From assembly GCF_002737755.1 (NCBI RefSeq), contig NZ_PEGH01000018.1, forward strand, positions 62,001 to 126,000: 64,000 nt of DNA, read 5' to 3'. Below are positions 1-64,000 of this stretch, piece after piece (positions within the stretch are counted from its first letter, which is position 1; every line of letters begins with the position of its first letter). The notes below the pieces were generated by a model. The model saw only the letters and a program-made list of their open reading frames with translations, ran no database searches and was not told the origin of the DNA. The DNA is from Caulobacter sp. BP25. Its GTDB lineage: Bacteria > Pseudomonadota > Alphaproteobacteria > Caulobacterales > Caulobacteraceae. The position numbers and the translations under genes are program-made.

Positions 1-617
1 CCCAGGCCGCCGCGCCGTCCGCCTCGGAACAGGCTGGAGAACACGACGATCAGGAACAGGATCACGAAGATCGCCGCGATCGGCGAGGCCTGGGCCTTAT
101 GGCGTTCGGGCTGGCTGGCCTCGGCGACGCGAGCCTTGGCCTGGTCGGCGGGCAGGCTGAGCTGCTCGATCAGGGCGTCGGTCCCCGCGACGACCCCGTC
201 CGCCAGATCGCCGTCCCGAAACTTGGGCAGGATCACGCTCTGGATGATGACGCTGGACAGGGCGTCGGTCAGGACGGGCTCCAGCCCATAGCCGACCTCG
301 ATCCGCACCTTCCGCTCGGTGGGCGCGACCAGCAGGATGACGCCGGTGTTTTTGCCCTTCTCGCCGATGCCCCAGGTTCGGCCTAGCTGGTAGCCGTAGT
401 CCTCGATCGGGTAGCCCTGGAGGCTGGGCACAGTCGCGACGACGAGCTGGCGGCCTGTGGTCGCTTCGAGGTCCTCCAGCTTGGCCGAGAGGTCGCGCTC
501 GGCGTCCGGCGACAGCACCTGGGCCTGGTCGACCACCCGGCCAGTCAGGGCCGGAAAGGTCGGGGCGGCGAGGGCGGGCAGGGCGAGCGCCATGGCCACG
601 AGCGCCAGCACCAGCAT
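1..617 (-). CDS. TPM-domain (YgcG-like) membrane protein, 3' end cut by window
   Basis: The reading frame starts at ATG 617 with a hydrophobic signal segment (MLVLALVAMALALPALAAP) and continues with a TPM domain (about residues 20-145) holding the typical stretches GRQLVVATVPSLQGY, GVILLVAPTERKVRIEVGYG and LEPVLTDALSSVII. A hydrophobic anchor (IAAIFVILFLIVVF) is followed by the start of a Gly/Arg-rich tail that leaves the window. TPM proteins are periplasmic domains tethered to the membrane; their activity is poorly defined. It lies downstream of lemA on the same strand, a common pairing, separated by a palindromic repeat. The C-terminus cannot be judged here. Confidence 0.85.
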   Translation of the reverse strand, partial: MLVLALVAMALALPALAAPTFPALTGRVVDQAQVLSPDAERDLSAKLEDLEATTGRQLVVATVPSLQGYPIEDYGYQLGRTWGIGEKGKNTGVILLVAPTERKVRIEVGYGLEPVLTDALSSVIIQSVILPKFRDGDLADGVVAGTDALIEQLSLPADQAKARVAEASQPERHKAQASPIAAIFVILFLIVVFSSLFRGGRRGGL

Positions 618-621
618 CCTC

Positions 622-740
622 ACCCGTGAAACGGGGGAGGTGGCGCGGCGCGGATGCGCGCCGTGACGGAGGGGGCGCATCCGGCGGCCGGACGCCCCCG
701 CCACCGCTTCGCGGTCCCCCTCCCCCGTTTCACGGGGGAG
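622..740. repeat. palindromic G/C-tract intergenic repeat
   Basis: Between lemA and the TPM gene lie two inverted copies of a CCCCCGTTTCACGGGGG-type palindrome (near 622-640 and at 722-738) flanking a G+C-rich spacer. Related palindromes lie at 53873-53893 and 57601-57623, so this is a dispersed intergenic element. It may form a hairpin in the lemA-TPM transcript. Confidence 0.7.
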
Positions 741-765
741 GATGAGAGCGATCAGGTTCACGACC

Positions 766-1401
766 CTACTGCACCTTCGGCGGCGCGGCCGTCGGCGGGC
801 TGGAGAAGTCCACCGTCGGCGCGCTCTGGGCCGAGGCCGAGGCCTGGAACAACTGGGCCGGCTTCTGGCCGCTATAGACCGTCTTGGCCCACAGGATGCT
901 GGGGAAGGTGCGCAGGGTCGTGTTGTAGGTCTGGGCGGCCTGGTTGTAGTCGCGGCGTGCGATGGTGATGCGGTTCTCGGTGCCTTCCAGCTGGCTCTGC
1001 AGGGCCAGGAAGTTCTGGTTCGACTTCAGGTCCGGATAGCGCTCCTGGATCACCATCAGGCGGCCCAGCACGCCCGACAGCTGGTCCTGGGCGGCGGCGA
1101 ACTTCTGGAACTGGGCCGGGTCGGTGATGGTCGAGGTGTCGACCTTGACCTGGGTGGCGCTGGCGCGAGCCTGGGTGACGGCGGTCAGCACGTCCCTTTC
1201 CTGGGCGGCGTAGCCCTTCACCGTGGCGACCAGGTTCGGCACCAGGTCGGCGCGGCGCTGGTATTGGTTCTGCACCTCGGCCCAGGCGGCCTTGGTCGCT
1301 TCGTCCTGGGTGGGGATGGTGTTGATCCCGCAGCCGGCCAGCGCAGCCGGGATAGCGACGATCAGCGCCACGCGCGCGGTGTTACGGACGAGACGGTTCA
1401 T
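766..1401 (-). CDS. lemA: LemA family lipoprotein
   Basis: This 211-residue protein has a lipoprotein signal with lipobox LAGC (Cys24), so it should be lipidated and membrane-anchored. The LemA signature follows: AWAEVQNQYQRRADLVPNLV near residues 40-58, then a long helical region including QDQLSGVLGRLMVIQERYPDLKSN. The C-terminal end is a low-complexity Ser/Pro/Ala tail. LemA proteins form helical bundles of unclear function and are often encoded beside TPM proteins, as here. The start at 1401 gives a complete signal peptide. Confidence 0.9.
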   Translation of the reverse strand: MNRLVRNTARVALIVAIPAALAGCGINTIPTQDEATKAAWAEVQNQYQRRADLVPNLVATVKGYAAQERDVLTAVTQARASATQVKVDTSTITDPAQFQKFAAAQDQLSGVLGRLMVIQERYPDLKSNQNFLALQSQLEGTENRITIARRDYNQAAQTYNTTLRTFPSILWAKTVYSGQKPAQLFQASASAQSAPTVDFSSPPTAAPPKVQ

Positions 1402-1580
1402 TCAATCCTCCAGCGGTCCGCTTTGGCGACGGACGGTCGATCGAAAGCCAAACGGGCAGGACCCTAACGCGCGAATACGACACGCGGACATGACCGTTCG
1501 CGTACCCTTGTTAGATAGCGCGTGGTTTGATCGGCGTCAGGAGGCGCGGAATTAAACCTTGTCCATATCGGCGCGACGGC

Positions 1581-1615
1581 GGCAGCCGAAAGTGTGAGCG
1601 GTTTCGGCGCCCGCC
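1581..1615. repeat. 35-bp dispersed repeat with hairpin (copy 1)
   Basis: A 35-bp block identical to 18574-18608. It contains the inverted repeat GCCGAAA-(10)-TTTCGGC at 1585-1608. It sits just beyond the stop codon of the minus-strand acyl-CoA dehydrogenase at 1625. A related, base-pair-compensated version lies inside the palindrome at 14145-14195. Confidence 0.75.
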
Positions 1616-1624
1616 GCCCGCCAA

Positions 1625-2911
1625 CTATTGGAATGCCTGCTTGCGGGGCCCGATGTAGCCGAACAGCCAGGCGGCGACCTTGCGCATCTGGATCTCCTCG
1701 GCCCCCTCCGTGATCCGGTAGCGGCGGTGATGACGATAGATGTGCTCGAACGCCTTGTGGCGGGAATAGCCGATGCCGCCGTGGATCTGCATCGCCCGGT
1801 CAGCCGCCTCGCAGCAAAGCCGGTTGGCCCAGTAGTTACACATCGAGACCTTATCCGAGAGGCGCTTTTCGACCTCCGGCTTGGTCATCTGATCCATGTC
1901 CCAGGCGGTCTTGCGGATCAGCAGGCGCAACATCTCGACCTGGGTGGAGAGCTCGACGATCGGGAACTGGATGGCCTGGTTTTCGGCGAGAGCCTTGCCG
2001 AACGGCTTGCGGGCGCGCGCGTACTTGATGCTCTCTTCTATGCAGTAGGTCGCCGCGCCCAGGCTGGAGGCCGCCTGGCGGATGCGGTTCTCGTGCACGA
2101 AGTGCTGGGCCAGCGCCAGGCCGCCGCCCTCCGGACCGAACATGGCGCTGTCGGGAACCCAGACGTCGGTGAAGCTGACGCGCGGGTGGTCGGTCGGCAT
2201 GTTGAAGGTCCAGAGGTACTCCTCGATCTTCACACCCGGCGCGTGGGCCGGGACAAGGAAGGCGGTGATGCCGCGGGCGTCTCCGTCCTGGCCGCTGGTG
2301 CGGACGAAGAGGCAACAGTGGGTGGCCGCGTGCATGCCGGTGGTCCACATCTTCTCGCCGTCGATCCGCCAGCCAGCCTCTCCATGGCGCTCCTCGCGGA
2401 CGGCGCGGGTCTCCATATGGGTGGCGTCCGAGCCGTGGTCGGGCTCGGTGAGGCCAAAGGTTGGGCGGAAGGCGCCGCGATCCAGCATGTCCTCGATCAG
2501 GTGCTGCTGGTCGGGGCGGCCGAAGTCGCGGATCATCAGCACGAACGGATTGTTGCCGACGATCGAGTGCTCGTTCTGCAGGTCGTTGAAGAGGCCAAGG
2601 CCCTTGGCCGCCAGATGCTCGCGGATCACGGCCATGCCCAGGTTCGTGCCGTCCTGGCCGCCGTACGCCTTTGGCAGGGCGTAGCGATAGTGACCCGCCT
2701 GGTCTGCCAGCTTGCGGGCCCTGCCCAGCAGTTCCTCCCACTCGTGGCGGGGCAGGCCGCCGGCGTCCCAGTCGGTGCGGGCCCATTCGCGGCGGTGGTC
2801 GAAGAAGCGCTGGTTGTCGTCGCGCGCCTGCAGCGGCGCGATCTCCTTCTCGATGAAGGCGTCCAGCTCCGCCAGATAGGCGGTCAGCTCCGGCGGCAGT
2901 CGGAAGTCCAT
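1625..2911 (-). CDS. acyl-CoA dehydrogenase
   Basis: A 428-residue flavoprotein of the acyl-CoA dehydrogenase superfamily, expected to oxidise an acyl-CoA in the cytoplasm. Visible are the helical N-terminal domain, the FAD-binding beta-domain stretch FGLTEPDHGSDATHMETRA and WRIDGEKMWTTGMH, and a C-terminal helical domain with MQIHGGIGYSRHKAFEHIYR and TEGAEEIQMR, where the family's catalytic glutamate usually lies. The ATG at 2911 is preferred because the domain begins there (MDFRLPPELTAYL); the frame is open for 64 more codons upstream, but that stretch has no family similarity I recognise. The substrate is unknown. Confidence 0.88.
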   Translation of the reverse strand: MDFRLPPELTAYLAELDAFIEKEIAPLQARDDNQRFFDHRREWARTDWDAGGLPRHEWEELLGRARKLADQAGHYRYALPKAYGGQDGTNLGMAVIREHLAAKGLGLFNDLQNEHSIVGNNPFVLMIRDFGRPDQQHLIEDMLDRGAFRPTFGLTEPDHGSDATHMETRAVREERHGEAGWRIDGEKMWTTGMHAATHCCLFVRTSGQDGDARGITAFLVPAHAPGVKIEEYLWTFNMPTDHPRVSFTDVWVPDSAMFGPEGGGLALAQHFVHENRIRQAASSLGAATYCIEESIKYARARKPFGKALAENQAIQFPIVELSTQVEMLRLLIRKTAWDMDQMTKPEVEKRLSDKVSMCNYWANRLCCEAADRAMQIHGGIGYSRHKAFEHIYRHHRRYRITEGAEEIQMRKVAAWLFGYIGPRKQAFQ

Positions 2912-3246
2912 GGCCAAGCCTCCCAAGCCCATTTCTGTCGTTGGGAAGAAGAGTACGCTTGTTGCGGGGCGGGCCAATCTTGCCCCGACGGAACGGTGGG
3001 GCCTGGCCGTTTCCGCGCGCTTCTGGTCGACGCCGCCCGAAACCTGCGTTTTCCACCGATGTCTAGGCGCGACCGAAAATCCGCTTGCGCTATTTATAAT
3101 CACTGATATCTAAGCGATGCTTAGTTCGGGCCCGAAGCACCGGTGGGGATACCGGCGCTTGTCATCCCCCGGCTCCGAGCGGCCAGTACGCGTTCCGCCG
3201 ATCAACGATCTGACCGCAACTCCCCAAACGCCGGAGGGCTTTTCCG
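2912..3246. other. intergenic region between divergent genes
   Basis: This gap should hold the promoters of the minus-strand acyl-CoA dehydrogenase and the plus-strand secreted protein. It contains an AT-rich patch with TATAAT at 3095-3100 and small inverted repeats near 3110-3125. I could not place a promoter with confidence. Confidence 0.5.
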
Positions 3247-3582
3247 ATGAAGCTCCGCACCCTGGCGGCTTTCGCCGCCGTCTCCGTCTCCATGTTGGCC
3301 GGTTCGGCTCTCGCCGACGGCCGCATCGCCGTCACTCTGGACGCGCCGGTCGCCGCCAAGACCAAGGTGGTCGCCGGCGGCGCGGTGTTCGTCTGCGAGG
3401 GCTCCGAATGCGTTTCGGCCCAAGCGCCGTCTCGCGCCCTGACCGCCGTCGCCTGCAAGGCGCTGGCCAAGGAAGTGGGTCGCGTCTCGACCTTCGGCGG
3501 CGAGAGCCGCTCCCTGGACGCCGACGACCTGATCCGCTGCAACGCCTCGGCCAAGGGCGCCGCCCTGGCCTCGGCCAAGTAA
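3247..3582 (+). CDS. small secreted protein, unknown function
   Basis: A 111-residue protein with a clear Sec signal peptide (MKLRTLAAFAAVSVSMLAGSALA, cleavage near residue 23). The mature part has three cysteines, two of them in VFVCEGSECVSA and one in ACKALAKEVG, with a fourth in LIRCN near the end, so two periplasmic disulfides are possible. I do not recognise a named domain. It has its own terminator at 3680-3711, so it is probably monocistronic. Confidence 0.8.
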   Translation: MKLRTLAAFAAVSVSMLAGSALADGRIAVTLDAPVAAKTKVVAGGAVFVCEGSECVSAQAPSRALTAVACKALAKEVGRVSTFGGESRSLDADDLIRCNASAKGAALASAK

Positions 3583-3679
3583 AGAGCGCGCCTGGCGTTC
3601 TTGATCGCCTACCCAGACGCTTTGGGCCGTTCGTTTCTCCGGCCCGTCTGGCTGTTTCCTCGAGCATTCGCCTTAATGG

Positions 3680-3711
3680 GGCGGCGGGGCTTTCCGCCGC
3701 CTCTTTTTCTT
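3680..3711 (+). terminator. rho-independent terminator
   Basis: Stem GGCGGCGG (3680-3687) pairs with CCGCCGCC (3694-3701) across a six-base loop, followed by TCTTTTTCTTT. It ends the transcript of the secreted protein. Confidence 0.85.
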
Positions 3712-3737
3712 TACGGTTCCCAGATTGAGTTGAGCCC

Positions 3738-3977
3738 ATGGACACCAGTCTCTCCGCCCAGTTGGAAGCCGCCCTGCGCGAAGTCGCGGGCGAGGGCGCG
3801 GCTCTGACGTCGTTGACCATCGACTTCGCCGCCGGCCTTGAAGAGGCCGCATTGCAGCCCAAGGCTTGGATTGAACGGGCGACCCGCAGCCTTGTCTTTG
3901 CCCAGGGTGAGCTAAGGCGCCCTAACGGCAGCCTGGCGGCTTCAGCCTCGGCTGTATTCCGCCGCGCCGGCGACTGA
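3738..3977 (+). CDS. small protein resembling half of a hotdog thioesterase fold
   Basis: A 79-residue protein starting at the ATG just downstream of the previous terminator. The strand pattern LTSLTIDFAAG, then WIERATRSLVFAQGELRR, then GSLAASASAVFRRAG resembles the C-terminal half of PaaI-type hotdog acyl-CoA thioesterases. No catalytic residue can be assigned and it is too short for a complete domain. It may be a free-standing remnant or a genuine small protein. The family assignment is by pattern only. Confidence 0.55.
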   Translation: MDTSLSAQLEAALREVAGEGAALTSLTIDFAAGLEEAALQPKAWIERATRSLVFAQGELRRPNGSLAASASAVFRRAGD

Positions 3978-4156
3978 TCGCGCCCGCTTGGTTGCGACTG
4001 CGAAAAGCCCGTGTTATCAGGCGCGCGGCTTCGGATGGGGCGGCGCGGCAGCGCCGACCGTCCATGTGCTTTTTTCAAGCGCGCTCAAGCCTTTAAGCCG
4101 TGATAAGAGCTAAACTTCTTGTCGGCGGCCATTGCAACGCACCGGGCGGATACCAA

Positions 4157-6293
<2,137 letters not shown>

Positions 6294-6304
6294 GGACCTG
6301 AAGC

Positions 6305-6934
6305 GTGGCAGACGCGCCCAAAACCTTGGAGGCCTGGTCCGGCGAGTTCGGCGACCGCTATACCGAGCGGAACGCCGTGACCGCCGAGGCCGTACGTGGT
6401 CGCGCCAAGGTCTGGGGGCAGGTGCTTCCGCGTCTGGTCGGCGATCCGCCGAAGAGCATTCTGGAAGTCGGCCCGAACGTCGGGCTGAACCTCCGGGGCA
6501 TGCAGGCGATCACCGATGCGGAACTGTGGGGCATCGAGCCAAATGGCACGGCCCGCAAGCAGATCCTCGAGGACGGCGTCCTGCCGCCCGAGCGTCTGTT
6601 TGAGGGTTTCGGTCACACCATCCCGCTCGCGGATGGCGCGGTCGATATGGCCTTCACCTCGGGCGTTCTGATCCACGTGGATCCGACCCAGCTCGAGGCC
6701 ACGATGCGCGAGATTCATCGCGTGTCGGCCAAGTACGTGCTGTGCGCTGAGTATTTTTCGCCACGGGCAGAAACGATTACGTACCGAGGCGAGCAGGATC
6801 TTCTGTTCAAGAACGATTTCGGCTCGCTCTATTTGGATCTATTTCCAGATCTGGTGTTGGTTGATTACGGATTCTTCTGGAGAAGGACGACCGTGATGGA
6901 CGACACCACCTGGTGGCTGTTTAGGAAGGTCTGA
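6305..6934 (+). CDS. SAM-dependent methyltransferase inserted in the atp operon
   Basis: A 209-residue protein that looks like the pseudaminic-acid-associated methylase group of class I methyltransferases. Motif I is [11 protein letters not shown] (residues 52-62). Other recognisable parts are [26 protein letters not shown] and a C-terminal [18 protein letters not shown] block. It uses a GTG start at 6305, 11 bases after atpA, and ends 7 bases before atpG, so it must be co-transcribed with F1 genes. Its first few hundred bases have the usual codon use, but the 3' part (about 6740-6930) is visibly richer in A+T. The substrate is unknown; a sugar or flagellin-glycan precursor is one guess. Confidence 0.8.
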
Positions 6935-6941
6935 TAGGCGG

Positions 6942-7817
6942 ATGGCAAGCCTAAAGGAAATGCGCAATCGGATCTCGAGCGTCAAGGCGACGCAAAAGAT
7001 CACGAAAGCGATGCAGATGGTGGCGGCGGCCAAGCTGCGCCGGAGCCAGGACGCGGCGGAAGCCGCCCGTCCGTACGCCCGGCGTCTGGCTAGCGTCATC
7101 GCCAATCTCGCCGCTGGCGTGTCCGGGGACAGCGCGCCGAAGCTCCTGGCCGGCACGGGCCGCGACGACCGCCACCTGGTGGTGGTCGCCGCCGCCGATC
7201 GCGGTCTGGCGGGTGGTTTCACCTCGTCGATCGTCCGCGCCGCGCGCCAGCACATCGACGGGCTGATCGCCCAGGGCAAGACGGTGCAGGTGATCTGCGT
7301 CGGCAAGAAGGTGACGGCGCAGCTCGCCCGCCCCTACGCCGGCAAGGTTGTCGAGACGTTCGACCTGTCGGCCTACCGCCAGCTGACGCTGTCGGTGGCC
7401 CAGCCGATCGCCGACGCCGTCACGCGCGTGTACGAAGCCGGCGAGACCGACGTGGTCACGCTGTTCTACAGCCGCTTCAAGTCGGTGGTGCAGCAGATCC
7501 CGACGGGCCTGCAGCTGATCCCGGCCACGGTCGAGGGTGTCGAAGCCTCCTCCGGCCCGTCCGCGGTCTACGAGTACGAGCCCTCGGAAGAGGCCATCCT
7601 CGAGACCCTGCTGCCGCGCAACCTGACGGTTCAGATTCTGTCGGCGTTGCTGGACAACATGGCCGGCTTCTACGCCAGCCAGATGACCGCGATGGACAAC
7701 GCCACGCGCAACGCCGGCGACATGATCAAGCGCTACACCCTCGAATACAACCGTTCCCGCCAGGCTCAGATCACCAAGGAGCTGATCGAGATCATCTCCG
7801 GCGCCGAAGCCGTCTGA
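6942..7817 (+). CDS. atpG: ATP synthase F1 subunit gamma
   Basis: The central rotating shaft of F1, 291 residues. The N-terminal helix [20 protein letters not shown] and the C-terminal signature ([36 protein letters not shown]) are both present; these helices form the coiled coil inside the alpha3beta3 ring. It starts 7 bases after the methyltransferase gene and is followed 47 bases later by atpD. Confidence 0.96.
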
Positions 7818-7822
7818 TCTAG

Positions 7823-9474
<1,652 letters not shown>

Positions 9475-9475
<1 letters not shown>

Positions 9476-9726
9476 TGACCGAAGACGCTGATCTGGGTCA
9501 CTTCTGCTGCGATGAGCTGGCCGAAGCGGTGTCTCCGGACACCACGGCCAGCCTCATCGAGCATGACAGCGGCCTGATCCTGCTGAATCTCGGCGAACGC
9601 GAGGAAGAGGGCGAGACGGGCCTGGTGCTGGCCACCATCCGCTTCTGCCCCTTCTGCGGGACCGAGATCCAGACCGACGAGGATATCGAGGCCGCGCTTG
9701 GCGGCGTCGAGGAGACTTTCAACTGA
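9475..9726 (+). CDS. zinc-ribbon small protein between atpD and atpC
   Basis: An 83-residue acidic protein coupled to both neighbours: its ATG overlaps the atpD stop (TAATG) and its TGA overlaps the atpC ATG. It carries a CPFCGTEI knuckle near residues 58-65 and an early CC pair (HFCCDEL), so it could bind one zinc. I do not recognise a named family. Tight coupling inside the operon implies co-translation with beta and epsilon; a role in ATP synthase assembly or regulation is inference only. Confidence 0.8.
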
Positions 9727-9986
9727 TGGCCAAGCTGCACTTTTCCCTGGTCGCCCCCGAGCGCGAACTGTTCTCGGGCGAGGTGGACATGGTCCAGGCT
9801 CCGGGCGCGGAAGGCGACTTCGGCGTCCTGGCCAACCACGCGCCGTTCATGACCACCCTGCGCGAAGGCAAGGTGACCGTGAAGGACGGCGCGACGACCA
9901 AAGTGTTCGACATCCAGGGCGGCTTCGCGGACGTCGGTCCCGAAGGTCTGACCATCCTGGCCGAGCACGCTGTCGAAGCGGCCTGA
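9726..9986 (+). CDS. atpC: ATP synthase F1 subunit epsilon
   Basis: An 86-residue epsilon subunit that starts on the stop codon of the preceding gene. The N-terminal beta-sandwich is complete (KLHFSLVAPERELFSGE, VQAPGAEGDFGVLANHAPFM, GGFADVGPEGLTILAEHA). The long C-terminal two-helix domain found in many bacterial epsilon subunits is missing, so inhibition by that domain would not be expected. It ends the F1 operon just before a terminator. Confidence 0.95.
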   Translation: MAKLHFSLVAPERELFSGEVDMVQAPGAEGDFGVLANHAPFMTTLREGKVTVKDGATTKVFDIQGGFADVGPEGLTILAEHAVEAA

Positions 9987-10011
9987 TCGTTCCGACCTTA
10001 GAATTTGGAGA

Positions 10012-10042
10012 CGCCCTCGTTCCCTCGGATCGAGGGCGTTTT
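10012..10042 (+). terminator. terminator of the atp operon
   Basis: Stem CGCCCTCG (10012-10019) pairs with CGAGGGCG (10031-10038), followed by TTTTC. It lies 26 bases after the atpC stop. Confidence 0.85.
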
Positions 10043-10180
10043 CATAAGCGCTTTCCCGCCTAGCGCGAAAAAATTACACTTGTGACCTAATCTCCGCGGC
10101 AATCGGTAGCCATAAGGGTTGCGAGGGATCGCTTGTCGGTTTTAATGCCGACCTCTCGTTCAGTTGGGGATATCCAGCCT

Positions 10181-10897
10181 ATGCGCCTCGCGCTCGTCAG
10201 CCTGATCGCTCTCGGCGCGGTCTCGACCGCCGCCGTCGCCCAGGAGCAAACCGCTCCGGCTCCCGCCACGCCCGCGCCGGCTACCGCCGCCGCTCCGGCT
10301 CCGGTCCAAGCCGCCCCGGCCGCTCCGGCTGATCAAGCTGCGCCACCCGTCGCGGCTCCGGCTGAGCAGGCCGCTCCGGCCGCCCCGCCCGCCGAAACCT
10401 ACACCGCGCCGGTGCGCGGCCCCAAGACCACCGATCCCGTGACGCTGAAGCTGCTGGACGTTCTGGACAAGGTCTGTAAGCCGCAGGTCGCCGGCGGCGA
10501 CTTCGCCCAATTGGTCAAGGACTATGGCCTGAAGAAGAAGAAGGAGCAGTGGGTTCTTGACCTCGGCAAGCCCTTCAACATCACGCTGGATAACCCTGGC
10601 TCGAACAAGAACATCTGCACGGTCACCATCGACTACGCGCAGACGCCCGAGCAGGCTCAGGAACTGGCCAATGGCCTGCACGACTGGGCGACCTGGGAGA
10701 ACAGCCCGCAGCTGCGCCTGATCCGCAACGATCAGACCGTTGGCAGCGACTTCCGCCGCTTCACCGTGTCGTGGGACGACAACTGGGCCGGCGGTCGCGC
10801 GGGCCTGGTCTATGTGCGCCTGAAGAAGCTGGACGAGAGCTCGGTCGGCAAGAACTTCGAGCGCGCCCAGATCCTGTACAGCACCAATAGCCGCTGA
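10181..10897 (+). CDS. secreted protein with Ala/Pro-rich linker
   Basis: A 238-residue protein. The ATG at 10181 is chosen because it starts a clean signal peptide (MRLALVSLIALGAVSTAAVAQ). Residues about 22-85 are an Ala/Pro-rich linker. The rest is a globular domain with LLDVLDKVCKPQVAGGDFAQ, NICTVTIDYAQTPEQ and a C-terminal RLKKLDESSVGKNFERAQILY. Two cysteines in the domain could form a periplasmic disulfide. I cannot assign a function. The next transcription unit has its own promoter and riboswitch. Confidence 0.78.
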   Translation: MRLALVSLIALGAVSTAAVAQEQTAPAPATPAPATAAAPAPVQAAPAAPADQAAPPVAAPAEQAAPAAPPAETYTAPVRGPKTTDPVTLKLLDVLDKVCKPQVAGGDFAQLVKDYGLKKKKEQWVLDLGKPFNITLDNPGSNKNICTVTIDYAQTPEQAQELANGLHDWATWENSPQLRLIRNDQTVGSDFRRFTVSWDDNWAGGRAGLVYVRLKKLDESSVGKNFERAQILYSTNSR

Positions 10898-10908
10898 TCG
10901 GGGTCAGG

Positions 10909-10937
10909 TTGCCCCGCCTTCCGGGCGGACCTATCTA
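10909..10937 (+). promoter_or_regulatory. predicted promoter for the riboswitch-sugE unit
   Basis: TTGCCC (10909-10914) and TATCTA (10932-10937) are 17 bases apart. A start about seven bases downstream would begin the transcript at the first riboswitch hairpin. This is inferred from spacing and position only. Confidence 0.45.
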
Positions 10938-10940
10938 GCG

Positions 10941-11007
10941 AAGGCGCGGGGACGACCCCGCGCCTTTTGCTTTTTCGGGGACGACCCCGCCTTTTTCGAA
11001 GAAAGGG
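10941..11007 (+). ncRNA. guanidine-II (mini-ykkC) riboswitch
   Basis: Two successive hairpins carry the same GGGG-ACGA-CCCC cap. P1 is AAGGCGCGGGG/CCCCGCGCCTT (10941-10951 with 10956-10966) and P2 is 10976-10989. Each loop is ACGA, matching the ACGR loops that define guanidine-II RNAs, and the linker is short and U-rich. The ribosome-binding stretch GAAAGGG (11001-11007) is six bases before the sugE GTG. It can pair as AAAGG (11002-11006) with CCTTT (10990-10994), which touches the base of P2, so ligand-stabilised P2 could free the ribosome site. The downstream gene is a guanidinium-exporter homologue, as expected. P1 plus its U-run may also terminate upstream transcription. Confidence 0.88.
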
Positions 11008-11013
11008 CTCGTC

Positions 11014-11334
11014 GTGGCCTGGATTATTCTCCTGATCGCCGGACTGTTCGAGGTGGGCTGGGCCGTGGGTCTGAAGTTCACCGAAGGCTTCACCAAGCCG
11101 ATCCCGATCCTTTTCACCGCCATCAGCCTGGCGCTGTCGATGGCCCTGCTGGGCTGGTCGGTGAAGACTCTGCCTCTTGGGACGGCCTACGCTGTCTGGA
11201 CCGGGGTTGGCGCCGTGGGCACGGCGATCGTCGGCATCCTGCTGTTCAAGGAGCCCGCCACCGCAGCGCGCCTGGCGTGCCTGGGCCTGATCGTGGCCGG
11301 GATCCTGGGGCTGAAGGTGTTCAGTCCGCAGTAG
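11014..11334 (+). CDS. sugE: SMR family guanidinium exporter (SugE/Gdx)
   Basis: A 106-residue four-helix small multidrug resistance protein of the inner membrane. Helix 1 holds the essential glutamate in [17 protein letters not shown] (Glu13 from the GTG start). Helix 3 has [18 protein letters not shown], and helix 4 ends the protein. This subgroup exports guanidinium in exchange for protons. The GTG start at 11014 follows GAAAGGG with a six-base spacer. The guanidine-II riboswitch directly upstream supports the Gdx assignment over a broad drug pump. Confidence 0.93.
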
Positions 11335-11342
11335 AGAGGCGC

Positions 11343-12092
11343 TCAGGCCGCCGCCCGACCCTCGGCGGCGATGAACGCGAGGCACCGATCGGCCACCTGC
11401 TCCCAGCCAGGTTCGCCCGGCAGCCAATGGCTCATCTCGGGGAAGATCTCCACGGCGCCGCCCAGGCGCGCGGCGGTTTGGCGGACGGTCGCTGGCGGAT
11501 GGATCACGTCCTTGCCGCCAGCGATCGCCAGCACGGGACATGCCGGCGCGGCCACGCTGGTCGTCATGAAGGGGTCGAGCCACCAGTTCAACGTCTCCCA
11601 CAGCGCCCGGCCGCTCTCGGCCGTCATGCGGGCGAAGATGGCCTTGCGGACGGGGCGGGGCAGGCGGTCGACGCTGTAGCGGCGCACGACTCCATAGTCC
11701 GGCGCGACGGCTTGCAGCCAGTACGGCCCCAGGGCGTAGAGGCTCATGGCCGAGGCGGCTTCCTCCAGGCTGGCGCCGCTCACGCCCCAGGGCGCTGAGG
11801 GAGCCAGCAGGATCAGTTTGGAGACGCGAGCACGCGTGGCGGCCATCTGAGCGACAAGGCCGCCCATCGAGTGGCCGATGAGAATGGGGGGCGTTTCGCA
11901 GGCTTCGACCAGACGGGCGATCTGCCGAGCGTAGTCGGTCATTGAGACGCCCGTAACGCCGCCCACGCCGTCATGGCCGATCAGATCGGGTGTCAGCACT
12001 GTATAGCCGGCGGCCTCGAACGGCGCGCGGAACACGTCGAAGGTCCAGCCGCCGCAGAAGGCCCCGTGGACCATGATAACCGGTGCGCGCAT
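11343..12092 (-). CDS. alpha/beta hydrolase
   Basis: A 249-residue alpha/beta hydrolase fold protein. The oxyanion-side motif is VHGAFCGGW near residue 8, the nucleophile elbow is GHSMGG near residue 94, an acidic candidate is in IAGGKDVIHPP, and the catalytic histidine is in EMSHWLPGE. No signal peptide is seen, so it is likely cytoplasmic. It converges on sugE with an eight-base gap. The substrate is unknown. Confidence 0.85.
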   Translation of the reverse strand: MRAPVIMVHGAFCGGWTFDVFRAPFEAAGYTVLTPDLIGHDGVGGVTGVSMTDYARQIARLVEACETPPILIGHSMGGLVAQMAATRARVSKLILLAPSAPWGVSGASLEEAASAMSLYALGPYWLQAVAPDYGVVRRYSVDRLPRPVRKAIFARMTAESGRALWETLNWWLDPFMTTSVAAPACPVLAIAGGKDVIHPPATVRQTAARLGGAVEIFPEMSHWLPGEPGWEQVADRCLAFIAAEGRAAA

Positions 12093-12155
12093 GGACGCCC
12101 TTGAACTCGACTAAACCCCGCCGACCAGCTTGGCCGACGGGGCAGAGTACACGGT

Positions 12156-13538
12156 CTACTTCGACTTGGGCGAGGTTTTGGCGGGCGCCTTTGTCGCAGG
12201 CTTCTTGGCGGCTGGGGCCTTGGGCGCGGCGGGCTTCGCAGCGGTCGCCTTGGCGGCGGGAGCCTTCTTGGCGGCGGCGGCTTTGGCGGGAGCCTTCGCC
12301 GTCGCGGGCTTAGCGGCGGTCTTCGGAGCAGCGGCCTTCGGCGCTGCGGTCTTGGCCGGAGCCTTGGTCGCGGCGGGTTTGGCGGCAGGAGCCGGCTTGG
12401 CCGGCGCGGCGGCCTTCGGCTTGGCGGCGGCTTTGGCGGGCGCCGCAGCCTTTGGCGCGGGCGCGGCCTTTGCCTTGGTTGCGGGGGCCTTGGCTGCAGG
12501 GGCCTTGGCCGCAGGCGCCTTCGCAGCCGGCGCCTTGGCTGGCGCGGCGGCCTTCTTCGGCGCGGCGGCTGCCTTCGGCTTCGCGGCCGCCTTCGGCTTG
12601 GCCTCGGCCTTCGGCGCGGCGGTCGCCGCCGGGGCGGGCTTTGGCGCGGGGGGCGGCGCGGGCGTTGGCGCCGGAGCCGGAGCGGGTTCGGCCGCCTTCA
12701 CAGGCGCGGCCGCCGGGGGCGGGGCTTTCGCGGGCGTCGGCGCGGGCGTGGCGGCCAGCGTTTGCTTCTTGCCGCCCAGCCAGGCGATCAGGTCGTCGAG
12801 GATCTTCATCGTGTTTGGCTCATCTATTAGATAGTGGGCGTTGTTGGGGTACTCGCGGAACTCGGCGCCGGCGTACTTCTTGCCGACGAGACGCACGTCC
12901 TCGACGGGTGTCGTGCGATCCAGGGCGCCGCCCATGACCAGCATCGGCGCGGTGACCTTGCTGGCGTCGACATAGGCGGCCTTGTTGGGGTCCTTGGCGG
13001 GATAGGCCAGGTCGGCCAACACCCGTCCGCTGTCATGGACCATGGTGGCGTAAAGAGCGTCGTGACGCTCGGCGGGCACGGCGTTGACCACGCCGAACTT
13101 GAAGCCAGTCTTCCACATCTTGCCGGCCTTGGCCTCGGGCTTGCCGGTAAGGATCAGATTCAGGAAGGTGAAGACCGGAGCCAGCTTGGGCTTACCGCGC
13201 GCATCGGCGGGCGAGGCTGGGGCGAATAGCACGACGGCCGAGGCGTTCCCCGCCTCGGCGATCTTTTGGGCGATCAGCCCGCCCATCGAATGGCCCATCA
13301 CGATCGGCTTCTTGCCGGTCTCTCGGGCGAGCGTCTGGGCGTAGGCGACCATTTCAGCGACGTAGTCGGCCAAGGTCAGGCCGATCAGCCCCGCTCGGGG
13401 GCCATCGACCGTGCGCACCGCCGCCCGGATCGTGGGCGTCTCGACGCGATAGCCCTCGGCGCGTAGGCGAGAGGCCACGGGGCCCCATACGTCGCCGGCG
13501 CAGCCGTAGCCGTGAATCAACAGAACTGTATCCACCAC
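12156..13538 (-). CDS. alpha/beta hydrolase with long Ala/Lys/Pro tail
   Basis: A 460-residue protein. Residues 1 to about 255 are an alpha/beta hydrolase: LLIHGYGCAGDVWGP, nucleophile GHSMGG near residue 97, acidic candidate in MGGALDRTTPVED, histidine in NNAHYLIDE. The remaining 200 residues are a low-complexity Ala/Pro/Lys tail (PAAKAPAAKAPAAK-type repeats) like histone H1-type or PhaF-type tails, which can bind nucleic acid or polymer surfaces. The tail resembles the short N-terminal extension of AtpD in this window. Its function is inferred from composition only. Confidence 0.85.
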   Translation of the reverse strand: MVDTVLLIHGYGCAGDVWGPVASRLRAEGYRVETPTIRAAVRTVDGPRAGLIGLTLADYVAEMVAYAQTLARETGKKPIVMGHSMGGLIAQKIAEAGNASAVVLFAPASPADARGKPKLAPVFTFLNLILTGKPEAKAGKMWKTGFKFGVVNAVPAERHDALYATMVHDSGRVLADLAYPAKDPNKAAYVDASKVTAPMLVMGGALDRTTPVEDVRLVGKKYAGAEFREYPNNAHYLIDEPNTMKILDDLIAWLGGKKQTLAATPAPTPAKAPPPAAAPVKAAEPAPAPAPTPAPPPAPKPAPAATAAPKAEAKPKAAAKPKAAAAPKKAAAPAKAPAAKAPAAKAPAAKAPATKAKAAPAPKAAAPAKAAAKPKAAAPAKPAPAAKPAATKAPAKTAAPKAAAPKTAAKPATAKAPAKAAAAKKAPAAKATAAKPAAPKAPAAKKPATKAPAKTSPKSK

Positions 13539-13567
13539 CGTTTTCCCCCGCGCAGTGAACCTGAAAA

Positions 13568-14059
13568 TCAGGTCCCTCGCGCGAACCCCGCGAACGCCGC
13601 GACGACTGCTTCGTAGACGCCGCGCTTGAAGGGTACGATCAGTTCGGGTGCTTCGTCGAGCCTACCCCATCGCCAGGCGTCGAACTCGATGTGTTCGTCC
13701 GCCGTAAGATTGATTTCCGCCTCGTCTCCGGTGAAGCGATAGGCGAACCAGACTTGCTTCTGGCCGCGCCAACCGCGCGCGGCTTTCGGATCGGCCAGAA
13801 CCTCGGGCGGGAAGTCGTAGGTGATCCAGCCCGGTGTGCGTCCGAGCCGTTCCACGGAGACCACGCCGGTCTCCTCGGCCAGTTCCCGGCGAGCGGCGGC
13901 CTCGAGGTCCTCGCCATCGTCGATCCCGCCCTGCGGGAACTGCCAGTTGTAAGGCGGCGCTTGCTTGTGGCGGCGGCCCAGCCAGACGCGGCCGTCCGGA
14001 TGGAACAGGACGACGCCGACGTTGGGGCGGTGCTGCGGATAGTCGGGCTCTGCGATCAT
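13568..14059 (-). CDS. rppH: RNA pyrophosphohydrolase (Nudix)
   Basis: A 163-residue Nudix hydrolase with a perfect Nudix box, GGIDDGEDLEAAARREL then AEETGV. It fits RppH/IalA, which removes pyrophosphate from RNA 5' ends or hydrolyses dinucleoside polyphosphates. RppH features such as YRPNVGVVLF-like N-terminus (HRPNVGVVLFHPDGRVWLGRR) and WQFPQGG are present. I choose the ATG at 14059; a TTG six codons upstream is the alternative. It follows the YibQ-like gene on the same strand, separated by two large palindromes. Confidence 0.92.
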   Translation of the reverse strand: MIAEPDYPQHRPNVGVVLFHPDGRVWLGRRHKQAPPYNWQFPQGGIDDGEDLEAAARRELAEETGVVSVERLGRTPGWITYDFPPEVLADPKAARGWRGQKQVWFAYRFTGDEAEINLTADEHIEFDAWRWGRLDEAPELIVPFKRGVYEAVVAAFAGFARGT

Positions 14060-14081
14060 GAGAGCCTTGTTCCACAAAGCC

Positions 14082-14133
14082 TAGAGCCTGTCCGCTTCAA
14101 ATGGCGACATTTGAAGCGGGTAAACAGGCTCTA
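14082..14133. repeat. 52-bp nested palindrome
   Basis: TAGAGCCTGT plus CCGCTTCAAATG (14082-14103) is mirrored by CATTTGAAGCGG and ACAGGCTCTA (14108-14133), with only a GTAA interruption. It would fold into one long hairpin between the YibQ-like and rppH genes. Confidence 0.8.
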
Positions 14134-14144
14134 AATCAAACATT

Positions 14145-14195
14145 TAGAGCGTGATAGCCGGCGAAACCGCCTACACTTTCGCCTATCACGCTCTA
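14145..14195. repeat. 51-bp nested palindrome related to the 35-bp repeat
   Basis: The outer arms TAGAGCGTGATAG (14145-14157) and CTATCACGCTCTA (14183-14195) pair perfectly. The inner arms GGCGAAA (14160-14166) and TTTCGCC (14177-14183) match, on the opposite strand, the hairpin core found at 1585-1608 and 18578-18601. Confidence 0.8.
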
Positions 14196-15374
14196 GCGAT
14201 GGGCGAGGGCCGAGGCTGGGGCCAGCTGCAGGCCACGCGCCTGCAGGCCGGCGGCCCAGAGACGAACCTGATTGATGGTCACCGGATAGGCGAAGCCCGA
14301 CCCCAGCGACTGGCCCCGGGCCGAGGCGCCGTTCTCCAGCGCGCGCAGCTGGGCGTCGATGGCGCTGGCCGACAGCTCGTCGTCGATCACCCGGTCGGCC
14401 GAGGCGCGCGGGATCTCACCCGCGCGGCGAGCCGCAAGGCCATCGTCGATGAAGGCCAGGCCCCGCGCTTTCAGCACGGTGTTGAAGGTCGCCATCGCCT
14501 GGTCGTTGTCGACGAAGCGTGCGCCCAGATAGTTCGACAGGCCGAAGTAGCCGGTGGCCCGCGACATCAGCCATTCCAGCTTGCGCACGGTGTCCTCGGG
14601 CCGGTTGGCGGCGATCAGGGTGTAGGGGCCAGGATCGTTGGCCGGATAGTCCGCCGGCTCCATCGGCGTCTCCAGCAGCACCTCGTGGCCATGCTCCCGG
14701 GCCAGGTCGATCCAGCCTTGCAGGCCCTCGGCATAGGGCGCGAAGGACAGGGTGATCTCGGGCGGCAAGGTCTCGATGGCCGCGCGGGTGGTCTGGGCGT
14801 TCAGGCCAAGGCCGCCGATGACGACCGAGACCTTCGGACGGCCGTTCGGCGTGAAGGGGCGAGCGTAGGCGTCGGCGGCCGTGCGGCCGTCGGCGGCGAT
14901 GATCGGCAAGGGCGCGCCGCCGGGGCCGGGCGCGGTCAGGCCGGCGATCGGCGCTTGCGGCAAGCCAGGGCCCTGATGGAGCGGCGGTGGCGGCTGCTCA
15001 CCCTCGAAGGCGGGTTTCTTGGCGTCTTCAGCGCCTGCGGGCGGGAAGGGCGCGCGGGAAAGCTGGAGTTCGGCGGACTTTAGCGGGGCCTCGTGCGGGC
15101 CCTCGGCCGTCAAAGCTTCGCGCCAACCCTCCGGCGGGTTCTTGGTGGCGCCGATCTTGGTCAGCTCCACCCGGACAATCGGATTGCCCGCATGCGGGTC
15201 GCTGGTCACCAGGACTAGGGTGGCCAGTGAGGCCAGGAACAGGCAGGCCGCGCCGCCAGCGCCGATATAGGGGTTGGTCAGCGCCGTTCCCAGCTTTGCG
15301 CGCAGCGCGGCCGACCCGCCGGACGCGGGCTTGGCTGCGGCGTAGGCGGGCTTGCGGGAGAAGGTGGCGGCCAT
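14193..15374 (-). CDS. divergent polysaccharide deacetylase (YibQ family)
   Basis: A 393-residue protein with a short cytoplasmic N-terminus and one transmembrane helix near residues 38-60, then an extracytoplasmic linker. The divergent polysaccharide deacetylase domain (about 165-390) contains KVSVVIGGLGLNAQTTRAAI, LPPEITLSFAPYAEGL, HEVLLETPMEP and FIDDGLAAR. This family often follows ctpA and precedes rppH, as here. The start is taken at ATG 15374; a position seven codons upstream is possible. Activity on a glycan has not been shown for most members. Confidence 0.88.
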   Translation of the reverse strand: MAATFSRKPAYAAAKPASGGSAALRAKLGTALTNPYIGAGGAACLFLASLATLVLVTSDPHAGNPIVRVELTKIGATKNPPEGWREALTAEGPHEAPLKSAELQLSRAPFPPAGAEDAKKPAFEGEQPPPPLHQGPGLPQAPIAGLTAPGPGGAPLPIIAADGRTAADAYARPFTPNGRPKVSVVIGGLGLNAQTTRAAIETLPPEITLSFAPYAEGLQGWIDLAREHGHEVLLETPMEPADYPANDPGPYTLIAANRPEDTVRKLEWLMSRATGYFGLSNYLGARFVDNDQAMATFNTVLKARGLAFIDDGLAARRAGEIPRASADRVIDDELSASAIDAQLRALENGASARGQSLGSGFAYPVTINQVRLWAAGLQARGLQLAPASALAHR

Positions 15375-15460
15375 CGTCTCGCAGGCTAAGCGCAAGGGCC
15401 GAAGAGATGGTTAACAAGCCGTCGCCAGCCGCGTCGTTCAGCGCGGCGGGTCGCCGCACG

Positions 15461-15493
15461 AAAACGCCGCCTGGCTCTGGGCCAGGCGGCGTT
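15461..15493 (-). terminator. terminator downstream of ctpA
   Basis: Perfect 12-bp stem (15463-15474 with 15482-15493) and a seven-base loop. Read on the minus strand it is followed by TT, giving the run GCGTTTTCG. It lies 26 bases after the ctpA stop. Confidence 0.7.
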
Positions 15494-15518
15494 GGTTTTC
15501 GAGCGGTCGCGATGAGGC

Positions 15519-16907
15519 CTACTTTTTCTCGGTCGCGGGCGTCTTGGTCGCGGCGGCGGCTTTTGCGGTCACCTCGGCGATCTTGGCCGCGGGCTTGGGC
15601 AGCTTGGGCGTGTTAGCCACACCGCCGGCCTTTAGGACGGCCAGGGCGCGTTCCAGCTGGAAGTCGCCCTTCTTGTCGTCGAAGCCGGTGGGCGGAGCCT
15701 CGGCCGGCGCGTGCGGCGCCACCCGAGTCTTGCCCTCATCGCCGTTCAGGGCGTTCTTGAAGCTGGCTTCGCTAAACCAGACGCGGTTGGCGATGTCCTG
15801 GGCCTGGTCGCGGGTCTGGGCGACCTCCAGGTCCGGGGCGATGCCGGTCTTCTGGATCGAGCGGCCAGACGGCGTGAAGTAGCGCGCCGTGGTCAGCTTC
15901 AGGGCGCCGTCGGCCCCGCCGCGCAGCGGGATGACCGTCTGCACCGAGCCCTTGCCAAAGCTGGTCAGGCCGACCAGCTCGGCGCGGTGACGATCCTGCA
16001 GAGCGCCAGCGACGATCTCCGCCGCCGAGGCCGAGCCCTGGTTGATCAGCACGACTACCGGCAGGCCATTGAGCAGGTCGCCGGGCTTGGCGTTGTAGCG
16101 CTGGATATTGCGGGGGTCGCGGCCGCGCTGGCTGACCACCTCGCCGCCGTCCAGGAAGATATCCGCCACGCCGACGGCCTGATCCAGCAGGCCGCCAGGA
16201 TTGTTGCGAAGATCCAGGATCAGGCCCTTCATCTTCGGGTTCTTGGTCTTCAGCTCGGTGATCGAGCTGGACAGGGCGTCGGTGGCCTTCTCGTTGAAGC
16301 CGGGCAGGCGGACATAGCCATAGTCGCCTTCCATTCGGGCGATGGCGGCCTTGGGCTTGATGATCTCGCGGATCAGCTTGACGTCGAACGGGTCGTTCTT
16401 TTCACGGGCGATCGTCAGGGTCACGGCCTCGCCGGCCGGACCGCGCATCTGCTTGACCGCTTCGTTGACGGTCAGGCCCAAAACGCTCTGGCCGTTGACG
16501 GCTGTGATGTAGTCGCCGGCCTGGACGCCCGCCCGCGAGGCTGGGGTGCCGTCCATCGGCGAGATCACCTTGACCACGCCGTCTTCGCTGGTGACTTCGA
16601 GGCCCAACCCGCCGTACTCGCCGCGAGTGGTGTCCTGCATGTCCTCATAGCTGTCGGGCGACAGGTAGCCCGAGTGCGGGTCGAGGCTGGTCAGCATGCC
16701 GTCGAGAGCGGCCTCGATCAGCTTCTTGTCGTCGACCTCGGTGACGTATTGATCCTCGACCGTGCCCAGCACGTCGCCGAATAGCTCCAGAAGCTTGTAG
16801 GTCTGGGTCTTGGGCGCGTTGTTCGCCTGAGCGATGGGGCTGATATAGGCCATGGTCCCCGCGCCGAGGACGAAGGCGGAAACGCCGATGAGCAGATACT
16901 TGCGCAT
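15519..16907 (-). CDS. ctpA: S41 C-terminal processing peptidase
   Basis: A 462-residue periplasmic serine protease anchored by an N-terminal hydrophobic segment (LLIGVSAFVLGAGTMAY). A PDZ domain spans about residues 95-185 (GLEVTSEDGVVKVISPMDG). The S41 core follows, with the catalytic serine in GSASAAEIVAG near residue 290 and the lysine in SFGKGSVQTV near residue 317. The ATG at 16907 starts directly at the signal anchor; 15 upstream codons in frame look unrelated. The C-terminus is Ala/Lys/Pro-rich. It follows the EnvC-like gene, a common envelope-remodelling arrangement. Confidence 0.93.
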   Translation of the reverse strand: MRKYLLIGVSAFVLGAGTMAYISPIAQANNAPKTQTYKLLELFGDVLGTVEDQYVTEVDDKKLIEAALDGMLTSLDPHSGYLSPDSYEDMQDTTRGEYGGLGLEVTSEDGVVKVISPMDGTPASRAGVQAGDYITAVNGQSVLGLTVNEAVKQMRGPAGEAVTLTIAREKNDPFDVKLIREIIKPKAAIARMEGDYGYVRLPGFNEKATDALSSSITELKTKNPKMKGLILDLRNNPGGLLDQAVGVADIFLDGGEVVSQRGRDPRNIQRYNAKPGDLLNGLPVVVLINQGSASAAEIVAGALQDRHRAELVGLTSFGKGSVQTVIPLRGGADGALKLTTARYFTPSGRSIQKTGIAPDLEVAQTRDQAQDIANRVWFSEASFKNALNGDEGKTRVAPHAPAEAPPTGFDDKKGDFQLERALAVLKAGGVANTPKLPKPAAKIAEVTAKAAAATKTPATEKK

Positions 16908-17018
16908 TAAGGCCCAGAAGGCTCCCTGGCGACGCGCGGCGTCGCAAACCAAATTTAGCCCCGTCCTACCGTATGTGGTGACGATCTAACGACAAGTCAC
17001 CATTACCGAAAAAGCCGC

Positions 17019-18080
17019 TTATCGCGACTCCTGTTTGAGCCAACGTTCCGGATCGGCCGGTTCGCCGTTCTCCCGTACTTCCATATAGAGCTCCGGATCG
17101 GAGGATACATGGTCCGGCATCTTTCCGATCGGGGCGCCGGCCGCGACAGATTGTCCGGGCGCGGCGGTGATCTGGTCGAGGCCGGCCAGCACGATGTGGT
17201 AGGCGCCCTGTGCCCGTAGAATGATCACCGCGCCCCAGCCGTTCAGTGCGCCGGCGTACTCAACGGTTCCAGCGACGGGCGCGGCGACGGTGAGCCCCTT
17301 GTCGGTCCGCAACGTCAGGCCGGGCGCCTTGCCGCCGGCCGGCATCTCCTGGCCAAAGCGGCGGACGATCGCGCCCGAAGCTGGCGGACGCAGCGCTAGC
17401 GGCCCCGTCGCCGCCGCGCGGCCCAAACCATCGCTCAGCGCGCCCAGGGTGCGCAGCTCGGTCTCCTGGACCAGGGCTTCCTGGGCGTAGGCGCGCTCCA
17501 GCTGGGTCTTCTCGATGATCAGTCGCTCGATCTCGCCCTTGCGGTCGGCGACCACGCTTTCGGCGGTGAACAGCTCGGCGGAGGCCGCAGCGGCCTCGCG
17601 GCGAAGAGTCCCGACCGCCGTGGCCTGGCGGGCATAGGCCTGAGCCCGATATTGCAGGTCGGGCGTCATGGCGCGGATCAGGATCGCAGCGCGCACCGCG
17701 TCGCGGGCGTTGTCGGGGGAGACCAGCAGGGCCGGCGGCGGATCGCGGCGGAACAGCTGCAGCGCCGACAGCAGCAGGGCCAGCCGCTGCCGGTTGACGC
17801 CCAGGTCCGCCAGGATGGCGCGCTCCTTGGCGTTCAGCGCTTCCAGTCGCGCCCGTTTGGCGTCGACATCGGCGCCAGCGGAGACGCGGGCGTGGTCCAG
17901 GCGGTCGAGCTCGGCGCGCAGGTCCTCGATCTCGCGGCGGGTGTCGGCGGCGTTCTGGCGGTCCCTGGCGCGCTGCTCCATGGCGGCGCGGTCGACGCTC
18001 TGCCAGGCGATCCCGACCGTGGGAACGGCCAGGGCCAGGGCGGCGAGCGCGAAGACAAAACGCGAGGGGCGGCGAAGCAT
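17019..18080 (-). CDS. EnvC/LytM-like coiled-coil protein, degenerate M23 domain
   Basis: A 353-residue envelope protein with a signal peptide, a long coiled coil (about residues 28-110 and 150-210), and a C-terminal LytM/M23 domain. The zinc ligands of active M23 peptidases appear lost: the HxxxD site reads APGLTLRTD and the HLHFE site reads ELYMEVR. This fits EnvC-type amidase activators; the Caulobacter LytM factor described as LdpF is the likely counterpart, but I cannot confirm orthology. It lies between rlmH and ctpA. Confidence 0.85.
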   Translation of the reverse strand: MLRRPSRFVFALAALALAVPTVGIAWQSVDRAAMEQRARDRQNAADTRREIEDLRAELDRLDHARVSAGADVDAKRARLEALNAKERAILADLGVNRQRLALLLSALQLFRRDPPPALLVSPDNARDAVRAAILIRAMTPDLQYRAQAYARQATAVGTLRREAAAASAELFTAESVVADRKGEIERLIIEKTQLERAYAQEALVQETELRTLGALSDGLGRAAATGPLALRPPASGAIVRRFGQEMPAGGKAPGLTLRTDKGLTVAAPVAGTVEYAGALNGWGAVIILRAQGAYHIVLAGLDQITAAPGQSVAAGAPIGKMPDHVSSDPELYMEVRENGEPADPERWLKQESR

Positions 18081-18096
18081 CGCGGCCTTGATAGCG

Positions 18097-18561
18097 CTAA
18101 TCGCGGTGATAGGGCGAGCCCGACAGGATGGTGGCGGCGCGATAGACCTGTTCGGCCAGCATCGCCCGGGCCAGGGCGTGAGGCCAGGTCTGCGGCCCGA
18201 AGGCCATGGTCTCGTGTGCGCCGGACAGGATCGCGGGATCCAGGCCGTCGGCGCCGCCGATCAGGAAAACGACGCGACGCGTCCCGTCGTCGCGCAGCTT
18301 GGCCAGATGGTCGGCGAAATCGCGGCTCTTGCGGACCTTGCCGTGCTCATCGCAGGCGATGACGTGGGCGCCCTCGAGGTGCGGGCGCAGCACCTCGGCC
18401 TCAGCCGCCTTGCCGGGCTTTCTGGCCTCGACCTCGACGATCTCGACCGGGCCCAGCGCCAGCGCGCGCCCCGAGGCGGTGGCGCGCGACGCATAGTCCA
18501 GGGCCAGCTGCGCCTCGACCATGCGGCCGAGCTTTCCGACGGTGAGGATGGTGATCTTCAT
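18097..18561 (-). CDS. rlmH: 23S rRNA pseudouridine-1915 N3-methyltransferase
   Basis: A 154-residue SPOUT methyltransferase that modifies helix 69 of 23S rRNA. The family's knotted SAM-binding region is visible in RVVFLIGGADGLDPAIL and the conserved end in ARAMLAEQVYRAATILSGSPYHRD. The length is typical. It follows rsfS on the minus strand, the usual order, and ends 16 bases before the EnvC-like gene. Confidence 0.95.
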   Translation of the reverse strand: MKITILTVGKLGRMVEAQLALDYASRATASGRALALGPVEIVEVEARKPGKAAEAEVLRPHLEGAHVIACDEHGKVRKSRDFADHLAKLRDDGTRRVVFLIGGADGLDPAILSGAHETMAFGPQTWPHALARAMLAEQVYRAATILSGSPYHRD

Positions 18562-18573
18562 GCAGGCAAGCGT

Positions 18574-18608
18574 GGCAGCCGAAAGTGTGAGCGGTTTCGG
18601 CGCCCGCC
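18574..18608. repeat. 35-bp dispersed repeat with hairpin (copy 2)
   Basis: Identical over 35 bp to 1581-1615, with the GCCGAAA/TTTCGGC hairpin at 18578-18601. It lies between rsfS and rlmH, just upstream of the rlmH start. Confidence 0.75.
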
Positions 18609-18670
18609 ACGCGCCAAGCTCAGGAAGCGCTCAAGGCCGTCGCCCTGAGGCGACGGCCGAGCAAGAGAGA

Positions 18671-19102
18671 TCAGTTCGCCGCGGTGCGGTGCGGGGCGTC
18701 GACCGCCCAGATCTTCTCGATGTTGTAGAAGCTGCGCACTTCGGGACGGAACAGGTGAACGACGACGTCGCCGGCGTCGATCAGCACCCAGTCGCAGTGC
18801 GGCAGGCCTTCGACCTTCGCCTTGCCGTAGCCGTTTTCCTTCAGCGCCCGCAGCAGGTGGTCGGCCAAGGCGCCGACGTGACGGTGCGAGCGGCCCGACG
18901 CCACGATCAGGCTGTCGGCGACCGAGCTCTTGTCCGTCAGGTCGATGTGGACGATGTCCTGGGCCTTGTCGTCGTCCAGGCGCTCCAGGATCAGGCGCTC
19001 AAGCGCCTTGAGATCAAGAGGGAGACTCAGGCCCGGGGATTCAATCGAGGATTCGGCTCCAGCCGGTCCCTCGTGCGCACTAAGCGCGGGGTCGCTACGC
19101 AG
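18671..19102 (-). CDS. rsfS: ribosome silencing factor RsfS, apparent CTG start
   Basis: RsfS binds L14 of the 50S subunit and blocks subunit joining. The conserved core is LKALERLILERLDDDKAQDI, then VHIDLTDKSSVADSLIVASG, then HCDWVLIDAGDVVVHLF. The core needs codons upstream of the first GTG (18904), yet between that GTG and 19102 the frame has no ATG, GTG or TTG. A CTG at 19102 sits seven bases after a perfect AAGGAG, giving 143 residues. It lies between nadD and rlmH as in many proteobacteria. The protein is certain; the CTG start is an inference. Confidence 0.85.
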   Translation of the reverse strand: MRSDPALSAHEGPAGAESSIESPGLSLPLDLKALERLILERLDDDKAQDIVHIDLTDKSSVADSLIVASGRSHRHVGALADHLLRALKENGYGKAKVEGLPHCDWVLIDAGDVVVHLFRPEVRSFYNIEKIWAVDAPHRTAAN

Positions 19103-19213
19103 CGTATTGCTCCTTATGGGGTCGCTGTGGACAGTTCTCTTAGCACGGAATTGGGCGAAAAGAGAGAGGTCGCGTTCATTGACGTCGATTTGCGCTTTCG
19201 CGCCGCGCTGAAG

Positions 19214-19876
19214 CTATCGGCGAAGCTTGCCCTTTTGCCGCGCCCGCATCGCCGTCGACGACGCGAAATTGAGTGGGCCCGTCAGATAGACCCAGGCCGG
19301 CGCGGTGGCGTCGGGAAGCTTTGCTGCGGCGCTGGCCGGCCAGCGGGCGAAGGCGAAGCGGCGGGCTGCGGGGGCGGTGCGGGCCTTCAGCGCGATCCAC
19401 GGCCGCGAGATCACCGCCACCGGGACCTCGCGCATGATCTGGGTCCAGCCGCGCCAGCGGTGGAAGCCGGCCAGGCTGTCGGCGCCCATCACCCAGACGA
19501 ACTTCACGCCTGGGAAGCGGGCCTTCAGCACCCGCAGGGTGTCGATCGTGTATTGCGAGCCCAGCCGCGTCTCGGCGTCCGAGACGATCATGCCCGAGCC
19601 GCGCGCCCAGCGGCGCGCTTCGGCCAGGCGTTCGGCCAACGGACGGGTCTCATGCGAGGACTTCAGCGGGTTCTGCGGCGAGACCAGCCAGATGACTCGG
19701 TCCAGCTCCAGACGGCGCATGGCGGTCTCGGCCACGTGGGCATGGCCCTCGTGCGCCGGGTTGAAGCTGCCGCCGAACAGGCCGACGCGCATGCCTGGCT
19801 CCAGGTGGAAGCCCAGGCGCTGCGCTGCGGGCCGGCCGGCGTCAGGGACGAGTCTGGCCGGTCCCGCGAACCACAT
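19214..19876 (-). CDS. nadD: nicotinate-nucleotide adenylyltransferase
   Basis: Makes nicotinate adenine dinucleotide in NAD synthesis. The nucleotidyltransferase motif is [18 protein letters not shown] and the second signature is near [14 protein letters not shown]. The frame from 19876 gives 220 residues but overlaps the end of proA by 35 bases. The internal ATG at 19792 (MRVGLFGG) gives a family-like N-terminus without overlap and may be the true start. It is followed by rsfS. Confidence 0.92.
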
Positions 19877-21119
19877 ATTTGAACGTCGTCAGTTGCTCGG
19901 CCCCAACCGGGCCGCGGGCGTGAAGTTTGTCGGTGGCGATGCCGATCTCGGCCCCGAAGCCGAACTCGCCGCCGTCGGCGAACTGGGTCGAGGCGTTGAC
20001 CAGCACGATGGCGCTGTCGACCGCCGCGACGAAGGCCTCGGCGACCGTCTCGTCCTCGGTCACGATCGCGTCGGTGTGGCCCGAGCCGAAGGCGGCGATG
20101 TGCGCAGCCGCGCCCTCGACGCCGTCGACCACGGCCACGGAAAGGATCGCGGCCAGGTATTCGGTGGTCCAGTCCTGCGTCGTCGCGGCCTTCATGGCCG
20201 GAACGATGGCGCGGGCGGCGTCGTCGCCGCGCAGCTCGCAGCCGGCGGCGATCAGCGCCTCCGCGATCAGCGGCAGCAGCGTCTCGGCGGCGGCCTTGTC
20301 GACCAGCAGGGTCTCGGCCGAGCCGCAGACCGAGACGCGGCGCAGCTTGGCGTTGACGACGATGTCGACGGCCTTCTTGGGATCGGCGGCGGCGTCGACG
20401 AAGACGTGGTTGAGGCCTTCCAGGTGGCCCAGCACCGGGGCGCGGGCCTCGGCCTGGACGCGGGCGACCAGGCTCTTGCCGCCGCGCGGGATGATCAGGT
20501 CGATCGAGCGGTCCAGGCCTTGGAGGATCATGCCGACGGCCGCGCGATCGGGCGTCTTGACCGCCTGGACGGCGCTGGCCGGCAGGCCGGCGGCCAGCAG
20601 GCCGCGCTCGATCGCGGTGTGGATCGCGAGGTTGGAGGCGATGCATTCGGAGCCGCCGCGCAGGATCACCGCATTGCCCGAGCGCACGCACAGCGCCGCG
20701 GCGTCGGCGGTCACGTTGGGGCGGCTCTCATAGATCATGGCGATCACGCCGATCGGCGTGCGCACCCGGCTGATGTCCAGGCCGTTGGGCCGCGTCCAGC
20801 GCGAGGTCGCCACGCCCAGCGGATCGGCGATCTCGGCGACGGCCTCGACCCCGACGGCGACGCCTTCCAGGCGCGCGGCGTCCAGCGCGAGACGGTCGAG
20901 CATCGGGCCCGAGACGCCGTTAGCCTCGGCGCGGGCCAGGTCTTGGGCATTGGCGGCCAGGATGGCGGGGGCGGCGGCGCGGATCTCGGCGGCCATGGCG
21001 CGGATGGCGGCGGTGCGCTGCTCTGGCGAGGCCAGGCGCAGGGCGCGCGCACCCGCGCGCGCGGTGCGGCCCATGTCCGCCATCGTCGCCTGCAAGCTCA
21101 CCACGCCCGCGTCGTCCAT
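19842..21119 (-). CDS. proA: gamma-glutamyl phosphate reductase
   Basis: The second enzyme of proline synthesis, an NADPH-dependent aldehyde dehydrogenase superfamily member of 425 residues. The catalytic cysteine lies in [20 protein letters not shown], and [22 protein letters not shown] and [21 protein letters not shown] are also present. The ATG at 21119 is chosen; a TTG six codons upstream is open. Its 3' end overlaps the longest nadD frame. Confidence 0.95.
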
Positions 21120-21261
21120 GTTCGTTCGTCCCTGCAAGGTTATGCTCAGGTTGAGGCTTACCTAGGCGCTTTCAGGGCAGGATGAAACTAGGTTCGTCTG
21201 AAAACGGAGAGAGTTTGGCTGAGGACACGCTGCGGCCGCTTCACGCGGCTTGCCGCTGAAG

Positions 21262-21536
21262 GGATGGAAGGGGATGCGGAGCGCCGGACATCCGTCCGGA
21301 GGTTTGGATAGTGATTACCGTTTCGACGAAGCCAGACGCTCCGCGTAATCGTTATCCGGTGAGCCCGCGAGGCGCGGGGTTTTAACCCGCTCTCGCCGCT
21401 AGGCCCCCGACGGGCGGGCCGGGCTGGCGACCCGGTCCCCGGACCGTTCGGGCGATTTCAGCCCGAACCTAAAGTCCCGTTCGACCACCCCCGACAGCCG
21501 TCACGATCGCCGGCCGGACGTCCCTTCCAAGCCATC
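21262..21536 (+). ncRNA. candidate structured RNA with pseudoknot, unidentified
   Basis: A closing helix GGAAGGG (21265-21271) with CCCTTCC (21521-21527) brackets about 250 bases dense in complementary segments. Inside are a CCGGAC/GTCCGG hairpin (21284-21299) and two crossing helices. Helix A is GCGGAGCG (21276-21283) with CGCTCCGC (21337-21344). Helix B is 13 bp with two G-U pairs (21306-21318 with 21345-21357). Further hairpins lie at 21367-21396, 21419-21435 and 21447-21467. The strand is uncertain, although the wobble pairs favour the plus strand. I see no tmRNA tag frame and no RNase P signatures. Confidence 0.35.
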
Positions 21537-21662
21537 GGGTGAGATCAGTATGGAGGGGGATTCAACGCGGATGATAGAATGGCGTGTAAAAGTGAGAGGT
21601 CGTTGAAAACGCTGGGTTCGATTCCGGATACGCGGATCATAGAGCGCGACGAACGCTCGTAC

Positions 21663-21770
21663 TTGCCCCCTCCGCGCCTGCGGCGCTCCGCCCCCGGAGG
21701 GGGAAGAAGGCTCGCGTTTCCTTCTGCCCCCTCCGGGGGCGGACGACCACGCGGAGCGTGGTCAGGTGGG
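21663..21770. repeat. G/C-tract palindromic repeat
   Basis: Two nested inverted repeats of the GCCCCCTCC/GGAGGGGG type (around 21665-21710 and 21727-21770). They resemble the elements at 622-740 and 57510-57623. Confidence 0.65.
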
Positions 21771-21884
21771 GGCCCGCGGCGGTGGCCGACTGGCGCTTTG
21801 AAACCCGTCACAGCGACAGGAGCCATCCTTACATCTCATGGCGAGACGATCACGCCCCTTAGGTGACGTCTATGCGGTCAGCTT

Positions 21885-22292
21885 TCAGCCTATCGGCTCA
21901 GCGCGCCAAGTTAGGCGGAGCGCAGCACGATTGATCTCAAAGGCGCTTTCCGTGAAGAACGGACAGCCGGCAAGTACCTCTTCTCGCATAGCTTCGTGAT
22001 CCAGCCCGGCAAGCTTCGACAAAGCAACGCCGGCTGCTTCGTCGGGCCGCTTCCTGGGATCGGGCTCGATCAGGTCGCTGTCAAAAACCCACACCCCAAA
22101 GTTCGGCGACTCCCAAGCGCGATCGTCCACAATGATCTGAAGGTCGCCGCCTCGATTGATCATGCCGGCTTGCCGGTAAGCCTCGATCACAAGCGGAATT
22201 GAATTGAGGGGCCATGACGCGGTCCCGCTGCCGAGTTTAGCAATGGACTGGAGGTAATCTGGAAGTACAGCGATCATGAGCGAGTGGTTCAT
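21885..22292 (-). CDS. orphan hypothetical protein
   Basis: A 135-residue protein (130 if started at the internal ATG 22277). I do not recognise a family. It is soluble, has no signal peptide, and has an acidic central part (VFDSDLIEPDPRKRPDEAAG). Its sequence is poorer in G+C than its neighbours and uses more mixed third positions, which with the adjacent gene-free island hints at acquired DNA. It could be an orphan immunity-type or accessory gene, but nothing here proves that. Confidence 0.6.
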   Translation of the reverse strand: MNHSLMIAVLPDYLQSIAKLGSGTASWPLNSIPLVIEAYRQAGMINRGGDLQIIVDDRAWESPNFGVWVFDSDLIEPDPRKRPDEAAGVALSKLAGLDHEAMREEVLAGCPFFTESAFEINRAALRLTWRAEPIG

Positions 22293-22344
22293 TGAAGCAG
22301 GCTACGAGCCTTGGAAAGCCACGCCAACAGCCGCCCCCTCGCCC

Positions 22345-23184
22345 CTACTCAGCGTCCCACTGGTACGCCTTGTCGATCCAGTCCCCGATCCGCCCATCGG
22401 GCCGCGCCAGGCCGTGAATCTCCGCCATCTCCTTCTCGGTCAGTTCGAAGTCGAGGATGTCGAAGTTCTCCTCGATGCGCCCCGGATTGCTGGTGCGCGG
22501 GATGGCGATGACGCCCTGCTGGATGATCCAGCGCAGGGTGACCTGGCCGGGGGTCTTGCCGTGGGCGCGGGCGATGTCGATCAGCAGCGGTTCCTGGGCG
22601 ACCTTGCCCTGGGCCAGCGGCGACCAGGCGGTGATGGAGACGCCCAGGGCGTCGGCCTTGGCCTTCAGGGTCTTCAGCGACAGATAGGGGTGGTACTCCA
22701 CCTGGTCGGTGGCGATCGGGGCGTCCGACAGCTTGGCGGCCTCTTCGAGCTGGGCCGAGGGGTAGTTCGAGACGCCGATGGCGCGGGTCCAGCCCTTGGC
22801 GCGGACCTCGTTCAGGGCGGCCAGGGTCTGCGCGATGGACGGGCTCGGCTTGGGCCAGTGCAGCAGCAAGAGGTCGACATGGTCGAGGCCCAGCTTCTCC
22901 AGGCTGATCTGCGCCGAGCGCTGCAAATCACCGTCGGCGAAGTTGTCGATCCAGATCTTGGTGGTGACGAAGAGCTCGTCGCGCTTGATCCCGCTGTTTT
23001 TGATCGCCGCGCCGACGTCCTGCTCGTTGCCGTAGATCTGGGCGGTGTCGATGTGGCGGTAGCCGACCTCCAGCGCCTTCTCGACCAGCGGGACGGCGGT
23101 CCCGTTCTCCAGCTGCCAGGTGCCAAAGCCGATGGCGGGCATCAGGACGTCGCCGGAGCGAATGGCGGGGACGAGCTTGGACAT
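22345..23184 (-). CDS. aldo/keto reductase (DkgB-like)
   Basis: A 279-residue NADPH-dependent aldo/keto reductase with the (beta/alpha)8 fold. The tetrad is present: Asp46 and Tyr51 in HIDTAQIYGNE, Lys76 in TTKIW, His109 in LLLLHWP. The C-terminal cofactor segment is AIPRTSNPGRIEENFDILDF. It most resembles 2,5-diketo-gluconate reductase B or methylglyoxal reductases; the real substrate is unknown. Confidence 0.92.
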   Translation of the reverse strand: MSKLVPAIRSGDVLMPAIGFGTWQLENGTAVPLVEKALEVGYRHIDTAQIYGNEQDVGAAIKNSGIKRDELFVTTKIWIDNFADGDLQRSAQISLEKLGLDHVDLLLLHWPKPSPSIAQTLAALNEVRAKGWTRAIGVSNYPSAQLEEAAKLSDAPIATDQVEYHPYLSLKTLKAKADALGVSITAWSPLAQGKVAQEPLLIDIARAHGKTPGQVTLRWIIQQGVIAIPRTSNPGRIEENFDILDFELTEKEMAEIHGLARPDGRIGDWIDKAYQWDAE

Positions 23185-23205
23185 TGGGAAACTCCGGAAA
23201 GGCAG

Positions 23206-23862
23206 TCAGGCGGATAGGGGGGCGGGTTTCGCGGCCGCCCTCCTGGTCCGAACGCGCAACAGGGCGACGAAGATCAGGCAGACCAGCGCGAAAGCAACGC
23301 CCATCTGAACGATCGTCACAAGGACGGCCGGATAGCCGCGCTTGGGCACGTCCATAAACGGATAGGGGTAGAAGCCCGAAAGGGCGCCGTGGGCCAGGGT
23401 CCAGACGCCGAACAGGGCGGGGAAGGCCATCGACTTCAAGGCCGCGATCCAGCGCGCCTCGCCTTGGCCGCCGCGCAGGACGAGATCCAGCAGGAAGGCC
23501 GCCGGCGTGATCGTGTGGTTGAGCGTGGTGGCTGCGAGCCGCAGGCCGTGCGGGTCCCAGGTGTGGGCCAGCATCGTGTGATAGACCACGGCCGTGATCG
23601 CCAGATAGGTCGCGATCGCCGCGCGCGGACCGGCCTGCTCAGCCCAGAGCGCCAGCCGGCTCTCCGGCGCGATCAGCGGCGCGGCCAGGGCGATGGCCGC
23701 CAGCGCATTCGACAGGATCGTGAAATAGCTGAAGAACTCGACGGTCTTGGCCGGCAGGGTCGCCAGCGTCTCGTCATAGGCCATCAGGCCATACTGCAGG
23801 ATCGGCCCCGAGGCGGCGACCAGCGCGATCAGGATGCGCCAGGTCTTGGTCTTGTCGCTCAT
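23206..23862 (-). CDS. Pr6Pr-type six-helix membrane protein
   Basis: A 218-residue integral membrane protein with about six hydrophobic helices. The pattern FFSYFTILSNALAAI, then ITAVVYHTMLAH, then LNHTITPAAFLLDLVL, then GFYPYPFMDV matches the Pr6Pr family. Two histidines lie within helices. Its start overlaps the stop of the MmcQ/YjbR-like gene by four bases (ATGA), so the two are translationally coupled. The function is unknown. Confidence 0.8.
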   Translation of the reverse strand: MSDKTKTWRILIALVAASGPILQYGLMAYDETLATLPAKTVEFFSYFTILSNALAAIALAAPLIAPESRLALWAEQAGPRAAIATYLAITAVVYHTMLAHTWDPHGLRLAATTLNHTITPAAFLLDLVLRGGQGEARWIAALKSMAFPALFGVWTLAHGALSGFYPYPFMDVPKRGYPAVLVTIVQMGVAFALVCLIFVALLRVRTRRAAAKPAPLSA

Positions 23863-24221
23863 GCGGTCTCCGTCGGGTGGGCCTCGTCCCAGGCCTTCAG
23901 CACTGTCTTGGGCGCGGTGGTCCGCCAGTGGCGCAACACCATCCGCTCGACCGTTCCGGGATGGACGCCGGCCAGGCGGATCAGGACATAGGGATAGTTT
24001 CGGAAATGGTCGGTGAAATGGAACACGTCCGGCTGCGCCTCGACCAGCATTTCGCGCTCATCAAACGGCACGCCGGGGCAGACCAGACTCTCGCCGTCCT
24101 CGAACAGGCGGGTCAGGAACTTGCCGTGCGCCTTCAGGCACGGGCGGCCATAGGCGGTTCCGTGCTCGACGCCGGGCAGGCGCAGGGCGAAGGCGACAAC
24201 CTCGTCATAGGTCATGGGCAA
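23859..24221 (-). CDS. MmcQ/YjbR family protein
   Basis: A 120-residue cytoplasmic protein with the MmcQ/YjbR-type fold: N-terminal FALRLPGVEHGTAYGRPCLKAHGKFLTRL, then REMLVEAQPDVFHFTDHFRNYPYVLIRL, then VLRHWRTTAPKTV. These proteins are often labelled DNA-binding, but evidence is thin. It is coupled to the downstream membrane protein gene and diverges from the SDR gene at 24242. The start may be two codons later (MTYDEV). Confidence 0.85.
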   Translation of the reverse strand: MPMTYDEVVAFALRLPGVEHGTAYGRPCLKAHGKFLTRLFEDGESLVCPGVPFDEREMLVEAQPDVFHFTDHFRNYPYVLIRLAGVHPGTVERMVLRHWRTTAPKTVLKAWDEAHPTETA

Positions 24222-24241
24222 GCTCCCGAGGGCGGGACTAT

Positions 24242-25111
24242 ATGTTGCCCATGGACTCCGACAACACCCTCAAGACGCCCATTCTGGTGCTGGGCGCGAC
24301 CAGCCTGATCGGCGGCCACCTGATGGCGCGCCTGGCGCAGGAAGGGTTCGATCCCGTCGCCCTCAGCCGCCGGCCGCCCGCCGGCGACGCCTGCTGGGTC
24401 GATGGCGATCTGACCGATCCGGATATCGGCCAGCATCTGCCGCCGGCGGCCACCGTGTTCGCGCTGTCGCCGATCTGGCTGCTGCCGGCGGTGCTGCCGG
24501 GCCTGAAGGCGCGGGGCATGGTCCGGCTGATCGCCTTTTCCTCGACCAGCCGCTTCACCAAGGTCAGCTCGCCGGAGGGCGGCGAACGCGCCGTGGCTCA
24601 GGCCCTGATCGACGCCGAGCGGGCGGTCGAGACCTGGTGCGCCGAGAACGGCGTCGCCTGGACGATCCTGCGTCCGACTCTGATCTATGACGAGGGCCGC
24701 GACGGGAACATCAGCCGCATCGCGCGTCTGGTGACGCGGTTCCACGTCATGCCGCTGTCGGGGCGAGGCGAGGGCCTGCGCCAGCCGGTGCACGCGGCCG
24801 ATCTGGCGGTCGGCGCCCTGGCGGCGGCCAAGGCCCCCGCGGCGCGGGACCAAGCCTATAACCTGGTCGGCGGCGAGACCCTGAGTTACCGCGTCATGGT
24901 CGACCGGGTGTTCGAGGGGCTGGGCAAGACGCCGCGATCCCTGCCGATGCCGCCCTGGCTGTTTGCGCTGCTGATGCGGCTGGCCAAGCCCTTCTATCCC
25001 GGCGCCACGGCGGCGATGGGCGCGCGAATGGGCCAGGACCTGACGTTCGACTCGTCGGCGGCGGCGCGGGACTTTGGCTGGACGCCGAGGGCGTTCCATC
25101 CCCGGTTCTAG
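24242..25111 (+). CDS. NAD(P)-binding epimerase/reductase-like SDR protein
   Basis: A 289-residue extended SDR protein. The Rossmann motif is LVLGATSLIGGHLMARL near residues 15-31. The family's middle section (IAFSSTSRFTK, ENGVAWTILRPTLIYDEG) and the substrate-side HAADLAVGAL are present. The classical YxxxK pair is not obvious, so it may be a non-catalytic or NmrA-like member. Its last four bases overlap the end of the convergent cysteine-cluster gene. Confidence 0.82.
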   Translation: MLPMDSDNTLKTPILVLGATSLIGGHLMARLAQEGFDPVALSRRPPAGDACWVDGDLTDPDIGQHLPPAATVFALSPIWLLPAVLPGLKARGMVRLIAFSSTSRFTKVSSPEGGERAVAQALIDAERAVETWCAENGVAWTILRPTLIYDEGRDGNISRIARLVTRFHVMPLSGRGEGLRQPVHAADLAVGALAAAKAPAARDQAYNLVGGETLSYRVMVDRVFEGLGKTPRSLPMPPWLFALLMRLAKPFYPGATAAMGARMGQDLTFDSSAAARDFGWTPRAFHPRF

Positions 25112-25614
25112 TCCGCCTCGGCCAAGACCATGGCGAAGGGCGTAAGCGCCCCGTCCTGCTCGACATAGCCGCTGACCAGCTTGCGGTCGGGCGGCAGGAC
25201 GCCCAGGTCGATCTCCTCGGTGGGGAAGACCACGGTGCGGCGGTCGCCCAGGCAGACCACCAGCTCGTAGCCGTCCAGCGCCCGGCGCGACATCGCCTTG
25301 ATGTAGGAATAGTACGGCTCGCGCCGCCAGGCGGTCGGCTTGCCCGGGTCGACCACGACGTTCAGCCGCTTGCCGTCGCGGTCGGGGTACATGACGAAGC
25401 CGGCCTTGTCGGGCCGCCATTCGTCGCCCAGCCGGGCCGAGGTCAACCATAGGCACTCGAAGGCCCGGCAGGCCGGCGGGCGATGCTCGTAGAAGCCGCA
25501 GCCGCCGCCCTTCTTGAAGTGGCCGCACCAGACGCCGTCGGGCTTGTCGAGGGCCTCGATCGCCAGGACCTTGCAGCACAGGCCGCAGGACCCGCAGCTC
25601 TTGTCCGCCGTCAT
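25108..25614 (-). CDS. YkgJ-family cysteine cluster protein
   Basis: A 168-residue cytoplasmic protein with an N-terminal cysteine cluster CGSCGLCCK, then VWCGHF and CGFYEHRPPACRAFECLW. Together these match the CxCxxCC metal-binding family (YkgJ/UPF0153), which probably holds zinc or an Fe-S cluster. The ATG at 25614 is chosen because the cluster starts four residues later. The biochemical role is unknown. Confidence 0.85.
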   Translation of the reverse strand: MTADKSCGSCGLCCKVLAIEALDKPDGVWCGHFKKGGGCGFYEHRPPACRAFECLWLTSARLGDEWRPDKAGFVMYPDRDGKRLNVVVDPGKPTAWRREPYYSYIKAMSRRALDGYELVVCLGDRRTVVFPTEEIDLGVLPPDRKLVSGYVEQDGALTPFAMVLAEAD

Positions 25615-25698
25615 CGCCAAGTCCCTGTTGGCCCCCAATCGTCAGGCGGCGGACAGTAGCGGCGCTGTGTGACGGTTTGATGCGGCCGGCCGCCGAGC

Positions 25699-26244
25699 CT
25701 ACTTCGCCGGGCAGTCCGCGCGGGTCAGGGCGTAGGCGGCGAACGGCGCGTCCTTGCCGCCGGCCCGGGCGACGATGCTCCAGGACAGCGTGCCGCCGTC
25801 CAGCCGCCAGCGGTTGACGAAGGCCGCGTCGGCATAGGGATAGGTGATGTCGAAGCCGCCGGGAACCGCTTCGCCCTTGCCGACGGCGGTGAAGTCGCCT
25901 CCGAAGCTGTCGGCCCAGAAGCCCGAGACGCCTGTCGCCGGGCCGTCCTTGGGCGCCGGACCGCGACCGGCCAGAACGAGGTGGGCGGCGTAGCGGTCGG
26001 TTGGATCGGCCTTGGCGTGGCTGTCGGCGTCGACGGTCAGCGCGGTTCCGAGCGCGGCGCGCTTAACGGCCAGGGTCATCTCGACCGGCTTGCCCATCAC
26101 GTCGCCGCCACCGCGCCAGCAGCCTTCCAGCGCCTTGACTGGAGAAGGGATCGGGGCCGGCGGCGGATCCTCGGCGCGCGCGACGCCGCCCATCGCGACT
26201 GAAGCCGTCCCGATCAGCGCCAGACCTACAGCCCATCCCCGCAT
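25699..26244 (-). CDS. secreted protein of unknown function
   Basis: A 181-residue protein with a signal peptide (MRGWAVGLALIGTASVAMGGVARA) and a GAGGGGAAT ribosome site shortly upstream of ATG 26244. The mature part begins with a Pro-rich stretch and KALEGCWRGGGDVMGKPVEMTL, and continues as predicted beta-rich sequence to a final cysteine (TRADCPAK). One disulfide between the two cysteines is plausible. It resembles lipocalin-like or THAP4-type periplasmic beta barrels only by pattern. Confidence 0.7.
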   Translation of the reverse strand: MRGWAVGLALIGTASVAMGGVARAEDPPPAPIPSPVKALEGCWRGGGDVMGKPVEMTLAVKRAALGTALTVDADSHAKADPTDRYAAHLVLAGRGPAPKDGPATGVSGFWADSFGGDFTAVGKGEAVPGGFDITYPYADAAFVNRWRLDGGTLSWSIVARAGGKDAPFAAYALTRADCPAK

Positions 26245-26299
26245 GTCATTCCCCTCGAAAACACAAGGCGGCGAAGTCGCCTCGATTCGCCGCGCCGGC

Positions 26300-26653
26300 C
26301 TACTCGACGCCAGAAGCGCTCCAGACGCCCAGCTCGTTGCCGGACGGGTCGCTGAAGTGGAAGCGGCGGCCGCCGGGGAAGCTGAAGATCGGGGCGGTGA
26401 TCGTCCCGCCGGCCTTCGTGACCTTGTCCAGCATGGCCTCCAGGTCGTGAGCGTACAGAATGACCAGCGGTCGATCGCTGGAGCCTTCCTGCGGCTTGGC
26501 GAACCCGCCGTCCACGCCCTCGCCCTCGAAGGCGGCGTAGTCGGGGCCATAGTCGGCGAAGCGCCAGCCGAAGGCTTCAGAATAGAAGCTCTTTGTGGCG
26601 GGCAGGTCGCCGGCGGGCCACTCGATGTAGTCGATCTTGCCGTCTTCACGCAT
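26300..26653 (-). CDS. VOC family (glyoxalase/bleomycin resistance) protein
   Basis: A 117-residue protein with the paired beta-alpha-beta-beta-beta modules of the vicinal oxygen chelate fold: KIDYIEWPAGDLPATKSFYSEAFGW at the N-terminus and FSFPGGRRFHFSDPSGNELGVWS at the end. The family uses a divalent metal. The glutamate in NELGVW is a likely ligand; the first-half ligand is not certain. The substrate is unknown. Confidence 0.88.
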   Translation of the reverse strand: MREDGKIDYIEWPAGDLPATKSFYSEAFGWRFADYGPDYAAFEGEGVDGGFAKPQEGSSDRPLVILYAHDLEAMLDKVTKAGGTITAPIFSFPGGRRFHFSDPSGNELGVWSASGVE

Positions 26654-26698
26654 GGTGCGCTCCGCTATTGGCGTTCTCTAAATGTTCTTATCGACCGC

Positions 26699-27358
26699 TC
26701 AGGGCAGAGTCCAGACGCTGGTGCGCTTTATGGCCAGGTCTTCCAGCTCGCGGGTGGTCGGCACCTGGTACTCGGCCAGCTTCTCAAGACCGTCCTTGGA
26801 GAAGTAGGTGCGGCCGGGATCGCCGATCAGCACGGCTGCGCCCGCCGCGCGACCTTGGGCCAGCCAGGCCATCACCGCCTGCGCCATCGGCCGCTCGTAG
26901 CAGATGTCGCCGGCCAGCAGGACGTCGGCCTGCGGCGGCGGGGCGGTGAGCAGGTTCTGGTCGGTGAAGGCGATTTCGACGTTGTTGGCGTCCGCGTTGA
27001 GGCCCACGGCCGCCTCGCAGAAGATGTCGATGTCCGCCGCCAGCACGCTGGCCGCGCCGGCCTTCATGGCCGCCACCGCGACGATGCCCGAGCCGGTGGC
27101 GAAGTCGATCACATGCTTGCCGGCGACGAGCTCGGGGTGGTCGAGGATGTAGCGCGCCAGGGCCTGGCCGCCCGCCCAGGCGAAGGCCCAGAACGGCGGC
27201 GGCAGGCCGATCTCCTCCAGCGCCTCCTCGGTCAGCTTCCAGATCGGCGTCACCTCGTCGGCCAGATGCAGCGAAAGCTCGGGCGTATGTGGCGGCGCCT
27301 GCAGGCGGGTGTTCTCGCGGATGAAAGCGCGCCGGCCTTCCAGGGTCTGGACGATCAT
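26699..27358 (-). CDS. ETF-beta lysine methyltransferase-like protein
   Basis: A 219-residue class I methyltransferase resembling bacterial METTL20/ETFBKMT. Features are LPPPFWAFAWAGGQALARYI, motif I VIDFATGSGIVAVAAMKAGA, and the post-motif LLAGDICYERPMA (a DxCYE variant of the KMT DxxY motif). Members methylate lysines of the electron-transfer flavoprotein beta subunit; bacterial homologues have the same activity in at least one characterised case. It is nine bases upstream of the ubiA stop, on the same strand. Confidence 0.8.
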   Translation of the reverse strand: MIVQTLEGRRAFIRENTRLQAPPHTPELSLHLADEVTPIWKLTEEALEEIGLPPPFWAFAWAGGQALARYILDHPELVAGKHVIDFATGSGIVAVAAMKAGAASVLAADIDIFCEAAVGLNADANNVEIAFTDQNLLTAPPPQADVLLAGDICYERPMAQAVMAWLAQGRAAGAAVLIGDPGRTYFSKDGLEKLAEYQVPTTRELEDLAIKRTSVWTLP

Positions 27359-27367
27359 GAGACCGTT

Positions 27368-28303
27368 CTAGAAGCTAACCCCCGGCTTCCAAAGCCCCGC
27401 GACAAGGCCGGCGACGACCAGCAACCCCGCCAGGGCGTTCGACCTGAACAGCTTCAGCGCGCCGGGGCCGTCGTCCAGCCGCACGGCGGCGGCCTGGCGC
27501 GACAGGTGCAGGGCGAAGGCGCCGGCGAAGGGCAGGAACAGCGGGCCCAGCCCCCCGACCCAGGCCGCCGCGATCACCAGAACCGCCGAAACCGCGTAGA
27601 AGCCGGCCACGCCCAGCTTCACATGCTTGCCCAGGCGTCGGGTCGAGGACTTGATGCCGGCCAGGGCGTCGTCCTCGATGTCCTGGATCGCGTAGATCGT
27701 GTCGTAGCCCAGGGTCCAGAAGATCCCGGCGGCGTAGAGCAAGGCGGCCGACCACGACAGGTGTCCGACGGCGGCGGCGTAGCCCAGCAGGGCGCCCCAG
27801 TTGAAGGTTAGGCCCAGCCATGCCTGCGGCCACCAGGTGATCCGCTTCATGAACGGATAGGCCGCCACCAGGCCCAGCGACAGCACGCCCAGCAGGATCG
27901 CCGTCCAGCCCAGGCAGATCAGGATCAGGAAGCTGACCAGGCTGCAGCCGACCAGAAAGCCCCAGGCCTGCTTGACGCTGATCAGGCCGGCGGGAATCGG
28001 CCGCATCGCCGTGCGGGCCACCTGGGCGTCGAAGTCGCGGTCGACGATGTCGTTGAACGCGCAGCCGGCCGCCCGCATCAGCGCCGCCCCGACGAAGACC
28101 GCCAGCAGCAGCAGCGGATTGGGCCAGCGGCCCTGCTCGGCGGCGGCCAGGGCGATCCCCTGCCAGCCGGGCAGCATCAAGAGCCAGATGCCCGCCGGCC
28201 GGTCGAAGCGGCCCAGCTTCAGCCACGGCCGCAGACGCAGGGGCGCGTAACGGTCGACCCAGTTTGTGGCCGCGGCGTCTGGCAGGATGGCGTTCGTGTT
28301 CAT
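27368..28303 (-). CDS. ubiA: 4-hydroxybenzoate polyprenyltransferase
   Basis: An inner-membrane prenyltransferase of ubiquinone synthesis, 311 residues with about eight helices. The two Asp-rich motifs are AAGCAFNDIVDRDFDAQVA and YDTIYAIQDIEDDALAGIKS. They bind the Mg-diphosphate of the prenyl donor. It shares a strand and a nine-base gap with the downstream methyltransferase gene. Confidence 0.95.
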   Translation of the reverse strand: MNTNAILPDAAATNWVDRYAPLRLRPWLKLGRFDRPAGIWLLMLPGWQGIALAAAEQGRWPNPLLLLAVFVGAALMRAAGCAFNDIVDRDFDAQVARTAMRPIPAGLISVKQAWGFLVGCSLVSFLILICLGWTAILLGVLSLGLVAAYPFMKRITWWPQAWLGLTFNWGALLGYAAAVGHLSWSAALLYAAGIFWTLGYDTIYAIQDIEDDALAGIKSSTRRLGKHVKLGVAGFYAVSAVLVIAAAWVGGLGPLFLPFAGAFALHLSRQAAAVRLDDGPGALKLFRSNALAGLLVVAGLVAGLWKPGVSF

Positions 28304-28583
28304 GGGCGGCAGGCTTACCCGCGCCAGTCCAAGCGGAAAAGAGCGGGCCAGCGCTTAGAACCCGATGGGTCGCCAAGAATAGATAAATTCGATTACACCG
28401 AGAAAAACGATCAATTGGTTTTATCGTTTCTTGAGGGTCAAGGTGGCGACACAACGGCGAAGGCGCTCCTGACCAAGACGCCGATCGCCGGTATCGCCAT
28501 CGTCGCCCAACGGGCGGCGATTTCGGGGAGGGCCGCACCAGCGCTTCGTTGGCCCTCCCCGACTCTTTGATCGAGGTTCCGTC
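28304..28583. other. leader region upstream of the DUF454 pair
   Basis: An AT-rich patch (28370-28430) with an AAACGAT/ATCGTTT hairpin (28405-28429) is followed by a possible nine-codon open frame with four adjacent Arg codons (28443-28472). A strong hairpin at 28525-28560 comes next. It should carry the promoters of ubiA and of the plus-strand genes. Confidence 0.45.
28525..28560 (+). promoter_or_regulatory. leader hairpin, possible attenuator
   Basis: GGGGAGGGCC (28525-28534) pairs perfectly with GGCCCTCCCC (28551-28560) across a 16-base loop, 24 bases before the ATG at 28584. It is followed by GACTCTTTG rather than a clean T-run. Confidence 0.5.
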
Positions 28584-28826
28584 ATGACCGCCACCGCTGT
28601 TCGCATCCTGGGTTGGAGCCTGCTGCTGGCGGGTGGCGCGGCCGGGATCGTGCTGCCGCATCCGGTGACCACCGCCCTGTGGACCGCCGCCGCCCGGCTA
28701 TTCCAGCAGGCGGGCGACCAGCGCATGGTCGACCGCCTGACCTCAGCGACCAAGTTCGGGCCGCGCATCCGTAAGCGCCTCGCCAAGGATCGGCGACCGA
28801 CGGCCTTGCATCTCAGCCTCGCTTAA
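28584..28826 (+). CDS. DUF454-like small membrane protein
   Basis: An 80-residue protein. The segment ILGWSLLLAGGAAGIVLPHP, then TTALWTAAARLFQQAGD, then FGPRIRKRLAKDR follows the DUF454/YbaN pattern (G-IG-VLP-PTTPF, then a basic helix). One to two membrane helices are expected. It is directly upstream of a second member of the same family. The function is unknown. Confidence 0.7.
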   Translation: MTATAVRILGWSLLLAGGAAGIVLPHPVTTALWTAAARLFQQAGDQRMVDRLTSATKFGPRIRKRLAKDRRPTALHLSLA

Positions 28827-28895
28827 GGGCTCGCGACGTTGCGAGCGGCTCTCAATTCTCTCGACAGCGGGTTCGCCGGGCGCGAGGATCGGGCC

Positions 28896-29180
28896 ATGGC
28901 TTCCGCCGTCCCGGATCGAAAATTACGCCGCCGTCGTCTTACCCGCGCCGAACGATGGGTCCTGGACGGCCTGGGCGGCGTGCTGGTCGCCACCGGCGCG
29001 GTGGGCCTGGTCGTTCCCTACATGCCCACCACCGTCTTCTGGATCGGAGCGGTGGTCTGCTTCCTGAAGACCCGCCCCCACGCCGTCCGGCCAATGCTGC
29101 GCACCCCGGTGATCGGGCCCGCGATCCGCTGGTTCCTGCGTTGGCGGCCGTTTGGTCTCGGAAAAAGCGCCTCCCGCTAA
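28896..29180 (+). CDS. DUF454 (YbaN) membrane protein
   Basis: A 94-residue protein with a basic N-terminus (RKLRRRRLTRAER). The DUF454 core follows: LDGLGGVLVATGAVGLVVPYMP, then TTVFWIGAVVCFLKTRPH, then TPVIGPAIRWFLRW. The ATG at 28896 is chosen over an earlier in-frame start at 28839. It is a tandem relative of the preceding gene and lies 27 bases before the ABC transporter, probably in one transcript. Confidence 0.78.
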   Translation: MASAVPDRKLRRRRLTRAERWVLDGLGGVLVATGAVGLVVPYMPTTVFWIGAVVCFLKTRPHAVRPMLRTPVIGPAIRWFLRWRPFGLGKSASR

Positions 29181-29207
29181 GGGCTCTGAGGCCCTATCTA
29201 GCGCGCC

Positions 29208-31001
29208 ATGACCGACATCCTCGAGGACGAAGACGAAATCGGCGCCAGGAAGCGCGCGCTGTCCAACCGTCAGGTGCTGGCCTTCATTGCCCGCTTCTGG
29301 AAGCGGCGGCCGGTGCTGTTTGGCCTGGGCGTCGGCCTGACCCTGGTGGCGGTCGCCTTCGACCTGGCCTTGCCTTACGCCGCCGGACACCTGGTGGACA
29401 CCGTGGCGACCAAGCCGCGCGGCGACTCCGGCGCCTGGTCGGCGCTGGGCGTCTTCATCGGCGTCTATTTCGCGTTCGCGGTGGTGCGCAATATCGCCCA
29501 CCGGTTCTGGATCCCGCTGGCGGCCCGGAACATGGAGGAGATGACCAACGAGGGCTTCGCCAAGGTGCAGGCCTTCTCGTCGGACTGGCACGCCGACAGC
29601 TTCGCCGGCGCGACCGTGCGCAAGCTGACCCGCGCCATGTGGGGCTATGACAGCGTCACCGACGCGGTGACCATCTGGCTGGGGCCGGGCGTCATCGTGC
29701 TGATCGGCCTCTCCGTCGCCATGCTGATCCGCCAGCCGCTGGCCGGCGGGATCTCATTGGTCGTGGTCGTCGCCTATCTGTCGGTGAACCTGTGGGTTAC
29801 CGAGCGCTATGTGCGGCCCAGCAACCTGAGGTCCAACGCTTTCGATTCGCAGATTGGCGGCGCGCTTGCCGATGCTGTGACCTCTAACCCGACCGTGAAG
29901 AGCTTCGGCGCCGAGCAGCGCGAGGCCCAGCGCTTGGCCGAGGTGACGGCCGCGTGGCGCGAGGCGGTGATGATCACCTGGAACCGCTTCACCGACGTAT
30001 GGCTGGGTCAGAACCTGCTACTCGTCGTGCTGCAGGCGGGCCTGACGGGGGCCATGGTCTGGGGCTGGACGCAGGGCACGGCCACGCCCGGCGATGTCGC
30101 CTTCGCGATCACCGCCTTCATGCTGATGAGCGGCTACCTGCGAAACCTCGGCGAGAACATCCGCATGCTGCAAAAGGGCCTCGACGACACCGAGGACGTC
30201 GCGGCCTGGACGCGTCTTGCGCCCCAGATCGCCGACGCGCCCGGCGCGCCCGACTTCCAGCCGGGCCCGGGCGCGATCGCGTTCCAGAACGTGACCTTCC
30301 GCTACAAGGCCGCGGGCGCGCCGCTGTACGACCACTTCTCCCTGAAGATCGCGCCTGGCGAGCGGGTGGCCCTGGTTGGGCCGACGGGCTCGGGCAAGTC
30401 GACCTTCGTCAAGCTGGTCCAGCGCCTGCACGACCTGCAGGACGGCGCGGTCCTGATCGACGGCCAGGACGTCTCGACGGTGACGCAAGCCTCCCTGCGC
30501 CGCGCCATCGCGGTGGTGCCGCAGGACCCGGCCCTGTTCCACCGCTCGCTGTATGAGAACATCGCCTACGGCAAGCCTGACGCCACCCGCGAAGAGGTCG
30601 AGGCGGCGGCCAAGAAGGCGCGCGCCCACGACTTCATCCTGAAGCTGCCCAAGGGCTATGACACCCTGGTCGGCGAGCGAGGCGTCAAGCTGTCGGGCGG
30701 CGAGCGCCAGCGCGTGGCCATCGCCCGCGCCTTCCTGGCCGACGCCCCGATCCTGGTTTTGGACGAGGCGACCTCGTCGCTGGACGTCGAGACCGAAGGC
30801 CTCGTGCAGGCCGCCGCCGAGGCGCTGATGGAGGGCCGAACGACGATCGTGATCGCTCACCGCCTGTCGACGGTGCGCGGCGCCGACCGCATCCTCGTCT
30901 TCCAGAAGGGCCGCGTCGTCGAGGAAGGCCGCCACGCCGAGCTCAAGGCGAAGGGCGGTGTCTATGCGCGGCTCAACGCGATCAGCGAGGGCGTGGGCTG
31001 A
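29208..31001 (+). CDS. ABC exporter, fused membrane and ATPase domains
   Basis: A 597-residue half-transporter. A six-helix type-1 exporter domain (about residues 35-330) precedes an ATPase domain with Walker A GPTGSGKST near residue 391, signature LSGGERQR and Walker B ILVLDEATSS, with a final HRLSTV switch histidine. The family includes lipid, drug and heavy-metal exporters; the substrate cannot be read from sequence. It ends two bases from the convergent DUF4153 gene. Confidence 0.9.
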   Translation: MTDILEDEDEIGARKRALSNRQVLAFIARFWKRRPVLFGLGVGLTLVAVAFDLALPYAAGHLVDTVATKPRGDSGAWSALGVFIGVYFAFAVVRNIAHRFWIPLAARNMEEMTNEGFAKVQAFSSDWHADSFAGATVRKLTRAMWGYDSVTDAVTIWLGPGVIVLIGLSVAMLIRQPLAGGISLVVVVAYLSVNLWVTERYVRPSNLRSNAFDSQIGGALADAVTSNPTVKSFGAEQREAQRLAEVTAAWREAVMITWNRFTDVWLGQNLLLVVLQAGLTGAMVWGWTQGTATPGDVAFAITAFMLMSGYLRNLGENIRMLQKGLDDTEDVAAWTRLAPQIADAPGAPDFQPGPGAIAFQNVTFRYKAAGAPLYDHFSLKIAPGERVALVGPTGSGKSTFVKLVQRLHDLQDGAVLIDGQDVSTVTQASLRRAIAVVPQDPALFHRSLYENIAYGKPDATREEVEAAAKKARAHDFILKLPKGYDTLVGERGVKLSGGERQRVAIARAFLADAPILVLDEATSSLDVETEGLVQAAAEALMEGRTTIVIAHRLSTVRGADRILVFQKGRVVEEGRHAELKAKGGVYARLNAISEGVG

Positions 31002-31002
31002 C

Positions 31003-32769
31003 TTACCGACGTTCTATCGGCGAGGACGACAGTGGGGAGTCTCCGTTCTTGCAGGCATACCCCCTTGGCCTGATCGTCAGCAGTTCGTCGCCAACGGCCA
31101 GATCGTAAAATCTGGACGGCGGGCCTAGACGCACCTTGCCGGCCTTCAACGCCGCTTCCGGGGCTCCGATATCGCAGGACGAAGTGGCCTCCGCAACAAT
31201 ACGCCAGCGCCCCTCCCTCATCTGGAACACATCGAACTGCGACCCCCACTGCAGCAGGATCTCATCCACGCCGTCCTTGTCGATGTCCAGTACGAGCGCC
31301 GGGCAGGTGGAGGATGGGTCCAGGCACAGGGACTCGCGGTCGTCCCAGTGTTGAGCCTTAAAACTATCCGGCAGTCTGGCGCCGGAGGGATAGACGGTGG
31401 TCTTCGTCCAATCCGGTCGCCAGTCGATCTCTTGTGTTGAGGAAGCGCGGCCGCTCTGCGCGGATACCTCCTTGGACTTCGACGCCGTCGCGGGATCGCG
31501 GCTCGTCTTCAAGTGCTCCAGCGCCTGCCGCCCATATCGTCCGCTATCGAAGCGCAGAAACTGGAAGTCGAACGTCTCCGCCGAGACCTTGCCCGACTCC
31601 AGCCGCTTGACCTGGCTGGCCACCGACAACCGCGCTGGATCGGCGATCGGGGTGAAGAGGGCGATCAGCAGGAGGACGCTGACAGCCGCCATGACCAGGT
31701 TGGTCCGCTCCAGCGGCTTCATCCAGCCGCCGGGCCGGATGGCGGCGAGCGTGTAGCCCAGGGTGAACCCCGCCGCGACGACCAGGTAAGCGCAGGCCAT
31801 CACCCGATCGGGCGTCAGTCCATACTGGTGGATCCGCAGCCATAGGGCGTAGGCGGTCAGGGCGACGATCGGGATCAGCAGCAGGCTGGCGGCGCGCGCG
31901 GCCCAGCGCAGGATCGGATTGGGCGGCTCGAGACCGTCCTGATAGGCGGCGTTGATCAGGACGATCAGGGCGGCGGCGGCCGACAAAAGCAAGCTCGCGG
32001 CGGCCTTGGTGCTCCACAGCGGGGTCAGGCCCGTGAACGGCAGGGTGGCCAGGAAGCCGCCGGCGATCACCACCATCAGCGGCAGCAGCCAGGCCAGGAG
32101 GACGAGGCCGACCGTCCGCACGCCGCGCACCAGGCCCGCACGCGCCTCGGTCAGCTGCACGGCCATGTGGACGGCGGCGGCGAACATCAGGCCGGTGGCG
32201 GGGAAGGCGAAGGCGGTTTCACCGATCAGCTTCTGGATCGCCTCGACGCCGATCAGCTTGAACAGCGCGCCGGCCAGGAACAGCAGCAGCCAGAAGGCGC
32301 CGGTGAAGGCCAGGGACAGGAAGAGGCGGACGGCGTTGGTCCCGACGAGGTCGAAATAGTCGGCGTAGGGCGCGACCGGCTTGCCCGCGGCCTCGGCGGG
32401 CTGGACCAGATGGTGGGCGATGAACAACAGGGCGGCGACGGCGAAGAACAGCGGCGGCGACAACGGTCCGGCCCCTAGGCGCTCGGGGCCGGCGCCGACC
32501 CAGGCGGCGTGGATGGCCATGATCGCGACCAGGCCGGCCGCCACCGCGCTCCAGGCGAGCAAGGCGCTCCGACGCATCGCCGACAGGGCCGAGAGCGGCA
32601 GCAGCGGAACCGCCAGGGCGCAGACCAGCAGCGGAGCGTAGAGCAGGGGCGTCGTCGCCGGCCAAGCCTTGGACTCGTCGGCCTTCTGCAGCAGGAACAG
32701 CGCGATGCCCTGCGCCAGGCCGATCGCCAAGCGCGTAAACGCGGCGGCTCGCGCGCTGCTCCTATCCAT
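31003..32769 (-). CDS. DUF4153 multi-helix membrane protein
   Basis: A 588-residue protein with about ten hydrophobic helices over residues 10-400 and a C-terminal extracytoplasmic domain. Features such as YADYFDLVGTNAVRLFLSLAF and the helical core match DUF4153. The C-terminal part contains LCLDPSSTCPALVLDIDKDG, a calcium-binding-like Asp stretch, and two paired cysteines. The start at ATG 32769 skips 12 weakly supported residues. The function is unknown. Confidence 0.8.
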   Translation of the reverse strand: MDRSSARAAAFTRLAIGLAQGIALFLLQKADESKAWPATTPLLYAPLLVCALAVPLLPLSALSAMRRSALLAWSAVAAGLVAIMAIHAAWVGAGPERLGAGPLSPPLFFAVAALLFIAHHLVQPAEAAGKPVAPYADYFDLVGTNAVRLFLSLAFTGAFWLLLFLAGALFKLIGVEAIQKLIGETAFAFPATGLMFAAAVHMAVQLTEARAGLVRGVRTVGLVLLAWLLPLMVVIAGGFLATLPFTGLTPLWSTKAAASLLLSAAAALIVLINAAYQDGLEPPNPILRWAARAASLLLIPIVALTAYALWLRIHQYGLTPDRVMACAYLVVAAGFTLGYTLAAIRPGGWMKPLERTNLVMAAVSVLLLIALFTPIADPARLSVASQVKRLESGKVSAETFDFQFLRFDSGRYGRQALEHLKTSRDPATASKSKEVSAQSGRASSTQEIDWRPDWTKTTVYPSGARLPDSFKAQHWDDRESLCLDPSSTCPALVLDIDKDGVDEILLQWGSQFDVFQMREGRWRIVAEATSSCDIGAPEAALKAGKVRLGPPSRFYDLAVGDELLTIRPRGYACKNGDSPLSSSPIERR

Positions 32770-32872
32770 CCTCGGCGTCTCCCTGATTTTTCCGCAAGCG
32801 AGCACGCTTCGGAACGGTTGTGAAGGTTAGCCGGTTGCCCTAGCAATTTCGTCCTCAGTTGAGGGGACGAGC

Positions 32873-34375
32873 ATGAAAAAGGTTTTCGGCGCGGGCGTCG
32901 CGGCCGTGATGATGTCGTTGGTGTTGGCGGGCGGCGCTCCGGCCTGGGCCCAGGACAAGAGCGGCGACAAGCCCGCCGCGGAAAAGTCGGGCCTGGATCT
33001 CCCGGCCTTCCCCGCCGACAGGTCGGTCAAGCAGACCGCCGTCATCGCCGGCAAGACGATCGCCTACACCGCCACTGTGGGCGTGCTGCCGGTGCGCGAC
33101 GAGAAGGGCAAGAAGGTCGCCGAGGTGGTCTATACCTCGTACGTGCTGGACGGCCCGCGCGACCCGAACCGGCCGATCACGGTGGCCTTCAACGGCGGCC
33201 CCGGCGCCGCCAGCGTGTATCTGAACTTCGCCCTGGGCCCCAAGCGGGTGCAGTTCGGCGCCGAAGGCGACAGTCCTTCGGCCTTCACCAAGCTGGAAGA
33301 CAATCCGGCCAGCTGGCTGGACTTCACCGATCTCGTCTTCATCGATCCGGTCGGCACGGGCTTCTCGCGCTCGCTGGTCGGCGAGGAGGAGACCAAGAAG
33401 CGCTTCTACGGCGTCAAGCAGGACATCGACTACCTGTCGCGTATCGTCTTCGACTACCTCGTGAAGACCGAGCGCCTGACCTCGCCCAAGTACCTGGTCG
33501 GCGAGAGCTATGGCGGCTTCCGCGGCCCGCGCCTGGCCTACACCCTGCAGACCGATCTGGGCGTGGCTGTGAAGGGCGTCGTTTTGGTCTCGCCGTTGCT
33601 GACCAGCGCGGGCCGCGCCTCGCAGGAGATCTCGCCCCTGCCGGCCATGTGGACCCTGCCCTCGATCGCGGCGGCCAAGCTGGAACGGGACGGCAAGCTG
33701 ACCCCCGAGACCATCAAGGCGGTCGAGGACTACACGCGCGGCGAATACATGGTGGACCTGATGAAGGGCTCGGACCCGGCCGCCCTGGACCGCCTGACGG
33801 CCAAGGTCTCGGCCATGACCGGCCTCGATCCGGACTATGTCCGCCGCGCCGGCGGGCGTCTGGAGACCCAGTCGTTCCTGCGCGAGGTGTTCCGCGATAA
33901 GGGGCGCCTGGGCAGCCGCTATGACAGCAACGTCACCTCGCTGGACCCCTTCCCGAACGCGCCGACCCAAGAGGTCAACGATCCGATCCTCGACGCGATC
34001 ATCGCCCCGACCACCAGCGCCATCGTCGACTTCACCACCCGCATCGTCGGCTGGAAGCCCGAGGCGCGCTACGAGGCCTTGTCGGGCGATGTGAACCGCA
34101 TGTGGGATCGCGGCCGGGGCCCCGACACCGAGTCGGTCACCGACCTGCGCAAGGTCGTCTCGGTCGATCCGAAGCTGAAGGTGCTGATCGTCCACGGCTA
34201 CAACGACCTGTCGTGCCCGTTCTTCGCCTCGCGCCTCGTGGTCGACGCCATGCCGGCGACGGCCAACGGCCGCGTGACCCTGTCCAACTATCCGGGCGGC
34301 CACATGTTCTACAGCCGGCCCGACAGCGGCGCGGCGTTCCGCAAGGACGTCATGGCGCTGTACGGCGTGAAATAG
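32873..34375 (+). CDS. secreted S10 serine carboxypeptidase
   Basis: A 500-residue exported peptidase with a signal peptide (MKKVFGAGVAAVMMSLVLAGGAPAWA). The family's substrate region is PITVAFNGGPGAAS. The catalytic serine is in VGESYGGFRGPRLAY near residue 212, the aspartate is in VHGYNDLSCPF and the histidine in YPGGHMFYSRP. Peptidases of this family remove C-terminal residues in the periplasm. It starts 104 bases from the divergent DUF4153 start. Confidence 0.92.
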   Translation: MKKVFGAGVAAVMMSLVLAGGAPAWAQDKSGDKPAAEKSGLDLPAFPADRSVKQTAVIAGKTIAYTATVGVLPVRDEKGKKVAEVVYTSYVLDGPRDPNRPITVAFNGGPGAASVYLNFALGPKRVQFGAEGDSPSAFTKLEDNPASWLDFTDLVFIDPVGTGFSRSLVGEEETKKRFYGVKQDIDYLSRIVFDYLVKTERLTSPKYLVGESYGGFRGPRLAYTLQTDLGVAVKGVVLVSPLLTSAGRASQEISPLPAMWTLPSIAAAKLERDGKLTPETIKAVEDYTRGEYMVDLMKGSDPAALDRLTAKVSAMTGLDPDYVRRAGGRLETQSFLREVFRDKGRLGSRYDSNVTSLDPFPNAPTQEVNDPILDAIIAPTTSAIVDFTTRIVGWKPEARYEALSGDVNRMWDRGRGPDTESVTDLRKVVSVDPKLKVLIVHGYNDLSCPFFASRLVVDAMPATANGRVTLSNYPGGHMFYSRPDSGAAFRKDVMALYGVK

Positions 34376-34440
34376 TCGAAGGCTCTGTCGGCGGGGAGCT
34401 TCGCCAAACGTCCTAGGTCCGTTCCACGGAGAAGCGAACG

Positions 34441-34824
34441 ATGATGAAGCCCCCCGCCGCGTCCGTCGACGACTACCTCGCCAAGCTGCCCGCCGAGCAG
34501 CGCGCGGCTCTGGAGACCCTGCGTGGTCAGATTCGCGCGATCGCTCCGGAGGCGACCGAGGCCATCAGCTACGGCCTGCCGACCTTCAAGCTGAACGGCA
34601 ATCTCGTCCATATCGGCGCGGCGGCGAAGCATTGCGCCTTCTATCCTGGCGCGGTGATCGAAGCGTTCGCCGAGCGCTTGAAGGGCTTCGAGACCGCCAA
34701 GGGCACGATCCGCTTCCAGCCGGATGCGCCGCTTCCGCCCGACTTGGTGAGGGACATCGTGGGCCACCGCGTCGCGCAGAACGCGGCGCTGGCGGCGGAA
34801 CGGGCGGCGCGGAAGAAGCGCTAA
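34441..34824 (+). CDS. DUF1801 (YdhG-like) protein
   Basis: A 127-residue cytoplasmic protein with the DUF1801 pattern: SVDDYLAKLPAEQRAALETLR, then AIAPEATEAISYGLPTFKLNG, then FYPGAVIEAFAERLKGF, then GTIRFQPDAPLPPDLVRDIV. The family shares a frataxin-like fold and some members have been described as iron chaperones. The last four bases overlap the end of the convergent ppk2 gene. Confidence 0.88.
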   Translation: MMKPPAASVDDYLAKLPAEQRAALETLRGQIRAIAPEATEAISYGLPTFKLNGNLVHIGAAAKHCAFYPGAVIEAFAERLKGFETAKGTIRFQPDAPLPPDLVRDIVGHRVAQNAALAAERAARKKR

Positions 34825-35582
34825 CGCGCCAGCCGCCCGTCCTCGAGCGCGCTGGGCTCGAAGGAAAAGATCACCTCCGGATCAGGCCGCGCCACGCCCT
34901 TGGCGATCTTCTTGTCGCCGGCCGCGTGCAGCAGCCAGCGAATGACGTTGAGCCGGGCGGCCTTCTTGTGATCGGCGCGGACGCAGATCCAGGGGGCGAC
35001 ATCGCTGTGGGTGCGGATCAGCATCTCGTCACGGGCCTTGGTGTAGTCGTCCCACTTTTCCTCGGCGACCTTGTCGAGGTCGCTGGTCTTGAAGGCCTTC
35101 AGCGGGTCCTCGCGGCGAGCCTTCAGGCGCTTGGCCTGTTCCTCGCGGCTGATGTCCAGCCAGAACTTCACATAGCGGGTGTCGTTCTCGACCAGCATCC
35201 GTTCGAAGGCGGGCACGTCGCGCAGGAACTGCTCCTGCTGCTTCGGCGTCGAGAAGCCCATCACCCGCTCGACCCCGGCGCGGTTGTACCAGGAGCGGTT
35301 GAACAGAACCGCCTCGCCGCAGGCCGGCAGGTATTCGACATAACGCTGGAAGTACCACTCGCTGGCTTCGCGATCGGTCGGCTTGGGCAGGGCGACCACG
35401 GTGGTGGCGCGCTTGGACAGGTGCTCGACGATGCGGGCGATCGTGCCGTCCTTGCCGGCGGCGTCGCGGCCCTCGAAGACGGCCAGGATCTTCCAGCCCT
35501 CCTTGATGGCCTTCTTCTGCATCTCGATCAGGGCCAGCTGCAGCTGGACGAGCTCGTTGTCGTAGTCGTCGGACTTGCTCAT
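34821..35582 (-). CDS. ppk2: polyphosphate kinase 2
   Basis: A 253-residue PPK2, which transfers phosphate between polyphosphate and nucleotides. Walker A is EGRDAAGKDGT near residue 49, the lid/base region is RSWYNRAGVERVMGF, and EASEWYFQRYVEYLP and WLDISREEQAKR follow. The single-domain length fits ADP- or GDP-using class I enzymes. It is cytoplasmic and converges on the DUF1801 gene. Confidence 0.93.
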   Translation of the reverse strand: MSKSDDYDNELVQLQLALIEMQKKAIKEGWKILAVFEGRDAAGKDGTIARIVEHLSKRATTVVALPKPTDREASEWYFQRYVEYLPACGEAVLFNRSWYNRAGVERVMGFSTPKQQEQFLRDVPAFERMLVENDTRYVKFWLDISREEQAKRLKARREDPLKAFKTSDLDKVAEEKWDDYTKARDEMLIRTHSDVAPWICVRADHKKAARLNVIRWLLHAAGDKKIAKGVARPDPEVIFSFEPSALEDGRLAR

Positions 35583-35628
35583 CGGGCGAGCCTACCCCTG
35601 GAAAGCTGAGTTAGGCTAGAAGGACGCC

Positions 35629-36345
35629 ATGATCCGTCTATTCGTTCCCAACGATCTGTCGGCCGGGGCCGGCGTCGTCCCCTCCGTCGACCAGTCCCGC
35701 TACCTGACCTCGGTCATGCGCCTGTCGGTCGGCGACGAGGTGCTGCTGTTCAACGGCCGCGACGGCGAGTGGCGCGCCAGTCTCGTAGAGTCGACCAAGC
35801 GCGGCTGCCTGCTGAAGGCCGACGCCCAGACCCGACCGATGGAGACAGGTCCCGACCTTGATTTGATCGTCGCCATGGTCAAGCGCGGCCGCGTCGAGAC
35901 CATCGTCGAAAAGGCCGCCGAGCTGGGCGCGCGGCGCGTTCGCCTGACGATCACGCGCCGCACGAATGTCGACTTCGTCAAGCTTGGCCGCCTAGACGCC
36001 ATCGCCATGGAAGCGGCCGAGCAGACCGGACGCCTGGACGTGCCCGAGATCGTCGATCCCGAGAAACTGGATAAGATCCTGGATGGCTGGGATCCGGCGC
36101 GGCGTCTCGTCTTCTGCGACGAGGGCGGCGACGCCAAGCCGGCGATCGAGGCGCTCGCTGGAACCGGCGCCCCGGCCGCGATCCTGATCGGGCCGGAGGG
36201 CGGTTTCGCGCCCGAGGAGCGCGAACGGCTGCGGGGGCTTTCCTTCGTCACGCCGGTGTCGCTGGGGCCTCGCATCCTGCGCGCCGACACCGCCGCGATC
36301 TCGGCCATGACCCTGTGGCAGGCCGCGGCGGGAGACTGGCGCTAG
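35629..36345 (+). CDS. rsmE: 16S rRNA m3U1498 methyltransferase
   Basis: A 238-residue SPOUT enzyme that methylates U1498 of 16S rRNA. An N-terminal PUA-like domain covers about residues 1-70. The knotted SAM site shows ILIGPEGGFAPEERERL and LGPRILRADTAAISAMTLWQ. It lies upstream of gshA, a common alphaproteobacterial order, and diverges from ppk2 with a 46-base gap. Confidence 0.95.
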   Translation: MIRLFVPNDLSAGAGVVPSVDQSRYLTSVMRLSVGDEVLLFNGRDGEWRASLVESTKRGCLLKADAQTRPMETGPDLDLIVAMVKRGRVETIVEKAAELGARRVRLTITRRTNVDFVKLGRLDAIAMEAAEQTGRLDVPEIVDPEKLDKILDGWDPARRLVFCDEGGDAKPAIEALAGTGAPAAILIGPEGGFAPEERERLRGLSFVTPVSLGPRILRADTAAISAMTLWQAAAGDWR

Positions 36346-36354
36346 AATATTATG

Positions 36355-36403
36355 CTCAAGGCTGCCCCTTGAGGTTCGCAAAGAAAACGCCCAACTGGGC
36401 GTG
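36355..36403 (+). repeat. two short hairpins between rsmE and gshA
   Basis: CTCAAGG/CCTTGAG (36355-36361 with 36367-36373) and ACGCCCA/TGGGCGT (about 36388-36403). Neither has a good T-run, so they are weak terminator or processing candidates. Confidence 0.4.
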
Positions 36404-36483
36404 ACTGATTAGTATCGCCGTCGGCGGAGAGCATGGGCCCTCTCCACCCTCTGCATCGCAACCCCTGGGGAGGGCCTGCTTGC

Positions 36484-37845
36484 ATGGCCGAGACCGCTAG
36501 CGTCCAGGAGCGTCAACTGACGCTCTCCGATCTGACCGACTATTTCGCCCGGGGCAGCAAGCCCAAGGACGCCTTCCGCGTGGGGGCCGAGCACGAGAAG
36601 TTCGGCTTCTACCTGGGCTCGCACGCGCCCGTGCCCTACGAGGGCGATAAGGGCGTCCACGCCCTGCTGACCGGCCTGCAGCGCTTCGGCTGGACGCCCG
36701 TCATGGAAGGCGAAACGATCATCGGCCTCGAGCGCGACGGCGCCAATGTCAGCCTTGAGCCAGGCGGCCAGTTCGAACTGTCGGGCGCGCCGCTGGCGAC
36801 CATGCACGACATCTGCGACGAGACCGGCAAGCACCTGGACGAGGTCAAGACCGTCGCCGATGAGCTGGGTCTTGGCTTCGTGGGCCTGGGTTTCTCGCCG
36901 CTGTGGAAGCGCGAGGAGGTCCCGGTGATGCCCAAGGGCCGGTACGTCATCATGCGCAACTACATGCCCAAGGTCGGTAACCTCGGCCTCGACATGATGC
37001 TGCGCACCTGCACGGTGCAGGCCAATCTCGACTTCTCCAGCGAAGCCGACATGGTCGCCAAGTTCCGCATGAGCCTGGCTTTGCAGCCCATCGCCACGGC
37101 CCTGTTCGCCAATTCGCCGTTCACCGAAGGCAAGCCCAACGGCTTCCTGTCGGCCCGCGCCAACGTCTGGACCGACACAGATCCCAACCGCACGGGCCTG
37201 CTCGATTTCGTGTTCGAGGACGGTTTCGACTTCGAGCGCTACGCCCGCTACGCGCTGGACGTGCCGATGTACTTCGTCAAGCGCGGCGACAAGTACATCG
37301 ACGTCGCCGGCCGTAGCTTCCGCGACTTCATCGAGGGCAAGCTGCCCGAGCTGCCGGGCGAGATCGCCACGATGAAGGACTGGGCCGACCACACGACCAC
37401 GGCCTTCCCGGAAGTGCGGCTGAAGACCTATCTGGAGATGCGCGGGGCCGACGCCGGGCCCTGGAGCCGCCTCTGCGCCCTGCCGGCGCTGTGGACCGGC
37501 GTCTTCTACGACGACGCGGCCCTGGCGGCTGCCTGGGACCTCTGCAAGGACTGGACGATCGAGGACCGCGAGGGCCTGCGCCGCGATGTGCCCAAGCTTG
37601 GCCTCAAGGCCAAGGTCGCCGGCCGCACGGTCCAGGACGTGGCCAAGGACTTCGTCGCCATCGCCAAGTCGGGCCTGAAGGATCGCGCCCAGATGAACGG
37701 CGGCTTCCTGGACGAGACGATCTATCTGGGTGACCTGGAAGAGATCGCCGACAGTGGGATCACGCCGGCCGAACGCCTTCTGCGGCTCTACGAGGGCGCG
37801 TGGAAGGGCGACATCAGCCGGGTGTTCACCGACTGCGCTTATTGA
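36484..37845 (+). CDS. gshA: glutamate-cysteine ligase
   Basis: The first enzyme of glutathione synthesis, 453 residues, of the plant/alphaproteobacterial class. Typical blocks are FRVGAEHEKFGFYLGS, SLEPGGQFELSGAPLATMHD, PRVGNLGLDMM-like PKVGNLGLDMMLRTCTVQ and DWADHTTTAFPEVRLKTYLE. The ATG at 36484 starts the normal protein; an in-frame ATG at 36433 would add 17 unrelated residues. Confidence 0.95.
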   Translation: MAETASVQERQLTLSDLTDYFARGSKPKDAFRVGAEHEKFGFYLGSHAPVPYEGDKGVHALLTGLQRFGWTPVMEGETIIGLERDGANVSLEPGGQFELSGAPLATMHDICDETGKHLDEVKTVADELGLGFVGLGFSPLWKREEVPVMPKGRYVIMRNYMPKVGNLGLDMMLRTCTVQANLDFSSEADMVAKFRMSLALQPIATALFANSPFTEGKPNGFLSARANVWTDTDPNRTGLLDFVFEDGFDFERYARYALDVPMYFVKRGDKYIDVAGRSFRDFIEGKLPELPGEIATMKDWADHTTTAFPEVRLKTYLEMRGADAGPWSRLCALPALWTGVFYDDAALAAAWDLCKDWTIEDREGLRRDVPKLGLKAKVAGRTVQDVAKDFVAIAKSGLKDRAQMNGGFLDETIYLGDLEEIADSGITPAERLLRLYEGAWKGDISRVFTDCAY

Positions 37846-37868
37846 GTTAGGCGAGGCCGGTGGCGTAT

Positions 37869-37893
37869 CGTTATGTAGTTTATCTACATAACG
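37869..37893. promoter_or_regulatory. ModE-like operator (perfect inverted repeat)
   Basis: CGTTATGTAG-TTTAT-CTACATAACG is a perfect 10-bp inverted repeat. It matches the molybdate-responsive ModE half-sites known upstream of modABC (CGTTATATA/TACATAACG), with a central spacing of seven rather than six. It ends eight bases before the start codon of a molybdopterin-domain protein, so bound regulator would occlude the ribosome site or the promoter. Confidence 0.65.
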
Positions 37894-37901
37894 AGGTGGC
37901 T

Positions 37902-38462
37902 ATGGTTCTCCGCGCCCTTCTTTTCGTCGCGACCCTGAGCGCGCTGGCCGGCTCCGTGGCGGCCCAGGATTTGGCCGTGGTCGGACTGGACGGCAAGGCG
38001 GCTGTCCTGTCGGCGGCCGACCTGGCGGCGCTGCCCCGCGCGAGGGTGGACCTCGACGCACACGGCGAACGCCATCGCTACGAGGGACCGTTGCTGATCG
38101 AGGTGCTGGCCAAGGCGGGCGCGCCGACGGGCAAGGCCCTGCGCGGGCCGGCCATGGCCAATGTGGTGCTGGTGGAGGCGCGCGACGGCTACGCGGTTGC
38201 GCTGGGCCTGGCTGAGGCTGATCCAGCCACGCGTTCCAACCGGATAATTCTAGCCGACCGCCGTGATGGCGCGGCGCTGCCCGCCGACGAGGGGGCCTAT
38301 CGTTTGGTCATCGAGGGAGATCTGCGTCCGGCGCGTTCCGCCCGGATGGTCAACCGTCTGGTCGTCCGACGTCTTGGGGGAGGGGGTGACGGCCTAGAAA
38401 AGGGCCCGCACGCCGGCGATGATGGCCATCCACGAGCCGAGCGCGAAGGCGACCGCAGCTAG
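37902..38462 (+). CDS. secreted molybdopterin-binding-domain protein
   Basis: A 186-residue protein with a signal peptide (MVLRALLFVATLSALAGSVAAQ). The domain is a small oxidoreductase molybdopterin-binding fold: VDLDAHGERHRYEGPLLIEVL, then ANVVLVEARDGYAVALGLAE, then RSNRIILADRRDG, then GAYRLVIEGDLRPARSARMV. The cysteine that binds molybdenum in sulfite oxidases is missing, so it may bind a pterin without catalysis. The last 30 residues after NRLVVRRL are low-complexity and overlap the antisense small gene. The ATG at 37902 is chosen for the signal peptide. Confidence 0.75.
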   Translation: MVLRALLFVATLSALAGSVAAQDLAVVGLDGKAAVLSAADLAALPRARVDLDAHGERHRYEGPLLIEVLAKAGAPTGKALRGPAMANVVLVEARDGYAVALGLAEADPATRSNRIILADRRDGAALPADEGAYRLVIEGDLRPARSARMVNRLVVRRLGGGGDGLEKGPHAGDDGHPRAEREGDRS

Positions 38463-38537
38463 TCGACCCCAGGCGATGCGGGGACGGTCGATCGCGGTGT
38501 GAACGGCGTCCGCGTGATTGAACGAAACGTAGGCCAT
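38394..38537 (-). CDS. 47-residue single-helix membrane protein
   Basis: Read on the minus strand from ATG 38537 after a strong AGGAGG ribosome site (GGAGGAAACC-ATG). The protein starts MAYVSFNHADAVHTAIDRPR and has one hydrophobic helix (LAAVAFALGSWMAIIAGVRAL). It is too short for standard cut-offs. A perfect CtrA box lies 57 bases upstream, which supports it as a real gene. Its 3' half is antisense to the end of the preceding plus-strand gene. The function is unknown. Confidence 0.7.
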   Translation of the reverse strand: MAYVSFNHADAVHTAIDRPRIAWGRLAAVAFALGSWMAIIAGVRALF

Positions 38538-38593
38538 GGTTTCCTCCGCGCTCCTCTGACGGGAACTCGACCATAGGGTCGCGCTAGCAGCTC

Positions 38594-38608
38594 TTAACGC
38601 GAACTTAA
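38594..38608 (-). promoter_or_regulatory. CtrA binding box
   Basis: TTAA-(7)-TTAA, a full match to the CtrA recognition sequence, with inner bases CGCGAAC. Downstream on the minus strand a GCTAGCGC run about a dozen bases away partly fits the Caulobacter housekeeping -10. The likely target is the 47-residue membrane protein. Confidence 0.7.
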
Positions 38609-38645
38609 GTCCGGTGGGATGCGACCAAATGGCGACGGGCTGCGA

Positions 38646-39173
38646 CTAAATGGCGCCTGCGCTCTTGCCGGGCCGGTGGCGGTCGGGCTCGACCTTGTCA
38701 GGATCGGGCATGTCGACATTCGGTGGCCAGCGCTCGGCCTGGCTGCTCCCCGAGCCGCTATCGGTGTGCTGGACGATCGCGTCGACGTCCATCGCCTCGG
38801 TCTCGGCCGGCGAGCGGTCACCAAGCTGGAACTCGACGTGCTCGGGATAGAAGGCCACCCGCCCGGAAATCAGACCGACGGCAAGATAGGGGTCTTCATA
38901 CGACCAGGCGGCGTTCTCGATGATCTGGCGGTCGCGATAGATCGTGAAGTAGGCCGCGTCGCCCTTATAGGGGCAGTGGGTCACCTTGTCGGTGCGGCGC
39001 AGAAAGGTCATCTGCACGCTGTCGCGCGGGAAGTAATAGACGGGCGGATAGTCGGCTTCCCGCAGCACGAGCACGTCGTCGCTGTCGGCGATTCCGTGGC
39101 CCTCGAACAGCACGCGCACCGTGCCGGACATGCGGTCGATCGTGATCGGATGGCTCTCGTCGGGGATCTTCAT
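38646..39173 (-). CDS. DUF427 protein
   Basis: A 175-residue protein with a DUF427 domain in residues 1-115: VRVLFEGHGIADSDDVLVLREAD, then PPVYYFPRDSVQMTFLRRTD, then THCPYKGDAAYFTI, then YEDPYLAVGLISGRVAFYPE. The C-terminal 55 residues are polar and unstructured. DUF427 proteins are small beta-rich proteins without a settled function. It is followed downstream by the CtrA-box region. Confidence 0.88.
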   Translation of the reverse strand: MKIPDESHPITIDRMSGTVRVLFEGHGIADSDDVLVLREADYPPVYYFPRDSVQMTFLRRTDKVTHCPYKGDAAYFTIYRDRQIIENAAWSYEDPYLAVGLISGRVAFYPEHVEFQLGDRSPAETEAMDVDAIVQHTDSGSGSSQAERWPPNVDMPDPDKVEPDRHRPGKSAGAI

Positions 39174-39401
39174 CCGCGGCTCCCGGAAAACAAGACGGTC
39201 GCCCCATCAACGCGCGAAGGCGCGGCCAAGCTCCCACGGCGCCAGCGCGACTGCGTTTGATCCGGCAAGGCGTTGCTTGTGAAACCGCCTGCCGCGTGAT
39301 CTTCTCCCCGCCAATTGGGGCCAGCGAGGGCGATTTGACCGAGGGCGCGTCGGGGACGCGCCAGGTCGGTCCGCGTGGCTCGTCACGTTCAAGGTTCGTG
39401 T

Positions 39402-41267
39402 ATGAACATTGTTATCGCCGCGGGCGTCCTGATCACGCTCGTGACGGGGCTTCCCGTCCTTATCCAGCTTCTGCGAGGCCATCCGCGCGGCTTGATCATC
39501 TGCTTCCTGGCCGAGATGTGGGAGCGGTTCTCCTACTACGGCATGCGCGCCATCCTAATCTTCTATCTGACGCAGCATTTCCTGTTCGATCCTAAGACCG
39601 CGTCCGGGCACTACGGCTCCTACACCTCGCTGGTCTATCTGTTGCCGCTGCTGGGCGGGATGCTGGCTGACAAGTGGCTGGGCACCCGCAAGGCCGTGGC
39701 GTTCGGCGCGCTCCTGCTGGTCGCCGGTCACCTGGCGATGGCGGTCGAAGGCAAGCCCGCCGTCCAGACCCTGACCTATGGTGGGGCGACCTATGAATTC
39801 CAGTCCGAGGGCCGCGGTCAGGAACGCGTCTCGCGCCTGGTCGTCGCCGAAAAGCCCTACGAGGTCTCCGCCACCAAGACGGGCGATTTCGAGATCAAGG
39901 GCCTGCCCGCCGATGCGCCCCTGCCCGCCGTGCTGCCCAAGGCCGACTACAAGCTGGACGTCGCCGGTCGCGACCCGTTCTATCTGAACGTCTTCTGGTT
40001 CGCCCTGTCGCTGATCATCCTGGGGGTCGGCTTCCTGAAGCCGAACATCTCGACCATCGTCGGCCAGCTTTACCCGCAAGGCGACCCGCGTCGCGACCCG
40101 GGCTTCACCCTCTACTACTACGGCATCAACCTGGGCTCGTTCTGGGCCTCGATCCTGTGCGGCCTGCTGGGCGTCAGCGTCGGCTGGTGGGCCGGTTTCG
40201 GCCTGGCTGGTCTTGGCATGCTGGCCGGCTTTGTCGTCTTCGTGCTGGGCAAGCCCTGGCTGGAGAACAAGGCCGAGCCCCCGAACCCGGAGGCCTTGAA
40301 GGAAAAGGTTCTGGGTCCGATCAACCGCGAGACCGCGATCTATGGCGGGTCTCTGCTCGGCCTTCTGGTCATCTTCTTCCTCGTGCAGTTCAACAGCGTC
40401 GTCGGCCTGGCCCTGAACGTCGGCATCATCGCCTCGCTGGCCTATATCGGCTGGTTCATGACTCGGTGCGCCAAGGCCGAGCGGGAGCGCCTGGCGCTGG
40501 CGGTGTTCCTGATCTTCGGCGCGGTGGTCTTCTGGACCCTGTTCGAACAGGCCGGATCCTCGCTCAGCCTGTTCGCTGCGACCAACGTCCAGCTGGATCT
40601 GGTGCGCGAGCCTGTCCGGCTTCTGGGTGGGGCGATCACCCTGGCCACCGCCGAACAGCTGAGCGCCGCCAGCATCGACCCGGCGTCCACCTTCTGGGTC
40701 AACACCAGCTTCAACGCGCCCCAGACCCAGATGCTGAACGCGGGCTGGATCCTGATCTTCGCGCCGGTCTTCGCCGCCCTGTGGACGTTCCTCGGCGCGC
40801 GAGGCAAGGACCCCAATCCGGTCATGAAGTTCGGCCTGGCGCTGATCCAGGTCGGGGCGGGCTTCCTGCTGCTGCGGTGGGGCGCCACCTTCGCCGACGG
40901 CGCCTTCCGCCTGCCCCTGCTGTTCCTGGTGCTGATGTACATGTTGCACACCACCGGCGAGCTGTGCATGTCGCCGGTCGGCCTGTCGCAAATGACCAAG
41001 CTGTCGCCGCTGTCGATGGTCTCGTTCATGATGGCGGTGTGGTTCCTGGCCATCGCCATCGCCCAGTGGGTCGGCGGCAAGATCGCCGGCCTGGCGACGA
41101 CCGAGACGGTTGGCGGGCAGGTTCTGGATCCGGCCCTGGCCCTGGCGTCGTCGCTGAAGGTGTTCAACGTGATCGGACTGATCGCGGTGGCGATCGGGAT
41201 CGGCTTCCTGGCCCTGTCGCCGGTCCTGAAAAAGTGGTTGCACGGCGCCGACGACGTCACGGCCTGA
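39402..41267 (+). CDS. POT-family peptide/proton symporter with extra loop domain
   Basis: A 621-residue inner-membrane transporter of the proton-dependent oligopeptide family. The ExxER motif is in CFLAEMWERFSYYGM near residue 37, and the PTR2 signature is in FTLYYYGINLGSF near residue 240. Between the third and fourth helices (about residues 118-195) there is a polar segment with LTYGGATYEFQSEGRGQE and YEVSATKTGDFEIKGLPADA, far larger than the usual loop. The start at ATG 39402 gives a clean first helix. Confidence 0.92.
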   Translation: MNIVIAAGVLITLVTGLPVLIQLLRGHPRGLIICFLAEMWERFSYYGMRAILIFYLTQHFLFDPKTASGHYGSYTSLVYLLPLLGGMLADKWLGTRKAVAFGALLLVAGHLAMAVEGKPAVQTLTYGGATYEFQSEGRGQERVSRLVVAEKPYEVSATKTGDFEIKGLPADAPLPAVLPKADYKLDVAGRDPFYLNVFWFALSLIILGVGFLKPNISTIVGQLYPQGDPRRDPGFTLYYYGINLGSFWASILCGLLGVSVGWWAGFGLAGLGMLAGFVVFVLGKPWLENKAEPPNPEALKEKVLGPINRETAIYGGSLLGLLVIFFLVQFNSVVGLALNVGIIASLAYIGWFMTRCAKAERERLALAVFLIFGAVVFWTLFEQAGSSLSLFAATNVQLDLVREPVRLLGGAITLATAEQLSAASIDPASTFWVNTSFNAPQTQMLNAGWILIFAPVFAALWTFLGARGKDPNPVMKFGLALIQVGAGFLLLRWGATFADGAFRLPLLFLVLMYMLHTTGELCMSPVGLSQMTKLSPLSMVSFMMAVWFLAIAIAQWVGGKIAGLATTETVGGQVLDPALALASSLKVFNVIGLIAVAIGIGFLALSPVLKKWLHGADDVTA

Positions 41268-41577
41268 CCTAAATGAGCGAGGGGCCCCGGCGACGATCCG
41301 GGACCCCTCTGGGACGTGGAGGGGCCACGTCCCTACTCCAGGTGGGAACGGCCCGGCGATGGCTCAAATCGCCGAGCCGCTTTCCGCTCCTACCCGAAGC
41401 CCTGAGCGCGGCGCCGGCGCCGCGCGATGTTCGAAGGTCCGGGGGCTGATCTAGCCGATCTGGTCGCGACTCTTGTGTCGGTCGCCGGACTTGAACGCAC
41501 CGTGCCGACGCGAACGGCGCGGGGAAAGTTACAAGCCGGAAAGCTGGATTAAACCTTCGACAGAAAGGTCGGCGGAG
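41268..41577. other. intergenic region with two hairpins
   Basis: Beyond the two hairpins at 41279-41333 I see no gene and no clear motif. It should carry the promoter for the GNAT gene at 41578, whose ribosome site is GGCGGAG. Confidence 0.5.
41279..41333 (+). terminator. tandem hairpins after the POT gene
   Basis: GAGGGGCCCCGG pairs with CCGGGACCCCTC (41279-41309) and GGGACGTGG pairs with CCACGTCCC (41311-41333). There is no T-run, so termination strength is uncertain. Confidence 0.5.
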
Positions 41578-42081
41578 ATGGCCATGGACGACATGACGAC
41601 GGCGTTGACGGTCGACGACCTGAGCGGGACGGACGGCCAGGCGCTGCTGGCTTTGAACAACGCCCACGCCCTGGAGCTGTCATGGCTGGAGCCAGAGCGA
41701 CTGGCCAAGCTGGTCGCCGAGGCGTTCGTCGCGCGCCGGGTCGGCGTCGCAGACGCCCTGCTGCTGGCCTTCGACCAGTACGCCGACTACGACAGCGTCA
41801 ACTTCCTGTGGTTCCGCGAGCGTTTCGATCGTTTCGTCTATGTCGACCGCGTGGTCGTCGCCGACGCGGCGAGGGGCAGGGGGCTGGCCCGGCGCCTGTA
41901 CGATGACCTGTTCGCCGCGGCGCGTGACGCGGGCCACGCGCGGATCGTCTGCGAGGTCAATTCAGAGCCGCCCAATCCGGCGTCGGACGCCTTCCACGCG
42001 GCGCTGGGCTTCGTTCCGGTCGGAACGGCCCAGATCCACGGCGGCGAGAAGACGGTGACGTATCTAGCGCGGGGTCTTTAA
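41578..42081 (+). CDS. GNAT family N-acetyltransferase
   Basis: A 167-residue acetyltransferase. The acetyl-CoA motif is RVVVADAARGRGLARRLYDDLFAAA. The C-terminal motif B region is RIVCEVNSEPPNPASDAFHAALGF. The ATG at 41578 after GGCGGAG is preferred to the longer frame from 41473, which adds unrelated residues. The substrate is unknown. Confidence 0.88.
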   Translation: MAMDDMTTALTVDDLSGTDGQALLALNNAHALELSWLEPERLAKLVAEAFVARRVGVADALLLAFDQYADYDSVNFLWFRERFDRFVYVDRVVVADAARGRGLARRLYDDLFAAARDAGHARIVCEVNSEPPNPASDAFHAALGFVPVGTAQIHGGEKTVTYLARGL

Positions 42082-42096
42082 CCCGTCCTCGACCTT

Positions 42097-42205
42097 CCCG
42101 GCGAATGCCGGGACCCAGATCGTAGAACTCTGAGGCGCACGCAAAAACGCCCGCGATCCTCTCGGGCGCGGGCGCTCTTGCATCTGGGCCCCGGCATTCG
42201 CCGGG
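42097..42205. repeat. large inverted repeat between convergent genes
   Basis: A 24-base arm (42097-42120, starting CCCGGCGAATGCCGGG) is mirrored at 42182-42205 with one wobble. Inside is a G/C-rich hairpin with complementary CGCCCGCG and CGCGGGCG segments. It sits between the ends of the GNAT and tldD genes and could stop transcription from both sides. Confidence 0.7.
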
Positions 42206-42223
42206 GAGATCGGATGTGTGGGG

Positions 42224-43660
42224 TTAAACCGCCGTCCCGCCGACGGTCAGCCCGGTGATCTTCAGCGACGGCTGGCCCACGCCGACCGGCACGCCCTGGC
42301 CGGACTTGCCGCAGACCCCGATGCCCGGATCGAAATCGAAGTCGTTGCCGATCATCGTCACCTTGGTCAGGGCGCTGGGGCCGTCGCCAATCAGGGTCGC
42401 GCCCTTGACCGGAGCGGTGATCTTGCCGTCCTCGACCAGATAGGCCTCGGTGCACTGGAAGACGAACTTGCCGTTGGTGATGTCGACCTGACCGCCGCCG
42501 AAATGGGCGCAGTAGAGGCCGCGCTTCAGCGAGGCGATCATTTCCTGGGGATCGTCCTTGCCCGCCAGCATGCCGGTGTTGGTCATGCGCGGCATGGGCA
42601 TGTGAGCGTAGGACTGGCGGCGGCCGTTGCCGGTGGCCTTCATGCCCATCAGGCGCGCGCTCATCCGGTCGTGCATGTAGCCCACCAGGATGCCGTCCTC
42701 GATCAGGATGGTCCGCTCGGTCGGGGTGCCTTCGTCGTCGACGGTCAGCGAACCGCGACGACCGGCGAGCGAGCCGTCGTCGAACACGGTGACGCCCGGG
42801 GCTGCCACCCGCTCGCCGATGCGGCCCGAGAAGGCGCTGATGCCCTTGCGGTTGAAGTCGCCCTCCAGCCCGTGGCCGACGGCCTCGTGCAGCAGCACGC
42901 CGTTCCAGCCGGGGCCCAGCACCACGTCCATCTCGCCAGCGGGGCAGGCGACGGCGTCCAGATTGACCAGGGCGCGGCGCAGGGCCTCGTCGACCTGCTC
43001 CTGCCACTTGTCGGGGCTGATCCAGGCGGCGAAGCCGGCGCGGCCGCCAGCGCCTGAGCTGCCCGTTTCGCGGCGGCCGTCCTTCTCGACGGTGACCTGG
43101 ACATTGACCCGCACCAGCGGACGGACGTCGCGGATCAGGCGGCCGTCGGCGCGCAGGATCTCGACGACGCGGCGCTCGCCGGCCATCGAGGCCATGACCT
43201 GCACCACGCGCGGGTCGCGAGCGCGGGCGAAGGCGTCGATCTCCTGCAGCAGGGCGACCTTGTCGGAGAAGTCGGGCGCGGAGACGGGATTGTCCTCGCC
43301 ATAGAGCTTTTCGTTGGTGGCGCGGGGGCCTTCGGCGGCGACCCCGGCGTGGCCGCGCTTGGCCAGGCTGGCCGAATCGGCGGCGCGGCGGATGGCGGCC
43401 TCGGAGATCTCGGCGGCGTGGGCGTAGCCGGCCGTCTCGCCGGCCACCACGCGCAGGCCAAAGCCCTCGCCGCTGTCGTAGGAAGCGCTCTTCAGCCGTC
43501 CGTCGTCGAACACGAAGGACTCGCTCTCGGAGCGTTCGAGGAAGAGCTCGCCGTCGTCGGCGCCGGCGAGCGCCTCGCCCAGCACCTGGCGGGCGCGCTC
43601 GGGATCGACGCCGGCCGCGTCGAGCAGGGACAGGGAAGAGGCGGGGAAGGGAGCGTTCAT
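42224..43660 (-). CDS. tldD: TldD family metalloprotease
   Basis: A 478-residue protein of the PmbA/TldD family, which works as a TldD-TldE heterodimer to degrade peptides such as CcdA or microcin precursors. The zinc motif HEAVGHGLEGDF lies near residue 250. The start at ATG 43660 (MNAPFPASS) fits family length; 12 more codons are open upstream. TldE is not encoded in this window. Confidence 0.93.
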   Translation of the reverse strand: MNAPFPASSLSLLDAAGVDPERARQVLGEALAGADDGELFLERSESESFVFDDGRLKSASYDSGEGFGLRVVAGETAGYAHAAEISEAAIRRAADSASLAKRGHAGVAAEGPRATNEKLYGEDNPVSAPDFSDKVALLQEIDAFARARDPRVVQVMASMAGERRVVEILRADGRLIRDVRPLVRVNVQVTVEKDGRRETGSSGAGGRAGFAAWISPDKWQEQVDEALRRALVNLDAVACPAGEMDVVLGPGWNGVLLHEAVGHGLEGDFNRKGISAFSGRIGERVAAPGVTVFDDGSLAGRRGSLTVDDEGTPTERTILIEDGILVGYMHDRMSARLMGMKATGNGRRQSYAHMPMPRMTNTGMLAGKDDPQEMIASLKRGLYCAHFGGGQVDITNGKFVFQCTEAYLVEDGKITAPVKGATLIGDGPSALTKVTMIGNDFDFDPGIGVCGKSGQGVPVGVGQPSLKITGLTVGGTAV

Positions 43661-43716
43661 GAGCCTACAGGTAGGCCTTCGAAGCGCATCCGTCACCCCG
43701 CCCCTTTTGTCGCGGA

Positions 43717-44532
43717 TCAGTATTCGCGGCGGATTTCACCCGAGCCGGTGATGTCGCTGCTCACGGTCTTAGGTTCTGTGCGCAGCTCAACGTCACCGCT
43801 GCCTGAGATGGCGATCTTGGCCTTGGCTGTGGCGAAGATCGCACCGCCGCCGCTGCCCGAGACGTCGACCATGGCCTCCTTGGCCTTCAGGTCACCAAGA
43901 TCCACATGGCCCGAGCCGGAGTTGTCGATCGTGGCCAGGTCAACCCGGCCCGCCGCCTCGACGTCGCCGCTGCCGCTGACGTCGACCGAGAAGGTCGGAT
44001 GGTCGTAGCGGCGGATATCGAGATCGCCCGAGCCGCGCACGTCGAACTTGGTGACGTCCGGGGCGATGACGGTGATCTTCACGCGCTCGGACTCGCTCTG
44101 CACGTGGACGCCGAAGGCGTTGATCGTGACGCTGGCCTCGTCGCGGTCGTCAGCGTCGGACAGGGCGATTCGGCCGCCGTCGACGCGCAGCCGGTCCAGA
44201 TAGGACTTCGGGCCCGAGGCGACGATCTTGGCTTCCGGCCCTTGCACGAAGACGACATCCACCGGCACGTCGACTTGCAGCCTGTCCTTGCCCGTCCAAG
44301 GGAACGTGCGGTCGATGCTGGGGGTGACGGTTCCGCGGCGGGCGTCGAAGCGGCGCTCAGTGTGGATCACCTTGCCGTTCTCGCGGATCACGACCGTATC
44401 GGTGCGGTTCAGCGGGAAGGTCCAGCCGTCGTTGAGGATCTGCGGGCCGGCGATGACCGCCACCCCGGCGAAACAGCCGATGGCGAGCGCGAAGCTGGCC
44501 CCGGCGACGATGAGCGTATTGCGGATCAACAT
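43717..44532 (-). CDS. GIN-domain (DUF2807) secreted protein
   Basis: A 271-residue protein with one N-terminal hydrophobic segment (NTLIVAGASFALAIGCFAGV). The auto-transporter adhesin head GIN domain (DUF2807) follows, a beta-helix whose repeats end in short SGSGD or GSGD turns (for example VRGSGDLDIRRYD and VSGSGDVEAAG). It is the third gene of a PadR-DUF1700-GIN operon, a frequent arrangement of unknown role in envelope biology. Confidence 0.88.
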   Translation of the reverse strand: MLIRNTLIVAGASFALAIGCFAGVAVIAGPQILNDGWTFPLNRTDTVVIRENGKVIHTERRFDARRGTVTPSIDRTFPWTGKDRLQVDVPVDVVFVQGPEAKIVASGPKSYLDRLRVDGGRIALSDADDRDEASVTINAFGVHVQSESERVKITVIAPDVTKFDVRGSGDLDIRRYDHPTFSVDVSGSGDVEAAGRVDLATIDNSGSGHVDLGDLKAKEAMVDVSGSGGGAIFATAKAKIAISGSGDVELRTEPKTVSSDITGSGEIRREY

Positions 44533-44550
44533 GGTCCCCTCCTAGGCCGC

Positions 44551-45114
44551 TCAGGCTTGTTCGATGGCCGGCTTGAGCAGCCGGTAGTGGAGGCGGGCGT
44601 ACCAGACGACCGCGTTGAAGACGCCGACGGTGACCAGGGTCAGCAGGGCGCCCAGGCACGTGGCCACGCCCATCAGGCCAAGCCCCGCCAGGAAGGCGGT
44701 GAGCGGGCCGCCGGGCGGTCCGGTCAGCGGGCCGGCCGCGAACACCACGCCGCCGGCGAAGAACACGGCCACGACCGCGACCAGCACCCCGAACAGCGCG
44801 CCCAGCACGCCCATCAGGACCGGCAGCAGGATCAGCACGTCGATGGCTCCAAGGCCGAGGAGGGCGATGACCGCCGCCAGGGCGTTGGAGGGGTTCTTGC
44901 GCTCTTCCCACTGCTTGAGCCCGGCCTCGGCGCGCAGCTCGCGGGCCAGGCGGTCGGGATCGCCCAGGGCGGCGGCCACCTCGGCCTCGCTGCGACCAGC
45001 GGCCACGGCGTCGGCGAAGTGGGCTTCATGATCGGCGACGATGTCGGCGATCGTGGTGACCGGCAGGCCGGCCAGGCCCCGGCGCAGACGGGTCATGAAC
45101 TCAGCGCGGGTCAT
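44551..45114 (-). CDS. DUF1700 membrane protein
   Basis: A 187-residue inner-membrane protein. The cytoplasmic N-terminus MTRAEFMTRLRRGLAGLPVT, then DIVADHEAHFADAVAAGRSEAEVAAALGDPDRLA is the DUF1700 (HAAS-type) signature. About four to five hydrophobic helices follow. Its start overlaps the stop of the PadR regulator by four bases (ATGA), so the regulator and this protein are translationally coupled. Confidence 0.9.
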   Translation of the reverse strand: MTRAEFMTRLRRGLAGLPVTTIADIVADHEAHFADAVAAGRSEAEVAAALGDPDRLARELRAEAGLKQWEERKNPSNALAAVIALLGLGAIDVLILLPVLMGVLGALFGVLVAVVAVFFAGGVVFAAGPLTGPPGGPLTAFLAGLGLMGVATCLGALLTLVTVGVFNAVVWYARLHYRLLKPAIEQA

Positions 45115-45437
45115 GCGGCGGCTCCCACGATGGCGTTGACGGCCTGGGTGAAAGCCACCCACTCGGTCTTTTGCTGTTCCAGGCTGCGACGGCCCTCCGC
45201 CGTCAGGCGGTAATATTTGCGCGGCGGACCGCTCTGGCTTTCCACCAGATAGGTCTCGACCAGACCATCCGACTGCATGCGGCGCATCAGCGGATAGATC
45301 GTCCCTTCCCCCATATCGATGTCCTTCGTGAGCCTGCTGGCGATCTCATAGGCGTAGCTGTCGGCGTGCGAGAGCAGGGCCAGCACGCACAGCGCCAGCA
45401 CGCCTTTCTTCAATTGGATTTCAATGGCTTCGGGCAC
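45111..45437 (-). CDS. PadR family transcriptional regulator
   Basis: A 108-residue winged-helix regulator: VPEAIEIQLKKGVLALCVLALL, then YAYEIASRLTKDIDMGEGTIYPLMRRMQSDG, then SGPPRKYYRLTAEGRRSL, then a C-terminal helix for dimerisation. The GTG at 45437 with a GAGGCGAGGA ribosome site is chosen; a GTG nine codons upstream (45464) is possible. It heads the operon with DUF1700 and the GIN protein, and probably represses it. Confidence 0.9.
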   Translation of the reverse strand: MPEAIEIQLKKGVLALCVLALLSHADSYAYEIASRLTKDIDMGEGTIYPLMRRMQSDGLVETYLVESQSGPPRKYYRLTAEGRRSLEQQKTEWVAFTQAVNAIVGAAA

Positions 45438-45465
45438 GTCGTCCTCGCCTCGTTGGATGCTCACT

Positions 45466-45498
45466 GGTACCGCATGGTACTGATCATCACAAGGTACC
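45466..45498 (-). promoter_or_regulatory. possible PadR operator
   Basis: Three GGTAC repeats (45466, 45476, 45493) include the inverted repeat GTACC-GCAT-GGTAC (45467-45480). They sit just upstream of the padR start, where self-repression would be expected. Confidence 0.45.
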
Positions 45499-45814
45499 TA
45501 TCCATGAATGATACGTAATGATGCGGACGTGGCGGTTGGTCCGAAGAGCGGGCTGACTTGGCGTGGGAGGAAATGCGCGCGCGCTAAAGCCGCGCCCAGA
45601 GTGTGGTCTCTGGCGCTTGGCAACGGCTGGCGATGCGCGTATGCAGCCTCGTAAGGGCCTTTTTGGGGCGGGCTGCGCGTGACTTCGCGTCTTGTTGGAC
45701 GCCGTCGCTCGCACGACCGCATCGGGGGCCGTCATAAGCAAGTCGGCGCGGCGTGGCTTTGATCGACGTCAAACGATCATCGTCAAATCGCCGCCGAAAC
45801 GGGCCGTGAGGAAT
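45499..45814 (+). promoter_or_regulatory. upstream region of the cox operon
   Basis: No protein gene is supported here. An early part has a G/C-rich low-complexity run; near the end a FixK/FNR-like site TTGAT-CGAC-GTCAA lies at 45759-45772, 42 bases before the coxB ATG. Confidence 0.5.
45759..45772 (+). promoter_or_regulatory. FNR/FixK-like box
   Basis: TTGAT-(4)-GTCAA, matching the FNR/FixK pattern with one half-site of each type. Its closeness to the coxB start suggests repression or a very short leader. Confidence 0.45.
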
Positions 45815-46744
45815 ATGAAGGCGCAATTTTCGGGGATTCGGCGGGTCTTGACGGGCGCCAGCGCGCTCGCCGCCAGTGTCGTTTTCGCGGGGCACGCCCT
45901 CGCCCAGGATCTGATGGGGCAGCCGACGCCGGGGGCGATCGACCTGCAACCGGCCGCGTCGGAGCTGAAGCACCACGCGATCTGGTTCCACAACGTGATC
46001 CTGCTGCCGATCATCACGGCCATCACCCTGCTGGTGCTGGGCCTGCTGATCTGGATCGTCGTTCGCTACAACAAGAAAGCGAACCCGGTCCCGGCCAAGT
46101 TCAGCCATAACACCACGGTCGAGATCATCTGGACCCTGGTGCCGGTGCTGATCCTGATGGTCATCGCCATCTTCTCGTTCCGGCTGCTGTTCCACTACAA
46201 CGACATGCCCAAGCCCTACATGACCGTGAAGGCCACGGGCTATCAGTGGTACTGGGGCTACGAATATCCCGACCAGAAGATCAGCGAGATTGTGTCGCTG
46301 CCGCTCACCAAGGAGCAGGCCGACGCCAAGAAGGTCCCGTATCTGCTGGCCGCCGACAACGCCATGGTGGTTCCGGTCGGTCAGGTGGTCCGCGTGCAGG
46401 TCACCGGCGCCGACGTGATCCACGCCTTCGCCCTGCCGGCGTTCGGCCTGAAGACCGACGCCATCCCTGGCCGCCTGAACGAAACCTGGTTCAAGTCCGA
46501 CCGCACTGGCGTGTTCTACGGCCAGTGCTCGGAGCTCTGCGGCGTCGACCATGCCGCCATGCCGATCGAGATTCAGGTCGTGACCCAGGCCCAGTTCGAT
46601 GCGTGGGTGAAGTCCAAGACGGCCCCGCCGGCTCCGGTCGCCGCCCCCGCCGAGGCCGCTCCGGCCGCCGCGACGCCCGCAGCGACCCCGGCCGCCGCTC
46701 CCGCTTCCGCTCCGGCCGCGGCGCCCGCCGCGCCGGCGGCTTAA
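45815..46744 (+). CDS. coxB: aa3-type cytochrome c oxidase subunit II
   Basis: A 309-residue CuA subunit. The signal peptide and two membrane helices come first. Then the cupredoxin domain: YQWYWGYEYPD, DVIHAFALPAFGLKTDAIPG and the CuA site CSELCGVDHAAMPI. The C-terminus is an Ala/Pro-rich tail of about 45 residues. The ATG at 45815 is selected over longer frames. It heads the oxidase cluster; ctaD follows 22 bases later. Confidence 0.95.
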   Translation: MKAQFSGIRRVLTGASALAASVVFAGHALAQDLMGQPTPGAIDLQPAASELKHHAIWFHNVILLPIITAITLLVLGLLIWIVVRYNKKANPVPAKFSHNTTVEIIWTLVPVLILMVIAIFSFRLLFHYNDMPKPYMTVKATGYQWYWGYEYPDQKISEIVSLPLTKEQADAKKVPYLLAADNAMVVPVGQVVRVQVTGADVIHAFALPAFGLKTDAIPGRLNETWFKSDRTGVFYGQCSELCGVDHAAMPIEIQVVTQAQFDAWVKSKTAPPAPVAAPAEAAPAAATPAATPAAAPASAPAAAPAAPAA

Positions 46745-46766
46745 GATACTCGCAGGATAAAGTCCG

Positions 46767-48428
46767 ATGGCTCACGCCGCTGACATCGACCACCACGACG
46801 GCCACGACGCCGATCATAAGCCGCCCTTCTTCGCCCGCTGGTTCTTCTCGACGAACCACAAGGACATCGGCACGCTGTACATCCTGTTCGCCATCATGGC
46901 GGGCATCGTCGGCGGCGCCCTGTCGGGCCTGATCCGCTGGGAGCTGATGGAGCCGGGCATCCAGGTGTTCTCCGACACCGGCCTGCTGGCTCAGCTTGGC
47001 GTCTTCCAGGGCAAGCACGGCTACAACGCCGTGGTCACCGCCCACGCCCTGATCATGATCTTCTTCATGGTCATGCCCGCCATGATCGGCGGCTTTGGCA
47101 ACTGGTTCGTGCCGATCATGATCGGCGCGCCGGACATGGCCTTCCCGCGGATGAACAACATCTCGTTCTGGCTGCTGGTCGCCGCCTGGATCGTGCTGTG
47201 CGTGTCGATGTTCGTCGACGGCGGGCCGGGCATGGGCTTCGGCGGCGGTTGGACGATCTATCCGCCGCTGTCGACCATCGGCCACAAGGGTCCTGCCATG
47301 GACCTGGCGATCCTGTCGCTCCACCTGGCCGGCGCTTCGTCTATCCTGGGCGCGATCAACTTCATCACCACGATCTTCAACATGCGCGCGCCGGGCATGA
47401 CCCTGCACCGCATGCCGCTGTTCGCCTGGTCGGTGCTGATCACCGCCTTCCTGCTGCTGCTGTCGCTGCCCGTCCTGGCCGGCGCTATCACCATGCTGCT
47501 GACCGACCGCAACTTCGGCACCCACTTCTTCGACCCGGCCGCCGGCGGCGACCCGGTGATGTTCCAGCACCTGTTCTGGTTCTTCGGTCACCCGGAAGTG
47601 TACATCCTGATCCTGCCGGGCTTTGGCATCATCAGCCACATCGTCTCGACCTTCTCCAAGAAGCCGGTGTTCGGCTACCTGGCGATGGCCTACGCGATGG
47701 TCGCCATCGGCTTCGTCGGCTTCGTCGTGTGGGCGCACCACATGTACACCGTCGGCATGAGCATCAACCTGCGCGCCTACTTCGTGGCCGCCACGATGAT
47801 TATCGCCGTGCCGACCGGCGTTAAGATCTTCAGCTGGATCGCCACGATGTGGGGCGGCTCGCTGGACTTCAAGACGCCGATGCTGTGGGCCATCGGCTTC
47901 ATCTTCCTGTTCACGGTCGGCGGCGTCACCGGCGTCGTCCTGTCGAACGCCGGCATCGACTACAGCCTGCACGACACCTACTACGTGGTGGCCCACTTCC
48001 ACTACGTGCTGTCGCTGGGCGCGGTCTTCGCCATCTTCGCGGGCTTCTACTACTGGTTCGAGAAGATGTGGGGCGTGAAGTACAACGAGTTCCTGGGCGC
48101 GACCCACTTCTGGATCATGTTCATCGGCGTGAACCTGATCTTCTTCCCGCAGCACTTCCTGGGCCTGCAAGGCATGCCGCGTCGCTATATCGACTATCCG
48201 GACGCCTTCGCGCTGTGGAACTACGTCTCGTCGGTGGGCTACATGATCACCGTCGTCGGCGTGGGCGTGTTCATGCTGGTGCTGATCGAGGCGGCGATCC
48301 GTCGTCGCAAGGCCGAGGCCAACCCGTGGGGCGAAGGCGCCACCACGCTGGAATGGACCCTGTCCTCGCCGCCGCCGTTCCACCAGTTCAGCGAACCGCC
48401 GGTGATCAAGGCCGACGACCACCACTAA
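46767..48428 (+). CDS. ctaD: aa3-type cytochrome c oxidase subunit I
   Basis: The 553-residue catalytic subunit with twelve helices. Histidine ligands are visible in [19 protein letters not shown] (heme a), [17 protein letters not shown] (CuB and the cross-linked tyrosine) and [19 protein letters not shown] (heme a3 and a). The proton channel residues around [14 protein letters not shown] are conserved. It is the core of the aerobic oxidase and shares the operon with its assembly factors. Confidence 0.97.
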
Positions 48429-48536
48429 GGGGACGTCGGGGCTAAACCAAGCGGGGGCGCGGTCGGGATCCAAGCAGGGTCTTGGCCGCGCCCTTCGCCC
48501 TTCGAGCGAGACAGAAAAGCTCAGTATCGAACACCC

Positions 48537-49550
48537 ATGAAGACCGCCGCCATGACCTCGGAAACCGCCTCGACCTCGGGGACGGACGCCTCGCAAGCCG
48601 CGCGCTGGCAGGACTATTTCCAGCTGATGAAGCCGCGCGTCATGTCGCTGGTGGTGTTTACCGGCCTGACGGGGCTGCTGGCGGCGCGCGCGCCGATCCA
48701 CCCGGTTCTGGGCGCGGTGGCGGTGCTGTGCATCGCGATCGGCGCCGGCGCCTCGGGCGCGCTGAACATGTGGTACGACGCCGACATCGACCAACAGATG
48801 CGCCGCACGCGCGGCCGTCCGGTGCCCGCCGGCAAGGTCAAGGGCGAGGAAGCCGCCTCTCTGGGCGTGGTTCTGAGCCTTCTGTCGGTGATGTTCCTGG
48901 GCTTTGCGATCAACTGGCTGGCGGCAGGCTTGCTGGCCTTCACCATCGTCTTCTACGCGGTCGTCTACACGATGTGGCTCAAGCGCTGGACGGCGCAGAA
49001 CATCGTGATCGGCGGTCTGGCCGGCGCCCTGCCGCCGGCGATCGGCTGGGCGGCGGCCACGGGCCACGCGCCGCTGAACGCCTGGCTGATGGTGGCGATC
49101 ATCTTCTTCTGGACCCCGCCGCACTTCTGGGCGCTGTCGCTGTACGTCACCACCGACTATGCCAAGGCCGGGGTGCCCATGCTGCCGGTCGTCAAGGGCG
49201 CGCGCGAGACCCGCAAGCAGATCCTGCTCTACAGCCTCATCTTCACGCCCATCTGCCTGGTCCCCGCGTTCACCGGCCTGGGCGGCCCGTTCTATCTGGC
49301 CGTCGCGGCCCTGGGCGGGGCGGTGTTCCTGACCCTGGCCTGGCGCGTCTTCGCCAGCAAGGCCGGCGATGCGGCCGATCCTCGCGTGGCCGACCGGGCG
49401 CTGTACGAGGTCACCGAGGATGAGCGCGCCGCCGGCGCCAAAGCCGCGCGCAATCTGTTCGCCTTCTCGATCCTTTACCTGTTCGCCCTGTTCGCCGCCC
49501 TGCTGGGCGAAGCCGTCGCTGGCGTTCAGGCCCTGGAGTTTCTGAAGTGA
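48537..49550 (+). CDS. ctaB: protoheme IX farnesyltransferase (heme O synthase)
   Basis: A 337-residue UbiA-superfamily enzyme that makes heme O for the oxidase. Asp motifs are NMWYDADIDQQMRRTRGRPV and the second loop TDYAKAGVPMLP, with FFWTPPHFWALSLY between. About nine helices. It starts 108 bases after ctaD and its stop overlaps the next small gene's GTG. Confidence 0.96.
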   Translation: MKTAAMTSETASTSGTDASQAARWQDYFQLMKPRVMSLVVFTGLTGLLAARAPIHPVLGAVAVLCIAIGAGASGALNMWYDADIDQQMRRTRGRPVPAGKVKGEEAASLGVVLSLLSVMFLGFAINWLAAGLLAFTIVFYAVVYTMWLKRWTAQNIVIGGLAGALPPAIGWAAATGHAPLNAWLMVAIIFFWTPPHFWALSLYVTTDYAKAGVPMLPVVKGARETRKQILLYSLIFTPICLVPAFTGLGGPFYLAVAALGGAVFLTLAWRVFASKAGDAADPRVADRALYEVTEDERAAGAKAARNLFAFSILYLFALFAALLGEAVAGVQALEFLK

Positions 49551-49705
49551 GCAAGTCGATCGACAAGGACGCCGAGAAGCAGGCCGCCAAGAAAGCGCGC
49601 GATGGTCGCAACATCGCGATTGGGCTTGGCCTGGCGGTATTTGTCGTGCTGGTGTTCGTGGTCACCTTGGTGAGGCTCGGCGGCAATGTTCAACCACACC
49701 CCTAA
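49547..49705 (+). CDS. 52-residue single-helix protein between ctaB and ctaG
   Basis: Starts at a GTG that overlaps the ctaB stop (GTGA) and ends 19 bases inside ctaG. The protein begins SKSIDKDAEKQAAKKARDGR after Val1, then one helix (IGLGLAVFVVLVFVVTLV) and a short tail. Small one-helix proteins at this position occur in alphaproteobacterial cox operons (CoxF-like). It is shorter than usual gene cut-offs but its coupling to both neighbours supports it. Confidence 0.8.
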   Translation: MSKSIDKDAEKQAAKKARDGRNIAIGLGLAVFVVLVFVVTLVRLGGNVQPHP

Positions 49706-50348
49706 GGCTCCCCAGGAGACCTTGACCCCGCAACAGGAGATGGCGCGCCGCAACAAGCGGGTGGCGCTGATCTGTGGGGCGACCTTCTTTGGCATGGTCG
49801 GCGCCGCCTACGCGGCGGTCCCGCTCTACAAGCTGTTCTGCCAGGTCACGGGCTTCGACGGCACGGTGCGCAAGGCCGAGGTCGCGCCGACCCGGATCCT
49901 GGACCGCAAGCTCACGATCCGTTTCGACGCCAACATTCGCGACCTGCCCTGGAAGTTCCAGACGCTGCAGCCCACCCAGGACATTCGCATCGGCGACACG
50001 GGCCTGGCCTTCTTCAAGGTCACCAACCCGAGCGACAAGCCGATCACGGGGCGGGCCCTGTACAACGTCGTGCCCGAGTCGGCGGGTCCCTACTTCCAGA
50101 AGCTGGAATGCTTCTGCTTCACCAGCCAGACGATCCAGCCCGGTCAGACGATCGAGTTCCCGGTCGTCTACTTCGTGGATCCCGGTTTCGTGGATGATCC
50201 CGACACCAAGGGTAAGAGCGAGATCACGCTCAGCTACACCTTCTTTCCCGCCGTCGACGACGGCAATGGCAAGACGGGCCAAGTCGCGGCCGCGACAACG
50301 CCCCGCATCGTCGAACCTCTTGGCGGCGCACCGTCGAGAGGGCTATAG
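49686..50348 (+). CDS. ctaG: cytochrome c oxidase assembly protein CtaG/Cox11
   Basis: A 220-residue copper chaperone that delivers CuB to subunit I. One N-terminal membrane helix (GATFFGMVGAAYAAVPLYKL) precedes a periplasmic immunoglobulin-like domain, whose copper motif is CFCF in KLECFCFTSQTIQPGQ near residue 140. The start overlaps the upstream small gene by 20 bases. Confidence 0.95.
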   Translation: MFNHTPKAPQETLTPQQEMARRNKRVALICGATFFGMVGAAYAAVPLYKLFCQVTGFDGTVRKAEVAPTRILDRKLTIRFDANIRDLPWKFQTLQPTQDIRIGDTGLAFFKVTNPSDKPITGRALYNVVPESAGPYFQKLECFCFTSQTIQPGQTIEFPVVYFVDPGFVDDPDTKGKSEITLSYTFFPAVDDGNGKTGQVAAATTPRIVEPLGGAPSRGL

Positions 50349-50417
50349 GATTCAACAAGATCGCGGCGCGGGGGACCAGCGACCGCGCTCAGAAGGATAA
50401 CAGGGGTAACCAGCAAC

Positions 50418-51290
50418 ATGGCCGGCGCCGTCAAACACGACTACCACATCCTTCCGCCCAGCCCCTGGCCGTTCGTCGGCTCGATGGCCTCGACCGTCAT
50501 GGCCATTGGCCTGATCGGCTGGCTCAAGGGCGGCGTGCTGGGCATCGAAAAGGGCAACTGGGCGATCTTCGCCGCGGGCCTGGCCGGCGTGCTCTACACG
50601 ATGTTCGGCTGGTGGGCGGACGTGGCCAAGGAAGCCAAGGCCGGCGACCACACCCCGGTCGTCTCGATCGGCCTGCGCTACGGCATGATCCTGTTCATCG
50701 CTTCGGAAGTGATGTTCTTCGTGGCGTGGTTCTGGATGTTCTTCGAGATGGCGCTGTTCCATGAGCACCGCACGCTCTCGACGATCGAGGAAGTCCGCAC
50801 CGCCTGGGCCGCCTGGCCGCCGGCCGGCGTCGAGACCGTCTCGCCCTGGCACCTGCCGCTGATCAACACCCTGACCCTGCTGCTGTCGGGCACGACCGTC
50901 ACCTGGGCGCACCACGCGCTGCAGGTTGGCGACCGCAAGGGCGCCAAGTGGGGCCTGATCCTGACCGTCGTGCTGGGCGCGCTGTTCACGGCCATCCAGG
51001 TCTATGAGTACGCCCACATCAACCACGAGCAGCTCTTCTACTCGGAAGCTGCGGTCAATTCGGGCCTGTATGGCTCGACCTTCTTCCTGGCCACGGGCTT
51101 CCACGGCTTCCACGTGTTCGTCGGCACGCTCTTCCTGATCGTCTGCCTGATCCGCCTGATGAACGGCGCCTTCACGCCCAAGCAGCACTTCGGCTTCGAA
51201 GCGGCCGCCTGGTATTGGCACTTCGTCGACGTCGTTTGGCTGTTCCTGTTCGCCTTCATCTACGTGATCTTCGGGGCCTCGGCCCACTAG
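50418..51290 (+). CDS. ctaE: aa3-type cytochrome c oxidase subunit III
   Basis: A 290-residue seven-helix subunit III. The family motifs are [19 protein letters not shown] and the C-terminal [22 protein letters not shown] and [17 protein letters not shown]. It ends the oxidase transcript before a strong terminator. Confidence 0.97.
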
Positions 51291-51307
51291 ATCGCAAGAT
51301 CCCAAGG

Positions 51308-51342
51308 GGCCCGGAACGCCGACCAGCGTTCCGGGCCTTTTT
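51308..51342 (+). terminator. terminator of the cox operon
   Basis: A perfect 12-bp stem GGCCCGGAACGC (51308-51319) with GCGTTCCGGGCC (51326-51337) and then TTTTT. It lies only 20 bases before the DUF983 start, so the next genes need read-through or their own promoter. Confidence 0.9.
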
Positions 51343-51360
51343 CGTTTAAGGGTTGCGGCC

Positions 51361-51723
51361 ATGACCAAAACCAATCCCTACGCCGCCGGCGCGCGCGGCC
51401 TGTGCCCTCACTGCGGCGAGGGCTATCTGTTCGACGGCTTCCTGAAGGTGGCGCCGACCTGCGAGGCCTGCGGCTTCGAGCTGGGCAAGTACGAGACCGG
51501 CGACGGCGCGGCGACCTTCGTGATCCTGATCGCCGGGAGCGTCTGCGCGTTCGGAGCGCTGTTTTCGATGTTCGCCTGGAACTGGCCGGTCTGGCTGCTG
51601 CTAGTGGTCTGGCTGCCGGCGGTGCTGGTCATCACCTTGGGGCTGATGCGGCCGGCCAAGGGCCTGATGGTCGCCGCCCAGATCGCCCAGAAGGCCTCTG
51701 AGGCCGGCCGCGACCATGTCTGA
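51361..51723 (+). CDS. DUF983 zinc-ribbon membrane protein
   Basis: A 120-residue protein with a zinc-ribbon (CPHCGEGYLFDG then CEACGFELG) and two membrane helices (about residues 55-105). DUF983 genes are often next to cox and SURF1 genes, as here; an oxidase-assembly role is suspected but not proven. Its end overlaps the SURF1 start by eight bases. Confidence 0.88.
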   Translation: MTKTNPYAAGARGLCPHCGEGYLFDGFLKVAPTCEACGFELGKYETGDGAATFVILIAGSVCAFGALFSMFAWNWPVWLLLVVWLPAVLVITLGLMRPAKGLMVAAQIAQKASEAGRDHV

Positions 51724-52402
51724 GTTCCCGAAGAAGAAGGCTAGCTTCCCGATCGGCCTGACGCTGGCCACCGCGATCGCCTTTCTCATCCTCTGCGGCC
51801 TCGGCGCCTGGCAGCTCCAGCGCCTGCACTGGAAGGAGAACGTCCTCGCGCGGATCGAGGCCCTGAAGACCGCGCCGGCCCTGCCACTGGTCCAGGTGCT
51901 GACCGAAAAAGCCCGGCCCGAGGACCTGGCCTGGACCCGCGTCAGCGTCGACTGCGGTGATGTCGCCGGCGAGGCCCTGCCGCTGGTCTATGGGGTACAC
52001 GACGGTGATGTCGTCTGGCGCGCCCAGGCCCCCTGCGCGGTGCTGGCGGGTCCCTACAACATGATCCTGATCGACCGTGGCCTGGTCCCGGCCTTGACCA
52101 GCCAGGTCGCGCCGCCGCCGCGCGCCTTCGACCCGCCGCGCCGAGTCGTCGGCGTCCTGATCCCGATCGCCCAACTGGGCGGCGACCGCGCCAAGATCCT
52201 GGATCGTTTCACAGGCCGCAAGCCCGCGCCGCTGGTTCTGATGGCCGAGGTCGAGACGCCCGCGCCGGCCGGGATCACCCCCGCGCCGCTTCCGGCAGAA
52301 ATTTCCAATCGGCACCTCGAATACGCCCTCACGTGGTTTGGTCTTGCCGTAACCCTGCTGTTTATCTATGCCGCCATGCTCTGGCGAAGAGTGAGACCCT
52401 GA
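51716..52402 (+). CDS. SURF1 family oxidase assembly protein
   Basis: A 228-residue inner-membrane protein with helices at both ends (LTLATAIAFLILCGLGAWQL and LTWFGLAVTLLFIYAAMLW) around an extracytoplasmic domain. GLGAWQLQRLHWKE and LIDRGLVP-like sequences are family hallmarks. SURF1 helps heme a insertion. Its stop overlaps the thrC start by one base. Confidence 0.93.
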   Translation: MSEFPKKKASFPIGLTLATAIAFLILCGLGAWQLQRLHWKENVLARIEALKTAPALPLVQVLTEKARPEDLAWTRVSVDCGDVAGEALPLVYGVHDGDVVWRAQAPCAVLAGPYNMILIDRGLVPALTSQVAPPPRAFDPPRRVVGVLIPIAQLGGDRAKILDRFTGRKPAPLVLMAEVETPAPAGITPAPLPAEISNRHLEYALTWFGLAVTLLFIYAAMLWRRVRP

Positions 52403-53799
52403 TGCGTTACGTGTCGACCCGCGGGCAATCCGCGCCCATCGGCTTTCTGGATGCGGTGCTGGCCGGCCTGGCCCCCGACGGCGGCCTGTACGTGCCCTCC
52501 GAGTGGCCGAGCTTCCGCTCGTCGGAGATCGCCGCCTTCGCCGGCAAGTCCTACGCCGAGGTCGCCGCCGCCGTGGTCGGCAAGTTCGTCGGCGACGACA
52601 TTCCCAAGGAAGACCTGGCCCAGATGTGCGAGGAGGCCTACGCCACCTTCGCCCATACCGCCGTCGTTCCCTTGAAGCAGTTGGGCCCCAACCAGTTCCT
52701 GCTGGAGCTGTTCCACGGGCCGACCCTGGCCTTCAAAGATGTCGCGATGCAGCTGCTGGGTCGCCTCTACGACTACGTGCTCGAGCGCCAGTCGCGGAAG
52801 ATGACCATCATCTGCGCGACCTCGGGCGACACCGGCGGCGCGGCTGTCGAAGCCTTCCGAGGCCGCAAGAACGCCCGCATCGTCGCGCTCTTCCCCGAGG
52901 GCCGGATCAGCGCCGTGCAGCGCCGGTTCATGACCACGGCGACCGACGCCAATGTCGCCTGCATCTCGGTGCTGGGCTCGTTCGACGACTGCCAGGCGAT
53001 CGTCAAGCAGGCCTTCCAGGATGACCAGTTCCGCCACGGCGTGGACCTGTCGGGCGTCAACTCGATCAACTGGGCCCGGATCGCGGCTCAGAGCGTCTAT
53101 TACTTCACCGCCGCCGTGGCCCTGGGGGCTCCCGCCCGCGAGGTGGCGTTCGTGGTCCCGACCGGAAACTTCGGCGACGCCTACGCCGCCTTCGTGGCCA
53201 AGAAGCTGGGCCTGCCGATCCACTCGATCACGGCGGCGACCAACTCCAACGACATCCTGGCCCGCGCCTTTGAGACCGGCCGCTACACGCGCGGGGCTGT
53301 GGCCGCGACCCAGAGCCCGGCCATGGACATCCAGGTCGCCAGCAACTTCGAGCGTCTCTATTTCGAAGCTGTCCGTCGCGACGCCGTCGAGACCGAACGC
53401 GCCTTCCGCGCCTTCGCCGACACGGGTCTGCTCGACATTCCGCCCGCCGCCCACGCCTGGATGCGCGAGCTGTTCCGTGGCGCGTCGGTCAGCGAGGCCG
53501 ATACCGCCAAGACCATGCTCTCGACGCTGAACGAGACCGGCGAGATCGTCGATCCGCACACCGCCGTGGGCCTGGCCGCCGCGCGGGGCGTCGACGCCAA
53601 GCCGTCGGTCCCAGTGGTGGTGCTCTCGACCGCCCACCCGGCCAAGTTCCCCGAAGCCGTCGAGGCCGCCATCGGCGTCCCGCCGGTCACGCCGCGCGCC
53701 ACGCCCGACCTTTCCAAGAAGCCGGAGAAGTTCGAGCGCCTGCCCGCCGACGGCGCGGCGGTGAAGGCCTTTGTCCGCACGTTCGCGGCGACGACCTGA
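52402..53799 (+). CDS. thrC: threonine synthase
   Basis: A 465-residue PLP enzyme that converts O-phosphohomoserine to threonine. The lysine that binds PLP is in HGPTLAFKDVAMQLLG; the phosphate-binding stretch is TSGDTGGAAVEAF. The start is the ATG that overlaps the SURF1 stop (TGATG), which fits the family N-terminus MRYVSTRGQSAPIGF. Confidence 0.96.
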   Translation: MRYVSTRGQSAPIGFLDAVLAGLAPDGGLYVPSEWPSFRSSEIAAFAGKSYAEVAAAVVGKFVGDDIPKEDLAQMCEEAYATFAHTAVVPLKQLGPNQFLLELFHGPTLAFKDVAMQLLGRLYDYVLERQSRKMTIICATSGDTGGAAVEAFRGRKNARIVALFPEGRISAVQRRFMTTATDANVACISVLGSFDDCQAIVKQAFQDDQFRHGVDLSGVNSINWARIAAQSVYYFTAAVALGAPAREVAFVVPTGNFGDAYAAFVAKKLGLPIHSITAATNSNDILARAFETGRYTRGAVAATQSPAMDIQVASNFERLYFEAVRRDAVETERAFRAFADTGLLDIPPAAHAWMRELFRGASVSEADTAKTMLSTLNETGEIVDPHTAVGLAAARGVDAKPSVPVVVLSTAHPAKFPEAVEAAIGVPPVTPRATPDLSKKPEKFERLPADGAAVKAFVRTFAATT

Positions 53800-53872
53800 C
53801 GGCCCGCCTGGCCCACAGTGGCCGTGGGGGCGTTTAGCGACTATATGCAGCGCCCCCTCCCTCTCCCCCGTT

Positions 53873-53893
53873 TCTCGGGGGAGTCGTAAAAAG
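53873..53893. repeat. palindrome upstream of the M16 gene
   Basis: CTCCCCCG-(5)-CGGGGGAG, a short copy of the G/C-tract palindrome, ending six bases before the M16 gene's start codon. It may act on that gene's translation. Confidence 0.55.
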
Positions 53894-53899
53894 AGCTGA

Positions 53900-55171
53900 A
53901 TGACCGCCACCCTCCGCACCCTGAAGAACGGCGTCCGCGTCGTCTGTGACCCGATGCCGGGCCTTGAGACCCTGGCGCTCAGCGTGGTGGCCGGTCGCGG
54001 CGCGGCCTATGAGGACCCGGCGCGGTCGGGCTGGTCGCACCTTCTGGAGCACATGGTCTTCAAGGGCGCGGGCCAGCGCTCGGCGCGCGACATCGTCGAG
54101 GTGATCGAAAGCGCCGGCGGCTCGATCAACGCCGCCACCGGCTATGAGCGCACCAGCTTCCAGGTGCGGGCGCTGAAGGGCGGCCTGGATCTGGGCATGG
54201 ACGTCATCGCCGACCTCGTGCGGCGTCCGACCCTGGACCCCGCCGACCTCGCCCGCGAGAAGCAGGTCGTGGCCCAGGAGATCGCCGAGGCCGCCGACGC
54301 GCCCGACGACTACGTCTTTGATCTGATCCAGCGCGCGAGCTGGGGCGATCATCCCGTGGGCCGCCCGATCCTGGGCAGCGATGCGACGGTCGAGGCGGCC
54401 GGCGTCGAGGCGCTGTCGGACTGGCGCGCCGCCCTGTACGCCGCCGACCGGCTGGTGGTCAGCGCCACCGGCGCGGTCGAGGAGGCCGAGCTGATGGCCG
54501 CCGCCGAGCGCGCGTTCGGCGACCTGCCCGAGGCCCCGGGCGCGGCGGTCCCCGAAGCGGCCAGCTTCATCGGCGGTCCGCAAGCTGAAGCGCGCAAGCT
54601 GGAGCAGAGCCACCTCGTCTTCATGCTGCCCGCCTGCGGCTCGCGCGATCACGATTACTTCGCCCTGCGCATCTTCGCCGAGGTGTTGGGCGGCGGCATG
54701 TCCTCGCGCCTGTTCCAGGAGGCGCGCGAGAAGCGCGGCCTTGCCTACAATATCGACGCCTATGCCGACACCTATGCCGACCACGGCGCGCTGGGGATTT
54801 ATGCCGGCTGCGCGGCGTCCGACGCGGTCGAGACCGCCAAGGTCTGCGCCGGCGAGGTCGCAAAGCTCGTCGCCCAGATCGACGACGCTGAACTGGCCCG
54901 CGCCAAGGCCCAGCTGAAGGCGCACATGTTCATGGCCCGCGAGCAGCCGCTGTCGCGCGCCGAGCAGGGTGCGGGTCAGGTGCTGCTGTTCGACCGCCTC
55001 TATGCGCCGGCCGAGCTGGCGGCCGAGGTCGACGCCGTGACCGCCGCCGACGTGACGCGGCTGGGCCGGCGGCTATTGGCCGACGGCCGCGCGGCCTCGG
55101 CCGTGCTGGGCGCCAAGACCTCGCTGAAGGCCGCCTTGGCGTTCGACAAGACGTTGTTCTCAGCCGCCTGA
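53900..55171 (+). CDS. M16 family zinc peptidase
   Basis: A 423-residue peptidase of the mitochondrial processing peptidase/PqqL type. The inverted zinc motif HLLEHMVFKG lies near residue 49, with the third ligand in the VVAQEIAEAADAPDDYV region. The C-terminal half (GGGMSSRLFQEAREKRGLAY) is also typical. It follows thrC, with the palindrome at 53873-53893 in the gap between them. Confidence 0.94.
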   Translation: MTATLRTLKNGVRVVCDPMPGLETLALSVVAGRGAAYEDPARSGWSHLLEHMVFKGAGQRSARDIVEVIESAGGSINAATGYERTSFQVRALKGGLDLGMDVIADLVRRPTLDPADLAREKQVVAQEIAEAADAPDDYVFDLIQRASWGDHPVGRPILGSDATVEAAGVEALSDWRAALYAADRLVVSATGAVEEAELMAAAERAFGDLPEAPGAAVPEAASFIGGPQAEARKLEQSHLVFMLPACGSRDHDYFALRIFAEVLGGGMSSRLFQEAREKRGLAYNIDAYADTYADHGALGIYAGCAASDAVETAKVCAGEVAKLVAQIDDAELARAKAQLKAHMFMAREQPLSRAEQGAGQVLLFDRLYAPAELAAEVDAVTAADVTRLGRRLLADGRAASAVLGAKTSLKAALAFDKTLFSAA

Positions 55172-55217
55172 CGTCGGAGGGTGCGCCCGTGATTGATCCC
55201 CAGCCTTCGCCGCGCCC

Positions 55218-55790
55218 GTGCTCTCGTCGTTCCTGAAGCCCCGTCCCGCGCTGCGCCTGCAGGGCCGGGCCGTCTATCTGCGGCCGCCCAAGCCGGGCGA
55301 CCATCGCGCCTGGGCGACCTTGCGCGGCCACTCGCGACCCTTCCTGGAGCCCTGGGAGCCGGTCTGGCCCGAGCACGACCTGACCCGCGCGGCGTTCCGC
55401 GCCCGTCTGGCGGCTTATGCCCGCGAGATGGAGCTGGACGAGGCCTATCCGTTTTTCGTGTTCCGCAAGTCCGACGACGCTCTGGTCGGTGGCGTGCGGC
55501 TTTTCCACGTGCGGCGTGGCGTCGCCCAGACCGGGACGATCGGCTACTGGATCGGCCAGCCCTTCGCGCGTCAGGGCCATACGCGCGATGCCGTCGAGAC
55601 CTTGATTCGCTTCGCCTTCAAGGGCTTAGGGCTTCACCGCCTGGAAGCGGCCTGCATGCCGGAGAACGCGCCCTCGGCCGCGCTTCTGCTGAAATGCGGC
55701 TTTTCCGAAGAGGGATATGCGCCGGCTTATTTGAAAATTAACGGCGATTGGCGAGACCATCGTCTGTTCGGCTTGGTGGCGCCTGAGTGA
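55218..55790 (+). CDS. RimJ/RimL-type GNAT acetyltransferase
   Basis: A 190-residue GNAT protein. Features are LRLQGRAVYLRPPKPGDHRAWATLRGHSR-type opening, GTIGYWIGQPFARQGHTRDAV (acetyl-CoA binding) and LHRLEAACMPENAPSAALLLKCGFSEEGYAPAYL at the end. The start is a GTG at 55218. It is similar to ribosomal-protein N-terminal acetylases; the target is unknown. Confidence 0.88.
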   Translation: MLSSFLKPRPALRLQGRAVYLRPPKPGDHRAWATLRGHSRPFLEPWEPVWPEHDLTRAAFRARLAAYAREMELDEAYPFFVFRKSDDALVGGVRLFHVRRGVAQTGTIGYWIGQPFARQGHTRDAVETLIRFAFKGLGLHRLEAACMPENAPSAALLLKCGFSEEGYAPAYLKINGDWRDHRLFGLVAPE

Positions 55791-55829
55791 GTAGGGGCGT
55801 CTCGACGTGGCCGACGCGGCGGGACGGGT

Positions 55830-57497
55830 ATGTCTTTTCGGACAGGCGAGCGACGAATCTGGGACACGACCGCGACGCTCGAAGCGTTGGGCGGGGCCGA
55901 TGTCGCCTTGTGGATCTGGGAGCCGGACTCCGACCGCCTGCGCCTGAACGGCGCGGCCCGCGCCCTTGGCTTGGGTCCGCTGGCCCCCGAATGCTCCTCC
56001 GCCGCCTTCCGCGCCCTGGCCCTGCCACAGGACCGCGCCCAGGCCGAAGAGGTCCTGAAAGTCCGTGAACCCGGCCAGCCGGTGGTCGCTCGCTTCCGCG
56101 TGCGCGGCGGCGAGGTCTGCCTGTGGCGCGGCGTCTGGCTGGAGGAGGGCGTGCGCGCCGCTGGCGTGGTCGCCGCCGAAACCAAGTTCTCCGCCTCCGA
56201 GCGCTGCGACCTGACGGGCCTGCTGGATCGTCGCGGCTTCATCGCCCGCGCCCGCGAGCGCCTGACCGAGCCGGGCGCGCACGAGCTGGTCGTGGCTGAC
56301 CTTGACCGTCTGCGCCGCCTGAACGAGGCGCTGGGTCACGATCGCGCCGACCTTGTCCTGGCCGCCCTGGGCTCGCGCCTGATCGCCGCCTTCCCGTCGG
56401 ATGCTGTGCTGGGGCGCATCGGCGAGGACGAGTTCGCCGTGCTCTGCAAGCCTGACGGCTACACGCCGGCCGAGATGCTGCGGGAGGCGCTGGAGCAGCC
56501 GCTGCGCATCGCGGGCTTTGATATTCACCCCACCCTATCCGTCGGCGCCGTCTCGGCCGAGGGCGGGCTGGAGGCTCCTGATCCGGCCGAGCTGCTGCGG
56601 CGCGCCGAACTGGCCGTCGAGGCCGCCGCCGCGGCCGGTCGCGGCGGGGCCGCGGCCTATGGCCGCTCGATGGAGACCGACGGCCTGTCGCGTCTGGCGC
56701 TGGAGGCCGACCTGCGCGGCGCCATCGGTCGCGGCGAGATTATCCCCTACTTCCAGCCTGTCGTGCGGCTGTCGACCGGCGCCCTGTCGGGCTTCGAGGC
56801 CCTGGCCCGCTGGATCCACCCGCGCCGGGGCATGCTGCCGCCCGATGAGTTCCTGCCGCTGATCGAAGAAATGGGGCTGATGAGCGAGCTGGGCGCGCAC
56901 ATGATGCACGCCGCCGCCCGCCAGCTGTCGATCTGGCGCGCCTGCCATCCGGCGATGAGCGCCATGACCGTCAGCGTCAACCTCTCGACCGGCGAGATCG
57001 ACCGACCGGGTCTGGTGGACGATGTCGCCCAGACCCTGCGCCAGAACAACCTGCCGCGCGGGGCGCTGAAGCTGGAAGTCACCGAAAGCGACATCATGCG
57101 CGATCCCGAGCGCGCGGCCACTGTCCTCCGGACCCTGCGCGACGCTGGCGCGGGTCTGGCGCTGGACGATTTCGGCACCGGTTTCTCGTCGCTGTCGTAC
57201 CTGACGCGTCTGCCGTTCGACACGCTGAAGATCGACCGCTACTTCGTGCGCACCATGGGCGCCAACGCGGGCTCGGCCAAGATCGTTCGCTCGGTCGTCA
57301 AGCTGGGCCAGGACCTCGACCTCGAGGTGGTGGCCGAGGGCGTCGAGAACGCCGAGATGGCCCGCGCCCTGCAGGGGCTGGGCTGCGACTACGGCCAGGG
57401 CTTTGGCTACGCGCCGGCGCTGTCGCCGCAGGAGGCCGAGGTCTATCTGAACGAGGCCTATGTCGACGGCGCCGCGCCGGTGAAGGCGCGGGGGTAA
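55830..57497 (+). CDS. pdeA: c-di-GMP phosphodiesterase, PdeA-like
   Basis: A 555-residue PAS-GGDEF-EAL protein that should hydrolyse c-di-GMP. An N-terminal PAS-like region (about 15-120) is followed by a GGDEF domain whose motif reads GEDEF near residue 199, the variant known from Caulobacter PdeA, where GTP binding activates the EAL domain. The EAL domain keeps GFEALARW, LEVTESDI, DDFGTG, LKIDRYFV, VVAEGVEN and YGQGFG. The protein ends in Arg-Gly, as in PdeA, whose C-terminus serves ClpXP degradation. Confidence 0.9.
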   Translation: MSFRTGERRIWDTTATLEALGGADVALWIWEPDSDRLRLNGAARALGLGPLAPECSSAAFRALALPQDRAQAEEVLKVREPGQPVVARFRVRGGEVCLWRGVWLEEGVRAAGVVAAETKFSASERCDLTGLLDRRGFIARARERLTEPGAHELVVADLDRLRRLNEALGHDRADLVLAALGSRLIAAFPSDAVLGRIGEDEFAVLCKPDGYTPAEMLREALEQPLRIAGFDIHPTLSVGAVSAEGGLEAPDPAELLRRAELAVEAAAAAGRGGAAAYGRSMETDGLSRLALEADLRGAIGRGEIIPYFQPVVRLSTGALSGFEALARWIHPRRGMLPPDEFLPLIEEMGLMSELGAHMMHAAARQLSIWRACHPAMSAMTVSVNLSTGEIDRPGLVDDVAQTLRQNNLPRGALKLEVTESDIMRDPERAATVLRTLRDAGAGLALDDFGTGFSSLSYLTRLPFDTLKIDRYFVRTMGANAGSAKIVRSVVKLGQDLDLEVVAEGVENAEMARALQGLGCDYGQGFGYAPALSPQEAEVYLNEAYVDGAAPVKARG

Positions 57498-57509
57498 GCG
57501 GATTTAAAT

Positions 57510-57625
57510 CCTCCCTCGCGTAGCGGGGGAGGTGGCCCAGAGGGCCGGAGGGGGCTAACACGGCCCTCGTCCAGCTTGCCCCCTCAGTCGCTCCGCGACA
57601 GCTCCCCCGTATCACGGGGGAGCAG
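57510..57625. repeat. palindromic intergenic repeat cluster
   Basis: A composite of G/C-tract inverted repeats between convergent pdeA and yqgE, ending with the CTCCCCCGT/ACGGGGGAG palindrome (57602-57622). The first part (57511-57560) has GGGGGAGGTGGCCC-type sequence shared by other copies. Confidence 0.7.
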
Positions 57626-57630
57626 CTATC

Positions 57631-58221
57631 CTACGCCCGCCCCGCCTGCGCCGACAGGTGGTCAGCGCTGATCCCCAGTTTCGCCAGCGCCCGGGTCCAC
57701 TTGTGCTCGTGGTCTTCGTCGAACAGCAGGCCTTCGTCGGCGTCGCAGATCAGCCAGATGTTGTCGCGCAGCTCCTGCTCCAGCTGTCCGGGGCCCCAGC
57801 CAGCGTAGCCCAGGGCCAGGATCGCCTTGCGCGGCCGGCGCATGGGGCTGGCCATGGCGTCCAGCACGTCGCGGGTTGCGGTCAGGCTGAGGCCTTCTGC
57901 AATGGGCAGGGAAGAGTCGGGCGAGTGGAAGTCGTCGGTGTGCAAAACAAAGCCGCGCTCGCGCTCGATCGGCCCGCCCAGCAGGACAAGGTCGCTTGGC
58001 GCGTGGATGCCGGACCCCACGCCCAACCGGTCCAGAAGCTCGAAGACGGTCAGGCCCTCGACCGGGCGATTGACCGCCAGGCCCATCGCCTGCTCTTCGT
58101 CATGGGCGCACAGATAGAGCACCGCCCGCTCGAAGCGCGGGTCCTCGATGCCGGGCATCGCCACCAGAAGACGGCCCGTCAGGAACTCGCCTTCGTCCTC
58201 TTCGTCGAACAAGCTGGCCAT
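57631..58221 (-). CDS. YqgE/AlgH family protein
   Basis: A 196-residue DUF179 protein. Signature stretches are GRLLVAMPGIEDPRFERAVLYLCAHDEE, then GLAVNRPVEG, then LLGGPIERERGFVLHTDDF, then ALGYAGWGPGQLEQELRDN. The family is widespread and its role is undefined. It is in the plus/minus convergence with pdeA and diverges from the peroxiredoxin gene. Confidence 0.93.
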   Translation of the reverse strand: MASLFDEEDEGEFLTGRLLVAMPGIEDPRFERAVLYLCAHDEEQAMGLAVNRPVEGLTVFELLDRLGVGSGIHAPSDLVLLGGPIERERGFVLHTDDFHSPDSSLPIAEGLSLTATRDVLDAMASPMRRPRKAILALGYAGWGPGQLEQELRDNIWLICDADEGLLFDEDHEHKWTRALAKLGISADHLSAQAGRA

Positions 58222-58368
58222 GGTCAGAGCATTGGCCCTCCGTGCGGCGCTTTCAAGTCGGAGTGTTCAGAATCCGCGTCCCGGGTTTTGAAAAACAGCG
58301 CCTTGGCGGCGGCGCGGTGGAGGGATATCTGCAAGCCTCCACAACGCAACACCAGAGGAACACGGCCC

Positions 58369-58851
58369 ATGGCGATCAAGGTTGGCGACACGCTGCCGGC
58401 GGCGACTTTCATGACCAGCACGGCCGAAGGGCCCGCGCCGGTCTCCACCGATGACATCTTCAAGGGCAAGACCGTGGCGCTGTTCGCCGTCCCGGGCGCC
58501 TTCACCCCGACCTGCTCGGCCAAGCACCTGCCGGGCTTCAAGGATCACGCGGCCGACCTGAAGGCCAAGGGCGTCGACGCGATCGCCTGTGTCTCGGTCA
58601 ACGACGTCTTCGTGATGAAGGCCTGGGGCAAGGACCAGGGCATCGACGGCGAAGTGCTGCTGCTGGCCGACGGCAATGGTGACTTCACCCGCGCCATCGG
58701 CCTGGATTTCGACGGCAGCAAGTTCGGCATGGGCGCGCGCTCGCAGCGCTACTCGCTGATCGCCAAGGACGGCGTCGTCACCCAGCTGCACGTCGAGGAA
58801 GCCGGCCAGTTCAAGGTCTCGTCGGCCGAGTACCTGCTGGAGCAACTGTAA
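58369..58851 (+). CDS. peroxiredoxin (Prx5 type)
   Basis: A 160-residue thiol peroxidase that reduces peroxides in the cytoplasm. The peroxidatic cysteine is Cys49 in VPGAFTPTCSAKHLPGF, with a second cysteine in IACVSVND. The ATG at 58369 starts the domain; longer frames upstream are antisense to yqgE. Glutaredoxin or thioredoxin would be the partner. Confidence 0.93.
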   Translation: MAIKVGDTLPAATFMTSTAEGPAPVSTDDIFKGKTVALFAVPGAFTPTCSAKHLPGFKDHAADLKAKGVDAIACVSVNDVFVMKAWGKDQGIDGEVLLLADGNGDFTRAIGLDFDGSKFGMGARSQRYSLIAKDGVVTQLHVEEAGQFKVSSAEYLLEQL

Positions 58852-58874
58852 GGCTCGGCGCCCAAAATGCGTGT

Positions 58875-58908
58875 CACCCCGGAAGCCTTGCGGAGGCTGT
58901 CCGGGGTG
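58875..58908. terminator. hairpin between convergent genes
   Basis: CACCCCGG and AGCCT pair with AGGCT and CCGGGGTG (58875-58908). It lies between the ends of the peroxiredoxin and the acyl-CoA dehydrogenase, so it can serve both directions. There is no T-run. Confidence 0.55.
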
Positions 58909-58931
58909 CTACGTGAATTGGATCTAGCTTC

Positions 58932-60689
58932 CTAAGCCCCCAGAACCTCCGGCGTCATCGTTTCCAGGTCCGCCGCGCCAAGCGTGACGCCGGCCGCCGC
59001 GCCCGGAACCTGCGCCAGCACGCTTTCGGCGAACACACGAGCCAGGGCGCGCTTGCTTTCGGCCCAGGCCGTATCGGCCTCACCGGCAGCCGCCAGCGCG
59101 CCCTTGGCCAGCATCCAGCCGCCGACCACGTCGCCCAAGAGCTTCAGATAGGCCGTGGCGCCCGACAGGGCGTCGGGCATGGCCTTGGCGCGGCGTTCGA
59201 TCAGCCAGGCGGTCGCGCTGGCCGCCGCGTCCAGGGCGGCTTCGAGGCGCAGGCCCACGCCCTTCAGCTCCGAGCCCTTCAGGTCTTCGATGGTGTCGCG
59301 GATGTCGTCCATCAGGTCGGCCACGGCCTGACCTTCGCCCAGGGTCAGCTTGCGGCCCACGAGGTCGATGGCCTGGATGCCGTTGGTGCCCTCATAGATC
59401 GGGGCGATGCGGGCGTCGCGATAGTGCTGGGCCGCGCCGGTCTCCTCGACGAAGCCCATGCCGCCGTGAATCTGCACGCCCTGGGAGGCCACCCAGACGC
59501 CGACATCGGTCGACCAGGCCTTGGCGATGGGCGTGAGCAGCTCCTCGCGCAGCTTAGCGCTGGTCCGGGTCGTCTCGTCGGCGGCGGCGCGGGCCAGGTC
59601 GGCGGCGACGGCGGTCGACAGGCAGATGCCGCGCGCCGCCTCGATGTGGGCCTTCATCAAGACGAGCGTGCGGCGCACGTCGGGATGGTCGAACAGGCGC
59701 GAGGGATAGGCCTGCGTCCAGGCCGAGCGCCCCTGGGCGCGATCCTGGCTGAAGGCCAGCGCCTGCTGATAGGCGCGCTCGGCGATGGCGGTCCCTTGCG
59801 TCCCGACCTGCAGGCGCGCGGCGTTCATCATCGTGAACATGTTGGGCAGGCCTTGGCCCAAGCCTCCGACCAGCTCAGCTTTCGCGCCCTCGAACAGCAT
59901 CACGCAGGTGGGCGAGCCGTGGATGCCCAGCTTGTGCTCCAGCCCGCCGACCCGCAGGGCGTTGGCCTCGCCCAGCTTGCCGTCTTCGCCGACCAGCACC
60001 TTGGGGGCCAGGAACAGCGAGATGCCCTTCACCCCAGGCGGCGCGTCGGGCGTACGGGCCAAAACGAGGTGGACGATGTTGTCGGCGGCGTCGTGGTCGC
60101 CCCAGGTGATGTAGATCTTCTGTCCGGTGATCCGCCAGCCGCCCTCGCCATCCGGGGTGGCGATGGTGGTCAGGGCGGCTAGATCCGAGCCGGCCTGCGG
60201 CTCGGTCAGGTTCATGGTGCCGGTCCATTCGCCCGACACCAGCTTGGGCAGATAGAGCGCCTTCTGGCGGTCCGAGCCGTGGTGATCCAGCGCCTCAATC
60301 GCGCCCAGGCTCAGCATCGGGCAGAGGCCAAAAGCCATGTTGGCGGCCTGGATCATCTCCAGCACCGCCACTTCCAGCGTCTTGGGCAGGCCCTGGCCAC
60401 CGTGCTCCGGCGAGGCGGCGAGACCCGCCCAGCCGCCTTGCGCGAACTGCTTGTAGGCGTCGGCGAAGCCTGGCGCGCAGCGGACGACGCCGTTCTCAAG
60501 CTTGGCGCCGACCAGGTCGCCCTGGCGGTTCAGCGGGGCCAGCACGTCGGCGGCGAAAGCGCCGGCCGCCTCCAATACCGCCGCCACCGTGTCGGCGTCG
60601 GCCTCGGGGAAGGCGTCGGCCAGCCGATCGAAGTTCGCCGCATGGCGCAGCGAGAAGGCGAGGTCGCGGACGGGGGCGCGGAAGGTCAT
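58932..60689 (-). CDS. acyl-CoA dehydrogenase, long form with C-terminal extension
   Basis: A 585-residue acyl-CoA dehydrogenase. FAD-binding features are GTMNLTEPQAGSDLAALTTIATP and WRITGQKIYITWGDHDAADN; the region IAPIYEGTNGIQAIDLVGRKL holds the usual catalytic-site neighbourhood. A C-terminal domain (about 470-585) distinguishes the DmdC/FadE-like branch from the shorter enzyme at 1625-2911. Substrate length cannot be inferred. Confidence 0.93.
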   Translation of the reverse strand: MTFRAPVRDLAFSLRHAANFDRLADAFPEADADTVAAVLEAAGAFAADVLAPLNRQGDLVGAKLENGVVRCAPGFADAYKQFAQGGWAGLAASPEHGGQGLPKTLEVAVLEMIQAANMAFGLCPMLSLGAIEALDHHGSDRQKALYLPKLVSGEWTGTMNLTEPQAGSDLAALTTIATPDGEGGWRITGQKIYITWGDHDAADNIVHLVLARTPDAPPGVKGISLFLAPKVLVGEDGKLGEANALRVGGLEHKLGIHGSPTCVMLFEGAKAELVGGLGQGLPNMFTMMNAARLQVGTQGTAIAERAYQQALAFSQDRAQGRSAWTQAYPSRLFDHPDVRRTLVLMKAHIEAARGICLSTAVAADLARAAADETTRTSAKLREELLTPIAKAWSTDVGVWVASQGVQIHGGMGFVEETGAAQHYRDARIAPIYEGTNGIQAIDLVGRKLTLGEGQAVADLMDDIRDTIEDLKGSELKGVGLRLEAALDAAASATAWLIERRAKAMPDALSGATAYLKLLGDVVGGWMLAKGALAAAGEADTAWAESKRALARVFAESVLAQVPGAAAGVTLGAADLETMTPEVLGA

Positions 60690-60873
60690 GGCCGACGAAG
60701 CTCCATATTATCGCCGTTCTCTTTAGGCGTGCGGGCTACGGACGCAAAGCCGACTGCAGATTTGTTCGCCTGGTAACGACCTCGTGATCGGTGAGGCCTT
60801 CAAAGCTATGCTGGAGTGCTTAAGTCGGGGAACCGTAACTAGTTCTGTTCTAGTTCGAAGGAGATCTTTCCCG

Positions 60874-61500
60874 ATGTTCCGTCCTTACGCCTATGCCGTC
60901 CTCGCGGCGACCTTGCTCGCCGCCCCGGCCGCCCTGGCCGCGCCGGGCGTCAGCTCCGTCAAGCCCGCCGACCTGCCCGCCGGCCGCTATGTGCTCGACA
61001 AGACCCACGCCTCGGTCGTGGGCAAGATCAAGCACATGGGTTTCTCGAACTACCAGTTCCGCTTCGCCAAGGTGGACGCCGAGTTCACCTACGACCCCAA
61101 GGCCCCGCAGGACGCCAAGATCAAGGTGACCGTCGACCCGGCCTCGATCGACACCGGCTTCGACGAGTTCGGCCTGAAGTTCAACAAGGAGCTGGCCGGC
61201 GACGGCTGGCTGGAGGCCAACAAGTTCCCGACCGCCACCTTCGTCTCGACCAAGGTCGAGCCGGGCGCGGGCCAGACCGGCAAGGTCTATGGCGACTTCA
61301 CCCTGCACGGCGTGACCAAGCCGATCGTGCTGGACGTCACCTTCAACGGCGTCGGTTCGGGCTTCGCGCCGGGCAGCGTCAAGACCGGCTTCTCGGCCTC
61401 GACCACCATCAAGCGTTCGGAATTCGGCGTCAGCAAGTACGTGCCGCTGGTCGGCGACGACGTCGCGCTGAGCATCGAAGTCGAGTTCGACAAGAAGTAA
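60874..61500 (+). CDS. YceI family periplasmic protein
   Basis: A 208-residue exported protein with a signal peptide (MFRPYAYAVLAATLLAAPAALA) after the ribosome site GAAGGAG. The YceI lipocalin-like barrel is complete: YVLDKTHASVVGKIKHMGFSN, then NKFPTATFVSTKVEPG, then GDFTLHGVTKPIVLDVTFNG, then IKRSEFGVSKYVPLVGDDV. YceI proteins bind isoprenoid or amphiphilic ligands. The next gene is a cytochrome b561 carrying its own YceI domain. Confidence 0.93.
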   Translation: MFRPYAYAVLAATLLAAPAALAAPGVSSVKPADLPAGRYVLDKTHASVVGKIKHMGFSNYQFRFAKVDAEFTYDPKAPQDAKIKVTVDPASIDTGFDEFGLKFNKELAGDGWLEANKFPTATFVSTKVEPGAGQTGKVYGDFTLHGVTKPIVLDVTFNGVGSGFAPGSVKTGFSASTTIKRSEFGVSKYVPLVGDDVALSIEVEFDKK

Positions 61501-61586
61501 GCTTTGGGCGCATCGCGCGGGTCCCACCGGATCGGCGCGATGCGCTCTTCATGTCTCTGTCTGGCTTTGACTGCCTGGAGTAACCG

Positions 61587-62900
61587 ATGGCCGCGACCCG
61601 CACGCGCTACACGACGGTGGCGATTGTCCTTCACTGGCTGATCGCCGCGGCCATTGTCTTCCAGGTGATCGTCGGCTGGCGCATGAGCGACGGGCCCAAG
61701 GGCGCGCCGACCACCTTCGCGCTCTTCCAGCTGCACAAGTCGATCGGTTTCACGATCCTGCTGCTCAGCGTCGCGCGGCTGGCCTGGCGCCTGTTCAATC
61801 CCGCGCCGCCCGCTCCGGCCCATCAGCCGCGCTGGGAGCAACTGGCGTCCAAGATCGTTCACATCGGCTTCTACGTGATCATGATCGGCCTGCCGCTGAC
61901 GGGCTGGATTCTGGTCTCGACCAGCCGGATCGTGGTGCCGACGATGTGGTGGGGCGTGATCCCGTGGCCGCACCTGCCGGGCCTGCCCGAACTGGCCGCC
62001 GGCCCCAAGCACGTCTGGCACGAGGTGGGCGAGATCGGCCACGGCGTGCTAGTCAAGCTGACCTATCTGCTGCTGGCCCTGCACCTGGGCGCGGTCGCCA
62101 AGCACCAGGTTCTCGACAAGGACGAGGTGTTCCAGAACATGGCCCCGGGCGCCAAGCCCGGCCTCAAGGAGCCGCGCGCCTGGCTGGCCGCCGCCGGTTT
62201 CGCGGCCGTGGTCGCCGCCGGCTACCTGTTCACCCCGACGCTGAAGATCGCCCAGTCCGCGCCGCCGCCGCCCGCCGCTGAAGCTGCTGCTCCGGCCGAG
62301 CCCGCCGCGCCGGCGCCGACCGAGCAGGCCGCTCCGGCCGCTCCGGTCGCCGACGCGGCCAAGCCCGAAGTCGCGGCCGCCGAAGCCCCGCCCGCCCTGA
62401 AGGACCCCGTCGCCTGGACCGTCCAGAAGGGCGCCGGCCTGACCTTCTCGGCGACCTGGTCCGGAACGCCCATCGAGGGCCGCTTCAACCGCTGGACCGC
62501 CGACATCCTGTTCTCGCCCGACGCCCTCGATCGCTCGAAGCTGACCGTCAGCGTCGACATGGCCTCTGCCGTCACCGGCGACGACCAGCGCGACCAGAGC
62601 CTGCCCAGCGGCGATTTCTTCGACACCGCCGCCCATCCGAAGGCGACCTTCACGGCGACGAAGTTCCGCAAGACCGGCGAGGGCCAGTACGTCGCCGACG
62701 GGACCCTGGACCTGCGCGGCGTGAAAAAGCCGCTCAGCCTGCCGTTCTCCCTGAAGATCGACGGCGACACGGCGACCGCGCGCGGTGTAACCACCCTCGA
62801 CCGGACCACGTTCGGGGTTGGACAGGGCGAATGGGCGTCTACGGATCAGATCGCGGCCAAGGTGAAGGTCAGCTTCTCGCTGACCGCCAAGCGGAAATAG
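61587..62900 (+). CDS. cytochrome b561-YceI fusion protein
   Basis: A 437-residue fusion. Residues 1 to about 175 are a four-helix cytochrome b561 with heme-ligand candidates in AIVLHWLIAAAIV, FQLHKSIGF, KIVHIGFYVIMIGLPLTGW and LLALHLGAVAKH. One further helix (about 195-215) and an Ala/Pro-rich linker (225-270) lead to a C-terminal YceI domain (WTVQKGAGLTFSATWSG, FFDTAAHPKATFTATKF, GTLDLRGVKKPLSLPFS). It probably passes electrons at the membrane to or from a YceI-bound molecule. The last 70 bases overlap sua5. Confidence 0.9.
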   Translation: MAATRTRYTTVAIVLHWLIAAAIVFQVIVGWRMSDGPKGAPTTFALFQLHKSIGFTILLLSVARLAWRLFNPAPPAPAHQPRWEQLASKIVHIGFYVIMIGLPLTGWILVSTSRIVVPTMWWGVIPWPHLPGLPELAAGPKHVWHEVGEIGHGVLVKLTYLLLALHLGAVAKHQVLDKDEVFQNMAPGAKPGLKEPRAWLAAAGFAAVVAAGYLFTPTLKIAQSAPPPPAAEAAAPAEPAAPAPTEQAAPAAPVADAAKPEVAAAEAPPALKDPVAWTVQKGAGLTFSATWSGTPIEGRFNRWTADILFSPDALDRSKLTVSVDMASAVTGDDQRDQSLPSGDFFDTAAHPKATFTATKFRKTGEGQYVADGTLDLRGVKKPLSLPFSLKIDGDTATARGVTTLDRTTFGVGQGEWASTDQIAAKVKVSFSLTAKRK

Positions 62901-63808
62901 AAGCGGCCGCCAGCGTCCTGCGCGCGGGCGGCCTCGTCATTCTGCCGACCGAGACCGTCTATGGGCTGGGCGCCGACGCGGCAAACCCGACGGCCGTGGC
63001 GGCGATCTTCGAGGCCAAGGGCCGGCCGCGCTTCAACCCGCTGATCGCCCACGTCGCCGACCTGGAGACCGCCGAGCAGATCGCAGACTTCGACCAGCGC
63101 GCCCGCGACCTGGCCCGCGAATTCTGGCCAGGCCCCCTGACCATCGTCGCGCCGATCAAGGACGCTTCGGCTGTCTGCGACCTGGCCCGCGCGGGCCTGG
63201 ACACCGTCGCCATCCGCGTGCCGCGCCATCCCGTTTCCCGCGCCGTGCTGGCCGCGTTTGGCGGGGCCGTCGTCGCGCCGTCGGCCAACCGCTCGGGTCG
63301 TCCCAGCCCCACCACCTATGCCGACGCCATGGCCGAGACCGGCGATAAGGCGGCCGCCGCCCTAGATGGCGGTCCGTGCGCCGTGGGCCTGGAATCCACG
63401 GTGGTCTCCGTGCTGGATGGTCAGGCCCGCCTGCTCCGCCCCGGCGCGGTGACCCGCGTCCAGCTACAGCAGATCGTCGGGCCCCTGGCCGAGGCCGATG
63501 ACGACGCCAAGCGCTCGCCGGGGCGGCTGGCTTTGCACTACGCCCCCGACGCGCCGGTGCGGATCAACGCCAAGGCGCCCAAGCCGGGCGAAGCCTTCCT
63601 GGCCTTTGGCGGCGGCGCCAGCGGGGAGGGAGTGTTCAACCTCAGCCCGACCGGCGATCTGGCCGAGGCCGCGTCGAACCTGTTTTCCTATCTCCGCGCC
63701 GCCGACCGCACCCATCCTTCGGCCATCGCCGTCGCCCCCATTCCCGAGGAAGGGCTGGGCGAGGCGATCAACGATCGGCTGCGCCGCGCCGCCGGCTTCA
63801 TCGGCTGA
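62831..63808 (+). CDS. threonylcarbamoyl-AMP synthase (Sua5)
   Basis: A 325-residue Sua5-type enzyme that makes threonylcarbamoyl-AMP for tRNA t6A37. The YrdC domain has GGLVILPTETVYGLGADAA, KGRPRFNPLIAHV, FWPGPLTIV and APSANRSGRPSPTTYADA. The C-terminal Sua5 domain starts around residue 225 (RSPGRLALHYAPDAPV). The ATG at 62831 lies inside the upstream gene (70-base overlap); no shorter ATG fits the family N-terminus. Confidence 0.92.
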   Translation: MGVYGSDRGQGEGQLLADRQAEIEAAASVLRAGGLVILPTETVYGLGADAANPTAVAAIFEAKGRPRFNPLIAHVADLETAEQIADFDQRARDLAREFWPGPLTIVAPIKDASAVCDLARAGLDTVAIRVPRHPVSRAVLAAFGGAVVAPSANRSGRPSPTTYADAMAETGDKAAAALDGGPCAVGLESTVVSVLDGQARLLRPGAVTRVQLQQIVGPLAEADDDAKRSPGRLALHYAPDAPVRINAKAPKPGEAFLAFGGGASGEGVFNLSPTGDLAEAASNLFSYLRAADRTHPSAIAVAPIPEEGLGEAINDRLRRAAGFIG

Positions 63809-63832
63809 CCTTTCGAGCGTAAGGTAGCGACC

Positions 63833-64000
63833 ATGACCAAGCCCGTTCCCGCTGATGTCGTTTCGCGTTTGAAGGCCGTGCTCGGCGAGGGCGGCTGGAG
63901 CCAGGATCCGGACGTGATCGCGCCGATGCTGGTCGAGTGGCGCGGCCGCTGGAAGGGCGAGACGCCGCTCTTGGTCACCCCGCGCACGACCGTCGAGGTT
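63833..64000 (+). CDS. FAD-linked oxidase, 5' fragment
   Basis: The first 56 codons of a gene that leaves the window, starting MTKPVPADVVSRLKAVLGEG at ATG 63833. WSQDPDVIAPMLVEWRGRWKG and LVTPRTTVEV are the opening of GlcD/D-2-hydroxyglutarate dehydrogenase-type FAD oxidases. It follows sua5 with a 24-base gap. The exact substrate cannot be read from this fragment. Confidence 0.75.
   Translation, partial: MTKPVPADVVSRLKAVLGEGGWSQDPDVIAPMLVEWRGRWKGETPLLVTPRTTVEV

Follow-up and report, generated by a model that had tools for sequence, protein, structure and literature searches.

Two GC-rich hairpins stand just before a small exporter gene of Caulobacter sp. BP25, and this locus raises the question of whether they form a guanidine-sensing RNA and how such an RNA would reach the ribosome site of the gene. 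In the present study, the window, i.e. the whole stretch of 64,000 nucleotides that was analysed, was searched with RNA and protein family models, its leader was folded in silico, and the locus was compared with relatives across the family and the class.

Results

The aptamer and its candidate promoter

The Rfam model RF01068 (Guanidine-II, mini-ykkC) matched the forward strand at 10944-10988 with 51.5 bits over its full length (model positions 1-48), the gathering score, which is the curators' cut-off, being 32 bits (E = 2.9e-7 over the whole window and all 4227 Rfam families). A reading made earlier from the letters alone had proposed a guanidine-II riboswitch here, to be checked with the mini-ykkC model, and the search bears this out. 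It was the sole Rfam match above the gathering score within the 64 kb, and a profile search of the same genome gave no second RF01068 match at E<=0.001. Direct reading of the letters confirmed the identical GGGG-ACGA-CCCC caps that had been described (GGGG 10948-10951, ACGA 10952-10955 and CCCC 10956-10959; GGGG 10977-10980, ACGA 10981-10984 and CCCC 10985-10988), and both hairpins carry the ACGR loop of the guanidine-II class. Their proposed limits, 10941-10966 and 10976-10989, agree with the full arms given in Table 1. The linker is 12 nt when P1 is counted as 10944-10963 and P2 as 10976-10989, which lies inside the 7-40 nt range that excerpts of PMC7544219 give for guanidine-II RNAs. In addition, the RNA lies close upstream of the ribosome site of an SMR/SugE gene, as this class does, and a U-rich stretch directly 3' of P1 makes P1 also terminator-shaped. 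No guanidine-I switch was found in a search of the whole genome, and the Rfam scan of the 64-kb window gave no guanidine-III or -IV match. By sequence the element is an unremarkable guanidine-II switch ahead of its exporter gene. The kind is already known; the Rfam model also matches in Caulobacter vibrioides.

Table 1. Features of the switch locus (window coordinates) and the set of variant loci
Feature	Position	Strand	Basis and remarks
-35-like TTGCCC	10909-10914	+	letters read; TTG kept in relatives
Promoter spacer, 17 nt, with inverted repeat CGCC/GGCG	10915-10931	+	palindromes by eye
-10-like TATCTA	10932-10937	+	letters read; conserved in relatives
Hairpin P1	10940-10967	+	12 pairs, ACGA loop; 8-pair aptamer (model) stem 10944-10963 plus lower stem GAAG/CTTT
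U-rich linker, possible anti-Shine-Dalgarno	10964-10975	+	linker/Shine-Dalgarno duplex -8.1 kcal/mol; pairs with the Shine-Dalgarno if P3 is barred
Hairpin P2	10976-10989	+	5 pairs, ACGA loop
Hairpin P3, CCUUUUU with GAAAGGG, hiding the Shine-Dalgarno	10989-11008	+	predicted fold
Shine-Dalgarno GAAAGGG	11001-11007	+	letters read; AAAGG at 11002-11006
SMR exporter, SugE/Gdx type, 106 aa	11014-11334	+	GTG start at 11014; SugE and Pfam SMR models
Variant loci	L093-L110, L111-L229, L230-L258		relatives and many Alphaproteobacteria; a few chance matches

A candidate promoter of its own, TTGCCC-N17-TATCTA (10909-10937), is supported upstream of P1 by comparison of relatives. A TTG stands 16-17 nt before a TAT, close upstream of P1, in 25 of the 28 parsed genus loci (the exceptions being L021, L030 and L067), a proportion that is not readable as a probability because the loci are related. 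These loci were drawn from the family and genus RF01068 samples, in which L022, L023, L068 and L069 (genus) were not parsed. Mean pairwise identity among the 25 was 82% in the -35, 92.5% in the -10 and 45% in the spacer. A strict sigma-70 scan reported no promoter in 10000-12500, so the support comes from conservation and not from a match to the E. coli consensus; of the promoter that had been proposed, the spacing is conserved and the strict scan gives no match. From the promoter position, the RNA would begin at about 10943-10945. The letters of the spacer inverted repeat differ among species and, by eye, are often still palindromic; the repeat may be a hairpin at the 3' end of the upstream gene.

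The exporter gene and its neighbours

The product of the downstream gene is, by sequence, an SMR protein of the SugE/Gdx type, and guanidinium transport is predicted for it. It scored 137.3 bits with the SugE equivalog model (cut-off 126) and also passed the Pfam SMR model; its best sequence match among solved structures was 6wk5 with 114.5 bits (EmrE 37.5), a PDB chain that we take to be Gdx-Clo. These scores uphold the assignment to the guanidinium class made in the sequence-only reading. No second Pfam SMR match was found in its genome. The gene ends 8 bases from the end of a convergent hydrolase gene (11334-11343), and the scan found no terminator-like site between the two. Upstream lies a forward-strand open reading frame (10133-10897). 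Its 254-aa product begins with an Ala/Pro-rich part and matches neither Pfam nor NCBIfam models, and its last codons look conserved by eye across many Caulobacter loci.

Predicted masking of the Shine-Dalgarno

CCTTT occurs twice before the gene, at 10963-10967 and 10990-10994. The Shine-Dalgarno lies in P3 in the predicted fold of 10940-11016, for which comparison with dinucleotide shuffles gave z = -3.2, and also in that of 10944-11046 (z = -2.2). The mean unpaired probability of AAAGGG was 0.01, and none of 60 spacer shuffles was as low. In 10944-11046 the predicted energies were -43.1 kcal/mol with P3, -40.0 with the linker on the Shine-Dalgarno and -36.0 with the Shine-Dalgarno free of both; once P3 is barred, the linker takes over the pairing. 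Likewise, in the near relatives L001, L003, L004, L005 and L006 none of 60 spacer shuffles masked the site as well, and in L013 about 1 of 60 was as low. We rejected a Shine-Dalgarno-hiding hairpin 3' of P2 as a general trait of the canonical form: mean unpaired probability over 48 canonical loci was 0.36 native and 0.33 shuffled, and the native value fell below the shuffled mean in 21 of them. The 48 came from 63 loci, after L022, L023, L060, L068 and L069 (no parsed start) and L042, L057, L083 and L093-L099 (no two ACGR hairpins) had been left out. The hairpin is thus predicted for the window and its nearest relatives, not family-wide; the CCTTT/AAAGG helix suggested earlier is highly stable in the fold predicted for the window and is confined to near relatives.

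The canonical switch across the family

RF01068 matched at E<=0.001 in 44 of 199 family genomes, 39 of them above the gathering score, and tblastn on the fetched loci placed an SMR gene directly downstream in all 44, about 17-80 nt away. An SMR match at E<=1e-15 was present in 121 of the 199, so the RNA is absent from some SMR genes. Among 14 control genomes the matches included E. coli and C. vibrioides. In two loci (L007, L008) a repeat-like insert (GCGTTTTCTTCACGCGA and similar) lies between P2 and the Shine-Dalgarno, and the gene starts about 80 nt from the switch. One genome (G116, locus L042) has a degenerate canonical switch about 70 bases before its SMR start, with P1 loop GCGA and P2 loop CAGG; the promoter letters are lost and the stems and U-tail retained.

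A variant with a CCACGU loop

In two Caulobacter genomes that lack the canonical RNA, RF01068 matched below the gathering score directly in front of an SMR gene (G142, 20.3 bits; G056, 19.9 bits). These two loci and five others, reached through their SMR gene, have in common GAGG-CCACGU-CCUC, a variable stretch and CCGGG-ACGG-CCCGG; all seven, with their CCACGU loop, had been obtained ahead of the pattern searches. Pattern scans, in which the P1 loop was fixed as CCACGU, found the form in 11 of the 75 genomes scanned for the genus and in 49 of the 348 scanned for the family (46 after dropping the chance-like G019, G150 and G192), and a wider contig collection gave at least 119 stretches with it. 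The matches listed include Sphingopyxis, Sphingomonas, Sphingobium, Brevundimonas, Methylobacterium, Henriciella, Acetobacteraceae and one Zoogloea MAG, and a few among them look like chance, e.g. in Arthrobacter and Actinomadura.

Among the matches listed, 145 of the 160 collected were distinct. A copy was called complete when A-n-G-n-C preceded the P2 stem and G followed it, a context that the patterns did not force; on this basis 135 of the distinct listed copies were complete and 10 incomplete. By tblastn, an SMR gene lay just downstream of 128 of those 135 and of none of the 10. The seven complete copies lacking it precede NuoA (L169, L214), a CBU_0592-family membrane protein (L138, L235), an AtpB-like gene by eye (L103) and reading frames with no assigned family (L161, L168); protein families were tested for L138, L161 and L169 only. 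In both L169 and L214 the variant motif occurs twice at a distance of about 400 bases; one copy precedes an SMR gene and the other nuoA. With the SugE model, the two SMR proteins tested from the variant side reached 123 and 113 bits, slightly below the cut-off of 126, and they are therefore described as SugE-like and not called SugE. Among the 199 family genomes, the canonical form was present in 44, the variant in 22 and both in none, where 4.9 were expected (P 0.003); in the genus subset of 39 genomes the counts were 23 canonical, 8 variant, 0 both and 8 neither. This suggests that the two forms do the same job, with the mutual exclusion inflated by relatedness.

Several observations bear on whether the variant is a structured RNA. 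Three bases ahead of the P2 stem that the patterns left free (A, G and C) were invariant in 126 SMR-linked copies among the matches listed. In an alignment of 41 variant sequences, the second P1 pair was A-U in 33, G-C in 6 and G-U in 2, and the middle helix showed changes on both sides in four of its five pairs, with only 68.5% of cells pairing; P2 never varies and so is uninformative on covariation. The covariation score, 0.134, exceeded all 500 shuffles, and one slid version came near (0.106). Among the matches listed, 64% of 122 distinct linkers fold better than 95% of single-base shuffles. Furthermore, a downstream hairpin using the last GG of P2 is predicted in 106 of 111 leaders among the listed matches; 91 of these 111 were stabler than the swapped-halves mean (-11.6 vs -8.5 kcal/mol), and the Shine-Dalgarno tetramer is predicted to be mostly paired in 62.

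The variant is not filed here as guanidine-II, because it scores under the gathering score in both aligned places and its P1 loop is CCACGU, not ACGR (the P2 loop is ACGG). RF01068 at E<=0.001 matched none of the 22 variant genomes in the 199-genome sample. A covariance model built on variant sequences only (R1) did reach canonical loci of the Brevundimonas type (L080, 33.9 bits; L088, 26.3; L082, 23.7), and L080 aligned as GAGG--ACGA-CCUC with a similar middle hairpin and an identical P2 stem. In the window, L001, L002, L010 and L015, R1 gave nothing at E<=10 on the canonical element. Its best match in the window, 18.7 bits at 41321-41357, was taken as chance. Over 289 genomes of the class it gave 15 matches at E<=0.01, a count that understates the spread of the variant because stricter filters were used. 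Five of them (L260-L264, by eye) have an SMR gene, and at L267 only the context of the start codon is SMR-like. Eight (L266, L268-L274) look like chance by eye. At L265, a guanidine-II-like leader (1501-1548) precedes a PF05232 gene (BTP, chlorhexidine efflux type). P1 loops between the two forms occur at single loci, i.e. CAACGA (L262), CCACGA (L263) and UAACGU (L267), and P2 departs from the variant rule in L263 and L267.

Discussion

We hold it very probable that the window carries a guanidine-II riboswitch that turns on the translation of a guanidinium exporter. The assignment to the class follows from the 51.5-bit match, the SugE/Gdx gene and the SMR gene in 44 of 44 RNA-bearing genomes; guanidine binding, the loop-loop contact and the direction we infer, the ON direction and the loop-loop model being taken from excerpts of PMC5486947, PMC9300104 and PMC9561414. 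Transcription would start from the switch's own promoter at or just before P1. With no guanidine, the Shine-Dalgarno would be paired, mostly in the local P3, the U-rich linker being the alternative partner. Occupation of the ACGA loops by two guanidinium ions would then bring about a loop-loop contact between P1 and P2; the kissing would align both stems, stretch the linker and keep P2 closed, including G10989, and the Shine-Dalgarno would be freed so that the pump is made. In the predicted fold P3 coexists with P1 and P2, and guanidine binding need not expose the Shine-Dalgarno; kissing may open P3, a step with little support since P3 and P2 have only the base G10989 in common. A bound-state helix of GAAGG (10940) with CCUUU (10990) was set aside by reasoning alone, because a collinear kissing complex separates those ends.

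The explanation that competes best, which we regard as unlikely, is that P1 mainly terminates transcripts of the upstream gene, whose stop is at 10897, and that its use by the exporter is incidental. A terminator scan does mark 10940-10967 (four sites in the 2.5 kb scanned, where shuffled sequence would give 1.9), the fold of 10940-10974 has z = -5.3, and L042 keeps the P1 stem and a U-rich tail despite the loss of its ACGR loops and promoter letters. Moreover, ligand might strengthen the terminator-shaped P1 with its tail, which is a point against an ON switch. A terminator, however, could dispense with P2 and with both ACGA loops, which are kept in most loci; the Brevundimonas-type loci (L080, L082, L084-L092) have a short P1 with no U-tail, and RF01068 is matched over its full length. 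A dual role of P1 is possible, in which read-through RNA with GAAG would form the 12-pair hairpin with its U-tail, and RNA from the own promoter, starting near 10944, only the 8-pair aptamer stem.

It is far less probable that ligand-stabilised P2 and the five U at 10992-10996 end transcription as an OFF switch. P2 followed by CCTTTTT does appear as a terminator-like site in the scan, but P2 has only 5 pairs, many relatives have no U-run after it, excerpts of PMC9561414 and PMC12186494 describe the class as translational and ON, and repression of an exporter by its own substrate makes little sense. As for two GC-rich hairpins that are alike by chance, GC-rich genomes do contain many weak sub-threshold RF01068 matches, yet the window element reaches 51.5 bits, the second-best place listed in its own genome only 20.8, and the presence of the RNA in 44 of 199 family genomes, each time before an SMR gene, refutes this idea and leaves it next to no probability.

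The variant branch was an unexpected yield of the comparison with relatives, and 20 of its loci had no relevant match in Rfam 15 (an all-Rfam search gave nothing at E<=1 except four unrelated microRNA matches). We lean slightly towards regarding it as an uncatalogued alphaproteobacterial branch of guanidine-II, with a P1 hexaloop that has two extra bases before ACG. Its anatomy would then be a variable middle hairpin, A-n-G-n followed by the ACGG P2, and a Shine-Dalgarno hairpin whose first pairs are made by the final two G of P2. Because the downstream hairpin uses this GG, P2 and the hairpin compete, which would make a clearer switch than in the window. The variant may use one changed binding site, where pairing of the P1-loop U with the P2-loop A could bring the kissing pairs to three, or may have a shifted ligand. 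No earlier description of it was seen in the literature listed or in the excerpts of PMC8632094 and PMC11109978; it may have been noticed before in PMC5340285 or PMC5558903, two core papers on this class. Where tested, the standard model scores the variant under the cut-off, and counts of guanidine-controlled genes in Alphaproteobacteria may therefore be too low. Furthermore, an altered loop kept across many genera beside the same exporter family would amount to a natural experiment that tells which bases of the loop are needed for guanidine sensing. As for the window itself, an RNA is predicted to control the export of guanidine in Caulobacter sp. BP25, and the locus is a clean comparative case, with promoter, aptamer and Shine-Dalgarno masking within about 100 bases.

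Compared with known systems, the aptamer does not differ from RF01068, having two GC-rich ACGA hairpins and a 12-nt linker just upstream of the Shine-Dalgarno of a SugE/Gdx gene; the extended P1 with its U-tail and the local P3 are features of a Caulobacter subgroup. The exporter resembles the SugE/Gdx proteins, being above the SugE cut-off and close to 6wk5, and its transport function is predicted by sequence. Published masking models agree in outline with the window. According to excerpts of PMC9300104 and PMC9561414, the switches of E. coli sugE and P. aeruginosa have the same hairpins, and the linker or flank is proposed to mask the Shine-Dalgarno and to be pulled off by kissing, whereas in the window the masking is predicted for a separate hairpin immediately 3' of P2. 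In this respect P3 is nearer to the proposal for G. violaceus, in an excerpt of PMC5486947, of a hairpin that overlaps P2 and the ribosome site.
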